Below are positions 1-64,000 of a stretch of DNA of 64,000 bases, piece by piece (position 1 is the first letter of the stretch; every line of letters starts with the position of its first letter). The stretch lies in contig JAKTTT010000003.1 in NCBI GenBank assembly GCA_030581615.1, positions 62,001 to 126,000 on the forward strand, written 5' to 3'. A program made the position numbers and the translations under genes. The notes under the pieces are model-generated. The model searched no databases. It saw only the letters and a program-made list of their open reading frames with translations, and was not told where the DNA came from. This stretch comes from Alloascoidea africana (taxonomy: Eukaryota; Ascomycota; Alloascoideomycetes; Alloascoideales; Alloascoideaceae).

Positions 1-139
1 AGAAACGAGAGGCTCCACCAGTATTTTGGAAATATATATAGAGACCGTTCCCTTTCCTTCTTTCTCTTCTCCACCACTTTCTCTCCCCCCGTATCCATAT
101 TCCGAACACAGCTACATCTATTCTGTTTCCCCTCTCCCA

Positions 140-877
140 ATGTTCTTCCACGACTTTTGCATCGTCTGCGATAAACAGTGCTCTGCCGGCAAGGCATACT
201 GCTCCGCGACCTGCCGCGATGTTGACTGCAGAAACTCAACAAGGTGCTCAAGAAGCTCCATCTCTTCGCTCAACGATGCCCTCACCGGCAATGCAAATGT
301 CAATTCAAATGGTAGCTCTTCGATATCAGAAGATTCTGGCTCTGGTCGCTGGCAAGCAACAACACAACCCGAGTTTGGCCACTACCCAAGTCCTATCTTC
401 ACCCCAGATCCACTGATCGACGAGGAGGAGCATCTGAGTTATCCATCCAGAACATGGCCACACTCGCACACAAACGATGAGAATGACCATAATCTACTGC
501 ATCTGAGCACGTATCGAGTGCCACTTTTAAGCATCGCCAGTAGTAGGTCGTCCTCAATATCTACAGATGCCTCTTTTTCAGTGCACGACCACCACCACCA
601 TACAAACGCAACGGATGACCGATCTAGATCTGACTCACATAACAACAACAACAACAATAGCGTCACTTTGAACTTCAACTTTAACGAATTTAAACCACAG
701 CTGATTCTAGATGAACTGGAAACGACAACCACAAAGTCTATTGGAATTCCAAACCGACCGAACAAAACGCCGACCCAAACTCAGAATACACAACAAGAAC
801 AAGAACAAGAGGAAAACATGTTGACAATATCAAATTCTCCAGAAACTTACAAAAGGTGGCTTGATCTGGTACTTTAA
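140..877 (+). CDS. ECL1-family-like zinc-motif protein
   Basis: The predicted product is 245 aa. Near its N-terminus is a CxxC...CxxxC cluster (FCIVCDKQC, then AYCSATC), the pattern of the fungal Ecl1 (life-span regulatory factor) family, whose members respond to nutrient or zinc limitation and prolong chronological life span. The rest is low-complexity Ser, Asn and His with an HHHH run and a Gln/Glu stretch, ending in an YKRWLDLVL tail. An upstream in-frame ATG lies at 26. I prefer the ATG at 140 because the Cys motif in this family sits within the first few residues and the extra 38 residues look like translated leader. Cell location and targets cannot be read from sequence. A different small zinc-ribbon protein is possible; the family call rests only on the Cys pattern. 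Confidence 0.6.
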   Translation: MFFHDFCIVCDKQCSAGKAYCSATCRDVDCRNSTRCSRSSISSLNDALTGNANVNSNGSSSISEDSGSGRWQATTQPEFGHYPSPIFTPDPLIDEEEHLSYPSRTWPHSHTNDENDHNLLHLSTYRVPLLSIASSRSSSISTDASFSVHDHHHHTNATDDRSRSDSHNNNNNNSVTLNFNFNEFKPQLILDELETTTTKSIGIPNRPNKTPTQTQNTQQEQEQEENMLTISNSPETYKRWLDLVL

Positions 878-1385
878 GCATTTTCATATCCGATCCACCA
901 CCACCACTATAATCTCCCTACTTACATCTCCATCCACCTTTTGTTAACCTACCCGATCGATGATGATGACCCACTCTGACCTTTGTTAATAGCCTTCTGG
1001 AAAAATTGTCATGTTGCTGTTTTGTGCCCCTGGTGTTTACGGTTGTGTTTTTTTTTTTTTTTTATTCGGCTCTTTGCGTATTCTCCACTTTTTGATTTAT
1101 TAGCACGTTTTTTAGGCTTACTTTTTCTGTTATTTTTTGATCTTCTAGTTATGGGATATGATATGATACTATTGATACTGATACTGATATGATAAAAAGA
1201 AAAAAAAATAATTATTTTAAATTTTTGATTAATTAGTTAATATTAATAGATTTTTGATTTTGGGTATGTGATGATTTATTCACTTTTTTTGTTCTCTGGT
1301 TCTCCTATTTTTTTTTTTTTTGTTTTTCACTTATTTCATTTTTGGTACTACTACCTTCACCTTCACCATGATGACAAAAATGAAA

Positions 1386-1646
1386 ACTATTTGGATAAAG
1401 TTTATCCAAATAGTAAAGAAATATAACTGAAAGGAAATCTCTCTAGAGAAAGCGTATTTTTTTGTAGATTTTTTAGTACTGGAATAGTCATAAACAAAAC
1501 TGCTCATCATCTCCAATTGGAAAACTTTATCTAAATAAGTGAAGAAAATATAACTAAAAGGAAATCTCTCTTTAGAAAGCGTATTTTTTAGTAGAGTTTT
1601 TTAGTGTGTTGTTGGAAGAGTCATATACAAAACTGTTCATCATCTC
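1386..1646. repeat. Diverged tandem duplication, two copies of about 125-130 bp
   Basis: Copy one runs from about 1390 to 1517 and copy two from about 1518 to 1646. Both contain, in the same order, TATAACT, AAGGAAATCTCTCT, GAAAGCGTATTTTTT, TTTTTTAGT, a TCATA(A/T)ACAAAACTG block and a TTCATCATCTCCA or CTCATCATCTCCA end. The copies differ by scattered substitutions and small indels, so the duplication is not recent. Confidence 0.85.
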
Positions 1647-2874
1647 CATCTTTTCATCATCCCTGGAAAAACAAAGTTTAAGAAAATGTAAGGGCAGGGC
1701 AGAGCAGGACGGAATTTCCCAATTGTGTTCATGTCACACACGATGATGATCCAGCCAGAAAACAGGCCCAAACGGCCTCTTTTTTTCTTTCATTTCCACT
1801 TGCTCTTTTTTCACTTTGTACTCTTGTCTCATCTTGCGCAATTGTGTAGTCATAAACCCAACCGCTGCTGCTGCTGCTGCTGTTGCTGTTGCTGGGGGTT
1901 AAACAAAGTCTGAAACCTTGTCCGATACCAGTTTCTCATCCGGAATTCTTACGGAGGAATAGTTCCAAATTTCCGGACAAGGGGAGGGAGAAGGATTCAT
2001 TCATTCATTACTATGTCTTTTTCGTTCTGTTTTGGGAGTTAAACGACACAACAAAACTCCCTCCCTCCCCCAATTAAATTTCCGAAACTCCAGATCCCTA
2101 ACTCTCTAGGCTTTTCTTTTTTCGTTTTTATTGCTCCAGCACTTGACTTGATCTGAGTTGACTCCACAGGTTCAAGGTCATAAAAGGAAAAGCCGAAATC
2201 CACAAGCGCACACTCTGCGAATTCCAATCTAGGAAAGAAGAATAACTTTAAACCCACCGCAAGTTCCTTTTTTCCTTTAGGGTATGATGTAAAATTAAAT
2301 AATGCAACCCATGATCCATTTTCCTTCTCTTGGTGTGTCTGTTCTCTTTCTCTTGTCTCGTGGGTGGAAGGGAATATACAATTCGTTAACAGGACTTATC
2401 AGCGCTTGGGTGGAAATCCAGAATACTGGAAACAAAACGTGGACCTTGAGTTCCGCAATAGATCTAAAAGCTGAATAAAAAAAGACCGATAATGATAATA
2501 ATCAAAAAATCAAAAAAAAATTATCATTATCTGCTTGAGATTGATTGTGGAGTTCCTTCTTCTCTTCATCCACTATCGACAGATTCGCCCACCACCACCA
2601 GTCTCCAATTTCCCAACTCCTGATTTAATTTTTTCAATTTTATTTGAGACAGGTCCGCTTTCCCCCTCCTCCTAAATGATGAGGATGGGGAAATATCTAG
2701 ACGTTTTTTTTCCCCCTCCAGGGTGTGTGTGTGAGATAAACCTCGGACGAAATTGATCGATTCGGAAAACCAAAAATAAGAAGGATTGCTTGAACAAAAC
2801 GTCCACAATGCAGCTAATAGATACCGATATCTCTTGATCATCCATGTCATGGCACGGGCACTAACGAAAAGACC

Positions 2875-2922
2875 GGCTCAGGCTCAGGCTCAGGTTCAGG
2901 CTCAGGCTCAGGCTCCGGTTCC
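2875..2922. repeat. GGCTCA hexamer array, 8 units
   Basis: Eight consecutive hexamers: five are GGCTCA, and the others are the one- or two-base variants GGTTCA, GGCTCC and GGTTCC. On the minus strand one frame would read alternating Glu-Pro, but no convincing open frame surrounds it, so it is listed only as a simple repeat. Confidence 0.9.
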
Positions 2923-3674
2923 GGTCTTGTTCTTTCTCGTTATCTCTCGTTCACTCAGTCAATAGGAGATGCGCTCATCTTTGTTCAAGGCGTATCTGCA
3001 TCGTTTTTTTTGTCGGACTTGTTCATGTCAACAATGACCCATTATGAAATACCTTTTACGTGTTTGATCTTTCGACATCGCGTCATCGCGTCATCGCATC
3101 TCTCCCCATATCTTCTTAGCCTACCCACGAGCATTCGCTATCAAAGTACAGTGGTGGGATACATCATATGATAACCCAATTGTTTTAGTGGTAGCACCAT
3201 CTTTGCAGTCAACACTGTACAGTCGCCCAATATCCAATTCTCTTCATCCGAGAGAGAACACAAGAAAATAAGAAAAGTTGTGTTTTTTATTTTTCGTCAT
3301 TAGTTAGCTCTAATGCAAGTGTATCCCCATCCGGCTCAGGACGTTGAGTTGAGTTGGGTTTGATCATCATCACGATTGTTAGTCCATGACCTAGCCTGAC
3401 TTTATGGATCAATTATTAACTAATATTCATGCCCGATGATAACAGACAAAAGACCACGCGCCTACTGAAGTACCAGAGAACTAATATATCTCTACTCGGC
3501 ATCATTGCACCGGACACTGGGGGGTTCCATCCAGAAACTTAAGACTTGGAGAATCATTTGATAATATTTTTTCCAGTGATCTCATCATTCCGCTTTCCTC
3601 CCGGTCCAAAATGACAGATTACCAGCTTTTTTCTTTTCAAAATGGACCAAAAATTGATGAAAAATGCTCAGCTC

Positions 3675-4667
3675 TTATCCAGAACGCATCCCACGTTGTT
3701 TAAACATGTTACAAAACGCAACTGACCATCCTTCATATGTATACTTTGTATTCTGATTTTCCAGTTTTGCTTCCCAAGCTTCGTAAAACCGTGTTTCGTG
3801 TTCCAAAGAGTTGATACCTGAGTAGAACTTGTCTAAAGCGGTCGAAAGCTCTGGATCCGCATAATCATAAGAAGAGTCCGATTCATTTAAACGAATAGGC
3901 AAAATCTCAGTAGGATCAATCATGGTCGTCGTCGTCATCTCTTGTGCTTCAAGTGTTTTTTCGAGTACAGGGAGCATAGTGGATGCAGGCTGGTTATCAA
4001 AAGGATATCCATCTGTTCCCAAAACTTTAGGCAATGGATACCTGTGTTGTTTATTCTGCATTTCCATTTGCATCGGGAGGTCCTCCAACAGTTTGTCATC
4101 AAAAATTTGATTCTGTTTCCAAATGTCTATGAGATCCAGTAGTTGAGCGCGGTTTGTCTCGCATTCCCAGGCCCACGAGACAAGCGAGGGTAGATGTTTC
4201 CCCAAGATCCGAGTCCGAGTTTGATCTTTAGTAGTCGTGGATTTAACATTAATCCCGTATGCAATGTCATTCAGCAGATATAACAGGTAAAGTCTTCGTC
4301 GTCTTTGGGGATAAAACGGTACAGTTTGAGACCAGTATGAAACCAAAGATTCCCATCTTTGTTCAGCAGCAACAATTGCAACAGGTCTCTGGTCCAAATC
4401 CAAACATAGAATGTGCTTCTCGATCACCTCTCTTGCAGTCTACAAAAATATAGTCAGGCGCGTGTACTTAGATTTCAGAGATGTAGGTTAACGAACCTTG
4501 ACGTTCTCGTTGGAACAATGCGACAGGGCTGTTTCTGTGGCATCCATCACGGCAACTATCTCGGCCCTGGAAATCGAACAAGAACCGGAGGCTGTGGCCA
4601 TGATCTTATCCACCAACTCAGTCCTTGCCCTTGCTCTAGCCTTGGGGTCTGGTTTCAATCGTGTCAT
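3675..4667 (-). CDS. CID (RPR)-domain RNA-processing protein
   Basis: Two exons, 4667-4497 and 4439-3675, give 311 aa. The 57-nt intron has a weak GTTCGT donor, a CTGAC branch site and a TTTTTGTAG acceptor, and it joins the frame exactly. The first 170 residues resemble a CID fold: a helical N-terminus, then RRRLYLLYLLNDIAYG, the signature helix of CID proteins (compare LYLISDILHN in SR140 and CHERP), then a later helix LLDLIDIWKQNQIF. CID modules bind the phosphorylated RNA polymerase II C-terminal domain or act in splicing and 3'-end factors. The remainder has no RRM or SURP domain that I can see. A CHERP/SR140-related or nuclear RNA-processing role is inferred. The gene is divergent from UCH37, with starts 108 bp apart. 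Confidence 0.65.
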
Positions 4668-4775
4668 TTATAGTGAAAAAAGCAGGTGTTGGGTCTCACT
4701 CACCTCCTTCCAGCACACACCCGCCTACTCCAACACCATCCCATCCATCCATCACCAGAGAAGAAGAGAAGCGCC
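4668..4775. promoter_or_regulatory. Short divergent promoter, CID gene / UCH37
   Basis: Only 108 bp separate the two start codons. The segment is rich in CCATCC and CACTCACC pyrimidine stretches and has no obvious TATA box. Both genes probably share control elements here. Confidence 0.5.
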
Positions 4776-5919
4776 ATGGCCGACGACGACGGGGCATGGA
4801 ACACGATCGAGTCCGATGCCGTGAGTTTTGGATTCGTTCTTGATTGTGCCAGCTTGTACTAACACGTTTTTTTGCTTTTTCCAGGGAGTTTTTACAGAGT
4901 TGGTTGAGAAATTGAAGGTCAAGTCAGTTCAATTCGAGGACATTTGGGCAATAGATGCAGACTCTTTACAACAACTACAGTGAGTTTGCAACAAGAAACT
5001 ACCAAAAAAAGCCTTCAAGTTCTTAAATTAATTGCTAACGGGGTTTGGTAAACTCGGAATAGACCACTATACGGTCTCATTTTTCTTTTCGATTACGCCC
5101 TCGTGGGACGAACAGACAAGCCGCTGGAAGGCGAATATGATTATGAGAGCCTCAATTCAAACTCCATTTTTTTCGCAAAACAGACGATTCAAAATGCATG
5201 TGCAACTCAGGCCGTGCTCAATCTTTTGATGAATCGCAATGACCTCGACATTGGGTCGGAGCTCACCAACTTTAAGGAATTTGTGGGTAGTTTCGACCCG
5301 GTGATGAAGGGAGAAACCATCTCGAATTCTGGTATGTCCAACCTGTTGTAATGATGCTCAAAATTGCGTCTTCTAACCGCGGCGAATCTCTTTATCTTTA
5401 TACAATTTTGGTTTTTTGGTAGATCTGATTCGCACCGTGCACAACTCTTTTTCCAATCCGAGTCCGTTCTTTGACGAGAAGGAACAGCCAAGAGCAGAAA
5501 GCAAAGAAGGCGACTTGTTCCATTACGTTGCGTACTTGCCCATCAACGGCAAGCTGTACGAGCTGGATGGGCTGCGACCGGCCCCGATCCTCCACGGGGA
5601 TTGTGGCTCTGACGAGGCCTTTGCGGCCATGATGCCGGATGTTTTGAACAAGCGATTCTCACACTTTGATAACCGGCTTTCCTACAGCCTGCTTGCGGTC
5701 GTGAAGGACCGGCGCGAGTACTTTGCCGAGATCGGCGACCTCGAGTCGCTCCAGCTCGAGGACGAGAAGCGGGCCCGGTGGAAGCGCGATAACATTCTGC
5801 GACGGAACGACTTTGTCGGGCTCGCCTACGCTCTGATCAAGGGCGTGTCCAAGACGAAGAGCGACGACGAATGGGCCGCGATTCTGGCAAAGGGCAAGGC
5901 CTGGACGCCCGGGTCCTGA
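4776..5919 (+). CDS. UCH37: UCH37/UCHL5-type ubiquitin C-terminal hydrolase
   Basis: Four exons (4776-4820, 4885-4979, 5063-5331, 5423-5919) encode 301 aa. The first intron has a GTGAGT donor and a TACTAAC branch site. This is a family C12 cysteine protease that removes ubiquitin; UCH37 orthologues act on the proteasome lid through Rpn13. Catalytic residues are visible: oxyanion Gln87 in FFAKQ, nucleophile Cys93 in NACATQA, His170 in LFHYVAYLP, and Asp185 in LYELDGL. The N-terminal GVFTEL and the C-terminal helical ULD-like extension (RRNDFVGLAYALIKG) fit UCH37/S. pombe Uch2 rather than the shorter Yuh1. S. cerevisiae has no UCH37. The last exon is markedly GC-rich (65% in the line 5701-5760, hand count). 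Its stop is only 34 bp from the end of the convergent PPTase gene. Confidence 0.93.
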
Positions 5920-5953
5920 TCTGTTAGCGTAGCATTGAATATATTCCTCGTCT

Positions 5954-6966
5954 CTAGCTTCTCGGTCTCGTAGCGTTGATCCGAAAGATGTCCTCGTCCA
6001 CGCGGTCCGCGAGCCCTTCCAGACTGAGCAGCTCCAGCTGGATCGCTTTGATCTCCTTGGGCTCACCAGCAAGGTCACCGCGAGGGACGAACACACTCAG
6101 GACCAGGTCGTCGCCTATCGCGGCGCTTCCAATGCTCCAGCGGCGGTCGGCCTCGCCGTCCAGATAGAGCTCCGTGCTCCAGTGCCAGCTCGTTTCCAGC
6201 CGGTCCATCTTGTCCAGCACGCTGCTTCCTCCTCCACCAGCACGGTCTACCCACACGGCAGAGCAGTGCTCCACGGGCTCCACGTTGCGGAACTCGGTCC
6301 TCGCGAGGTCGAAGCTGAGGCCCGTGCCTATCGCCTTCGTGAAGGCCTCCTTGAGGCTCCACAACTGCATGAACAGCCGGAGCCTGCGATCGCGGTCGGG
6401 CTCGCCGTGCAAGGCCAGCCGCTCCGACTCCGTGAAGATGGCATCGAACTCGGGCAGCCAGACCTCGATCTCGCCCCAGGCCGCGGCGTCGCCCATGCTC
6501 ACGAGGTCGATGCCTACGAGGGCTCCCGTGTGGGCTTCTGGCGAGGTCCTCACGGCCATGACGACGGACTCGGCCGCATGGCTCAGGTTAAAGTCGAGCT
6601 GTTCTGATGCTGGCAGCTCTGATGCTGGCAGCTCTGATGCTGCCAGCTCGTTCATGTCCAGCGACGGCCGCCCTTTCTCGCCAGTCTGGAACCGAATGGC
6701 CTGCCAGCTCTTCCAAGTCACAGGCTCGGCCGGATACAGCACCGCGTGCACGATGTATCGCTGCAAAAACTGCGAACAGAGCCGTCGTTTCGCGCCCTTC
6801 TGCCGGCGGTCGAGGTCTGGTGCTGCCATTGCCGCCTTTGCGGCCTCGAACTGCCAGCCCAAATCTCCATTAGCCCCAGGATGACACCACTAACACACAA
6901 TAAAAAGCACCTTACCTCTCTCTCCGTGTTGAACAGCTCTGCCGTGTTGAAGTGGACCACGATCAT
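5954..6966 (-). CDS. LYS5: 4'-phosphopantetheinyl transferase (Lys5/AASDHPPT type)
   Basis: Two exons, 6966-6916 and 6850-5954, give 315 aa. The GTAAGG donor and CAG acceptor keep the frame. The enzyme moves the phosphopantetheine arm of CoA onto a conserved Ser of carrier domains, for example the Lys2 aminoadipate reductase of lysine synthesis. Family motifs: NLSHA (about 105-109), GIDLVS with Mg-binding Asp132, and WSLKEAFTKAIGTGL with W181, K184 and E185. The first exon carries MIVVHFNT, typical of the N-terminal strand of this family. Residues 87-100 repeat ASELP, encoded by a 15-bp tandem DNA repeat near 6606-6650, an unusual insertion before the NLSHA motif. The gene is GC-rich throughout, unlike most neighbours. 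A carrier protein other than Lys2 could be an additional substrate. Confidence 0.9.
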
Positions 6967-7079
6967 CGGGCTCGGTAGCTGTCTCTGGCGGTGGCTGTCT
7001 CTGGCTGCGGCGGTTTGTGGTTTTGCTCTTCTCTCCCTCCTCCAATCCAATCTTCACCTCTCTGCAAAAAAACCCCAGC
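6967..7079. promoter_or_regulatory. Short divergent promoter, LYS5-like / PEX14
   Basis: The two start codons are 113 bp apart. The segment contains a direct repeat of CTGTCTCTGGC (near 6980-7002) and a CAATCCAATC element at about 7043-7052, but no clear TATA box. Confidence 0.45.
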
Positions 7080-8294
7080 ATGGCAATTTGCACACGGCAG
7101 CGCCTTGTAGATTCAGCAGTCGTTTTCCTCCGCGACGGCGACGCCTCGGCTGCTCCCATCGAGGAACGTATCCAGTTTCTTAAGGCAAAGGGCCTGACCC
7201 CGGACGAGATCCAGGATGCTCTGAGCCAGGCTGAAACTGGGCTTTCGCTGAATCTCACCTCTTCGGACTCAGATCCATCATCCGACAAGAAGGAGAATAG
7301 GAGTAAGAACAGTTCAGAAGGTTCAGATGATGGAGATCACAAACAGACGGAAGAGAACGAGCCTAGGGACAACGCAGTAAAGGACATTGCTTCTTCGTCA
7401 AGTACGCAGTCTCCATCAACTTCTACTGCTCTTGCTTCGGCTCCTTCTCCTGCTCCTGCTCCAGCTCCAGCTCCAGCTCCAGCACGGCCAGCTCCTATCA
7501 TCCAGAAGCGACTGTCTTCACCATTACCGAATCGGCAACAGCAACTGAAAAGCCCCCAGACGGTTCCCCTATCGCCGCTCCCCAACAGAGACTGGCGGGA
7601 CTATTTCATAATGGGCACAGTAACAACGTGTGTTTTGTACGGCTTCTACAAAGTGGTACAGGCCTATGTTATGCCAAGCGTCTTGCCCCCTTCTAAATCC
7701 GCGCTGGATAAGGACAAGGAAGCTGTGGAGGCCGAGTTTGCAAAGATTGAGGCGTTGTTGAGCCAGGTCTCGAAAGAGACCTCCGAGTTGAACCGGACAG
7801 AAAGTGCACGAGAAGAAAAAATTGGTAAGATTTCTGAATCCATTTCCAAGGCCCTTGAGACTGCGGACAAGAAACAAGAAAGTGCAGAAAAGGATATGAA
7901 GCTTGTTAGGGCAGAGGTTGAAAATATCAAAAGTAGCATGGGTCGTATGAATGAGAAACACAGGGACATGATCCAGACTGAAATGGACTCGGTCAAGGCC
8001 GAAGTTAAAAGTCTGAGACAGCTTGTTGAGCAAAGATCGCTTGGAAATTCGCCTGCCCTAAAGGGTCTCCGTTTCCCATCACATGGTTCAAGTTCAAGTT
8101 CAAATTCAAGTTCAAGTGCTAGTCCCAGTACGAATACAATTGCCAATACCAATCCCAATCCCAATTCCAATGCTAGTTCAAATTCAAATTCAATTGCAAC
8201 AACTGTGAGTGCTGAAGCGGGTAAAAAAACAGGTAATGGTGAAGGCAAGGCAAGCATTCCTGCCTGGCAACTTGCCGCTCAGAAAAAGGCCTAG
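7080..8294 (+). CDS. PEX14: Peroxin-14, peroxisomal import docking protein
   Basis: The product is 404 aa with no intron. The ATG at 7080 is chosen because the conserved Pex14 N-terminal domain begins at once: RQRLVDSAVVFL, then IEERIQFLKAKGL, then EIQDAL. This domain binds the Pex5 WxxxF motifs and Pex13. A Pro-Ala run follows near residues 125-135, then a hydrophobic membrane segment at about 172-195 (YFIMGTVTTCVLYGFYKVV), a coiled coil at about 205-320, and a Ser/Asn-rich low-complexity tail. This order is the standard Pex14 plan. With Pex13 and Pex17 it forms the docking site at the peroxisomal membrane. The malate synthase in this window carries a PTS1-like tail and would be a client of this pathway. 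Confidence 0.94.
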   Translation: MAICTRQRLVDSAVVFLRDGDASAAPIEERIQFLKAKGLTPDEIQDALSQAETGLSLNLTSSDSDPSSDKKENRSKNSSEGSDDGDHKQTEENEPRDNAVKDIASSSSTQSPSTSTALASAPSPAPAPAPAPAPARPAPIIQKRLSSPLPNRQQQLKSPQTVPLSPLPNRDWRDYFIMGTVTTCVLYGFYKVVQAYVMPSVLPPSKSALDKDKEAVEAEFAKIEALLSQVSKETSELNRTESAREEKIGKISESISKALETADKKQESAEKDMKLVRAEVENIKSSMGRMNEKHRDMIQTEMDSVKAEVKSLRQLVEQRSLGNSPALKGLRFPSHGSSSSSNSSSSASPSTNTIANTNPNPNSNASSNSNSIATTVSAEAGKKTGNGEGKASIPAWQLAAQKKA

Positions 8295-8570
8295 ATATAA
8301 TGATGTACTTTTGATATGTTTATGTTTATGTTCAGTTTTTAAACGAAAACAATGAGTTAAGGAAACCATCGAGATTATGTCAATTAATAAATAAATATTC
8401 CATGTCACTAAGTTTTGCCACTCTAATGAAAAGATAAAAAAGCTAAAAAAAAAAAAAGCTGCTGTGTTGAAAAATGTAGAAATTCAAACAGATACTACTC
8501 CATGAATAAAACAACGCAATTATGAAGAAAGAATAAATAATAAGAAAAAAGAAGACTTGACCCAGGATTG

Positions 8571-10586
8571 TCATTCCATGTCCCACGAAAATTTACTGTC
8601 ATTTAAATCAAGTTCGTCTTGTATGGAGAAACTCCCATCACCCCCAAAGATGTTCAAGCAATTTAAAGGTTCTGTCAAGTTTCCATCCCCATAATCAGGT
8701 GTCCCTTTGGATAACAGGTCTTCCAAATCCGTTCGACAAAAATGCGAAGGAAGATCTGGATCGGTTGTCAAAGTGTTAGAGATGGGAGTGGTAGAATCAG
8801 CATTTGGTGTTGATTCTTTAACATTTGATCGATGCCGCGGCGGGGGTTGGGGTTGCTTCTTTGGTTCGGATGATTGATCATTGGCAACATCAAGTTTGTT
8901 GTCATCGATTCGAGAAGAAACAGAAGAAGGAAAGCGCGACCCCGGAGATTGCGTCTTTTTCTTCAACTTTGGTGGTGATTGATCATTGGCATCTTTCAAG
9001 GTTTTATCACTGCTGCTGCTCCAAGGAGAAACAGGAGTAGGAAACCGCTTTATGACACTTTTATTCCCACTGCTTAAACGTTTCTTCCTCCGCTTAGGGC
9101 TTCCCCCATTATCACCACTATCAGATTTCAACCTTTCTCGCCTCTTGGAATTGCCATCTTTTGTCGTACAAGGAGGAAAAAGAGAAGTCTTGCTCGTGAG
9201 CGGAGTTGGCAATTGAGTTGGCGGCAGCGCCGGCAGAGGCGGTAGCGGCGGTAGCGGCAGCGGTGGGTTGTTCACCTTGAAATTCGCTAAACCTTCTTCT
9301 TCTCTGAGCGGGTATTGTTTCAAACTCGGTGAAGTTGAACTGGAACGACGACTCATTGAAAGGGGCGACACCAAGCTGGGAATATTGGTTGGTGTACCAC
9401 TGCTATCCAGAAAATCCCATTGGTGATCCTGGTTTTTCACCATTTTCTGATCAGCTGTTGGTGTCTGTAGTAGAACAGGTCCATTGAAGGAATTTGAAAC
9501 TAAAGGCTTTTGTAACTCTGATAAACATGAAGTTATTTTGGTTCCACCAAGGGGGATATCATTCCTGTATTCTCCTTCCTCTGGCACCGATTCAAGTCGT
9601 TCTCTACAAGACTCATTGAATTGAACATTGACATTTCGGGCTACTCCCGGAGCTGTCATCTGTTGGCTTGGTAGAAAAGCATGGCTTAAACTGGATTTCC
9701 GTTGACGCTTGCTATTGGGTTCATTATTATCCTGGGGACTTTTACTTCCAATTTGTAATCCTGTTTGTTGCTGAACAGTGAAAGATTCCCTTTCTCTCTT
9801 TTTTTGCATAACCATATTATTCGGCTGGTTTATAATCCCGTTGTATCCCTGATATTGAAGTGACCCTTCTTGTCCTGTTTGTGACTGGGCCAGGAAAAAA
9901 TTTGATTGCATCGTATTCACACGGGTAGAATCTCCATAATGGGGTCCTACAGTGCCAAGGGGCTGAGAAGCAACTCCTTGAACCACGCTCTGTTGAGGAG
10001 GAGCCCATACCAATCCGCCCATACCTTGTGCTTGCGGAGGGTCTTGATTTGTAAATTGTGTTTGTGCTGGTGTTGGTGTTTGTATTTGTGCAATCTGATT
10101 TTCCAATCGGGCCTGTATTTGCGGCCGCATTTGCATCCCAATTTGGGATTGAGTTTGATGTTGTCCCTGATTTAGAAGATTCTGCTCCTGTTGTAGGCTC
10201 TGGGAAGAAAGTCTTGGAATTGGACTTAGTGTTGAGGTTGAGGTTGTTGTACCTTTGGTTCTAGCAACATTGTTTGTGGCCCAAAAGTTTTGCCACATAC
10301 CGAATAGAGCGCCCTGCATCGGTCCCGAACATTCAAGATGTGTAGTGAACATGTCATCAGGCAGATATTGAGGTCTGGACATGAAGCGGCCGTTACTATC
10401 ATTATTGTTGTTTCTACAAGCGAATGGACCCTTTGGAATTACGGTTTCTTGATAAAACGCTCTCGCGGTTTGATGAAGATTATGACGAATAAGATAATCA
10501 TAGACGTACGCATTGAAAGCCTGGTTAGGGGTTTTGGCATAGCAATCTGAAATAACTAGCTCGGTTCTCGTCACAGGCACGGACAT
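8571..10586 (-). CDS. LisH-domain transcription regulator, Flo8/Som1-like
   Basis: The product is 671 aa. The LisH motif is at residues 25-48 (NAYVYDYLIRHN, then ARAFYQET), followed at 89-106 by GALFGMWQNFWATNN, which corresponds to the second half of the LUFS-type domain of Flo8/Som1/LUG proteins. Most of the middle is Gln-, Pro- and Ser-rich, with a PPLPLPPLPPLPALPP stretch and several basic SPKRRKKR patches. The acidic C-terminus (DLEDLLSK, FSIQDELDLND) could be an activation domain. Flo8 family proteins control filamentous growth, adhesion and mating genes downstream of PKA, and bind DNA through partners. The frame stays open to 10784, but I start at 10586: the residues upstream are Phe-rich, and a poly-T tract lies just before the ATG. 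Confidence 0.75.
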   Translation of the reverse strand: MSVPVTRTELVISDCYAKTPNQAFNAYVYDYLIRHNLHQTARAFYQETVIPKGPFACRNNNNDSNGRFMSRPQYLPDDMFTTHLECSGPMQGALFGMWQNFWATNNVARTKGTTTSTSTLSPIPRLSSQSLQQEQNLLNQGQHQTQSQIGMQMRPQIQARLENQIAQIQTPTPAQTQFTNQDPPQAQGMGGLVWAPPQQSVVQGVASQPLGTVGPHYGDSTRVNTMQSNFFLAQSQTGQEGSLQYQGYNGIINQPNNMVMQKKRERESFTVQQQTGLQIGSKSPQDNNEPNSKRQRKSSLSHAFLPSQQMTAPGVARNVNVQFNESCRERLESVPEEGEYRNDIPLGGTKITSCLSELQKPLVSNSFNGPVLLQTPTADQKMVKNQDHQWDFLDSSGTPTNIPSLVSPLSMSRRSSSTSPSLKQYPLREEEGLANFKVNNPPLPLPPLPPLPALPPTQLPTPLTSKTSLFPPCTTKDGNSKRRERLKSDSGDNGGSPKRRKKRLSSGNKSVIKRFPTPVSPWSSSSDKTLKDANDQSPPKLKKKTQSPGSRFPSSVSSRIDDNKLDVANDQSSEPKKQPQPPPRHRSNVKESTPNADSTTPISNTLTTDPDLPSHFCRTDLEDLLSKGTPDYGDGNLTEPLNCLNIFGGDGSFSIQDELDLNDSKFSWDME

Positions 10587-10890
10587 GACGGTGCAAAAAA
10601 TGGTAAGAAGATAAAAAGGAGGGAACAATAAGCTCATCGCCAAAAAGCCAAAAAAAAAATTGGACGCCACAAGCCGCACGTTGATGAACGGGTGTTTGCG
10701 CCACATCTCATCCAACTGTGGCGCAGTTTGATGCTCAAAGAAGATTGAAGGGATTTCTCTGCAGATGGAGGAGCACCATTGCACCAGTCATTGCTGAGAC
10801 ACAATGCCAGATACCAAAAAATGTTACAAATGGCAATCTCATGAAGAAAATGCATCTATTATCAAACTATATGATCTTTATAAACCCCTA
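10587..10890. other. Upstream region of the Flo8-like gene
   Basis: About 300 bp between the end of the AIF-like gene and the Flo8-like start, both on the minus strand. On the transcribed strand a T10 tract (about 10651-10660) lies roughly 65 bp upstream of the ATG. No gene is seen. Confidence 0.45.
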
Positions 10891-12495
10891 TTACTCATTC
10901 AACCCATCGAAAACCATGCTGGTGGCCAGATCATCACCGAATTTCTTCCTCCCAATTCTCAAATCGTTTGTAACCTGGTTATCAACATCTGCTACAAAGT
11001 GGTCCTGTCCCAACATCATCCCCAAATGACTTGTCCATAATGCCAAGGGTTGAATTTGATCTTGCTTACCGGCAAGCAAAAACGATATGATCTGTGCTGC
11101 TGATCGGCCTGTGTGTCCTGCACCTCCAGCAGACTTAATCAATGGGATGTTGTTGATGTCACCAATTGCAAAAATATGGTGATATCCTGGAACAGAAAGG
11201 TATTCGTCTATCTTGATTGCGCGCGATTCATCAATAATCTCTTTCAATTCGGTGGTCTCAACAATCGCAGTATTGGGCCGTCCACCAGAACACCAAAACT
11301 AGAAAATTACATCTGTTAGAAAAAATGAAAGTAAAAACCAAGGGTTCAAAAATATAGCTTACCGTGCAATCAGCATCGAATACATCACCCTCAGTTGTTA
11401 CAACAACTTTACGTTTCTCATCAACGGCTTTAACCCGTTTGTTCAAAACAACATTAACGCCCACCTGTTGCAAAGTCAAATGCACAAGTTTTTTAAATTT
11501 GTCAGACAAATCTTTCTCTGGTGGTAATGTTGCATGTGGATGGATTAGTGTAACGTTTTTCTCGGGGTTAATATGCTTGGCCTCTGCAGCCACTTCAATG
11601 CCAATCGCACCTAAAAGGGCTTTGTTAGGTTGTTTTTAAAATCGCCAAAATAGCCATTCTTTTACTCACCTCCTCCAATAACAACAATGTTCTGGGCATC
11701 TTTAACCATAGTATCATATCCTTTTAACCCTTTTTTAAAAGTATCAAACGAATATTCAACAGGTTCAAAAGGTGGACCTCTACTTCGTCCATTTGCAAAT
11801 ATCGCAATGTCAAATTCCTCTTCGATAAGGTCATCTTCCAATACTTTTTCCGTGGTTTCATCAATTCTTTTCAAAATGGCCTTGCTTTCGTGAACCTCGG
11901 TCACAAACCCTCGGATATGTCTCAAGTCCTTGCCAATATGTTCACGATACGAGCGTACATTGTCAAAATCAAGCCATGTCTTGGCACCAAAGTCAGCATC
12001 AATCACTGCACGCGGGAGTGCAAGCAGGTTTACAAATCCGGTTTTGGGTTCCACAAGTGTAACTTGAACCTTGGGAAAATTCTCTTGCTGCTGCTGCTGG
12101 GAGAAGAAGGTATTCAAAAAGTGAATTCCGCCGAACGAACCCCCGATCAGCAACACCTTGACCAAGGGTTTGGATCTAATTGGCTCGAAAGTCTCAATCA
12201 GCTTCTCCAAAGTTGGGCCCTGAGTTGTGCTGTCTCGCACTGGCTTTCTTCTGACAAACTTTTCCGCAGGCGTCAAGCTTAGCGATTCAATTTGCTTTGC
12301 AAGTTCTTCAGGAGTGGGCAAACCTGCAGCAGAGGCGATCTTTGTCGTGGTAACCATGGTTGAGTTCAATCTCAAATGAGAAAATGTGTATTTGTAGGGG
12401 GACAAACGGAAATTGAAACTGAACGGGTGGCCTCGTCGCTTTAATATACTTGTGCCAGGTAATGGGAAGATGCTCTTTGCAGAAAATCGAATCAT
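10891..12495 (-). CDS. AIF/AMID-type FAD-dependent NAD(P)H oxidoreductase, mitochondrial
   Basis: Three exons (12495-11670, 11610-11363, 11298-10891) encode 493 aa. It is a two-dinucleotide-fold flavoprotein. The FAD-binding loop is at about 116-123 (LLIGGSFGG), the second NAD(P)H-binding loop at about 272-280 (VVIGGGAIGIE, restored only by splicing), and a late GDIN motif closes the FAD site. The nearest families are AIFM2/FSP1 and fungal Aif1-like proteins, which oxidise NAD(P)H and reduce quinones. Residues 1-46 are rich in Arg, Lys, Ser and Phe and lack acids, as in a mitochondrial presequence; a second ATG at 12357 would give a cytosolic form. In the second intron an AG directly after the CTAAC branch site is skipped in favour of one 14 nt downstream, which is what the frame demands. 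Confidence 0.85.
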
Positions 12496-12764
12496 CTACC
12501 AGGCCTTGTGCAAGAACGCAATTGCCAAGAGATTCGCACCGACAAGAGCGAGAAGCTCCCCATATTTATAAGGATTTGGTTATATTCCATGTTCGGATCT
12601 CCAGCATGCAAGGTCGGATAACTGATCGAGTAGATAATTTGCAAAGGGGTAAAGTCCGCCAATCACAGCCTGTTTTGACCGCCAAGGCGTCTCCGAAAAC
12701 TCCGTAACCCCCGGAGCTAAACTAAACTCCGGCTTTTTTGTTCTTCCTTTCCATTAAATCTATT

Positions 12765-13974
12765 TCAAAGGCCTTTTTTCGCCAGAGCGTCCGCAATGCT
12801 GAGATAAAATACAAGAGCGCTGAAATTCGGCTTCTGGCCCACCATTTTATGCCAGCTTTCTCTAAACCGGTTGGTCCACTTTGTTCTTGTCAGTACAATC
12901 AATCGCCCATAAAACATGCAAATCACCTTTTTGTACTTACGTTGATCAGATCCAAATGGTCCACATTATTCATAGTCCCCAGATACTGGCCCCATTTGGC
13001 CGACTCCACGGAGACAAGCCCATCATTGCTACCTTCCAACTGGTTTATGATCTTCCAGGTTGGGGCAAAAGTGCTGTACCACCGAGGCGTGAATTGGGCT
13101 CCAAAGCTAAAGTACTCGACTCCTTCCACGTTTTGCACCTCCTGGTTAAACTGTTCCATGTACTTTGTGGTCAATTGGTCCAGTGCCAGCGTTTGAGAAA
13201 GCGTTTGGGGGAAATGGCGCATGGCAAAGTCTGCCATTGTGCTGCCTCGATGTGGAGTCCCGATCGTAGTCAGTGAAGCAATGTCAAAGTTGGGATGATC
13301 CAGCTTTGAAATCAAGTACCGGCAGTCCAAACCGCCCATCGAGTGCGCCACAAGGTTGAGCTTGATCTTTTCTTTAGGACTCTCCTCTGCTTCTTTCTCT
13401 CCTACCTTGGAGGCCTCGGACAGGTCGGCCGTTTTGGTCAGAATGCAATTCCGTAATACCGTCGCGCGATCCTTGATAGAGCCGAATGGAGGCACCTTTG
13501 CGGTGATAACGGTGGCACCTCGTTGCCTGAGAGGGCCTTCCACGCCTCTCCAATATGGAACTTGAAGTGATTTTATAAGTGGATGGTCTGCTGCAAGGAA
13601 CGTTGCCTGTGGAATTAGTCTAAATGTATCAGAGCCTAGAAACCCATGGCAGAGGACTATTGGCTTTTTTTGCCTTTGTGTTAGTGGTTCTGTATCATTT
13701 GGGGAATCACAAAATAAGGTGGACTTACAAATTTGGGGACTCTATAGTTGCTTGCAAGATTCATAAACTCATCATTGAGCAACTTCGATACTGGTTCTTC
13801 CTCTTTTTCATTTTCCAGTTTTGACGATCCATCACGGTTTTCTCCAACTTTGAAATTGGACCTTGGGGAAAACGCTGAAAAACATGTTTTCCCATGCTCA
13901 TGTCTATTTCTAAGTGATCCGAGATACAATTGAGGTCTTGTTAATCTGTATCGGGCCAAGGTCGAGGGAAACAT
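12765..13974 (-). CDS. TGL2: Mitochondrial triacylglycerol lipase Tgl2
   Basis: Three exons (13974-13729, 13663-12941, 12878-12765) encode 360 aa. Splicing gives the oxyanion region PIVLCHGFLGSD at residues 83-94 and the conserved tail starting WTNRFRE after DLIN. The catalytic triad is visible: Ser190 in VAHSMGG, Asp296 in GSNDGLVS, His318 in VDHLDLIN. The first 40 residues are basic, with MFPSTLARYRLTRPQLYLG resembling a mitochondrial targeting signal, as for S. cerevisiae Tgl2. Tgl2 hydrolyses tri- and diacylglycerols with short to medium chains. The second intron uses a TACTGAC branch site and an ACAAAG acceptor that is close to it; a later TTTAG would break the conserved end. The gene is divergent from APC11, with 112 bp between starts. 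Confidence 0.93.
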
Positions 13975-14086
13975 GTCTTTTTCGCTAGTTCTCTATTTGG
14001 GTGTAGGAAGGAAGTTTGTAGTGGTAGTAGTAGTTGGGTGTATTGTGAGTAACTAACAACAAACTACACCTCCAGATTACAGACAC
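13975..14086. promoter_or_regulatory. Short divergent promoter, TGL2 / APC11
   Basis: 112 bp between start codons, with a GTAGTGGTAGTAGTAGT stretch near 14018-14034. No TATA element is evident. Confidence 0.45.
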
Positions 14087-14459
14087 ATGAAGGTTACGAT
14101 AAAGCAATGGAACACGGTCAGTGTATGGAGCTGGGACGTTCCGAATGAAGAGGTCTGTGGTATTTGTCGAGTCGCCTTCGATGGTGTCTGTCCTGGTTGC
14201 AAATTCCCTGGCGATGATTGTCCTCTTGGTAAGAATCACAAGCTTTTCCTCAACTCTTTCTTCCTATTCATTACGTGTGATCTTAATTCAACAGCCAGTG
14301 ACTCTTATTCTAACAGAATTTTTATTTTGTATTCAAGTCATCGGTACTTGTGGACATGCTTTCCATAGACATTGTATAATGAAATGGTTGGAAACCGATA
14401 CTTCAAAAGGTCTATGTCCAATGTGTCGACAAGAGTTTCAAGCGACAACTGAAGACTAA
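14087..14459 (+). CDS. APC11: Anaphase-promoting complex RING subunit Apc11
   Basis: Two exons, 14087-14228 and 14338-14459, encode 87 aa. It is the RING-H2 subunit of the APC/C ubiquitin ligase that recruits the E2 and drives cyclin and securin destruction. The N-terminal VTIKQWNTVSVWSWD strand, which pairs with the Apc2 cullin, is almost invariant in Apc11. The zinc ligands follow: VCGICRVAF, CPGCKFPGDDCPL, CGHAFHRHCIMKWL and CPMCRQ. The 109-nt intron splits the Val codon between CPL and IGTCGH. Length matches the family (about 85-165 aa). Confidence 0.97.
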
Positions 14460-15025
14460 ACAAAAGCAAAAGCAAAAGCAAAAACAAAAACAACAACCAA
14501 GAATATAAAAACTAAACGAATGACCAGGGTTTTTACAATTGAAAGTGGATATGGAACAAAGGGTTGGAAAAGTGTGAAACCAGGTTCTTTACTGAATCAG
14601 AAACACTCAGTCAGCGCCTACTTTTAACAACCACTTTGCAAAGTGATATGAGTTATTGGGCATTAACAAACCATCGCTGATTGAATCAGGAATGCTCAAC
14701 ATAGTGATATCCACACATGGACGCAACAAATCGCTATTTATGAAATGGAAAAAGAGAGCACATTACCAGACCACAGCTGTTAGACTACTCAAACTTAAGC
14801 CATTTGTTGCAAAGTGATATCGTAGTATACATGTATATTATAGATCCTATACTTAAACAAAGTTACTAATAAAGGCAAATCGAAGTTTTTGTTTTTTGTT
14901 TTAGTTTTTGTTTTTAGTTTTCGTTCTCTTTTTTTTTCATTTTCCTTCTGTTCAAGAGAAAGCATAATAATACCAACCGTGACCATTAATGAGTTATTGC
15001 TTCGCTTTCAAGTAATTGAAAAGTG
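14460..15025. other. Intergenic region between convergent APC11 and NRD1
   Basis: No gene seen. It starts with an AAAAGC/AAAAAC hexamer-like array (14462-14495) directly after the APC11 stop and is AT-rich. GTTTTTGTTTTTAGT-type repeats lie near 14887-14925, probably 3'-end formation signals for one or both genes. Confidence 0.5.
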
Positions 15026-17008
15026 CTACTGTGGCGGCTGCTGTTGCTGTTGTTGCTGAGCAAAAAGAGCAGCTGCCATTTGAGGGTTACTGGCCAAATT
15101 CTGGAGAAATCCTTGCATTCCAGGAATGTTCTGAAGTTGCTGGAACGCTTGAGTCGTTGGCTGCTGGGGAAGCTGGGTACTGCCAGCCTGGCCCTGGCCT
15201 TGGCCGTTTCCAAACTGAGGAGGAGGGAAGCCGTTTTGAAACATCATGGCCATCATTGGGTTCATTTGACCATTGAAAAATGGCATTTGTTGATCGGGCT
15301 GCTGTTGCTGTTGCTGCTGTTGTTGGTCGTTCTGTCTTGAACCGCTGCTGCCTCCATGGCCTGCACCAAGAGGAATCCTATTTGAATTACCATCTTTTCC
15401 TCCCCAATTCCTTCCTTCGTTATTTGTAGACCGGGGCCCGTTCATACCAGAGTTTGTGGGCATTCGTTTGCTGATTGCTTTCGAGGAAACGCCAGCACCA
15501 ATCTCGATATCTGGTTCCTCGATACAGATACCAGGCACCAGCGGCTTTCCCCCAGTTCCACCCCATTCAGCACTAACAATCCATCTCTTATCGGCCTCCG
15601 TCAGCCTCGAAATGGGGATAATACTCGCTCCTGTGGAATAGTCGCAACAATCACGGGGCCCAAAGCCAACTCCCCATCTTGCCCGAAGCGAAAGGCCTCC
15701 GGTCTGGTTGTACTCTTCAAACTTGTCCTTGACCTGAACTGCTTCCCCACAGGAATAAACCTTAACAAACGCATGCTTTCGTTCGCTGTTCAAGGTGATG
15801 CTTTGAACATCGGCATAGGGTCTCAGAATGCCCTTCAACTCTTCCTTGTCCATATAAGGAGGCACACCGCCAATGAAAAGGGTACGACTATACACCTTGA
15901 TGCAACCGCTTGGAAGAGTTTCGTCATACTTGATGTTTGTGGGCCTATAGTGAGGTGAACCCTCAACGTTTCGTTCCTCAGGCATATTATTATTCCCTTC
16001 ACCAGGACTTCTGGAACGGCGGCCGCCTCTTCTTCCTCCACGGTTCTGATCGGGAGAGCGTCTTCTACGACTATTTGGCGACATCGACCGGTCCCTTCTA
16101 CCCTCTTTCTCTCTATCAACGGGGCGTCGATACTCGGACCTGTCACTACCGTTGTTAACATAAGGAGGAGCAGCAGCAGCAGGAGGAGGAGGAGCTTGGT
16201 TTTGTGTTTGGGACGCCAGGATTTGCATAAGCTTGGCTTGTGGGTCTGAAGCAGACGAAGAAGGAAGAACATTTGCTCCATTGCTTCCCTTCAACGCCGA
16301 TAAAACCTGTAATAGTGCACTTGAATCTGGCACTTTAACGGGACCAGACGTAGATGGAGAAGGTGACCCAGACGGAGTTGTACTTTCAAAAATTTTACTT
16401 CTAATAGATTTTAAAATCTTAGGTTGGAAAGTCTGGGCTCGATCCCATATATCAACAAGTTTTTTAATTTTATCCTAATAAATGTGTTAGTATCAAGTGG
16501 ACATAAATGCCACAAAAAAAAAATGCAATTGACGCTTACCTTTTGATCATCTGTTTTAGTGTTACTTATTATATCGTTTAGCAGGTTTTCGATGAATCCC
16601 TCTATGCGATTTATGCCAGCGGCATATGTTCCTTCGGCGGCGGAAGGACCAATGGTTTGGCCCAATTTGCGCGCTTCGTCGAGGTAAGCTCTAACAATAG
16701 AATCAACCACGTAGAGCGCACCAAGCTTGTGAGAAGGAGGTGTTCCTTTAAAATGTGTGTAGAGCTTCTGAGCAAACACAGATTCATACTATAGACGCGT
16801 TAGAAAGCATTCTTCTAATTTTGTTTTATTTTGGTGTCTCTCTTTTTTTCATTTTATTATAAAACTCATCATGAAAGATAAATACCTCGTTGTTATTGAC
16901 AGCTAAGTCCGTCAGTTTTCTAATTCTGGAACCGGAAACACCGGGCGCTTTTAGCGACAAGAGTTCATCAAGAAGAGCCCCAAAACGTTCTGTTGGTGAA
17001 GAAGACAT
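15026..17008 (-). CDS. NRD1: Nrd1, RNA-binding subunit of the Nrd1-Nab3-Sen1 termination complex
   Basis: Three exons (17008-16886, 16788-16540, 16474-15026) encode 606 aa. Residues 1-150 form the CID that binds Ser5-phosphorylated polymerase II tails (VDSIVRAYLDEA, then IKKLVDIWDRAQTF); the introns cut this domain into three pieces. An Arg/Ser-rich stretch near 230-290 precedes the RRM at about 322-395 (TLFIGGVPPYM, KHAFVKVYS). The Nrd1-specific extension follows (RWGVGFGPRDCCDY, SIIPISRLTEADKRW, GVSSKAISKRMPT). The C-terminus is Gln/Asn-rich with two poly-Gln runs. Nrd1 recognises GUAA/G in nascent RNA and ends transcription of snoRNAs and cryptic transcripts. Both introns have GTATTT or GTAAGC donors and CTAAC branch sites. 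Confidence 0.96.
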
Positions 17009-18151
17009 GGTATGGTCTGGCGGTTTTAAAGGGAAACAGAAACAAGAAAATAATAAGCAAAGGGTAAAATAAAACAAGTACAATCGAGTTTAAGCGTTTT
17101 AAACACTACACCAACTACTGGTATAATTTATTGTGTAACTTTTCTCTTTTTTTATTTGCTTTTTCAAGATTCTGATTCAAGCCCGAGTCGCTGTAGAAAG
17201 AAAATTAATGTTACCACTGAATATATACTAAGACGAGTGGTACTATACTGAATTCTTAAGAGAGAAGAAGCAAAAAGAATTTATTTTTTTCGTTCTTTCT
17301 TGCTTTTAATCGTCAGTGAACTCTTTTTTTTTTGCACTCTCTTTGTGTCTTGCTTCACAAAACCTGAGTGAGTGACCGATTTTTGTGTTACAAAAAAAAA
17401 AGAGTAAAATATGGTACTCTTTAATTTTAAGATGATTTACTCTTCAAAAAAACAGAGCAAATAAATGCGTACAATTATGGTTGCTTTTAACAATAGTTAG
17501 AAGAAACAAAAGCGGATGGTTAGTGGCAAAGGAAAGAAAGAGAAAGTTTTTTCTTGTTTGTTTGCGAACGATTTTTGGTGGGGTGACTGCCCCGTGCCGC
17601 GTACCGGCTGTGTGTTTGGGGTTTTAAATGTAGTGGCGGGTTGTGCAGTTACGCCACACTGAGAAACCAGCTTTTTTTTTGCGAATTTTTCGTTTAAAAA
17701 GTCTAAAATTGAAAAAAATGATCAAGGCGAAAAAAGGGTTTGAATGGACACTTTTTATTTGTACACGAAAGCGGACATGTTCCATCCTAGTCCGAGACGC
17801 CAGCATAAGAGAAGCTGGGGTTTTTGTTTTTTGTTTTTTTTTCTGCTGGAAAATATTTTTAGTTTTTGGAATCTTAACACTTTTGCTTGGGAAAGACAAA
17901 ATATGGATGGGACCCAAGAGACATTCTTTACGCCCCTGGCTACAGGAAGCCTCAAACTCAAAGTCTAGGGTGGCACCTTATAAGTGGAAAAGCCTTAGCT
18001 ATGGTAGTAAAGTATACTGTAGTATAGTAATTGTAATGCATTACACTTGATTGATTTGTATGAGATAAATTTCTTTTACACTCATACCCAGCACTGATCT
18101 ATCTTTTTCTCTTTACCGCGAATTTTTTTTGAATCTGGGTTTATCCAAGAG
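17009..18151. other. 1.1-kb divergent intergenic region, NRD1 / NAP-family gene
   Basis: No gene with a recognisable product. It contains many poly-A and poly-T tracts, an AT-rich core and a GC-richer patch at about 17580-17660. A non-coding RNA cannot be excluded: NRD1 is autoregulated through its leader in S. cerevisiae, and control sites might lie next to the ATG here. Confidence 0.45.
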
Positions 18152-19155
18152 ATGGCAGCACGCGATACAAAAGTGACAAAATCCCAGGAGGATTCCAATG
18201 AGTAAGTTAATGATCACCACGGATTGTTAAGATTCCCCACTGCTAACATGATTTGATTGGTAGCGCCAGTGTAGAGGAAAAATTGGTTGCCCAACTGGAA
18301 GATTTTGAAACCGATTTGGAAAAAGCTGAACGGGAATCTTGTAGGTAGTCCATTCTAGAGGGTGATAACGAACGGCTTTTGCCATTCTTGTTCTCATTCT
18401 TATTTTTTGTTTCTTTTTTTAATTTAATACCTGTTGGGGGGAGTACAATGCAAAAATGTTAACGGTTCCTGAAAATAGTCGTATTCCATCTTCACAAAAC
18501 GCAGCCCATTTTCGAGAAGCGTCGACCTATTTTAAAAGAGATTCCTGGGTTTTGGCCCGCTGTTTTAAAAGAAGTTGAGGACTTTGAGGATTTTCTTCTA
18601 AGTCCACTTGACACGGAGATTTTGAATGCACTTGAGGAGATCTATGTGGATAGAGAAGTTGATGATTCAACCGGATACCCGAATCCTGACAAGTTTAGCA
18701 TTACGTTTGAATTCAAAGATGGTGAAATAATCGCGGATCAAACCGTTACCAAGGCTTTTGAAAGGATTAGAGATGATGAGATCGGTATAGAGAGATTTGT
18801 ATCTGAGCCTGTGGTTATCAAGTGGCGCTCCAAAAAGGGAGAAAATCTAGCAAAAGGAGAGACTTTTTTCAACTGGTTTGACTATACGGGACAAGATGCA
18901 GATGACTTTTTCGATATTGGATCTGAGCTCGCACTGTTGATTTCAGAAGATGTTTTCCCAAATGCTACCAGTTACTATACTCAGTATGCACTCAGACTTG
19001 AAGAAGCAGAAGATGTAGAACAGGAACAGGAACAGGAACAGTCTTCGTCTAAAGCTGGGTTGAAGCGAAAGCGATCAAACACAGAATCTATAAACGAGAA
19101 ACCAAAGACGACCAAGAAGGGCAAAACCTCTAGATCGCCGTGTATCATATCCTAA
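18152..19155 (+). CDS. NAP-family histone chaperone (SET/Vps75-like) with C-terminal CaaX box
   Basis: Three exons (18152-18201, 18264-18340, 18479-19155) encode 267 aa. After an N-terminal helix (KLVAQLEDFETDLEKAERES) comes the family core, PIFEKRRPILKEIPGFWPAVL, which corresponds to the PFFQKRSELIAKIPNFW region of human SET. Then come DGEI and WRSKKGENLAKGETFFNWF, and acidic DGQDADDFFDIG-like residues. The C-terminus is Lys-rich (KRKRS, KTTKKGKTS) and ends CIIS, a farnesylation-type CaaX motif. These proteins bind H3-H4 or H2A-H2B, and Vps75 works with Rtt109. The second intron is less certain: a GTAGGT donor is used because only that choice keeps the frame into the core. It could be a Nap1-type rather than a Vps75 orthologue. 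Confidence 0.78.
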
Positions 19156-19624
19156 TCTTTTTTCTAATATCTGTATACTGTATGAGACTGTAATTTAATT
19201 TTAATTTCTTTTTCTATTTAATCAAATCGCCCACTTGTCCAATTCCAGTGAAAAGAAAGAAAGGACCTGATATTTGTTGTACTAAAACACGAGATCGTAA
19301 AGCTCTTTTCTCAAGCAAATTAAAAAGGGGAACAAAGGGTTAACTAGAGTGTTAAGTGCCGGTCCGTTCGTTGCCACGAGTGCAATCCGCAAAGGACACA
19401 TGAATTAGATGACAAGAGTTGAGCCAACACCACTAAGAAAGATTATAAAGATACCATGCGAAAGTTGAAAACCGAATAAAGTTGTATAAAAAATCCCACG
19501 AAAAGATACAAATTAGAATCGACATGGCCATGTTCCCTTTCATTTTTCAATTTTTTTTTTCTTTGCCCTCTTTTCTTAAAAAACTCTTATTTTGCCTGTT
19601 TCGTCATAAAGTATCACACCTCCA
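19156..19624. other. Convergent intergenic region
   Basis: 469 bp between the 3' ends of the NAP-family and coiled-coil genes. AT-rich with poly-A and poly-T tracts; no gene, tRNA or repeat noted. Confidence 0.5.
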
Positions 19625-21082
19625 CTAAGAGGAAGACGTGACCACCAAAGTTTCCAATAGTTCCAAATACTCTAGGGTTTTAGGAGATATAATATCTTCT
19701 TGGATTTCTAAAATCTCGCCTGTCAATTCTTTACAGGTATTAACTATTGGAGTAATGGATTCTTTCTGCCGTAAGTTTTCCGAATGTAATTTTTGCAATA
19801 AATGCATCAGTGAATCATGTCTTGTTTCATTCATCTGCTCGAGGCGCTTGTTCTCCTCAATGATTGCACTTTGAGCTTGTTTTTGTTCTTCCAGATAAGC
19901 GCTGTATTGATGGATCAGTTGTAGACTGATTTGTTCCTCCTCTACAGCTTGCAACAGTCGGTCGTTTAACTGTTGAAATTCCTTTGTATAGGAGGATTTT
20001 ATATCTTTCTGTTGTGTAGCAATTGCTTCATAGGATTTCTGTAGCCTTTCTCTATCTTGTTCAGATTCCCTCAGCTGTTTCTCCAAAGAATCACACTTCT
20101 CACCAAGGTTTTGCTCACGAATAGTTAGACCATTTACTCTTGATTCCAGACCGGCTACCGTACTTTCAAACTGCTCAATCTTGCGCTCTTTCCTGAGAAG
20201 AATCCCACTGAGAGTTTCGTTTCGGTGGTTTACGGCGCTAAGCTGGTCGTTAAAGTGTTTGCAACGTGCTTTGAACTGGGCGTTTTTCTGCTGATAGTCC
20301 TGGGCGTCCGATTTCACTTTCTCACAATCGTGTTTGAGACGATCTATCGTCGTCTGCAGGCTCTCAATCATACGAGACGACGATTTGTCATTAACGGTGT
20401 TTGTTTCAGACGCCGTGGCTCCAATGTTAGTAGCCCTGATGTCCGCATCGTTGTCAACTCCAGTAGAGGACTCAGATTCCATCGCAGCATTCTGTTGGTC
20501 TTGGTCGATGGTCATTTGCTCCGAGAGCAGAGACCTTCTGTAGTTGTTCAGTCTCGAGGCGGCATAGTAGGCGGAGCTTCTACGGGAGACAACTGCGGGA
20601 CCAGAGCCAAAGGAGCCGTCCAGGTTCACGGGAATGGGGCTCGAAAATCGCTTTGAAATGTTAGGGCCGATATCGAGGGCGGAAGAAGTTGGCGAGGAAA
20701 TCGACGAGCTGGAAGTCAGGCACGCCAACGCCTCGGGATTATTGATGATGCTGTATCTCGAAAACAGCGGAGGGCGTGGCTTGTGGAAGTGCGGATCGAG
20801 GGTCGGAGACGAGAAGGTGGTGTCGTCAGAGTAGAGCGAAGACCTTGAGCCTGTGGACTGGGACACGGAGGAAGGGGTCTGGCACCCTTGGCCGGAATGC
20901 GGATGGCTGTCTGGGTCCAGGACGGGCCCGTCCTGGCTCACAAGCTCTGGTCGGTCCGAGCAGAGTAGCTTTTGGTCCAGAGACATGTCGGAGATCGTGG
21001 ATCTGGGGTCGTGGATCTGGGATCGTGGATCGGGATGGGGGATCTGGTACGAAAGGATGGAGGAGGAGGAAAGGGACAGCAT
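19625..21082 (-). CDS. Coiled-coil protein, possibly She3-like
   Basis: 485 aa if started at 21082, or 453 aa from the ATG at 20986. The region between the two starts encodes a DPRS/IHDPRS repeat from a GATCGTGGATCTGG-type DNA repeat, so the later start may be the real one. The N-terminal 200 residues are Ser-rich and probably disordered (SRRSSAYYA, NYRRSLLS). Residues about 235-460 form a long coiled coil with heptads (IESLQTTIDRLKHDCEKV, LGEKCDSLEKQL, EENKRLEQMNE). The layout resembles fungal She3 (myosin adaptor for mRNA transport) or cytoskeletal linkers, but no signature proves this. The 5' end lies only 67 bp (or 163 bp) downstream of the FMP25 stop. Confidence 0.6.
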   Translation of the reverse strand: MLSLSSSSILSYQIPHPDPRSQIHDPRSTISDMSLDQKLLCSDRPELVSQDGPVLDPDSHPHSGQGCQTPSSVSQSTGSRSSLYSDDTTFSSPTLDPHFHKPRPPLFSRYSIINNPEALACLTSSSSISSPTSSALDIGPNISKRFSSPIPVNLDGSFGSGPAVVSRRSSAYYAASRLNNYRRSLLSEQMTIDQDQQNAAMESESSTGVDNDADIRATNIGATASETNTVNDKSSSRMIESLQTTIDRLKHDCEKVKSDAQDYQQKNAQFKARCKHFNDQLSAVNHRNETLSGILLRKERKIEQFESTVAGLESRVNGLTIREQNLGEKCDSLEKQLRESEQDRERLQKSYEAIATQQKDIKSSYTKEFQQLNDRLLQAVEEEQISLQLIHQYSAYLEEQKQAQSAIIEENKRLEQMNETRHDSLMHLLQKLHSENLRQKESITPIVNTCKELTGEILEIQEDIISPKTLEYLELLETLVVTSSS

Positions 21083-21149
21083 TTTTCAATTTCAGCCCCA
21101 TCCTATCTGAAGCTCACTATATACAAACGCATTCACACACAAACGCCCA

Positions 21150-23338
21150 CTATCTGGCTTTTCCATAGTACACGCCAGTCACATTTTCGCCGGCCACGAT
21201 CACCTGGTCCACCTTCTCTTTCCTCGTCCGGCCGGAGACGTCTGTCCACTGGAGCTCGCGCCCGCAAAAGAGTTGCATCCGGTCGTTGGCGTCCTCCGGC
21301 TCGTGCGCCGCGCGGTACTCCTCCAGCCCCAGCTTCTCCTGCTCCAGCCGCTGGAGCCTCAGCTTCGCCGGGTCCGGCAGCGACTGCGGCGGGCTGGGGA
21401 GAGCGCGGTGGCTTCTCTTGCCGTTGCCCAGCTGGCCAAACTCGTTGCCGCCCCAGAGCAGCACGTCCCGGCCGTACTCGAAGCGGTTCACGTTGTTGAG
21501 CGTGAGGGCCGTGTGTGTGCTTCCGACAGACCAGGAGTGGATGTCCACGACCTTTGTTTCCTGGGCCCTACCGTCAAACTCCACCATTTGCATCAGAGCC
21601 TTCATTTTCAAGGGCTCGCACTGGGCGTGCACAAAGCGCCCAATGCCGAGCTGGCCAACAAGCCCGTTGCCAAAGGAGAGCTTGTAACTCTCTTCGGCCT
21701 TCATCTTGGACTTGCTGCTGTCTGCTTCATCATCCGCAGTGGCCACCACCGAGGCTGCTTCGCCAACTCCCGCCTGTTGGTACAATAGAGCCTCCATGTT
21801 TTTGGGCACCATGCTGATGTAGCTTGTAGCACCACCCGCTGCGATTTTATCCACATGTGGGTAAAAGTTTTTGGGTAGCAGTTTTTTGAATACGACCTGG
21901 GAAGGGAAACTGGTCGTTTCATTTTCGTAGCTGAACGGTAGTCCCAATTGTCCAAAAGTGTTTTGTCCAAAGCTCCAGAGTCTTCCTACCTCGTCCCGTG
22001 CAAGCGAATGGTAGTCTCCCGTTGCAATTTCCAAGATCTTTCTGGGTGTGAAGCGAATTTTACCAGTCTTGGGATCCTTTGATCTGTTGTTGTTAAGCAA
22101 GAAAACCTCGTGCAAAACGTTGGGCTTTGGTGGAGGATCAAACTGTGAAAACGTGGGGGATCCAAATTGGCCATATGATTGCTGGGGCTCTTGTCCAAAT
22201 CCTCCTGTTGAAGTCACAAACACTCGTCCTTTCGATGTCAGCAAAAGCAGGTGTTCTTTCCCCGCTGCCATGTCTTCAATCTTTTCATTTTTGGCAAACA
22301 GGTTGAGATCCAAAAGTTTATAGTTTGCACTCTTGGGTCCTCTACTGAACCAGCCTCCACCTCTTTCACTAGATTCGTTTGATTCTTCAGCCCGTAAAGC
22401 CTCCTGTTTCTGTTTAGAAATGGGTAGTATATACACTTTTTTATCCGAACCAAGCGCATATATCGAACCATTACTACTCAAGACCTTTTCCAACTTGTGG
22501 TTTTCCAAAGTCACTTCAGGTTGTGGTGATGATGATGATGATGATGCCTCCGCCTCACCAGTATTAGACTTTGTGTCAGCAGAACCTGTATATCGATCCC
22601 CCCATTGGACAAGATTGCCGTTCTCCAGAATTGCAGCTCCGTGGGTTTCACTGAGCACAATGTCTTTGAGCAACTTGCCGTCGAACCATGAATATCGGGT
22701 AGGCGTTTTCACAATTTCCACAGGAGATTCGATAACGTGGTTGGTATTATGGCCCCAGACGTAGACTGTGAATATTTGTTAGCTAGAAAACAAACGTAAA
22801 TGAAAAAAAAAGTGGTTTGCTTACGGCCAGGAATCTCTTCTCCGTTCGGATTCGAAGGCACTTCGATATAAGCTGGCTTCTTCTTTTTCTTTTTCTTCTT
22901 TTTCCCGTTTTCATCCTCATCTTCAGCCCATGGGTTGCCCTTTCGTGATGATGACCATATTCCAAATGGATCATAGTCGTCTTTGATCCAGTAAAAAGTG
23001 CCTCCAAGAGCACCAATGCCCACAGCGAGTTTCCCCAACGTTGCGGCACTAAAAGACTTGGCCTCTTCTTCTTCTTGGTCTTTTTCTTCTCTGGCTCTGG
23101 ATCCGGCTCTGGATCTTGTGTGCTGTGGTCTTTCCAATGGAGAGATGTGGGAGTATTTTTTCGACATGAGCTCTTGGATATCCACATCCTCATCCTCGGT
23201 TTGTGCCTGTTGTTGGTTTGAAGACTTGTCTTTAAAAGCCGAGTTGTATCTCACCCAAACAATACTCTGCGATGGGCATTTTAGTAAAGCGAATGCCGGC
23301 GATCGCGGCTTTGCAATTCTTGGGGCTACTCTGAGCAT
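21150..23338 (-). CDS. FMP25: Mitochondrial RCC1-repeat protein Fmp25
   Basis: Two exons, 23338-22825 and 22765-21150, encode 709 aa (S. cerevisiae Fmp25 is shorter, about 580). The N-terminus is a basic presequence (MLRVAPRIAKPRS). A membrane segment lies near 98-118 (LGKLAVGIGALGGTFYWI), followed by a run of nine Lys. RCC1-type blades follow: YVWGHNTNHV, LVQWGDRYTG, LWSFGQNTFGQLGLP, LSFGNGLVGQLGIG and LLWGGNEFGQLGNG. Fmp25 is an inner-membrane protein linked to complex III (cytochrome bc1) assembly in yeast. The 59-nt intron interrupts the codon before YVWGH. The gene is divergent from FMP32, another respiratory assembly gene, with 114 bp between starts. Its 3' end is GC-rich relative to the 5' part. 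Confidence 0.9.
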
Positions 23339-23452
23339 TGGAGAAAAAGCGTAGAAAGGGTGGTGGTGGCAAGCCTTGATGAGAAAGCCTCTTCTAAACC
23401 CTCTCCTCCACTGAACTCAACTCCAACCAATACTGTAGATCTATATATCAAC
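23339..23452. promoter_or_regulatory. Shared divergent promoter, FMP25 / FMP32
   Basis: 114 bp between the two start codons. Both products are nuclear-encoded mitochondrial assembly factors, so joint regulation is plausible. No TATA box or HAP-type CCAAT box was confidently seen, although CAACCAAT occurs at about 23424-23431. Confidence 0.5.
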
Positions 23453-24118
23453 ATGCTTTTCCTACCCGCGACGACTCGAGTCGGGATAAACTCCTCCGTA
23501 CGGTGTCTGCGATCACCATTTCCAAAGCGTTCTTTTTCAGCATGGTCTTTTTGTTTTGAGGACTACCACATCTCCACAAAATACCACTTTGACACGAGAA
23601 AGTTTGCGCTTGAGTTACAACGACAAGGATTTACACAGGAGCAATCTGTTGCTGTTCTGCGGACCATGTCGAATGTGATTGACGAGAGCATCACGAATCT
23701 CTCCTCGGCACTCGTTACGAAAGAGGCACTTTCAAGACTCGCATACCAGCAAAAAGTGGATTTTGCAAAGTTAAAGGGAGAATTACAATCAGTGGACAAG
23801 AGTGAATTCAACAAGATCAAATCCGAACATGAACGATTACAAACGGATATTGAAAAGTTGAGACAAAAGTTGAAAGAGGAAATCACAAAGAATCAGGCCA
23901 GTGTACGGTTGGACCTTAGTTTAGAAAAGGGGAGAATCCGAGAAGAGAGCTCTATCCATGAGCTGAAGATCAATGAAACGGACACGAGAATCGATCAGGA
24001 GTTGGCCAACATGAAGACCCAGATCGATTCCGTCAAGACCCAGGTAATGCAATGGTTAATTGGTGTTTGCAGTGGAGCGTTTGCGTTGATTTTGGCCTAT
24101 GTTAGATTAATCTCCTAG
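23453..24118 (+). CDS. FMP32: Fmp32, DUF1640/CCDC90-family mitochondrial coiled-coil protein
   Basis: 221 aa from the ATG at 23453. An upstream in-frame ATG at 23360 would lengthen the leader by 31 residues without a plausible presequence. The N-terminus is basic (SVRCLRSPFPKRSFSAW). The family core is FDTRKFALELQRQGFTQEQSVA and VLRTMSNVIDESI. A long coiled coil follows from about 105 to 195, ending in a membrane anchor (VMQWLIGVCSGAFALILAY) near the C-terminus. This matches S. cerevisiae Fmp32, which helps cytochrome c oxidase assembly, and the MCUR1/CCDC90 family of calcium uniporter regulators. The protein should sit in the inner membrane, with most of it in the matrix. Confidence 0.92.
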   Translation: MLFLPATTRVGINSSVRCLRSPFPKRSFSAWSFCFEDYHISTKYHFDTRKFALELQRQGFTQEQSVAVLRTMSNVIDESITNLSSALVTKEALSRLAYQQKVDFAKLKGELQSVDKSEFNKIKSEHERLQTDIEKLRQKLKEEITKNQASVRLDLSLEKGRIREESSIHELKINETDTRIDQELANMKTQIDSVKTQVMQWLIGVCSGAFALILAYVRLIS

Positions 24119-24179
24119 ATACAAAAGCCTTACACAAGTGAACAAAATATTGGTTTCAAAAATTAGGATATCAGTTTTG

Positions 24180-25334
24180 TTAACCGTACTCTACGAAGTT
24201 GACATGACCCGTGCGCTCAGCGTGGATCGAGGCATCTTGCTCTCCTCGCAAAGTCGCTAGACAGTCGCTACACTGGATAGTGAATTTCGCCGTGTCTGTA
24301 TAATAGTGCCGCTGTTTCAAAATATCGACGAGTTGCGTTATCGCGGCCTCAATGTTTGGGGTTATCTCATCGTTTTTTCTAAAAGTGCACGAATCCTCAC
24401 CATGGGGGAAAGTAGTTGAATTCGTTACAGCAATGGCATCGTAATGGATGCCACTGTAGATAAGAGCACAAAATGTCTCTGAATCGGGATTAAATCTGTA
24501 GACTTTGCCCGAGGCCACGTCGTAAGTGTTGATCGTCAGATTAAAGTATTCTGCCAAGATCTGGAGCTCAATGGCGCCTCCCCATGAATTCTGCTGCAAG
24601 ATCCAGTTGATATAGTCTTGTTTGGGCTTACCCAAGATCGCAGACGGGTACTTGTCCTCGATATCGTTCCGTATCGTGTCAGCGACTAGAGTGCGAAGCT
24701 CAAACATGGGGTCGCCAGAGCCAAGAACACAGTATCCGAGTGCTCTGAAAAGACAGGAGTTGTCATCCTCCATGATGCGAAGCACCACTGATGAGCCATC
24801 CGCATCTTGAATCTTTACAACTGGAGCATCACCGTTCGAATTGGATTTGGATTGTGGTTTCGGTTTCGCTTTGGGCTTTAGCTTTGGTTTTGGTTTTGGT
24901 TTTGCTATTGGGGTGTGATCTTTGGCCTTATATTTCAAACCAATATTCGCCTGGGGCTTTGTTGGAGGAGATTTAGGCTTTGGATCATTATGTCCAGATG
25001 TGCTGACAGATGCTTTAGACGTGGTGGTGGTGGTGGTGGTATCGATTGGATCCGGACCCTTCTTTCCCGTCTGTTTCTGATTATCAGTCTTGTTGTCTCC
25101 TATGCTCACAATCAGCTGGTCTCCATTTCGTATACCCAGCTGTCCTAACTTCACCGTCTCATTTTCGGTGTTGATGCTCTGTGGCGGGAAGCCGACTTTA
25201 ATCACTGGGACCGCCGCTCCAGCAGACAAATCCAAATGCTTGGAAACCGCACTCTGCAAATCTGAGAGCAACGCATTGTCGTCGAGCGAGATCAGAACCG
25301 CTTTGGAAGAGGGCAGACGAGCTTTCAGTCGCAT
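24180..25334 (-). CDS. OTU1: OTU-family deubiquitinase Otu1/YOD1
   Basis: 384 aa from the ATG at 25334; the frame continues upstream, but family members begin with this basic MRLKARLP strand. Domain order: N-terminal UBX-like ubiquitin fold (residues 1-80), a Lys-Pro-rich linker with [16 protein letters not shown] (145-160), the OTU catalytic domain with DDNSCLFRA (Asp191, Cys194) and SGIHYDA (His297), and a C-terminal C2H2 zinc finger (Cys355, Cys358, His371, His377). Otu1 binds Cdc48/p97 and trims ubiquitin chains in ER-associated degradation. The linker is longer and more basic than in S. cerevisiae Otu1 (301 aa). The gene is convergent with FMP32, 61 bp apart. Confidence 0.95.
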   Translation of the reverse strand: MRLKARLPSSKAVLISLDDNALLSDLQSAVSKHLDLSAGAAVPVIKVGFPPQSINTENETVKLGQLGIRNGDQLIVSIGDNKTDNQKQTGKKGPDPIDTTTTTTTSKASVSTSGHNDPKPKSPPTKPQANIGLKYKAKDHTPIAKPKPKPKLKPKAKPKPQSKSNSNGDAPVVKIQDADGSSVVLRIMEDDNSCLFRALGYCVLGSGDPMFELRTLVADTIRNDIEDKYPSAILGKPKQDYINWILQQNSWGGAIELQILAEYFNLTINTYDVASGKVYRFNPDSETFCALIYSGIHYDAIAVTNSTTFPHGEDSCTFRKNDEITPNIEAAITQLVDILKQRHYYTDTAKFTIQCSDCLATLRGEQDASIHAERTGHVNFVEYG

Positions 25335-26504
25335 TTTTCGTTTCGCTTTTGTCCTGCGAAAAGGGCTTTCCTCTTTAGTACCGGCCGGCCGCAAGGGGTT
25401 GGGGCGTGTATCGGCGGGGGCGTACGGGTGTATCGGCGGAAGTCGCGGGATCTGCCGACAAGACGCCGAACAGGCAAGCGAGGGTTGTCCCTGAGAGAGA
25501 CCCAATGATCCGATCAGCTACGGGCAAGCCGGGAAGTCAAGCACTCTGGCCGTGACAGTGAGTGTAACAGTGAGTGTAACAGTGAGTGTGATTGTAACTG
25601 TAGCTGTGGCCGTGGCCGTGGGTGGTCATCGAGGGGCCGAGCATAGGAGGAACAGGAACACGCCCGGATGAAAAGGGTTTGTGGATCTACTTTTGGACAT
25701 TAAACTAGGCAAAGTTTAAGCCGCGATTAGAAACACGCATTCAAAACAAGTCCAGTTCAATTGTTTTACTTTCCAATGTGTGTGTAATTTTTTGCTTTTT
25801 CTGTTTTTTGCTTTTTTGCTTTTTTTTCTTTCGGATGTTTTTGGCTTTGCATTTGCTTTGCTCTGAAACTAGGATTAAGCATCATCGTTGGCCTAGCCAT
25901 CGCCAATCAATCAATCAGCTCAATCAGCTTACTCAATCAAAGAGGCCAGCTAACAGTTATCAAGTAGCAACAGCGGTAGAAGACAGGCACATTTGGGGGA
26001 AAAAAAACGTTTCGATAAACGTTGTCACTTGAAGGGGCGGTTTCTTTTTTATTTTTTTTTTGCCTTCTCCTCTTTACATCATACTGGGAAAATTTCACTA
26101 CTGCTGACTAGCTAGACTAGAATAGCGCGTTCCTTTTTCTGTGTGTGTGTGTGTGTAGTAGTATTTTCGCCTTTCGCTTTTCGCTTTTCGCTTTTCGTTT
26201 TTTCGCTCGCTGGTGGGTCGTATATTATACGAAGACGCACGCACCGTTTTATTAATAGCAAACGAGGCAAAAAACCTCTATCATCCAACCTCTTGTCTCT
26301 CTCTCTTTTTCCCTTCCGTGGTTTCCATTTTCTTTTTTTCCTCTTTTCCCTCTCTCTCACTCTCTTTCCCTCTCTCTTTCTCTTTCTCTTTCTACATTTC
26401 TCTCCTACACTCAGTCTTTCACTCCACCATCCATCTTATTTTCTCTCCCATACTTTTTTTTTTAAAAACTCTCCCACTCACTTGGTCAAACTCCTTCGCT
26501 TCAA
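25335..26504. other. 1.2-kb divergent region upstream of FKS1, with simple repeats
   Basis: This lies between the OTU1 and FKS1 starts. It holds an imperfect GTAACAGTGAGT array (25552-25620), a GT8 run (26141-26156), a CTTTTCG array (26165-26205) and a long CT-rich tract (about 26290-26420) just before the FKS1 ATG, which is common in strong yeast promoters. No gene was recognised. The open frame across the CT tract is explained by its composition. Confidence 0.55.
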
Positions 26505-29500
26505 ATGTCCAACTATCATCCAGGACAGCAGCCGCTTCCTCAGCAGCTGTCCCCGGATCCGAACCAGATGGCATATGACCCGCAATCCCAACATCAGCAG
26601 CAGCATCAGCATCAGCAGCAGCCGCAATATCCGGATTATAGAGAGGATTCTTATTACCAGGACCAGTCCCAGACAGGCTACTACCAACAGGATGCTTACT
26701 ATCCTCAAGGTTCGCAACCAATGGATCCGAATTACTACCCACCTGCGGGAGAAGAATACGATCCTCAGGGTCCAGAAAACGGATACATGCCACAAGGAGG
26801 TTACGATGATACAAGTTATGCGCAAAGTTATGGACCTAGTGGATACGATTATTCAGATACAGGATATCGCGACGGTACACCTTCGCAAGCCTCTTATTCG
26901 GATCATCGATCTTCAGGTCAGTCGACACCCCTTTATGGGTTGGATCCCGCATTGGAGCAACGTTCCAGAGAGCCGTATCCGTCATGGACGGTTGATAACC
27001 AAGTCCCAATAACGAAGGAAGAAATTGAGGATATTTTCATCGATTTGACAAACAAGTTTGGATTCCAACGTGATAGTATGAGAAACATGTATGACCATTT
27101 TATGGTTTTACTTGATTCTCGGGCCTCTCGGATGACCCCCAATCAAGCACTTTTATCCCTACATGCGGATTATATCGGAGGAGACAATGCAAATTATAGA
27201 AAATGGTATTTTGCAGCTCAGCTTGATCTTGACGATGAGGTTGGTTTTAGTAATATGAAGTTGGGTAAGTTGGGTAAAAAAGCAAGAAAGGCCAAAAAAA
27301 AATCAAAAAAGGCTAGGAAGGTTGTTGAAGAAAACATGAATGATCCCGAACGTGCAGCCGAGGAACTAAAAGGGGAAACAACATTGGAAGCTGCAGTTTA
27401 TAGATGGAAGGTTAAGATGAATCGAATGTCACAATCGGAACGTGTTCGACAGGTTGCACTATATTTGTTACTTTGGGGGGAAGCAAATCAAGTTCGTTTT
27501 GTTCCCGAATGCCTATGTTTTATTTTCAAATGTGCGGATGATTATTATACTTCGGAAACATGTCAAAATCGAAGAGAAATTGTTCCAGAAGGTGATTATT
27601 TGAACCGTGTTATTACTCCTCTATACAAGTACATTCGAAATCAAATGTATTCTGTTGTGGATGGTAAATTTGTTAGAAGAGAACGGGATCATAATAAAGT
27701 CATTGGATATGATGATATCAACCAATTGTTTTGGTATCCTGAAGGAATTGCAAAGATTGTTTTTGAAGATGGTTCAAGACTTGTTGATTTAACCCCTGAA
27801 GAGAGATTTTCAAGATTGGGAGATGTTGAATGGACAATGGTTTTCTTCAAAACATATTATGAATCAAGAACTTGGTTTCATACCTTGACGAATTTCAACC
27901 GTATTTGGATCATTCACATTACAATGTATTGGTTTTATACTGCTTATAATTCTCCCACTTTGTATACGAAACATTATGTTCAACTTTTGAATAATCAACC
28001 AACTGCATCTTCAAAATGGGCAGCAGCTGCAATTGGTGGAACAGTTGCATGTTTGATTCAAATTGGGGCAACTTTTGCAGAATGGATTTTTGTTCCTAGA
28101 AAATGGGCAGGTGCACAACATTTGACACGTCGTTTGATTTTTTTGATCATTGTTTTGTTGATTAATTTGGCACCACCTGTTTTTTGTTTTTATTATGCGG
28201 GATTGGAAGAAAAATCTAAAGTTGCACATGTTGTTGGAGCAGTTGGATTTTTCATTTCCGTTTTCACATTTTTGTTTTTTTCAGTGATGCCACTTGGTGG
28301 ATTGTTTACATCATATATGAACAAGAATAGTCGAAGATATGTTGCATCACAAACTTTTACAGCATCTTTTTATTCATTGGAAGGAATCGACATGTGGCTT
28401 TCCTATCTAATGTGGATTGCGATTTTTGCAGCAAAATTCACCGAATCCTATTTTTTCTTAACGTTATCATTAAGAGATCCAATTCGAATCTTGTCGGTTA
28501 TGCCAATGACCCGATGTGTTGGTGAGGTTTGGTTTGGAACTTCGCTTTGTCGTCAACAGGCTCGTATTGTTTTGGGATTGATGTATACAATTGATCTAAT
28601 TTTGTTTTTTTTGGATACCTATATGTGGTACATTGTTTGTAATACTGTTTTTTCAGTGGCACAATCTTTTTATCTTGGTATTTCGATTTTGACACCATGG
28701 AGAAACATTTTCACAAGATTACCAAAAAGAATTTATTCAAAAATTTTGGCAACCTCGGATATGGAAATCAAGTATAAGCCAAAAGTGTTGATTTCCCAAA
28801 TTTGGAATGCAATTGTTATTTCAATGTATCGTGAACACCTACTTGCAATTGATCATGTTCAAAAATTGTTGTACCATCAGGTCCCCTCGGATGTTGAAGG
28901 ACGTCGAACTTTAAGAGCACCTACATTTTTTGTATCTCAGGATGATAACAATTTTGCAACTGAATTTTTCCCCAAGAATTCGGAAGCGGAGAGAAGATTA
29001 TCCTTTTTTGCACAATCTTTGGCAACACCGATTAGAGAACCTCTGCCTGTTGATAACATGCCTACATTTACCGTTATGGTGCCTCATTATTCCGAAAAGA
29101 TTTTGTTATCCTTGAGAGAGATTATCCGTGAAGATGATCAATTTTCTCGTGTTACATTGCTTGAATATTTGAAACAACTTTATCCTGTGGAATGGGATTG
29201 TTTTGTCAAGGATACCAAAATTTTGGCAGAAGAAAGTTCCGGTTTCAACAACAACGGTACCAGTTCGGATGAGGAGAAAGAAGAAGATGGTTTAAAGAAA
29301 AAAATCGATGATTTGCCATTTTATTGTATTGGTTTCAAATCCGCTGCACCTGAATTCACTTTAAGAACCCGGATCTGGGCATCACTTCGTTCTCAAACGT
29401 TGTACCGTACAGTTTCTGGATTTATGAATTATTCCCGTGCAATCAAGTTGTTATACCGGGTTGAAAACCCCGAGGTTGTTCAAATGTTTGGAGGTAATAC

Positions 29501-32204
29501 GGAACAATTGGAACAAGAATTGGAAAGAATGGCAAGACGCAAATTCAAATTTCTCATTTCTATGCAACGGTTGACGAAATTTAAACCTGATGAGATTGAA
29601 AATGCGGAATTTTTGTTACGTGCATATCCCGATTTACAAATTTCGTATCTCGATGAAGAACCTCCGGAGACGGAGGGTGAGGAACCCAAGATTTTTTCAG
29701 CAGTTATTGATGGACATTGTGAGATTTTGGAGAATGGGAGAAGAAGACCTAAATTTCGAGTTCAATTGTCGGGGAATCCGATTTTGGGAGATGGTAAATC
29801 GGATAATCAAAACCATGCCATCATATTTTATCGTGGAGAATATTTACAATTGGTGGATGCGAACCAGGACAATTACTTGGAAGAATGTCTCAAGATTCGA
29901 TCTGTACTTGCTGAATTTGAAGAGATGAACGTTGAGAATGTGAATCCGTATACTCCAGGGTTGGACACCGAGGCTGGACATCCAGTTGCGATTTTGGGAG
30001 CGCGTGAATACATTTTTTCGGAAAACATTGGGGTTTTGGGAGATGTTGCAGCGGGTAAAGAACAAACTTTTGGTACGCTGTTTGCAAGATGTTTAGCGCA
30101 AATTGGCGGTAAATTACACTATGGACATCCCGATTTTCTAAATGCCACGTTTATGTTGACAAGAGGAGGAGTTTCAAAAGCTCAAAAGGGACTTCATTTG
30201 AATGAGGATATTTATGCGGGTATGAATGCAATGTTACGAGGAGGAAGGATCAAGCATTGTGAATATTATCAATGTGGTAAAGGACGAGATATGGGATTTG
30301 GATCGATTTTGAATTTCACAACCAAGATTGGCGCCGGTATGGGAGAACAAATGTTGTCTCGTGAATACTACTATTTGGGAACACAATTACCAATTGATCG
30401 ATTTTTGTCGTTTTATTATGCACATCCGGGATTCCACATCAACAATTTGTTTATCATGATGTCTGTCCAACTGTTTATGGTTGTGCTTGTGAACATTGGT
30501 GCTCTTTCACACGAATCGATCACTTGTTATTATAACCGGAATCAGCCCATCACGGATCCGCAAATCCCCTGGGGGTGTTACAATTTGTCACCAGTTGTCG
30601 ATTGGGTGAGAAGATACACACTGTCGATTTTCATTGTATTTTTCATTTCGTTTGTGCCCCTGGTTGTTCAAGAGTTGACAGAACGCGGCGTTTGGAAGGC
30701 CGTTAGTCGGTTCTGCCACCATTTTGCGTCTCTATCGCCGTTGTTCGAGGTGTTTGTCTGCCAGATTTATGCGAACGCTTTGACCACGGACATGACACTT
30801 GGAGGAGCGCGGTACATTTCCACGGGCCGAGGAGTCGCAACCGCCCGCATTCCGTTTTCAGTGCTGTACTCGCGATTTGCCTCGACGTCGATCTACGTGG
30901 GCGCTCTGTGCCTGTTGATGCTGCTGTTTGGGTCCGTGGCCATGTGGCAGCCCGCGCTACTGTGGTTCTGGGCAACTCACGTTTCGCTGTGTATGGCGCC
31001 GTTCGTGTTCAACCCGCACCAGTTTTCGCGGACGGATTTTTTCATCGACTACCGGGACTTTATCCGGTGGCTGTCGCGCGGCAACACGCGGTTCCACAAG
31101 AACTCGTGGATCGGCTACGTGCGGATGACACGCACACGGATCACGGGCTTCAAGAGCAAGACGCTGGGCGACGACGAGTCCGAGCGCGGCGCGGGCGACG
31201 GGGCCAGAGCCCACCGCTCCAACGTGCTGTTCAGCACGGTGATCGGGGACCTGGTGCCGGCGGCCGCGTGCTTCGTGGCCTACACGTTCGCAAACGCGCA
31301 GAACGGGGTCCGGCACTACAAGGACGGCTCGGAGGTGCACGAGGTCAACTCGGTGCTGCGGCTGGTGGTGTGCACGCTGGGGCCCGTGGTGGTCAACATG
31401 GGCACGGTGCTGGTGATGCTGGGCGTGAGCTGCTGCCTGGGGCCCGTGCTGGGGCTCTGCTGCAAACGGGTCGCGGCCGTGACGGCTGGCATTTCGCACG
31501 GAATCGCGGTCGTGATCCACCTGGTCTTCTTCGTGGTGATGTGGGCCCTGGAGAACTTCAGCTTCGTGCGCATGCTGATAGGAATGTGTGCGGTCGTGAC
31601 GATCCAGCAGCTGCTGTTCTCGCTCATGACGGCCCTGCTGCTGACCCGCGAGTTCAAGCACGACCACTCGAACCGCGCCTGGTGGTCCGGTCGCTGGTAC
31701 GGCTCCGGCCTGGGCTGGCGGGCTCTGACCCAGCCGGCCCGCGAGTTCGTGTGCAAGACGGTGGAGCAGAGCTACTTTGCCGCGGACTTCATTCTCGGAC
31801 ACCTGCTGCTGTTCTTGCAACTGCCCGTGCTGGCAATCCCGCTGGTCGACCGCTGGCACTCGTGTCTGCTCTTCTGGCTCAAGCCGTCGCGCCAGATCAG
31901 GCCGCCCATCTACTCGCTCAAGCAGAACCGGCTGCGCAAGCGGATGGTGCGCCGCTACTCGGTGCTCTACTTCGCCGTGCTGCTGCTGCTGGTGCTCGTC
32001 ATCGCCGGCCCGGCCCTGGCCTCGCGCTCCATCGACATTGACGACAAGATCAAGAACTCGACCCTCAACGACAAGGACTCGACCTTCTACGGCCTCGTCC
32101 AGCCAAAACTGTTCAAGGGAGCGAACAACGATACAGGCCCTGATAGACCTTCCACTTGGCTGACCACAACCCCGGCTACCAGATCCTACTCCACAAAGGC
32201 ATAA
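26505..32204 (+). CDS. FKS1: 1,3-beta-glucan synthase catalytic subunit (GT48)
   Basis: One uninterrupted 1899-aa frame, the normal length for Fks1. The N-terminal 170 residues are Gln/Tyr/Pro-rich, followed by the Fks1 domain ([23 protein letters not shown]..., [14 protein letters not shown]). Next come six or so membrane spans (about 455-720), the large cytosolic GT48 region ([41 protein letters not shown]) and a C-terminal group of spans ending with [15 protein letters not shown]. Known echinocandin contact regions have the wild-type form: FLTLSLRDP at 651-659 and DWVRRYTL at 1366-1373. The enzyme makes wall glucan from UDP-glucose at the plasma membrane under Rho1 control. Base composition changes sharply within the gene: about 30% GC in the line 28141-28200 and 70% in 31201-31260 (hand counts). 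The protein stays conserved across the change. Confidence 0.98.
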
Positions 32205-32537
32205 AATAAATCCTATATACTTATACTTATACTTATACATTATACTATATACTACACACCACCACCATAGCGCGGTCTGAGAGCTGTTTGATAATTTGAA
32301 TCTGAATCTGAATTTTTGTTTTTTGGTCTTGTGCTCTCTCTTCCAGAGGTCCCAGATATAGGTGTATGGGTGTTACGCTGGAGGGGGGGCGAAAAATTTG
32401 CTTCCTCTTTCTCTCTCTCTCACCTCTCTCTTTCTCTCTCACAAACACTACTCCTGCCATCAACATCCTTCTTCCCTCACAACTAGACTATCCGAACCCT
32501 CCTCGTTATTCATTATACTTGTTCCTATATACATACA
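32205..32537. other. FKS1-DEF1 intergenic region
   Basis: 333 bp. An ACTTAT array (32219-32238) follows the FKS1 stop, and a CT-rich tract (about 32396-32445) precedes DEF1, as in the FKS1 promoter. No gene is seen. Confidence 0.5.
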
Positions 32538-34745
32538 ATGGTGGATACGCGCCCAAAACAGAGGGTGTCCTACAGAAACCGCTCTTCCTACCCATCCACA
32601 ACATCATCATCGTCATCCTCAACCACTCCACAGACACTAGATGAAGAAACAAAAAGGCTAAAGTCCCTGTACGGTTCCAGCTTGCCTAACCTACACGAAT
32701 TGTTCCCAGATTGGTCCGACGAAGACTTGCTAACGGCCCTGTCCGAAGTAGACGGCGATCTCGACGAAACAATTATACGAATTACCGAAGGACACGCTAC
32801 ACAGTGGGGGGAGGTCAAGAAGAAACAGAGAGACCATAAACAACATCAAAAATCTTCAACAGATGTTGTATCAAGTTTCACAGACTCCACAGCGGCTACA
32901 ACCTCTATATCCCCGTCTGCCTCATCTTCTGCTTCTGCTTCTACTTCTACTTCTACTTCATTTGGTAATGGCGGCGGACGACAAAAGAATCGACCCGCAA
33001 AACCTTCTTCTACACGCGGTGCGAAACAGAGACTGCAAAGACCTCCCGCAAAGACTAGTGGTGGCAAACCAAAGCATGTTCAATCCACATCTTCTTCTGC
33101 TTCATCTCGATCCCGAGATCGAGATCATGCTCATCCTACGGCTTCTACTACTGCTCCTAACTCGGCCCCATCACCATCCCCTGTAAAGTCTTGGGCAGCC
33201 GCTCTATCCAAAAAGGCAGAACCACCGAAACCCCAGCCAATTCAAACTCCAACTCCTGCCCCATCGACTCAGGAAACAACCGATCTCCATGAAGATTCCC
33301 AAACTGAACGTGTACAAAAATCCCCTTCCTCGCAACTTCATCACCAGCCTGCTGCTTCCGTTGTTGCTCCTCCTACTGCTGCTGCTGCTGCTGCTGCTCC
33401 TGAATCTCAAACCCAGGATCATCATCCCATCGAAAAGCCAAAGGCGCCACCAAGAGATCCAACAAGGAAACCAGAGTCGGCCTCTAGAACCATCTCAGCA
33501 ACCGTTCCTGTCCCTGCTGCTGTGCCCATTGCTCCCGCAAAACTCTCTTGGGCCGCCATTGCCACTTCAAAAGTGACAAAACCGGCTGCTGCTCCTGCTC
33601 CTGCCCCTTCTACCAAAAAAACCGGTCCTGAACCTGTGACAGAGAAAAATGTGCCTGTGGACGAACCTATCGATCCAACACCTGTTGAATCCCAAACACA
33701 AAATGTCTCGGCTGCTGACGAACAACCTTCAACATTCTCCTCGGAACCAGATGTTCCTGAATCAACCTCTCTTACTTCCCAACTCGTTGACACCACCCCT
33801 CTCACCGAAAGATCCTTGGAAACCATTCCTGATGTCTCTGTCCGACTACCAACCTCGTCCGTCGTTTCCGACGTGGCCTCCCAATCCTCATCTAATGTCC
33901 TCTCGCAAACCCAGTCTCAACCTCAACAGCCACAACAACAACAACAACAACAACAAACATCTCAACCCCAATCCCAACTTCAAAGCCTGTCTGCAAGAAC
34001 CTCTTCCTCCTCTCTTCTTCAGAGCCAGAGGTTCCCCAAGAGATTTAATAACGAGTCCTCGGTTATTCTCCCTAGCACTGTATCCCATATTGACCGTGTT
34101 GGAATTTCATTCGGTTCTCTAAACCTAAACGGCGAAGAATCACGACAGTCTTTGGATCAACAACAACAGCAAGCTCAGCAACAAGCTCAGCAGCAGCAGC
34201 AGCAGCAGCAGCAGCCTCAACAGACACAGACACAGACCTCTCAGACTCAGCCAGTGTCTGTTCCTCAGACTGCCCAAAATGCTACTCCCAAGATCCAAGC
34301 TGGTATTCAACAAAATCAGTACCAATCTCAGCTTTATCAACAACAGGCTCAACAGCAACAGTCTACTCAACAATCGCAACAACCTCAATCACAACAGCCT
34401 CAACAGCAATTGCAACAACAGGCACAGCAGCAACAACAACAACCTCCTCATCAACAGTCATATGGTAACAGCTACTATGGAAGATATGCTCAACCAAGTC
34501 AAACTCCCTATGCCCAGGTTAAACAGTTTGAAAATTATCCAAATACTTTTGGATATCAAGCAAATCCTGGATTCCTTGGTTATCCTACCGAATATGATTT
34601 TGATGCTTTACGACAGGATGGTTTGACTGCGAGACAACAACAGACACCAACAACTGCAAATGCTGGATTGAGAGATCGATCCTACGAAACTGGACCTACT
34701 TCACAACAGGCCTATGGTTCTGATGCTCAACAGGCTCAGAAGATT

Positions 34746-34780
<35 letters not shown>

Positions 34781-35486
34781 GCAACAGGCTCAGCAGGCTC
34801 AGCAAGCTCAGCAAGCTCAGCAGGCTCAACAGGCTCAGCAACCCCATGCTAGCTCTCCCGCTGCTGCCATTCCTCCTGGTACTGGAGCACCTCCTCCATT
34901 TAACACCCAGCCCTATTATGCTATGCCAATGTACTATAACTACTACTATAACCAACATTTGGGCCAGTATCCACAATATGCTCAACAACAACAACAGCAA
35001 CCGGGTCAAGCCCAAACCCAGGGCAAGTTTACGAACCCTTACTATGATCAGTATAGACCTCAACAGACCGGTACCCAACAGGGCCAAGCAACTGGTCAAC
35101 AGCAACATACTGGTACTCAACAGACCAGTCAACAAGGGAATCAACCAAGTGCTCCTGGTCTTGATCAATCCCAAATCTCTAACCCTCAACTTAACAACTT
35201 GACAGAGTTTTTGGATAGTCAAAAGGCTGCTAGACAGTCTAATCAGACCCAAGCACAAGTGCAAGCTCAAGCTCAAGCCCAGGCCCAAGCCCAAGCCCAG
35301 GCTCAAGCCCAGGCTCAAGCTCAAGCTCAAGCTCAGGGACAAGTGCCTCCACAAGGTCAACAACCTGGTACACCCGGCGCAGCGGTTGCCGGGACTCAAG
35401 GTCAATATCAGCAACCCTATCAACCTTATGGGTATAGCAGTGGATATCAAGGATACCAACAGCGTGGAACCTGGGGTGGATACTAA
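32538..35486 (+). CDS. DEF1: RNA polymerase II degradation factor Def1
   Basis: 982 aa, no intron. A CUE-type domain lies at about 48-95 ([20 protein letters not shown], then [20 protein letters not shown]), matching the N-terminal CUE of S. cerevisiae Def1 including its W(D/G)EVKK end. The rest is low complexity: Ser/Thr/Pro/Ala-rich to about residue 460, then very Gln-rich. It includes repeated QAQ units (34777-34850) and a 17-fold-like QA repeat (35252-35337), and ends in Tyr/Gly/Gln ([17 protein letters not shown]). Def1 brings Elongin-Cullin ligase to stalled polymerase II after DNA damage; in yeast it is cut by the proteasome to enter the nucleus. The Gln/Tyr tail is prion-like. Tract lengths probably vary among strains. 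Confidence 0.88.
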
Positions 35487-37139
35487 ATGCTTTTTGATCC
35501 AAAATAGTGGCTTTAAAGATGATGAAAAATGAAAAAATGCAATATTAAAGGAAAAGGAAAAAAATTCAAATATAAAACTTACATTTGAAAAATGTTATAT
35601 AAAAGCCCCCTTTTCAAAATTTTAAAGAAAAAAAGAAAGATTAGGGGATATTTAGTATCCCAAATGGTATGCTTCTTTATTATTATTTTTGTTATTGTTA
35701 TTGTTGTATCTCTCTTTCTCTTATTTTTTTTTATTTATTTGTGAGTACGTCTTCTGAATTGAAATTTTTTGAATTGTTGATGACTTTTTTTTTTAGGTAT
35801 TACTACTACTACTTTCTCTATATAAGTTGTCACAGAAATTTTGTTAATAAAACATGATGACATGTATTTTGATTCCCTCTCCTCTCCTCTCTTCCCTCCT
35901 GGTAAATTTGATTTCCGTAGATTTTTGGAAAGATAGAAAGGAGGAAGAGAAGGAGAATATTCCACCGACTGTTGTGATCGATGGGTGGATGGTTCACTAA
36001 TCATAGATCTTTAGATTGAAAGATTAAAACTGATCGTTTTTTTCTTCTGCTCTGTATTTCCCAATATGTAATCCCTACTGGTGGTGGGTATGAGCATTAC
36101 CATATCTTCCAAGCCAATTTTTGTCATTGTTTTTAAAAAAAAATTCATCTTTATATGTTAATGAAGAACACACGAAAACACACTTTTATTTTTTTTTTAA
36201 CAAAAACCGATAACTTGGTTATCTGAAGTGAATAATCTATACATTTAGAAATTATAAATGAGAATGCATTCTCATTTGTGAAAGAATATCAATTACACAC
36301 AGACCAAAACAAAAACAAAAACAAAAACAAAAATGAAAATGAAAATGAAAATGAAAATGAAAATGAAAATGAAAATGAAAATGAAAATGAAAATGAAAAT
36401 GAAAACATTTCTTATAAAGCCCTATCTGTTTCATACTAACTTGTGTTTTCTAAGATCAGATCTGACAGGTGGTGGCGGTTACAGTTTGTTTCACTACATG
36501 CACACACTAAGAGCACCCGACTTTTTCCCCGTACCTTAAAAGAGGGTTTGGTCTAGAATTATTGGCAATTACAAGTTTATAACAAAATGTAGAAGCCCTA
36601 GTTATTAATAACACATGAAAATAACTCGTGGTCCAATTCCTATATTTTAGACGGAGACATTATTATCCCGAGTTAGTTTGTTGGTCAAAACAGGGGGACT
36701 TGGGAAAACCGTGTAGTGAGGTGAACTCACTTGCAGCAGCATAAGTTGGCTGGATCTTTTTTTACCCATTCATTCTTCAATTACAAAAAGTGTCTTTGAC
36801 ACTCACATGTAGATTAGATATGCTTGCCTCAAAAACTTGGATAAAATGTGGGGTAAAGTCAAAAAAAAAAAATCTAGGTTTGATTCCAAAAGCCGAGGTT
36901 GTATACTGGCGGTCTCTTCACTCTTTTCCTTTTCTTTCGGCAGATACGCGTACAAATGAACTTGGAAAAAAAGATTGAATTTTCATTTTTTTTTTTTTTC
37001 TTTGGATTTTTCTTCCAATTCTATTTTATCTCCCTATACATAATAACAATGATATACTACTGTAACGTGAAAAAGCAAAATTATTCGAATTCTCGAAAAT
37101 GTCTGTCCTTTCTATTTCTTTTAACTTTCTCAAAGCCTT
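35487..37139. other. 1.65-kb convergent intergenic region
   Basis: This lies between the DEF1 and malate synthase 3' ends and is very AT-rich. It contains the AAAAAC/ATGAAA arrays at 36306-36404, long poly-T runs (near 36990-37003) and a CTCTC tract (35877-35898). The short inverted sequence GAGAATGCATTCTC at 36260-36273 is a perfect 14-bp palindrome. No gene or tRNA was recognised. Confidence 0.55.
36306..36404. repeat. AAAAAC array followed by a 12-copy ATGAAA array
   Basis: Four AAAAAC-type units (36306-36332) run directly into twelve exact copies of ATGAAA (36333-36404). The change from one unit to the other needs a single base step, so one array may have grown out of the other. An open frame across it would encode only Met-Lys repeats and is not a gene. 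Confidence 0.95.
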
Positions 37140-38774
37140 TTACAATTTGGCAGAGTAGTTGGAAATTGTGGTGATGTCATCGTACAACAATGATGTCAAA
37201 AACTCGGAATATCTTGCTCCCGTAATTTCGGGCTCGAATGCTTTAGCAGCCTCGACAAATTTGTTGCCCTTTGGTGCATTGGCAAGCAATTTGTTGGTCT
37301 CCTCCGTTAACAACTTCTTTGTGTATTCAGCAGTAACCTTCTTGCCCTCGGCAGTGGTAACTCCATGGCGGACCCACTGGTAAATCTGAGATCGGGAAAC
37401 CTCGGCAGTGGCAGCATCCTCCATGAGAAAGTTGATTGGAACACATCCAGTTCCACGGAGCCATGCTTCCATGTAGCCCAGACCAATGAAAATGTTCTTT
37501 CTGATTCCAGCCTCGGTGATCTTTCCTCCAGGGATAAATGGGTTGATCAAGTCACGAGCGCTAACCTCGACATCCTCGTTTCTCTTGTAGATTTGATTAG
37601 GTGTAGGCATGTGCTTGTTGAAAACCTCCAATGCAATGTGTGCAAGGGCAGGATGGGCAACCCAGGTTCCATCGTGTCCAGCAGTGACTTCACGGAGCTT
37701 GTCCTTGTAGACGCCCTCCATAGCAACCTTGTTAGCGGCGTCGTCGTTCTTGATTGGAATTTGAGCAGCCATTCCTCCCATGGCATGTACACCTCTCTTG
37801 TGGCATGTCTTGATGAGCAACTTGACATAGGCAGACATGTATGGCACAGTCATTGTCACGTCGCCTCTATCGGGGAGAACAAATTCCTTGTGGTTTCTAA
37901 ACTTCTTGATGAAAGAAAAGATGTAATCCCATCGGCCACAGTTCAAACCAGAGGAATGGTCTCTAAGCTCGTAAATGATTTCGTCCATTTCAAAAACGGC
38001 CAAAATGGTCTCAATGAGCACGGTTCCTCTGATGGTTCCCCGTGGGAGACCAACGATATCCTGAGAAAGGTTGAAAATATCGTTCCAAAGACGGGCTTCC
38101 AAATGGGACTCCATCTTTGGGAGGTAAAAGTAAGGACCAAATCCTTGCGCAATGGCTTCCTTTGCATTGTGGAAAAAGTAGAGGCCAAAGTCAAAAATGC
38201 CAGCAGAAATTGGCTTGCCATCTACGACAAAGTGCTTTTCATCCAAGTGCCATCCACGAGGACGGACAATAAGTGTTGGGAGCTTTCTGTCCGTTCTCAA
38301 GGTGTAGGTCTTACCGCCAGGAATGGTGAGGCTAATGTTCTTTCGGACGGCATCGTAAAGATTGACCTGTCCGTCAACAGCATTGAACCAGGTGGGGGCA
38401 GAAGAGTCCTCAAAGTCGGACATGTAGGTGTACACGTCGGCATTGAGGGCATTGATAACCATCTTTCTGTCGGTAGGACCAGTGATCTCGACTCTTCTGT
38501 CCACAAGGCCAGGAGCGGGAGGAGCACCCTTCCACGTAGCGTCGTTTCGGATGTGAGCGGTCGAGGGCAGGAAATCGGGGAACTTGCCGGCATCAATTTC
38601 CTTTTGTCTGATTTGGCGGCGCTGGAGCAAATCCTGACGGGTAGCCTCAAAAGTTCGGTGGAGGGTTGCCAAAAACGCAACGGCTTCCTTTGTCAATATA
38701 TGGGCCGCGTTCTTGGGGATGGGGGCCTTGATCTCCACGCCCTGGATGGTAGTATCGACGGAAATTCTGGACAT
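37140..38774 (-). CDS. MLS1: Malate synthase, glyoxylate cycle
   Basis: 544 aa from the ATG at 38774; the longer frame to 38876 adds 34 residues absent from the family. The enzyme condenses glyoxylate and acetyl-CoA to malate. Signature stretches: [25 protein letters not shown], the malate synthase signature [39 protein letters not shown] and [18 protein letters not shown]. The tail ends SAKL; the last tripeptide AKL is a permitted PTS1 variant of SKL, so peroxisomal import through Pex5/Pex14 is expected. The antisense strand is also open for 616 codons across the whole gene, a by-product of its codon choice. Carbon-source control is expected from the family, but no CSRE was confidently identified. 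Confidence 0.97.
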
Positions 38775-39031
38775 ATTGATGGGAAGCTCAGAGTAGAAAT
38801 GGGGAAACGAGGAATTGGAAGGAAGGAAGAGAGAAGGGGGCCGATGGGGTACTTTTATACTTGGCTTGCTGCTCACATGGCTGGGGAAATCTGGGGTAGC
38901 GGGTCTCTTCCGAGTCAGCCCCGGCGCGATTGGCCGCCGCCCGCCTGCAAATTCCGAGCCGCCGAGACTCGGACCGAGCCGCCAGCCAGATACGCCAGAT
39001 ACGCCAGATACGAGCAGCGTTCACTTCGGCG
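38775..39031. promoter_or_regulatory. GC-rich divergent promoter, MLS1 / BRCT gene
   Basis: 257 bp between start codons, GC-rich in its right half. It contains GAGCCGCC repeats (38956-38985) and a CAGATACGC direct repeat (38986-39010, two full copies plus a partial one). A shared activator site could lie in these repeats. Confidence 0.45.
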
Positions 39032-39775
39032 ATGGACAGGCTGTTTCGCAGAGACGCCGCCAGGGTGGGCAAGAGGCAGCCAAAGAGACGGACGACGAAG
39101 CAGCACGTCCGCAACGTCCGCGTGGGGCACCAGCTCCTGGGCTCTGGGCTTGCTCGCGACCGCGGGAGAGATAGGGAGACGGAGAGGCCAGCTGGTGGAC
39201 ACTCCGGCCAGTTGACTCTGTCCCAGTGTCTAGGGGGGGCCGACGACGACGACGACGATGATAATGAGAGCAAGACAGAGGGCGGGTCCAAGAGCAATGT
39301 CACAGCAGAGAAAGAAAACACTGCTCCAAGTGGTGAACTATGTGTGAGCGCAAAGCCATCTCGAGAGTCACCCCTGGCCACAAACATTCATCAACAGGAG
39401 AGCCCACAGTTTCTAAAACGCTGTCGAATATACATCAACGGGACTACTTCGCCAAAGATATCCGATCATGCTCTTCGTACGCAGCTCATTAGGGTAGGTG
39501 CACGACTGGAAACGACTCTTGAATCTCAATCAGGCAGAGGTTTAACACATATCATTGTGACTGGCTCGCTTTCCGCTGGACGTAAGATAAAGTTCTCCAA
39601 GCTCAGAAATACAGAGTTTGTACATTTGGATTGGGCTCTGGATTCGTTAAAAAATGGAATGAAAATGCCGGAAAAGGATTATAGGCTGAAGGGTCTTTTT
39701 AACAACAATAGCTCGAGTGGTGTAGCGAACGCAGCAGGAGATATGAAGCTATTTGGGTACAAACAAGACAAATGA
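39032..39775 (+). CDS. Stand-alone BRCT-domain protein, Rev1-like BRCT
   Basis: 247 aa. The N-terminal 120 residues are basic then acidic and probably disordered (KRQPKRRTTK, a run of seven Asp). A BRCT domain occupies about 128-212: CRIYINGTTSPKI, LIRVGARLETTL, LTHIIVTGSLS, FVHLDWALDSLKNG, DYRL. The IYING opening, the TH-I-V strand and the W-DS helix with a Y-L end closely follow the BRCT of Rev1. No UmuC polymerase domain follows; the protein ends with MKLFGYKQDK. QLTLSQCL near residue 60 is faintly like a PCNA-binding box but lacks the aromatic pair. A DNA-damage role is inferred. The start at 39032 is preferred; the frame extends upstream through promoter repeats. Confidence 0.7.
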   Translation: MDRLFRRDAARVGKRQPKRRTTKQHVRNVRVGHQLLGSGLARDRGRDRETERPAGGHSGQLTLSQCLGGADDDDDDDNESKTEGGSKSNVTAEKENTAPSGELCVSAKPSRESPLATNIHQQESPQFLKRCRIYINGTTSPKISDHALRTQLIRVGARLETTLESQSGRGLTHIIVTGSLSAGRKIKFSKLRNTEFVHLDWALDSLKNGMKMPEKDYRLKGLFNNNSSSGVANAAGDMKLFGYKQDK

Positions 39776-39930
39776 ATAATGTTGATATGATATGGATAAA
39801 CAATTATCCCAACCACGATTAATGATGACCATTTTTGTTTTACTTGCCAGTAAGAATAAAGCAAATAACATTCATTTCTATCTTTCCAATCTATAGGTAA
39901 ACTATTGTACAATATTTCTGTCTGGTAGGG

Positions 39931-40548
39931 TCATAAAGATAACCGGTCTATGGAAATCACATCAGATGACAGTCTCCTAGCCGTTTGCAAGAGGTAGAAC
40001 TTTTCTTTACCATCCTTCGCCGTGTCTCCAATCCACCAGCGATCCGATGTTGAAGCACACTCTCCATGTGGGGAGCCACCTGGATGTTGTCTATGCATTG
40101 GACTTGTATTTCCACCTGTTCTTGTGAAAGAGGAAGACACTGATGATGAAAGAGACTCATTATTGGGTCCTGTTTTGCGATGCCCGTGTCCTAGGCTCTC
40201 CTCGTTGTTTCTTATGCTTGTTGTCGAGCCGGTTCGCGGTAACGTTGCGGTTGCTGCTGACCGTGTAGACGTATTTGACGGTACGCATTCTAGGGATGGT
40301 AATATTGGAGTGATGCCAGATTTCCGCTGATTCCCCTGGGTCTTGTGAACATGGCCCTTGTTTTGCTGATGACGATGGTTCGGGCCGGATGAGTCTGTGA
40401 GGCTATTTCCATGATGTCCTGTATCGCTCTTCCTTTGATTATGCGTCACTGTAGCCGTTACTCCAATACCTGAATTTCCATTGGAACCGGCTAAATATCC
40501 AACACTTGAGATCAAATACGAAAGAAAGGGTCTCGTAGAGGACGCCAT
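39931..40548 (-). CDS. Hypothetical Ser/Thr/Asn-rich protein with conserved-looking C-terminus
   Basis: 205 aa, not recognised. It begins MASSTRPFLSYLISSVGYLAG, which could be a short amphipathic or membrane-associating segment. A long disordered Ser/Gly/His/Asn region follows, then a more structured end with DRWWIGDTAKDGKEKFYLL, then RRLSSDVISIDRLSL. The paired RRLSS and DRLSL motifs look like phosphorylation or docking sites. Composition is coding-like and the ATG is well placed, so I believe it is expressed. It is convergent with the BRCT gene, 155 bp apart. No function is proposed. Confidence 0.55.
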   Translation of the reverse strand: MASSTRPFLSYLISSVGYLAGSNGNSGIGVTATVTHNQRKSDTGHHGNSLTDSSGPNHRHQQNKGHVHKTQGNQRKSGITPILPSLECVPSNTSTRSAATATLPRTGSTTSIRNNEESLGHGHRKTGPNNESLSSSVSSSFTRTGGNTSPMHRQHPGGSPHGECASTSDRWWIGDTAKDGKEKFYLLQTARRLSSDVISIDRLSL

Positions 40549-40859
40549 GGTGGAGTGGAAACAAGATGTGGGTGCAGATGATGACCAGGAAGGTTATCTT
40601 TTTTTTTTGATGTGTGCCCTACACTATGTAATCTGTGTGCGATAACGTTATTTTGATAGGTCTTCGAATCGCTTTTTCCCATTCATCCGTGCAAGAAAAA
40701 AAGCCGTGTTAAAAGAGACCAAGAGTAAATGCAAATATATTGCCTTTTTTTAAAGCTTCACCAATTGGACAGGCAATTCGAGTACACACTTATATGTAAC
40801 TATAATACAAAAGGACTGGTTTGTGAAGTGCTTTTGCACTACGGGAAATTGCGCTTTTA
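40549..40859. other. Intergenic region downstream of the MNN1-like gene
   Basis: 311 bp between two minus-strand genes. It holds the promoter of the hypothetical gene, with a T9 tract at about 40600-40608, and AT-rich 3' sequence of the mannosyltransferase gene. No gene is seen. Confidence 0.45.
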
Positions 40860-42767
40860 TTATCCTCGCCAAACTGTCCCATAGTGTTCATATAGTAATG
40901 TCTCATCAGGACTATATTCGATAAAACGACCTCCAATCTCAATATCCTGATCCAATCTCGACGTGTCTATGCTTCCGCATCTAGAAACTCCACTACAAAA
41001 CTCGGATCGCTGATATTCCTCTTTCGCAGGTAGGATCAAACAGGCTCTGATTTTCTGGGGCATCAAATAGTAGTTGTACAAACTCCTCATTGTTTTGAAT
41101 TTGATCTGTAGTGATTCGTTTGCCTCCCATAGCTTATGAAGCCGAGCTATGCTATCACAGGTTTGAAAGCCGCCGTCCATCCAGAGCAAGCTATGCCCAT
41201 CATCACTTAAATAGCCTCGATGTTTCGAACATAAAGTAGAGATAGTATGTTCCCCTCTATTTTCGCTGGTTTCGATAATCCCCAATCCTTTGGGCTGTAT
41301 ATGCTTTGTAAGATCGTCTCCTAAAAGGCCTGCAGGAAACCTATGAAACTTGACCTCCTTGTTTCCAGAAATTAGTTGTCCCATCCAGAATAAATCATTC
41401 ATCTCCAACTTTGAACTAAACGCAGGCAGTGTTGCCAAATGAGCCGCCATTACCAAACCTGCAAAATGTGTGGTTCTGTCAATCACCATAACGCTGCTTG
41501 TACTTGCAATGTTCAAAGTCTCATTTGCCCATGTTTCCGAGTTAGAGTCTACACTCAAATGAAATAGACTGGCTTCTTGTATTGTGGGCAAATAACTCTT
41601 GACCAAGTTTTCAATGCTTTTTGCTTTCTCAGGCCTCTTCAAATTGTTGTCTTTGAAAAATAGTGCTCCAGATTCAAGGTAATCTACTTGTGAAGTGAGT
41701 AAATCTGGTCTTGACAAGAAAATCGTATCAGGATCAATCAGTATAATTGTTTCCAAAGTTGATAAAATCGAAACCAACAGTTTCCTCCTCTCTCTACTAA
41801 AATTATATACTGTAGGGTCCTTGGAAAGCGCATTGGAAATATCAACAAACCACACTTCCTGTGGAGGAAACTCGCTTGAAATTCGACTATCTGACTTTAA
41901 ATCATCAAACACAAAGTTTTTGTCCTTTTCAGAGTCTTTACTAAAGGCTTTGAATTGATGCTTTTCGGCCCTAGCAGCGTGTACCAATCTCTTCTCACCA
42001 CCTTTTGAAAAGTTATTCTGATCGTGGAAAAAATAAATAGGTAATTTGTTATTCATTGCCCTCAGTAAAAGGAGCAATCCTATTGCACTTTCATAGTTGT
42101 AGTGGTCTACAGCCACTGCAATGCCCTTGCTGGTGAAACGAGATTGTAAATCTTTTAATGACAACTTTTTTAAGCTTGGAGTTTCGTTTTCAACAGCTTC
42201 ACCATCATAAAACACTTGTCCATCCCACCTCGTATACTTTGGTGTTAGACTTTGTAACCACGGGAAAAGCTGTGTCTGTAAGTTTAGTATTTTTTTCTTT
42301 TGCTGGGTTTTACCTTGTACGAAACTTTTGATTCGAGAATAAAAAGAATTAGGCTCCATATCGTAGTTAGGGGGATTGTGCAGCTCGAGACAATGTGTAA
42401 ATAATCTGACACGCCGAATGCTATCCAGTACTCCAGAATCCGTCGTTATTTTATTCGTATCTTCTTGTGTCCCATGTGAGCCCAAAATTGTGTCTATTTC
42501 CGAGCTCAATTTTTGTTTCGACGGTCCATTGAAGTAGGCATTGCAGACATCCTCTAACTTTGCTCTTGAGTCTGCTTCGCTGACTTCCAAATCAAACGTC
42601 TCTACAAGGAGACGCGTTGAAATAGAGGTATCCAGTACAGTCCGTAGTGAAGAGACACAGAGGTATATAATACTCAACAACAGAAAAACAAACAGGCTTC
42701 GGTTCATCGCTCTGCTCCCAAACCTGACACCTAAAGCCCTTCTTTGCAACAACCCATTGTGTCCCAT
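40860..42767 (-). CDS. Alpha-1,3-mannosyltransferase, MNN1/MNT family
   Basis: 635 aa, a type II membrane protein: a short basic cytosolic tail (QRRALGVRFGSRAMNR), one membrane span at about 24-41 (LFVFLLLSIIYLCVSSL), then a lumenal stem and catalytic domain. The family core is visible as GIAVAVDHYNYESAIGLLLLLRA, PIYFFHD, ETIILIDPDTIFLSRPDLL (with the DPD metal-binding triad), LFWMGQLISG and HRGYLSDDGHSLLWMDGGF. Mnn1 and Mnt2-4 add terminal alpha-1,3-mannose to N- and O-linked glycans in the Golgi, using GDP-mannose. A second ATG at 42704 would drop the basic tail. Which paralogue it matches cannot be told by eye. Confidence 0.88.
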   Translation of the reverse strand: MGHNGLLQRRALGVRFGSRAMNRSLFVFLLLSIIYLCVSSLRTVLDTSISTRLLVETFDLEVSEADSRAKLEDVCNAYFNGPSKQKLSSEIDTILGSHGTQEDTNKITTDSGVLDSIRRVRLFTHCLELHNPPNYDMEPNSFYSRIKSFVQGKTQQKKKILNLQTQLFPWLQSLTPKYTRWDGQVFYDGEAVENETPSLKKLSLKDLQSRFTSKGIAVAVDHYNYESAIGLLLLLRAMNNKLPIYFFHDQNNFSKGGEKRLVHAARAEKHQFKAFSKDSEKDKNFVFDDLKSDSRISSEFPPQEVWFVDISNALSKDPTVYNFSRERRKLLVSILSTLETIILIDPDTIFLSRPDLLTSQVDYLESGALFFKDNNLKRPEKAKSIENLVKSYLPTIQEASLFHLSVDSNSETWANETLNIASTSSVMVIDRTTHFAGLVMAAHLATLPAFSSKLEMNDLFWMGQLISGNKEVKFHRFPAGLLGDDLTKHIQPKGLGIIETSENRGEHTISTLCSKHRGYLSDDGHSLLWMDGGFQTCDSIARLHKLWEANESLQIKFKTMRSLYNYYLMPQKIRACLILPAKEEYQRSEFCSGVSRCGSIDTSRLDQDIEIGGRFIEYSPDETLLYEHYGTVWRG

Positions 42768-43708
42768 TACGACAGTTAGTGATAATGGACACGACTAACT
42801 TTTTCTCAGTTGTTCTTTGTCAAAAGTTTTATTGCCAGTCTGGATGAAGATTAAAAAAGAGAAAACATCGGAATTTTAATAACTCACCAAGAAGCTAAAG
42901 GGGATTCGAATTTAGCGAATAAACAAAAAAGCCTTAAGCCTGATTTTTTGCATATCTCAATATACTACCCAATCTTGGTTAAGCTTTATATATCAGCTGG
43001 GTCTATTGTTAAGGGCGCTAAACTAGTGGGCGCAGATAAAGAAATGGCATTCTTTCCACTAAACGGTCGTTAACCTTGTTTATTGGCCAAAGCAATAATC
43101 TATTTATTGTTTCTGTTAGGCTTGAAATTTCTTTAAATAATAATTATAAGAACGTTGATTTTCGCATGTTCTGGTAATTGTAACGGTTAATGCGGAGCTC
43201 CCGTTGTTACTCCTAGTTCCCTCCCACTTTACCACCGTTTACAATCAACGGTTTTAAAGTTACGCAAAAAGGGACAACATTTCCGATTTAACCCTTAATC
43301 TGCAAGGAGCAGTTTTATGGCCACTTTAGGAGCCACTCAAAGGAAAAACAAGCAAAGATTCTTTTTTTATAAGTAACAATGTCTATTTTGATACAATTAA
43401 TTATATAACAATTGCAGCTGTTACCACTCCCCCAAAGATGCCCTAGACTATGCAAGATGCTGTTCTGAAGTAGTCGAACCTCCATTCTAGTTGCAAAATT
43501 CATAAACAATTGACTGATGATTTAAAAACACCGAAAGCAGACGTTCGAAAAGATGAAGACAAAAAAGGAATAGAGCCGCAAAAAAGGATTGCAGAAATCA
43601 ATCCGAAAGAAATCAAATAACTAGAATGATTAAGGAACACAGAAAATAGCATTATCGTCGACATCATCATCATCATCATCATTATTATTATTATGAGTAT
43701 CATAATCC
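42768..43708. other. Intergenic region upstream of the mannosyltransferase
   Basis: 941 bp between two minus-strand genes. It contains a TCATCATCATCATCA run with TTATTATTATTA (43664-43694) just downstream of the kinase stop, and the short inverted repeat CCGTTTACAATCAACGG (about 43234-43250). No gene or tRNA was recognised. Confidence 0.5.
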
Positions 43709-45781
43709 TCATCTCCGCCTCTCAAGTTCACCAACAACTGGCGTAAAGTCATCAGTCGACAATGTTGAAACACAATCCAGCTCATTCAATTTGTACAGTT
43801 CTCTGTCCCCAACAGTTACATCTTCTTCATCAAGATGCAAAGAGTAAAGAGAAGACGCTGGAATATGTGCTGCCGATGGATTGGTATTCGTATTTGTATT
43901 ACTGGAATTCAAAGATTCCATTGCCGAGATGGGAATAGACTCTGAGGAACTCAACATTGCATGTAGATTCAAACTGCTCCTTGAAGATGTCAGTTTTCTA
44001 AAAGGAGCCATGGATGGAGGAGGCATATCGTTGGTATTAGCCGATGAATTGGTCAAAGGAGGCGAAAGGACTGCAATTCCATTGCTGCTGACCTTTGATG
44101 TCAACGGCGCGATCGTAGTTGCAGGCTTAGGTGTTGGCTTTGTTGAGGCGTATGATGGTTTATGCTGTGATATCTGGCCATTTTTCACTCGACTATTACC
44201 ATTCGAACTCTGATAGAGAGTATCTTGTTGACTCTGGTAGTCAAAGACCGATAGAAATGCTGGCGCTGGGTTACTTCTTTGGCTATCGCTGGCTGCGATT
44301 TCAGGCATTTGAGTTATACCTGATCTCATATGTTTATCGTTATGTGATATTGTGTTTGTTTCATTGGTCCGCTGATAACCATGTTTATAATGTTTTTTGT
44401 CCAAAGACGAAGAAGAAGATGATTTGAAACTGAACGCTTTGAGAAACGAATTTTTAAATTTTAGCATTGATTTCTTGTTTTGTGGGCGTAACACGGGTAG
44501 TGGTTCAGGCTTTGCAGTTGCGGTAACTATTGAAGTTTTGATTACCGGTTTCCCAATGATTGTCTCTGAAGTATCATTTCTCTCAAGTGCTCTTCGGGGT
44601 ATAAATCCATTTTTATCAGCGTTGCTCAAGCTTCTTAAAACAAACGGATGCACTTTGATTTCAGAAATCCGTATTCTCTTCTTTTGATCTTTTATTAACA
44701 TTTTCGAAAGCAAATCCTTTGCGTCCTTCAAATCATCTGCGTCTTCCTTGTCCGTCCTTGTACTAGGAAATCTCAGTGGATTGTTCACAATTGCTCCAAA
44801 CAGTTCAAACTCATTGTCTGCAATAAAAGGTAGTCGACCAAATACAAAGCAGAATAGCGTCACCCCGAGAGCCCAAACATCGGTTTGCTCAGTTACTCTT
44901 TCTCTTGGTTGATCCAGATCAGTAAAACAAATCTCTGGAGCAAAAAAAGCTGGACTTCCAGCAGTTTTCGAAAGTTCAAAATCATCATCTTCGGTCGAAT
45001 TTTTGGGGTCGTATAAGTAACTAACGCTAAAATCTGTAATTTTAACTGTGTTATCTTGTGCCAGTAATAAATTGGCAGGCTTGATATCACGATGAACGAT
45101 ACCCTTTGAATGTAGGTATTCCAATCCCAAAAGAGAATCTCTAAAAAACTGTCGACATTCTTGCATGGTTAATAATGGGAAATTCTGGTCCATATCACAG
45201 TATTCATTCTTTTGCCATTTTACTGTGCCCCTTGGGAGGTATTCCATAATCAAGTAAATCTTCCGGAATCGGGAGTCGTTTATAAATTCGTGAAGCTTAA
45301 CAATATTCCGATGATCACATATGCTCAAAATCTTGATCTCTTTCTGAATCTTGTCCCATTGTGTCATTCCTTTCCTTGGAACTTTGCCAAGCCGAGGTCT
45401 GCCGGTCTTGTCCAAGACCTTAATCGCCTAGATTCAAAATTCAACAAACAATGTTAGTCTTGCCCTCTTGCTCTTTACAGGGCTGGTAGTACTTACCACG
45501 AGTTCAGCTGTATCCACATTCCGTCCTAATTTCACCCTTCCGTGTTGTCCCCGTCCCAGTTCACTAAGAACCTCATACTGGTTTAATTGCTTCTTCCCAC
45601 TCGCAGAATAGGTCAGAGTTGCTTTCGTGGTCTCTTTTGGGATGGTACTCTGGCCATTATTTCGACCATGTTGAGTTTCAGAAAGTGCACCCATAGGATT
45701 TGAGCTCCCGCCATTAACTCTTATCGTCGATGTGTTTTGATCTGTTGATTGTGTTGTGAACAGTAACTCGGTGGATACCAT
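43709..45781 (-). CDS. SAK1: Ser/Thr kinase of the Sak1/Tos3/Elm1 (CaMKK/LKB1-like) family
   Basis: Two exons, 45781-45497 and 45427-43709, encode 667 aa. The 69-nt intron falls just before AIKVLDK and restores the ATP-binding Lys98. Kinase landmarks: LGRGQHGRVKLG (glycine loop, about 75), IVHRDIKPANLLL (catalytic loop), KITDFSVSYL (activation segment with DFS instead of DFG), AGSPAFFAPEIC and DVWALGVTLFCFVFGRLPF. The arrangement and the insert after the glycine loop fit upstream kinases of Snf1/AMPK. The C-terminal 300 residues are Ser/Asn-rich with basic patches and an acidic end (LHLDEEDVTVGDRELYKLNEL). The probable role is activation of Snf1 under glucose limitation or bud-neck signalling; S. 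cerevisiae splits these among three paralogues, so the symbol is approximate. Confidence 0.82.
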
Positions 45782-47572
45782 TGTCGCGCATATAGACACA
45801 AACACAAAACACACACAAGCTCTTTCTCTTTATATCCTAATCGTTGATAAGAGATGGAAACAGACAGGTGGTTTGTTTTCAAATATCGGTCCCGGTTCTG
45901 TGACGCTGGTATTCTTGATTTTAACTGGGTTGGCGGATGTTGGTCTGGACGAAATGTGGAATGCACTTACAAAGCACGAGTGGAGGAAAGAGTGGATGGA
46001 TGAGACCAAAACCATTGCACAAACAAAAAAAAAAAAGATCGTCACACATATTGCTTGGTCCAGTGCTTGTTCACTTGGGTGAAAATTATGCTTGAAAATC
46101 AAGGTAGATTTCGGGTAAATACAATCCGTAAAGGGCAATCTGTGCTTAATAAAAAAGCTGCGTTTCGTTTTGGTTCTTGAGGACACTAGAAAAAGAGCGA
46201 ATACCAAACATTTTCAAATGTCAAGCGTTTCTCTCCATCTTTGGAAGACAATAATTTAGCCTATATATTGGTTACTGTACATTCCCGTTTGATCCAGAAA
46301 CCAAGGTATTACAGTCTTTTGTAATCTTCAGCAACTAGATTAAATTTTGGACACGGTATTTCCCCTTGAAGGCACCATGATTTGTATGCATATGGCTTCT
46401 ACTGATACCGTAGAAAGTTTTTATCGGAATCAAACAAAAATTTATGATGATAGTAGATGTAATAGACTATGGTCAATAAGTAGGAGAGAATATCGGATTG
46501 TTATAACGTTCATTTGCAATTTCCTTAGTATCGTAAAGATGTTGTGATCTATCGTTTAAAAAGCAGGAAACTATGAAATCTACTTAAAGTCTGATATCAT
46601 TACCAACAAATTTCAGGAAGGTTGATCAATGGTATGAAAGCAAGAGCAACTAATCAGAGAAAGTTTCTGTGTGTGGATCTGAAAAGCATTTTTTTGATTT
46701 CCAAGACCCAGATCAAAGTTTTTAACATTCTTTTTACAAACAATGCATCAAGTGCTATGACATGCAACACTTGTTAAACAGTATAATGTGGAGTATAACC
46801 AATGCACATGTATAAATGCAGAGTTCCAATTCTAAACAGGAAAGAAAACTTGGAATTTTTCATAGTAGATCATGGGGGAGCAGACATTTATCAAAGCCTG
46901 ATTTTTGTGCTTCTATTGGAGACAATAAACAAATGTAGAGCTAAGCCGCTGATACCATTGTTTTTAATCACAATTCTACGAAAACTGCTTACTTTGAAAA
47001 GGCATACTTTCAAATAGGAAAGTTACAGCTATTTTGAGTGTAATGATTCTCTTAAAAGGAGAACGCTTAAAGATCGAATAAAATCCGAGATAATTATTAC
47101 TGGACCACCGAAACCGTCACTATCATATTGACGCTTCACAACAACGGTGAAAGACGTCGAAGCATCTTAAATCTAAAAAAAAAAATGAATTATTAGCATT
47201 GTTATATAAGTACATCGAATAAATAAAACTTTTGTAAGAAAGCCAATAGTTATTGTGCATGGGTTTGTTAAAATACAGTGGTTAAAACTGCTTTTACATT
47301 ACAAAGAAAAAAGGCATTTCGCTCTGACATAAAATGAAATGAAAAGTTCATCAGTGAAAAAAAAGGAATAAAAATAATATAAAGAGTAGAACCAGTTTAA
47401 CAAGCAATTTTTATCTCGTTCTCTCATTCAAGTCAAGGTTTTTCTTTTAATGATCTATTCGTCCACAAATGGTTTACAAAAAAGATTTTCATTTTTTGTT
47501 CACCTGTTCGCAAAGAGACACAATGTCTGTATTAACCAGCATAGCTGGGTCCCGATGATAAGTAAGGTCTGA
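45782..47572. other. 1.8-kb region upstream of the kinase gene, no gene recognised
   Basis: Kinase promoter on the left, 3' flank of the WSC gene on the right. AT-rich, with short open frames (for example 46802-47017) lacking any recognisable domain. A regulatory RNA or long promoter is possible. No tRNA, transposon or repeat array was seen. Confidence 0.5.
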
Positions 47573-48514
47573 TCAATCTTGTCCTTCCGGAGCAGCGTTT
47601 TGAGGCGGCGAATCAACCGACTCTTCACCATCTGAATCGTCATTATTGTCTGGATTTCTAACAGTCAGAAATCTTCTGCTATAGTCGTATTCATCTCGTA
47701 AACTAGGAGCCGAAGCATTTTCGTTCATTTGAAATACTATTGTGGGTTCCAACCTTTGGTCGACTTTTCGACCAATGTCATCTTCTTCAATTGGTTTTCC
47801 GTCTTCGCCATTATCGACAACGAAACTGCCTTCGCCTCTTTTCGCATTGTTGGCTTTCTGTCGCTGGTTATAGAACCAATAACCTCCGCTAGCCAGTAAT
47901 CCAACAACCACAATGCCAACAACCACGAATACTCCTGCCACTTTACCTTTGTCATCAAAAAAGCTGTTCTTGCTTTCAATCGGAGTGGGAGGCTCGGTTG
48001 GAGCATCAGTTTGCACGACATCAGTTGTTATGAAGACTGTCGTAGATTTACCTCCAGATTCCGTTATTACAGACTCGATGGTGGATTTGGTTTTGCGAAT
48101 TGAAGAAGTAACCGCCGAGCTTTTCTTTTCCGAGCCGGTTGAGGAGGAACCAGATTCTGATTTAGATGCTGTTCCTTTTGGGGTTCCAAGCTGAATATAT
48201 GCGTATAAGGAGTCTGCAACATTTCCACAGTAATCTTTATCGTAACCTGGACATGAATTGTGACACTGATCCAGATCTACTGTGGTCGCAGGAGATGTGT
48301 TTGAGCACCAACACGACTTCCCCAGTAGAATTGCATAAGCATAATCATGGCATGTATCTATACATAGCCCATTAGACATGTATATGGAAACGTTCACCGA
48401 AGTGCTGCCCGTATTTTGTGTAGAACACAAATCTATGCCGGCTACTCCTGTGCTCAAAAGACATGCCACTTGAAACCACAAAAGAAAAACGGCCGAAATG
48501 CACGGGGAGAACAT
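47573..48514 (-). CDS. WSC-domain cell wall integrity sensor
   Basis: 313 aa from the ATG at 48514. Signal peptide (FSPCISAVFLLWFQVACLLS), then a WSC domain at about 27-110 with its eight-cysteine pattern (LCSTQNTGS, GLCIDTCHDYAYAILLGKSCWCSN, QCHNSCPGYDKDYCG). A short Ser/Thr-rich stalk of about 75 residues is followed by a membrane span near 180-205 (VAGVFVVVGIVVVGLLASGGYWF) and an acidic cytosolic tail ending in EESVDSPPQNAAPEGQD. This is the plan of Wsc1/Slg1 and Wsc2-4, which sense wall stress and activate Rho1 through Rom2. Rho1 also activates the glucan synthase found at 26.5 kb. The stalk is shorter than in S. cerevisiae Wsc2-4, nearer to Wsc1. Confidence 0.92.
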   Translation of the reverse strand: MFSPCISAVFLLWFQVACLLSTGVAGIDLCSTQNTGSTSVNVSIYMSNGLCIDTCHDYAYAILLGKSCWCSNTSPATTVDLDQCHNSCPGYDKDYCGNVADSLYAYIQLGTPKGTASKSESGSSSTGSEKKSSAVTSSIRKTKSTIESVITESGGKSTTVFITTDVVQTDAPTEPPTPIESKNSFFDDKGKVAGVFVVVGIVVVGLLASGGYWFYNQRQKANNAKRGEGSFVVDNGEDGKPIEEDDIGRKVDQRLEPTIVFQMNENASAPSLRDEYDYSRRFLTVRNPDNNDDSDGEESVDSPPQNAAPEGQD

Positions 48515-48853
48515 GGCTGGATAGGCAGTGAGCAGAGGAAAACGTAACAAGATTCAGATGCACCAGTCCCCGAGTGTAAAGGGCCGTGAAACTCAAATCG
48601 ACACAAATAAAGGCTGCTAACGTGGAGCAAAATGCAGAAAATAGATTCCTTCGGGGCTTTTTCCAGATGGTTTTTGACAGGTCCCAGCATTTACGACGGC
48701 CGGGTAACGGCTACTTCGTATCTGGGCTCGTAAACCCGTGCACCCGCTGCAGTGTCTTGCTCTCAACCGTTTGCGAAACCTTTTCTAGTCCTTGTCTCAA
48801 CAGGCATCAAGCAAGCTCCAGTAAGCTCCAGCAAGCTCCAGCAAGCTCCAGCA
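48515..48853. promoter_or_regulatory. Divergent promoter, WSC sensor / Zn2Cys6 factor
   Basis: 339 bp between start codons. The part next to the factor gene carries a decamer array, described separately. No TATA box was confidently identified. Confidence 0.45.
48811..48850. repeat. Four-copy decamer array directly before an ATG
   Basis: Four units of GCAAGCTCCA (the second is GTAAGCTCCA) end 3 bp before the start codon at 48854. Being in the leader of the mRNA, changes in copy number could affect translation. The frame upstream is also open, so the array could be read as protein if an earlier ATG were used. Confidence 0.9.
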
Positions 48854-51800
48854 ATGTCTGGCTCCACTTCGCTTCCCTTGGAGAAAAAGCGAAAGCTCTC
48901 GCCAGGCCCGGGTCTTGCTGAGGACCGGCAGCTCAACGAGCAGTCTGCCACTGCTTCTGTTGTGGCCGCTCCTCCATCTTTTGCGATGGAAGCTCCCTCC
49001 ACCTCGCCAACCGGGAAGGTAGGGAAGAGCAACCCGACTTCTGACGGAACCACGGCAAAGAGGCAGCGAACTTCACGAGCCTGCGATTTTTGTAAAAAGA
49101 AAAAGATCAAGTGCGACGGAAATACCCCTTGTAAGAACTGTATCAACTACAAGATTGAGTGCCATTACACACACGTTGTGAAGAAACGAAATCCTCCTAA
49201 TCGGTATGTTGGATCTATAATTTTTAGTTTTGGTTTTGGTTTTGGCTAACCTGTGCAAATATAGAGAAAAATATATCCAAGCAATGGAGGCGAGGCTGGA
49301 GAGAATGGAGGGCATGATTGAGCTTCTTTTGACAAACTCTACCACAGATCCCAAAAAGCTGAGCGAATTGAAAAAATCAAAGAGCACTATTGGAAGAGCT
49401 TTTGAAAAGAAAACAGATAATAATGATGACGGTGAACTGTCTGATGCCAACAATTCGGATGATGAAGACCATGAAGAAGAGGACGAAGAAGACGTTGAGG
49501 AAGAAGATAACGACACAATTGCTTCCGAAGACCAAGATACCAATACAAACAGTAAAACTCAACCTATTCCCAATCTGGAAGATTTATCTTCAAATCCACG
49601 CAAATCAGATATTGCAAAACAATCCAACACTTCGTTTAGATACGGTCCAAAGTATACTGCGCCACATTACTCATTCTCTATATTCTCATACCAAGGTCTT
49701 GAATGGATGCAAGACAAAGCTCCTTTCACCAAAGAAGACTTGTCAATATTTTTGACGTTGAGGCAAGAGGCCCCATTGTTTTTCAAAGAGAGTTTACGTG
49801 TCTGGATAGAGCCAGTCGCGCCTCAGGAAATCATGCCCTTACCTCCTAAAGAGATTATGAATATATGCTTTGAGTGCTTCATTAGTTCAATGCACATTTC
49901 TTATGGAATCTATTCCCGAGAGGATTTTGAACGAGCATATGAAGAATATTGTTCCAGTCAAGCAATACTTAAAAACGAAAACACTACTGATCAGAAAAAA
50001 GATTCTTATAGTACCACGAAAAGTTCTTACTCGGATGTGCTACTATTGAACTTGGTTGTATTATGTGGGCTTTTGATAGCAAAAGAAGGCGCAAGACATT
50101 CAATCGAGTCATCTATACCAGAAGAACTCCTAAACGAGCTTCAAAAGTACGACCCACCTAATTATGTTCGAAACATTGTTTTTTATTTCCACAGGATTTC
50201 TGTCATTAGTGAAGGTCTTCCTTCAGTTCGTGCGCTAGTATTTCTTTACCTGTGTCTAAGTATTATCGGAACCCCTGATGCAGCATATATGGTCTCTTCA
50301 ACAGCGTCTAGATTGGCTCAGGAAATGGGTCTTCACACAAAAGAAATATTGGTTGGCGTTTCTCCTAAAGATGCAGAACTTTATCAGGTATTGTTTTGGA
50401 AGTGTTTCTGGATTGATATCGAAGTTTCTCTGAAATACGGTAAGCCGCCAATATTTCAGTATAAAGATGTTACGATGCCGCCTTTTGAACTCAAAAGTCA
50501 AGTAGTCACAAAATTCAACTCTCTGAAAAGTAAAGTTATAATGACTTCTCCCCGACCTCCGCAATACGATCAAATCATCCGAGATTTTACAACCGTTTTT
50601 GAAATAATCCAATTTCATGCAACTTCAAGATTGACACATCTTTATTCTTTATGTTATGATGTTCTGTTTTCAACAAAAGCTTTATTGGATAAATCATTTG
50701 ATGAACTTTTCACCACTGTTAACGATTTGGAATTAAAACTGGAAAATTGGAGAAAAGACCTACATCCTTGGTTCCGACCTGGATCTGACATCGGTCTTAA
50801 AAAAGCACAGTCAATTGGGGGGTTACAATCCAAAATTAAAAGCGCCATACTGATCTTTATTCATTTTAACTACTATTTTTGTCTAATGTGTATTCATCGA
50901 AGCGCTGTTTGCTATCCGGATTACAACAAACAAAGGGCATTACAACATCAAGGCCCAGATCAAGACAAAAATGAAAAGAATTTGAGCGAAAGCATTCGAA
51001 GATTTAGCAGTCAGTCGATGGCAAAATATATCAGGTCTGCAAGATCCATGCTACGCTTGATTCACAAGCACGGTGATACTGTGTCCTACTTTAATCAATG
51101 GTTTATGTATTACCCGATGGCAGGGTTTATTGCGATTTTCACACATTTTCTGCTTTATCCAAAACACTCACACTCGCAATCTGATCTTCAGTTAATGGAA
51201 ACATTTGTAACCAATGTGTTTGAATTTGGGGATGCGGATCCTAACAACAAGAATATCGAAACGGCCAGCTCGCTGCTTTTCTTTAACGCCAACAAGGGAT
51301 GGAAGTTTATTGCAGCTTTGTTACGACATTTGTATATGATTGCCAAAAAGTTGAATGATGAAAACGGCAAGACTAATAATAATAATAATAATAATGGAAG
51401 CAACGATAAAATGCAACAACAGGAAGCAGTTAGGCCAGAAGAAGGTGTTCTAGTCAACCCTTCAAGCGTTTCCGCCCAACCCCAAGTTTCACAACCCATT
51501 CCAGTGGCTGCTCAACCACAGCAGGACGAGAACCAGGGCCAGGTAGACGAATCTGTTTACCGCCCCCAGATTTCCGCCCCAATACAAGCACCCCAATCGC
51601 AATTACCGAGCCAGAATATGGTGATGGGGTCAATGGCACCCGCTGGCGCTTATCCCGGTGGAATTCCTCCTCAGAATGGGTTTACGCAATACCAACAGGG
51701 ACAGCAGCCTCAACCACAACAATCTCTCTCTGCATCTGCGATATATGGTGGCGAACCGCCGCAGCAATCGTCCTCTGGAGCTGTAGCTGGAGGGCCATCG

Positions 51801-52310
51801 CCCCAGCAGCAAAAACTGTGGAGCGAACCGCAACAGATTTTCACAACCAGCAGTCAGGCCCCGGTTCAACAGCAGCAACAGCCACAACATCTTCAGCCAC
51901 GAAAGCCTACACAACCATTGGATCCTGGCGTTTATAACATTGAAATGATGAGATCTGTGAGTTTTGATCGAGCCAATTCTGCCTCTTCAACGGGTTCTGC
52001 TGGTGCAGTCCCTGTTCCTGGCCCAGGTCCGGGTCCGGGTCCTGGACCAGTCTCAATGTCTACACCGCAAGAGGCCAATCCTTTCGGAATAAGAGGTGAC
52101 AATGCTGCAAGCGCTTTCATGTATCTCGATATGTTTACAATTCCTACCTTTTTGTCTGGTGAAGGATCAGCAATAGATGGTAATCTACCGATTGACAACA
52201 CTTCTGGAATTCTTTTTGGAGGAAATACAGCTCCTAACGTTGGAATTGGTTCTGGTGCACCTGCAAACATTGATTACGATAGTGTTGGCTCAACTACAGA
52301 GTATCACTAG
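48854..52310 (+). CDS. Zn2Cys6 fungal transcription factor
   Basis: Two exons, 48854-49203 and 49265-52310, encode 1131 aa. The binuclear zinc cluster is at about 76-102 ([13 protein letters not shown], then [12 protein letters not shown]), followed by a basic linker and the dimerisation coiled coil [19 protein letters not shown], which becomes continuous only after removal of the 61-nt intron. An acidic [12 protein letters not shown] stretch comes next, then the fungal_trans regulatory domain at about 250-750 ([52 protein letters not shown]). The C-terminus is Gln/Pro-rich with a [11 protein letters not shown] run. The cluster and helix resemble Hal9/Tbs1-type regulators, but the target genes cannot be deduced. 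The divergent WSC gene is one candidate target. Confidence 0.9.
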
Positions 52311-53730
52311 TATGTGATTTGAAAATTGGACTTTACGAGGCCAGATTGTTGTCGCCTACAGGAAGACGCTCATTCCTATATTCATCATGAATGTTCTTAA
52401 TACCATTTAAAAAAGTTGCTTTGCTTTTCGCACAGTGGTTTCCACCGGGAGGGTAGACCATTGTAGCAAGCCGCTGAAATGAAAAACTATTGTAACCAAT
52501 GACATTCAGAACCGTTGGTCTCTATTATTATTATTGTTATTATTATTATATTATTTGTCGGAGACTTTGGTACTGATAATCGCCCAAACGCTCTTTAGAT
52601 AAATTGGTAAGTGGTGACCTAACATTCTTTTTTTGGTAATATTTCTTGTTTGCTTTTTTTTTTTTGCAGTTTGGCACCAATTGTATTTCTTTGGTATGGT
52701 ATGAAAATTCCTGGAGTTTTCTTTTCTACAATCTTTATGTTTCTTTTCACCATGCCCGTATATATTGGAAATTATTCATCGGTTTGGATAACACAAAGCA
52801 GCAAACCAGTGTGATGAGAAAAAACACAAAAAAAAAAGACAAAAATTTGATGATCTTCACTTATGACTGCATACATAGATTACCACATAGCAATAAACAC
52901 GATGTTGGAAGAAGTGTTCTGTTCTGTAGTTTTTTTGAACCTCCTGAAGCAAAGAAGCACAAATAATGCCAAGCTCTTCGGAAAGTTTCCAGGGTTCAGA
53001 ACCTTGAAAAACGACCAAGAAAACGTTTATTCTCTGGGCTGATGTTGTTTCATCGTTTAACTTTCTACCAATTTTATAGTAACGAGTTGCCTTTCCTTCT
53101 CTGGTTGCACAGATCATGACAAACTTTGTTTACTGTCAGTTGAAACGTCTAGTCTATCTTAATATTTCCCAATGACCTTAAAAAAAAGTTACCTGATGCC
53201 AGCAGACGAATTTTAGAAACAGCAGCTACACAGAGACCAGATACAGAAAAGTTTCTCTTGACTGTTTCTAGATATCTGAACCGCACCCAAGCATAATGTC
53301 CGAACGCTAGCAGAATATAAACTAGCCGGGGATAAATACAGGGGCAGTAGCTGAACTGGAAACAGGGTTTCCCAGCAGAGCGTGTCTTGCACCGATGGGC
53401 CTGGAGGCACTAAAATTCTCGCCCTGTCGAGGCCTCATCTGTCAAAGGAAAGACTATCTGGGCGTGTTGGCCCACGGGCGTTGGAGGAAGTGCCAAACAT
53501 CCCAGACTCCGAACGATTAAGGTCTCACCCCCCGAATTCAAATGCGCCTTTTCACCCACCGTACTCACATACTTTCCAAGTTCTCTCTCAACAATCTCAT
53601 TTGGGCCGCCAAAGGATACCACTGGAAGATGCACGCTCGGTGCTTGCAATAAATATTATCACATTCTAACCTATTGCACTCGTTCAACACCTACAGAGTT
53701 GATCAATTTCAACGCATAGCTGGCACCACG
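52311..53730. other. 1.4-kb region upstream of BUD2, no gene recognised
   Basis: Left part AT-rich with a TTATTA array (52527-52555) and a T11 tract followed by GCAG (52655-52670). Right part (53330-53640) is of mixed composition. An 86-codon minus-strand frame at 52857-53117 has no known domain. Confidence 0.45.
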
Positions 53731-56700
53731 ATGAATACGTCATCCTCTTTGCCGTTCGATAAACGGACTTTGAGGTCCCAAATGATCAAAGAAAAGGGCC
53801 TCTGCGAAGGAACCGCAAATTGGAGATTTGTGGAAGCTGGCAGTGAGTCCGCTTGGAAGAGGTATGATTGCTATATGGTTTTTGTATTGCTATACATTCC
53901 TTTCCCAGTGAAATGGAGATCAGAATGTAGTTCGCGTCAATCCCAACAGTTTTGAGAGTTATGAGCACCTAACACCAGTTCTTCATAGTGGCTATCTATC
54001 GATACAAGCTGATGGTCAGCTGGTGGTCGTAGAAGGAGAGACTAAAACCTGTATAATTCGTCATTTACAATCGGCTACGCTGAGCTTAAAACAACAACCA
54101 CGGCAGGAGATTATTATTACGCCTTCTTACTACGACACGAGAACCTCGACATCCAAAAATGGCCAGAGCGATGCGAAGCCAGTTGGTCTTCGTGTGCCTT
54201 CGAAAACGGCTTTTCAGAGCTGGTGCGCTTCGTTAATCCTCTGGTCCTACATCTTTCCAGGGGGAATCGAGAACAAGTGGGTATTTGGGAACTTTGCGGT
54301 TGGTTCAAATTGGTCAAGCACCCCCAGTCCAAGCCCAAGTTCATCAAGCAAGACTTCCAGCCTACTCATTTGCGACCTGAAGGTGTTTGGATACTTACCT
54401 TCAAAGTTCAAGGGAAGCCACTGGATAGATGGCCCGTTGGCATCTTACTACTCACAAGGTAATGAGCACTGGTTTTCAGCACTGGGCGTTTTGAAAAGCG
54501 ACGGGACACTTGATCTAATACATAAACTGGATGGTGCTCTGATATATACTGTCCATGTTTCGCGATTACTGAGGAAAGAAATCCGCGAGATTCATCATTC
54601 TGTATTCCAAGATTCAAATATCCTGTTTGTGGGAGTAATCTCCGAAATGAGAAGATCGCACGCGGATCAACACAGCAGAAACATTATAAGAGCCGATGAA
54701 AATCTGATATCTGTGCAGCAAGGCAAAGAACTAGGTTCTGGAATAGGAACTGGGACTGTTCAACAGCGCATTCTGCTTAAGTTCCCATACCGTATAGATT
54801 TAGAGGATTGGTATGTGGCTCTAAGCTCTCTTGCCATGCCAGAGTCTTATTTGCACAGTTGGCTTCACTACGAGAAAGCTATGAGGATATTTGACACGCT
54901 TGAGATTGGGATCTCGGAGGTAAAGCTCAAGTATTTAAGTCCAGATATGAATAACGATGAGTACCGTTATTATGTTGAGGTTAGAATATGGGATAAGCTC
55001 TGGGCCAGAACTGCTATAGTGAGTTCAGCCGACGAGGAAGTATTCTGGGGGGAATCGTTTGAGTTTAACTGGCTCCCAAGCTCAACAAGATCGATCTCTC
55101 TTATTATGAAACGGACGCGCTTTAATACATACAGCTCTGACGACGAAACTGTTTCAAGCCTGAGATTAAAACGCAAAGATTACAAGATTCAAGATGGAGT
55201 TGAACAGAGAAGATCTATGACCGTTTATAAATTTGATAACAGAACGGCTCTTGACTGTGCTCAACTGGCCTTCAAGATTGGATACAGGAATATCAAAGTC
55301 TTGAGGCCAGAATATTACGTTGATCTGGAGAATGCGTTGAAAACGTCATCATGTAAGGAAATAGTGGAATGCTGCAACTCCCATGAAATAACAAGCGAAG
55401 AAGACATCAAACTTTTACTAGACGTTTTCCTTTCAGTTAAAAGAGAGACTGAATGGATTGAATCAATCATCTCGTATGAAATTGAAAAACTAAAAACGCG
55501 AATTGACCCTTTCTCAGTGACAAATTTCAGCTCAGTCAATTTTTACACCACCATGTTCAGGGGAAACACATTCATGACGAAATCTCTAGATGTTTATAAT
55601 CGCAGATACGGACAAGAATATCTAGAGAGAGTAGTGGGCCCATTTGTGAAAAGAGTCATCGCGGAAAACGAAGATTGCGAGATTGATCCAGTGAGATTGG
55701 GACCCCAATTGAAACAAGACCCTGAAGCTGTGGCACAGAATCTCAAGAAACTAATGCTTTACGTAAACGATGTGTGGAGTGAAATTAAAACAACCAGCCA
55801 GGACGTCCCATTGCCGATAAAATCCGTGTTAAGAACCCTTCGAAATGAGCTGAAAAAGATTTTGGCAATTAGAGGGAAAGAGGAGAATCATAATAAGCTA
55901 ATTTACAACTGTCTATCTGGATTCATCTTTCTAAGACTATTTTGTCCTGCAATTCTCAACCCAAAGCTTTTCAAATTGACAAAGGGGCACCAAACGGGAC
56001 GTGCGAAACGGACGCTTACTTTGATCTCCAAGGTACTCCTTGGGTTTTCAAATAGAACACACTTTGGCGCGAAGGAACCGTGGATGGTTCCAATGAATAG
56101 ATTCATCGACGACAATGATAAAGAGCTGGTGGAATACTTGGACCGGATAACGGGAGAAGTGGAGGATATGTCCAAGCCAGTTCTGGCGCTAAGCACAAAG
56201 ATTGAAAGACCAAACTTGGAGATTAATGAAAGTTTTATTAATGAGCTGCCACTGAACACTTCGCTCATTGACAAATATGCCTGTCTTTCTCGGTTTGCGT
56301 ATCTAATGTGTCCTCCTATACCATCGTCGAAAGATGGTGGCAACAGGAAAATGAGAAGACGCACCGGAACGGGACTGGGCATTTCTACCAGCAACAGCTT
56401 CAATTCTTTAAGCACACAAACTTGCACCACTGTTAAAAATGAGGAAGACCAACTTTCAGAATTTGGTGAGCAGCAATTCAATAGCTATGAATTTGGCAAA
56501 ATGAGAAAACTGGCTACAGCTAGCGACCTCCATGCTTCCACTTCAACGCCTACTTCAGCAGTGGAGCCTCCGCCAGAACCAGTAGGACCACGACGATCGA
56601 GTCTTGCGACTACGCTAAGCAGCCCGCAGGTTTCGTCTGTTCCGTCTCCAAACATTATGAACAACATGGTGATTTTGTATGCTCAAATGGTGTGCAACAG

Positions 56701-57034
56701 GATAACTTCGATATACACGCATCTGGTTAGCCCAACTTACTTGAGCGAGATGAAAATGAGCTACGAATGGCACCTATTTACAGAAAAGATTATTGCGGAG
56801 CTAGAATATGAGCCTCAGCAAGGCACCCTAAAATTTGTCAAGAAAAGCAGAAACAATGATGAGCCCGGCGCTAATGGAGACGGGCCCGATACTACTAATA
56901 ACGCCAATATGGGCACAAATATAAACAACCAGGGAGAGCCCAAAAAGGGGGCCATAAGATCTCCTTTCTCCAGAGGATTTTTAGGCAGAAACAAGAAGAG
57001 AAACTCCTCAATTGGGCGGCTGTTCCAACCTTGA
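53731..57034 (+). CDS. BUD2: Ras-family GAP Bud2 (GAP for Rsr1/Bud1)
   Basis: The main exon runs from about 53919 to 57034, with a short first exon proposed at 53731-53842. The GTGAGT donor and ATGGAG acceptor give a continuous 1075-aa frame, but this intron is the least certain in the window because its branch site is weak. Domains: an N-terminal PH-like region (ILWSYIFPG, ILLKFPYRIDLEDWYVALSSLAMPE), a C2 domain (about 330-430, VEVRIWDKLWARTAI), and a RasGAP domain from about 560 to 800 with arginine finger FRGN (Arg585) and FIFLRLFCPAILNPKLF. Bud2 switches off Rsr1/Bud1, the GTPase that marks the bud site and recruits Cdc24. Its tandem neighbour is CDC24. A TTGACC hexamer array begins at the stop codon. 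Confidence 0.88.
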
Positions 57035-57488
57035 CTTTGACCTTGACCTTGACCTTGACCGTTTGCTGTATTGTATAGAGACTAGTACTACCACCACCAC
57101 CACCACCACCCCTAATAATAATAACATTTGCTTCACCCTGAATCTGGATCTGGACCCTTCGCCATTAGAGTTCCGCCCAAATCTCAGTGAACAGAAACGA
57201 ATCCAAAGTCAAACTTTAGGCTTTAGCCAAAACACACCCGGACGCCATACACCCGGACACCCCGCTGTCGCACCTCAAAACGAAGAAAAGCACCACAGCG
57301 CCCAAAAGTGCCAGAAGACCGCTTCTGCCTCTGCTGTTTGACAGGTGATTTAAAAGAAGAGAACCTCCCCCTTTTGCGCAACGTCTGCTGGACTTTTATC
57401 GTTTGCTACTGGGCGTCTTTGTGCTGGTCTAGTGAAAAGTTCGCCTCGTTTCCCCCTTGCTGTGTAGTATAGCCCTTTTCAGTCCAGA
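57035..57488. other. BUD2-CDC24 intergenic region
   Basis: 454 bp. It starts inside a TTGACC hexamer array (57030-57060) that overlaps the BUD2 stop, followed by an ACC trinucleotide run (57088-57110). The rest is the CDC24 promoter. No separate gene is seen. Confidence 0.5.
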
Positions 57489-60248
57489 ATGTCTTCTCAG
57501 TTCCCAGGGCTGGCCTCAAGGTCTTCCTCCTCGATCACGGTGCCCTCGGCGCCTATGGCAGCAGCACCGCTGGCCATGAACAAAGCAGCATCGGCGGAGA
57601 ATTCGCTGTATCACATTTGTCTTGCTTTGAGGTCGAGACTCAGACAGATTCCTGGGATCGAACCATTTCTAGAAGCTGCGAAACATCATCCTCAAACCAA
57701 ACTCCTTGCCTATGGGGCACTACCACAAACAGTCACAGTCGACGCTGTAACCCAGATCTGTCGATTCTTCCAGCTTGGAGCGAGTCTATGCTACATCTTC
57801 AATGTCCTTTGTGGCGACCCCAACAAACTACCAGTTGTACAAAGTGATGACACAAAGTTATGTAAAAGAGGCGTTTACGACTTCCTTCAGGCCTGCAGCA
57901 CAGAGCTCTCCTACAACACTGATGAACTCTTCACATTGTCCAACGTCTTTATGATGGAAACATCGGGCCTACTGAAGGTCGTCAAAACCATCAACAGCAT
58001 TCTCGATACCATGGAGAGCCGAAATTTACTTCTTGCAAAGGGCCCTTCCATTCCTGGAGACCCGGATCTGATCGCCCTTTTTGATCAGAATGACTTGGAC
58101 GCCAACAACAAACCAAAGGAACTGGACGCCCGCGGTAAAGTTGTTCGCGAGATTTTGGAGACGGAGAGGAAATACGTTCAAGATTTGGAAATCATGCTAG
58201 ACTATAAGAATGACTTGCAAAACTCCAATTTAATAAAATACGAGTCTATTCACACGCTTTTCCCAAATCTCGACGAGGTTGTTAACGAACAACGACGGTT
58301 TCTGATTGGCGTTGAAATAAATGCGGCAATTCCCCCAAAGCTCCAACGTTTTGGCTCTTTGTTCCTTCATGCCAGTGAGGTGAATCATTTCAACAAGTAT
58401 GAGTGGTTTTCAATCAACCAAAAGAAGGCTATCGACATTATCGCTAAAGAAATTACAAAACTGCGTGCGTCATCTTCAATGATTAATCCATCATATGAAC
58501 TTCAATCGTTCCTAATTAAACCTGTACAGCGACTATGCAAGTATCCATTGCTCCTTAGAGAGCTTATCAAGTTGACCGACCCTTCATGGCCATATTACCA
58601 AGAATTGGAAGATGGCCGTAACGCAGTGATCGAGGTGACCAAAAAAGTGAATGAAACTCAAAGAAAGTTGGAAAATGCACAAGCAATTAAAGAATTGAAT
58701 GAACGAGTGGTGGATTGGAGAGGCTATGAATTACACACGTTTGGAGATTTACTACACCACGATATTTTGAGCGTTACCGAAACAACAGACAACGAGTATC
58801 ACGTTTATCTTTTTGAAACAATTATTCTTTTGTTTACGGACGTTATCCCCAGCTCTAGAAAGAATTCCACTACGCTAAGCAAAAAGAAATCCAACAGTAT
58901 TCACGCTCCTCATAATGCTGCACCCAATGCTTGTGAGTTAAAAGGCCGCATACACATCGCCAATATAAGTGCGATCAGAACGAGAGTTGTACCATTGGCA
59001 AATAAAGCAGGCGGCGGCACAGCATATTTTATCACTGTTAAATGGGCGGGAGAAACGGATGACGGAACATTCGAAATGAGATTCAAGAAAGAGGAGTCTT
59101 TTAAGCAATGGGAAGAAACACTTACTGAGCTGATAGAATCATTCAGCAAGAATAACAATGGTAATTACAAACAGGTTCCACCTCAGCTTTCGGTTAAGAC
59201 GAATATAAATCCTCAATATGCTTCTGCCTTTTCGCCCAGTGTAGAGGTGGCAATGAACGGCGGGCGTCGCTTAACTGGCGGAGGTGAATATCCTCCTGGA
59301 CATGGAAGGCAGCCGTCTGAAAAGAATATGAGATACTCTAACAATTCTAACGGCAATGTAATGCCTAAATTTGGGAAGCCCATGTCTATGCCTGTGGGCT
59401 CAAAGATCATTGAACAGTACCCTCAGATGCCTCCTCCTAACCAGCAGGCTGCGATGGATGGGTATGGATATGGCGGGTATGATAACAATGTTCCAAGGAG
59501 TAGATCAGCAAGTTCGCCAAATTTGATCACCCATCCAAATGGTACCAACAACAATGCAAGTCCAATTGGATACGCGGACCCCAATGAGAGGCCGTTACCG
59601 CAGCTTCCCCCATCTCGTATGAGATCGTTTGCTGATCTGAACCAGAATTATCAAATGCAGAGGAGTGTTTCTCAACAACCGCCGCCACCTCAGCCTCAAA
59701 TGATTCCTCCAGGACACCAATCTGCTAGCAGTGCTATGGGATTTAGCCAATATCATTCCAATGCTTCATCGGTGTCTTCGACGTCTGTTGCCTCGAACTC
59801 TTTCAGTTCCTATAATAGTGCAATATCGACCGACACGGCAATGTCCACTATAACGCCTTCTTTAACCAATTCATCAACAGTGACCACAGAGCGTCTTTCA
59901 GTTGACTCACAAACGCCGACATCAGCGGTTTATACCGATAAAGTCCGAGTTAAATTGATTTACGATAAAGACTCTTTCACCATTTTAATACCGAAGAATA
60001 TTTCGTTTCCCGATTTAAAATTACGATTGGAGAAAAAAATCAGGACCAGGTGTCAAGTGACCAATTTCCCTGCCAATCCTAGGATCCGTTACAAAGATGA
60101 AGATGGCGATTTTGTTATTGTACAATCTCAGGAAGATGTTGCCATGGCCCTGGATATGATTAAGGAGCTGGGCAGTGAAGGAAGTTTGGGAAACACTTCT
60201 CCTGAGGAGAAAATGATGGGACCTGTTTTAACCATTTGGTATTCATAG
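57489..60248 (+). CDS. CDC24: Cdc42 guanine nucleotide exchange factor Cdc24
   Basis: 919 aa, no intron. Domain order is that of Cdc24: an N-terminal calponin-homology-like Cdc24 domain (about 40-170; YHICLALRSRLRQIPGIEPFL, GVYDFLQACSTEL), a DH domain at about 216-395 (REILETERKYVQDLEIML, FLIKPVQRLCKYPLLLRELIK), a PH domain at about 415-560, a Pro/Ser/Asn-rich linker, and a C-terminal PB1 domain at about 817-915. The PB1 carries VRVKLIYDKDSF and the acidic OPCA patch DEDGDFVIVQSQEDV, which bind Bem1. Cdc24 loads Cdc42 with GTP to build polarity at the bud site or hyphal tip. BUD2, which lies immediately upstream on the same strand, controls the GTPase that recruits Cdc24. Confidence 0.97.
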   Translation: MSSQFPGLASRSSSSITVPSAPMAAAPLAMNKAASAENSLYHICLALRSRLRQIPGIEPFLEAAKHHPQTKLLAYGALPQTVTVDAVTQICRFFQLGASLCYIFNVLCGDPNKLPVVQSDDTKLCKRGVYDFLQACSTELSYNTDELFTLSNVFMMETSGLLKVVKTINSILDTMESRNLLLAKGPSIPGDPDLIALFDQNDLDANNKPKELDARGKVVREILETERKYVQDLEIMLDYKNDLQNSNLIKYESIHTLFPNLDEVVNEQRRFLIGVEINAAIPPKLQRFGSLFLHASEVNHFNKYEWFSINQKKAIDIIAKEITKLRASSSMINPSYELQSFLIKPVQRLCKYPLLLRELIKLTDPSWPYYQELEDGRNAVIEVTKKVNETQRKLENAQAIKELNERVVDWRGYELHTFGDLLHHDILSVTETTDNEYHVYLFETIILLFTDVIPSSRKNSTTLSKKKSNSIHAPHNAAPNACELKGRIHIANISAIRTRVVPLANKAGGGTAYFITVKWAGETDDGTFEMRFKKEESFKQWEETLTELIESFSKNNNGNYKQVPPQLSVKTNINPQYASAFSPSVEVAMNGGRRLTGGGEYPPGHGRQPSEKNMRYSNNSNGNVMPKFGKPMSMPVGSKIIEQYPQMPPPNQQAAMDGYGYGGYDNNVPRSRSASSPNLITHPNGTNNNASPIGYADPNERPLPQLPPSRMRSFADLNQNYQMQRSVSQQPPPPQPQMIPPGHQSASSAMGFSQYHSNASSVSSTSVASNSFSSYNSAISTDTAMSTITPSLTNSSTVTTERLSVDSQTPTSAVYTDKVRVKLIYDKDSFTILIPKNISFPDLKLRLEKKIRTRCQVTNFPANPRIRYKDEDGDFVIVQSQEDVAMALDMIKELGSEGSLGNTSPEEKMMGPVLTIWYS

Positions 60249-60815
60249 ATTTATCAGCAATATTTTTTAACAAAGATTGCAAAAAAAAAAGCAAAGACAA
60301 GACGGGCTTGAGATTTTTTTGGATAAGCTTGTTTGTTATACTATGCAAAGTTTTGTTTCCGTTTTCCTTTTTGACTTTATCTGTTTGAACATAGCTTGGT
60401 GTTTCTTCTTGTTCTCTTTTCAATATTTGGGGGAAGTTTAAAAGATAGTTCGATTGGACTGACGGCATATGGAATGATATATGAACAAAATGAGAATTGT
60501 TTGGCAATAATGATTTTTTTGTTTCTCTTTCTCTTTATTATTTTTTCTTCATACATTTAAAGGAAAATTGATTTCAAAATAGCAGAAAGAAGAAAGAATT
60601 CATTAACGAAAGAGATTTTAATTATACAAATTGGCATGATTTAGAACATGAGGCTGTAGAATGGAACGGGGAAAGTGTAGAAATGGTGTTTGCATCACTG
60701 GGGGAACCACCTCTATTGTTGTGTTACCGGAACGGGTAATCCATTTGACCTCCACCAAAACTAGAAGATTAAGGTGATGTAGCATCATAACTAACTACTC
60801 AGGCGCCGTTACACT
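60249..60815. other. Intergenic region downstream of CDC24
   Basis: 567 bp, AT-rich. It includes an A10 tract (60280-60289) and runs of T and CT (60520-60550). No gene recognised; the right end would be the promoter of the TAG-interrupted gene. Confidence 0.45.
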
Positions 60816-61964
60816 ATGATCGAACTGTGTTCTCCTTCCAAAATTCTAAATCTCTTTGGATTTAGTGGATCATTCTCGCCTAGTACAAACACAAGATGCG
60901 GCTCAACTAGTTCATCAGCACAGAGTTTAGGTACCAACCAGATAACCGCCAATTATGGGTTCAATAGTGAAGTATTCAATAGGAAAATCAATGAAAAGTT
61001 GGCTGAGAATGGCTTTCCTAAACAGCTAAATGAGCATGAATTGGAGGAACAAAACAAAAGGGCAAAAAGTAGGTAGCAAAAGAGACTTCATGAGGATCCA
61101 TGGCTAACAGATGAAGATGTAGGAGTGGTTAAAGGGCTTCCAATATTTCCAGATTGTGAAGCTGAGACTATCAATGCAAACCCTGAGGATACCACGACAG
61201 CGGTAAATGGCTCTTCTACAAAAATAGGAGTGAAAAGACGTTTAAATGACAGCACTAGTGGTTCAAAGCGGAGGAAATTAGAGCCTGGTGCTGGAAGACA
61301 ACCGGAAACACTGGGGTCTGTTGATAAAAGAAGAACGAAATCCAACATGGAAAAACGCAGAATTACGGGTAAAAGACCACGGATCGAGAGGCTAGTAAAT
61401 AAAGCTACTTTTCAAGGTGCTGGTGAAGCAAATAGGAAGCCAAATCAGAAGGCAAAGTCTGACCGAGGCCAAACACAGTGTGTGATTAGAACACCGCACC
61501 TGCCATCGTCCATAGATAAAGCAAAGATTGTCAAGGGTAATTCGACCAAGCCCAAGTCCGAATTGGGCAAGGAACAGGCAAGGATTGGGCTGAGGAAAGA
61601 GGTGACAGAAACAAGCTCGCGTGCTTCAAAACGCCTATTGCGCCAACTGGAAAAGATGCCGCCGCCTCCTTCAACATTCGCTCCTACGAAGACAGTTGCA
61701 AGTCAAACAAAGACTAAAATCAACGCGCGGACTAGACCGGCTGCCAGTTCTGCTGCTTCGCTTCACAAGCTCATGGATACCCCCGGTCCTCCTACATCAA
61801 CACCTGTGGATCTATCCAAGACACAAACAGATAAGAAAGGTGAAACAGCTTGTACTCCCAAGAGGGCAACTGCAACCAACAAAAAGCAAAACTCGTCCGT
61901 CACTCGAGGTCCCAGGACAAACCGGTCTCAGACTCAGACTCAACAAAAACGTCCGTGGAGGTGA
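60816..61964 (+). CDS. Basic nuclear-looking protein, one frame interrupted by a single TAG
   Basis: Not recognised. The frame from the ATG at 60816 is open for 382 sense codons apart from one TAG at 61074-61076. The part before the TAG (86 aa) ends in a Lys/Glu-rich helix (NEKLAENGFPKQLNEHELEE). The part after continues smoothly (KRLHEDPWLTDEDVGVVKGL), then becomes a strongly basic, Pro/Thr/Lys-rich tail with NLS-like KRRLND, SKRRK, KRRITGKRPR. After the TAG there is no in-frame ATG for 90 codons (first at 61347), so the second part is unlikely to be an independent gene. A 42-nt intron (61069-61110, GTAGGT...CTAACAG) would remove the stop in frame, but it would be shorter than every other intron here and has its branch site touching the AG. 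Read-through, a recent nonsense allele or an assembly error are alternatives. Confidence 0.5.
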
Positions 61965-62260
61965 CTTTTGCGGGGATTGAGTTTTGTCTCGTTTTTTTTA
62001 TTTACGGGCATTGGGTTCAAGCAATTAATCCTGATGTCGCAAGGACCCATGAGAATTATTTATGATTCAGTATATTAATATCTAACGAGTAATAGGGGCT
62101 ACGTAAGCCATAACAGATCTACTAATACATCCTCCATTTCCATGTTTCTAAAAGCTAAAGACAACTCTGCTTGATATGTTTAGATAATAAGAATAAAAAT
62201 TTAAACGCTGTTCTGGTGAGCCAAGACATTTGAGTTTATGTAAGATTCGCTCACAGCATT

Positions 62261-63505
62261 TCACTTCTTGGAGTAGAGCCAAGCTCCATAAAACACGAGA
62301 GCCGTACCAATGACGATTCCAATATTCACTGGGTTTCTGAATATCCAGATACTCAACAGTAAGCTCGTAAACTTACGGATGTTTAAGACAATCATGACAG
62401 TAAGGGCAGTCGTATTTCCGGCCAAATTTTGAACGCCTCGAATGCACATGTACTGTGTGATCGTAAGCAGAAACAGATTCCAAATCTGTCTGGATATCAT
62501 TATTGGGGGAAAACCTATCAGAGACAGAATGTTGAAGTTTATGAAAGGTTCTGCTCTCCAAAGCATCATAAACTGTTCGCATATCGACCTGGAAATGAAA
62601 ATGAAAAATGGCAAGGATAGAAAATGACTAAAGAAGAGGTTTTCGCGCCAGTGCTTCCCATACATCTTGTAAGTGTTTTCGAGGTACAGTGCCATTACGG
62701 ACATGAGCACCGAGGCCGTAAATAAGGTGGCAATTCCAGCATAGAATATAACAAACTCCTTGAGCTCGTCAACTGCACCATTCTCTTCCAGCATGGCTTT
62801 TTCCACAGCTTTTTTCGTAGATGACTCGGAACTGGCCAAAGTAGCACAGATCACGCCTGCAGTCAAAACCAAAGTAGCAAACACTTGGTTTCTGCTATAT
62901 CTTTTGCCCATGATATATCCAACCACAGTGGTAGTAACTGCTCCGCCAGATCTAAAGATGATATGTAGAGGCATAGAGATGTTCAAGTTGAAAGCGATAT
63001 TGTTCATAAACGACACAATAAAGTATAAAGTGACGTTAACAATCCATCTCTTCAACGGCACCCGTGGAACTGGAATGAAGAACCTTGACTTGTTTTTCCA
63101 TTCAAAAAAATGAATGTATCCCTCGACAGCAACAAAGAAAAATTGGAAAAACGTGATAACACTATACGTGTTGGGGTAAATGTCAATGATTGACTCAGAC
63201 GCATAGACCGTTGAACAGCATCCCCCAAAGATCAGAATGCCAATCAGAATCCATTCACCGAATGAAGACTGGAAGACACCTTTGATCAGACCGTAGTGCG
63301 AAATCCTTGCCGCGATGCTCTGTGGATTTGGGTCTGGCTGTTCTGCTGGAGATGTCCTGTCTCCTCCAGCCCTGCTCCCATCCCCTGAGGAAGAAGATCC
63401 TAGGAAAGGTTTGTCTTCGTAGGAGTCAGTCGAGCTTCCAGAAATGTGTTTTTCCAGATCTTCTTGAAAGTCATCGTTACCCTTTACTTTTGGGGTAGAG
63501 GACAT
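62261..63505 (-). CDS. YEA4: UDP-N-acetylglucosamine transporter Yea4 (SLC35B family)
   Basis: 414 aa. A hydrophilic Ser/Asp-rich N-terminus of about 75 residues is followed by some ten membrane segments: EWILIGILIFGGCCSTVYASE, ITFFQFFFVAVEGYI, PLHIIFRSGGAVTTTVVGYIM, VFATLVLTAGVICATLASSE and others. The C-terminal half has the typical nucleotide-sugar transporter ending, GNTTALTVMIVLNIRKFTSLLLSIWIFRNP. This matches Yea4, which carries UDP-GlcNAc into the ER and supports chitin synthesis, and human SLC35B4. The N-terminal tail is longer than in S. cerevisiae Yea4 (342 aa). It ends with YSKK, possibly a weak ER retrieval signal. Confidence 0.93.
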   Translation of the reverse strand: MSSTPKVKGNDDFQEDLEKHISGSSTDSYEDKPFLGSSSSGDGSRAGGDRTSPAEQPDPNPQSIAARISHYGLIKGVFQSSFGEWILIGILIFGGCCSTVYASESIIDIYPNTYSVITFFQFFFVAVEGYIHFFEWKNKSRFFIPVPRVPLKRWIVNVTLYFIVSFMNNIAFNLNISMPLHIIFRSGGAVTTTVVGYIMGKRYSRNQVFATLVLTAGVICATLASSESSTKKAVEKAMLEENGAVDELKEFVIFYAGIATLFTASVLMSVMALYLENTYKMYGKHWRENLFFSHFLSLPFFIFISRSICEQFMMLWRAEPFINFNILSLIGFPPIMISRQIWNLFLLTITQYMCIRGVQNLAGNTTALTVMIVLNIRKFTSLLLSIWIFRNPVNIGIVIGTALVFYGAWLYSKK

Positions 63506-63851
63506 TTTTAACAGGTGTCAACAGGGGTAGATGGAGAATTCAAGAGCGAGTGTGAGAGAAGAAGAAAAAAGTTGGAAGCGAACAGCTCGCTCGCTATCTT
63601 TAGCACTACGCCCAGCTGCAAGGGTGCAGGGCCCTGGCGTGGGATTGGCAGGCAGGCTGCCGAACAGGGATTCGTGCAGATGGCTATCTGCCAGTTGGTA
63701 AAATCGCATCACGTGAGTTGGTTAGGGCTCGCCCTGATAATCGGCACGTGAATGTGCTGTGTTTTCCCCAAGCTGTGAGTAATTTCCAAACTGACATAAC
63801 CAGAGGAAAGCTCATGGTGAAACTTGGTTTCCGATACAACGACCACCAACC
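63506..63851. promoter_or_regulatory. YEA4 / RPS20 divergent promoter with Cbf1- and Tbf1-like sites
   Basis: Two CACGTG boxes (63710-63715 and 63745-63750) flank a TTAGGGC element (63722-63728), 102-142 bp upstream of the RPS20 ATG. In many yeasts outside the Saccharomyces group, ribosomal protein promoters use Cbf1 (CACGTG) and Tbf1 (TTAGGG) in place of Rap1. The arrangement here fits that ancestral type. Function is inferred from motif and position only. Confidence 0.7.
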
Positions 63852-64000
63852 ATGAGCTACAACAAAGAGAAGGGCGAAGTCGCAGAACCTGTTCAGCTTC
63901 ACAAGATCAGAATCACTCTGACCTCCGCCAAGGTCAAGACCTTGGAGAGAATTTCTTCTCAAATCATCAAGAGCGCTGAGACCCACAACCTATCCAAGAG
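63852..64000 (+). CDS. RPS20: 40S ribosomal protein uS10 (Rps20), 5' part
   Basis: The first 49 codons are present and the gene runs off the window edge. MSYNKEKGE is followed by HKIRITLTSAKVKTLERIS and IIKSAETHNL, which aligns with Rps20 of S. cerevisiae (KIRITLTSTKVKQLENVS, AEQHNL). uS10 sits in the head of the small subunit. The Leu of RITLTS is encoded by CTG, evidence for the standard meaning of CUG. No intron falls in the visible part. The promoter carries Cbf1/Tbf1-like sites. Confidence 0.96.
   Translation, partial: MSYNKEKGEVAEPVQLHKIRITLTSAKVKTLERISSQIIKSAETHNLSK

Follow-up and report, generated by a model that had tools for sequence, protein, structure and literature searches.

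Short introns whose length is a multiple of three (3n) and that hold an in-frame stop codon are already a known kind. In Yarrowia lipolytica, as reported in PMC2911113, an in-frame stop is present in 93.7% of 3n introns, a finding that the paper connects with nonsense-mediated decay, and the branch site lies on average about one base from the acceptor. The spacing between branch site and acceptor varies among yeasts (PMC2483917). A second described system is programmed read-through in yeast; in S. cerevisiae, one of the more permissive contexts is a UAG that has C at +4 and A at +5 (PMC8087045). The locus described here, a long open frame broken by one TAG, can be compared with both. The proposed intron over the stop is like the short Y. 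lipolytica introns of PMC2911113 in its GT-AG ends, its CTAAC branch site, its length of tens of nucleotides and its 3n size with an in-frame stop, and unlike them in having 14 nt rather than about one base between branch site and acceptor, in its minority donor GTAGGT, and in being poor in T. With the read-through sites of PMC8087045 the locus shares a TAG, at 61074, that is followed by C and A. We conclude that the stop lies in an ordinary 54-nt spliceosomal intron at 61069-61122, with a probability of roughly 0.85; the splice signals are present in the DNA, and from them we infer splicing in the cell.

The window is the whole 64,000-nt stretch analyzed, positions 62001-126000 of contig C3 in a genome of 23.2 Mb in 138 contigs. 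Neighboring genes encode a CDC24 protein with RhoGEF, calponin, PH, and PB1 domains (57489-60248) and, on the minus strand, a UAA-family transporter (62261-63505). Taken together with the intron signals, this gene content makes a budding yeast the likely source. The frame at 60816-61964 on the plus strand has 383 codons, from ATG 60816 to TGA 61962. The initial annotation described the TAG at 61074-61076 as the sole stop between these ends, with no in-frame ATG for the next 90 codons, and both statements are borne out; the first such ATG, at 61347, starts a 205-codon open frame. The peptide of the frame around the TAG is QKRLHEDPWLTDEDVG. Just 5' of ATG 60816, CTAACTACTCAG at 60791-60802 resembles an intron end. 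A 5' untranslated region intron ending at 60802 was considered and rejected, as the sequence upstream holds no donor of a common kind. The features of the proposed gene structure are as follows.

60816..61068, plus strand: proposed exon 1, 253 nt from ATG 60816, proposed from the open frame and coding score (first half weak)
61069..61122, plus strand: proposed spliceosomal intron, 54 nt, phase 1, length 3n, proposed from donor, branch site, acceptor spacing, and kept frame
61069..61074, plus strand: 5' splice site GTAGGT
61074..61076, plus strand: in-frame TAG, beginning at base 6 of the proposed intron
61104..61108, plus strand: branch site CTAAC
61109..61110, plus strand: AG adjoining the branch site (acceptor of a 42-nt intron), skipped in the proposed structure as is the AG of CTAACAG elsewhere
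61120..61122, plus strand: 3' splice site TAG, 14 nt after CTAAC, proposed from spacing and phase
61123..61964, plus strand: proposed exon 2, 842 nt including the TGA, coding-like

Mere openness of the frame around the TAG is not striking: a scan of 264 kb of the contig (joined numbering) for stops flanked on both sides by 80 or more open codons, outside other long open reading frames (ORFs), gave 18, of which 6 are followed by 250 or more open codons. In four of these six, an ATG comes no more than 37 codons downstream of the stop, as in an ordinary gene plus a chance-open leader; just 61074 and 165987 lack one, for 90 and 127 codons, respectively. For coding statistics, 1,305 chance-open 60-codon windows served as the reference. 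The score of 61125-61346 exceeds 97.7% of these windows and that of 60816-61067 exceeds 97.3%, the first half of the latter alone being weak at 83.1%. We relied on this comparison and set aside an order-3 coding model against intergenic windows, which is unfair because stops inflate the contrast; a single-codon coding score, which separates poorly in this genome, left 60816-61073 without a verdict. Most probably, the TAG at 61074 interrupts a coding frame. TAG is a genuine stop in this genome, since it terminates 19 of 66 ORFs of at least 300 codons. A nonstandard code or altered termination was therefore rejected: eRF1 keeps its TASNIKS and YLCDNKF motifs, and together with the TAG-terminated ORFs this makes termination look ordinary.

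The proposed intron, from 61069, reads GTAGGTAGCAAAAGAGACTTCATGAGGATCCATGGCTAACAGATGAAGATGTAG; its 54 nt comprise the donor GTAGGT, GGCTAAC, and 14 nt up to and including the terminal TAG. Between 60250 and 61400, GTAGGT at 61069 is the only GTANGT, and CTAAC at 61104 is the only exact CTAAC with a YAG 11 to 25 nt on. Because 54 is a multiple of three, removal of 61069-61122 keeps the phase and takes out the TAG, leaving 91 open codons before the junction and 279 after it. Introns that bridge ORFs on this contig mostly have a GTAAGY, GTATGT, or GTACGT donor, CTAAC, and a gap of 11 to 25 nt to the acceptor, the strict search, limited to gaps of 11 to 25 nt, having given ORF-bridging matches with gaps of 12 to 25 or 11 to 25 nt and a wider search having given mostly the same range. 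The gap of 14 nt at this locus falls within it. The strict pattern gave 37 matches in 264 kb, 19 of which, including 61069, bridge 40 or more open codons on either side. Unusual decoding of the TAG is not needed, because the 54-nt intron would take it out of the message.

In the proposed structure, an ordinary spliceosomal intron would interrupt a single-copy gene. Splicing would join AAA A|GA GTG and yield a protein of 364 amino acids, basic by eye, and retention of the intron would stop translation at the TAG after 86 amino acids. Neither the two halves nor the spliced protein gave a Pfam match over the cutoff (best below it, PF09071, E values of 0.014 and 0.14), and the best E values in a PDB sequence search were 0.35 and 1. 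Among the best-scoring candidates, searches of the assembly by DNA and by the 295 residues that follow the TAG showed no second copy or allele.

The donor is consensus-like, and pattern counts suggest that GTAGGT serves as a donor across the genome. A pattern of donor, 20 to 50 nt, CTAAC, 8 to 22 nt, and YAG gave 407 matches for GTAAGT, 84 for GTAGGT, and 40 for GGTAGT, counts that list some places twice; GGTAGT, which has the same dinucleotides as GTAGGT, is the single control behind this enrichment. By that control, about half of the 84 GTAGGT matches would be real introns. A reversed-pattern control for GTAGGT gave 141 and 109, above both the 84 matches and the 40 of GGTAGT, and at face value shows no enrichment; it was set aside because reversal changes composition. 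An estimate by hand from base frequencies, with about 128 matches expected, likewise gives no GTAGGT excess, and none of the 36 other strict-pattern matches in 264 kb has a GTAGGT donor. The GTAGGT pattern is absent from 51,205 codons of long ORFs, and patterns of length 3n with any GTANGT cover 4.7e-4 of coding bases. A chance overlap of such a signal with the single stop of this gene is therefore unlikely.

The choice of acceptor was weighed separately. AGs after CTAAC 61104 that would give introns of 42, 48, 54, 57, or 66 nt all keep the frame, but only at 54 nt is the acceptor a YAG with the usual spacing, those at 48, 57, and 66 nt not being YAG. CTAACAG also occurs in introns at 11299 (in a gene for an apoptosis-inducing factor [AIF]-like protein), 215621, and 255882 (joined numbering), where acceptors 16, 16, and 23 nt after CTAAC, respectively, keep both sides open and use of the AG that touches CTAAC closes one side; at 215621, a later acceptor at 28 nt likewise keeps both sides open. 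The letters CTAACAGATG at 11299 are identical to those at the 61069 intron. The skipping in the AIF-like gene that the initial annotation had pointed out thus holds for the intron at 11299. Genome-wide, GTAAGT followed by CTAACAG gave 39 matches, of which at least C3:277635 is an intron extending to a later AG. A 42-nt intron (61069-61110) was rejected as the principal reading: its AG directly follows CTAAC, and in three contig introns with CTAACAG that AG is skipped by phase. The initial annotation was right to list a small intron as an option, an intron being favored here, and was wrong about its acceptor: only the AG touching the branch site had been considered, so that the 54-nt intron, with its usual spacing, was overlooked and the option marked down.

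A different gene structure, with an acceptor at 42, 48, 57, or 66 nt or a start at ATG 61347 without the upstream frame, is very unlikely. Its acceptors would preserve the frame, and ATG 61347 does open 205 codons. Gaps shorter than 11 nt may occur in this genome, because 132 GTAAGT matches have a gap of 3 to 10 nt, a count that has no matched control and shares several places with the set of 407; the intron at 11611 could likewise be 50 nt (gap, 4) or 59 nt. Against such structures stand the coding-like character of 61125-61346, the non-YAG acceptors, and the skipping of the touching AG. The intron at 11611-11669, on the minus strand in the AIF-like gene, can end in phase at either of two acceptors three residues apart, giving 50 or 59 nt (gaps of 4 and 13 nt); it decides nothing on the touching AG, because both acceptors fit.

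The main evidence against the 54-nt intron is its base composition, a feature that is typical of introns and not defining. The segment 61069-61122 has 20% T, versus 35% upstream and 40% downstream of the branch site in a sample of 55 hand-collected intron matches 47 to 76 nt long, of which only 2 have a score this low when set against the composition of the exons of this gene. The score of codons 61077-61124 resembles that of coding sequence, a result from 16 codons only, for which the 60-codon reference windows are a poor match. At 54 nt, the intron is shorter than every other ORF-bridging match on the contig (58 nt and more), yet inside the 47-to-76-nt range of the sample. A minimum of 57 nt for the other introns of the window, given earlier, was not reproduced; among ORF-bridging matches to the strict pattern, the shortest in the window measures 59 nt and the shortest in the 264 kb, 58 nt. 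By a rough hand estimate, composition weighs about 40-fold against the intron (exp 3.75), and the match to the signals together with the commonness of introns is a larger factor in its favor.

The same exon-like codons past the TAG would be expected if this strain carried a nonsense allele, or if sequencing or assembly had introduced an error, within a continuous frame of 382 amino acids. A sense codon could become this TAG by a single base change, and the assembly shows no second copy or allele for comparison. A phase-preserving intron signal exactly over the stop is rare by chance, and we regard an allele or error as quite unlikely.

Programmed read-through of UAG-C, giving forms of 86 and 382 amino acids, appears extremely unlikely. 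CARYYA is a read-through motif, and it is absent here, the bases after the TAG being CAAAAG. The eRF1 motifs and the ORFs closed by TAG, described above, argue against it, and the intron signal already explains the stop. The +4 C and +5 A are permissive by the S. cerevisiae contexts of PMC8087045, in agreement with the initial description of a leaky UAG-C lacking the full motif. That UAG-C-A context is the one piece of positive evidence for read-through, nonsense allele, or error; given the intron none of them is needed, and even taken together they are unlikely. It is also highly improbable that the intron, weak in its minority donor and low T content, is retained in a regulated share of messages and that UAG-C read-through on these gives a third product, 382 amino acids with an 18-residue insert.

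Placing the stop in the 54-nt intron removes a candidate recoding event and corrects the gene model. It also carries two cautions: in this genome, a lone stop in a long frame without an ATG soon after may well mark a short 3n intron, and an AG that directly follows the branch site need not be the acceptor.

With a loose pattern, 4 of the 18 stops in the 264-kb scan are crossed by a phase-preserving intron signal. The branch site is CTAAC at 61074 and 165987, CTAAT at 6890, and CTGAC at 238619, the last two signals being weaker than those with CTAAC. At 165987 (C3:227987, beyond the window), a TAA is flanked by 155 and 675 open codons, lacks an ATG for 127 codons after it, and is crossed by a 57-nt signal, GTATGG...TGCTAAC...CAG, of the same architecture as at 61074. 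At 6890 of the window, on the minus strand, a TAG flanked by 148 and 311 open codons is followed by an ATG after 20 codons, and a possible 48-nt GTGTGT...CTAAT intron covers this TAG.
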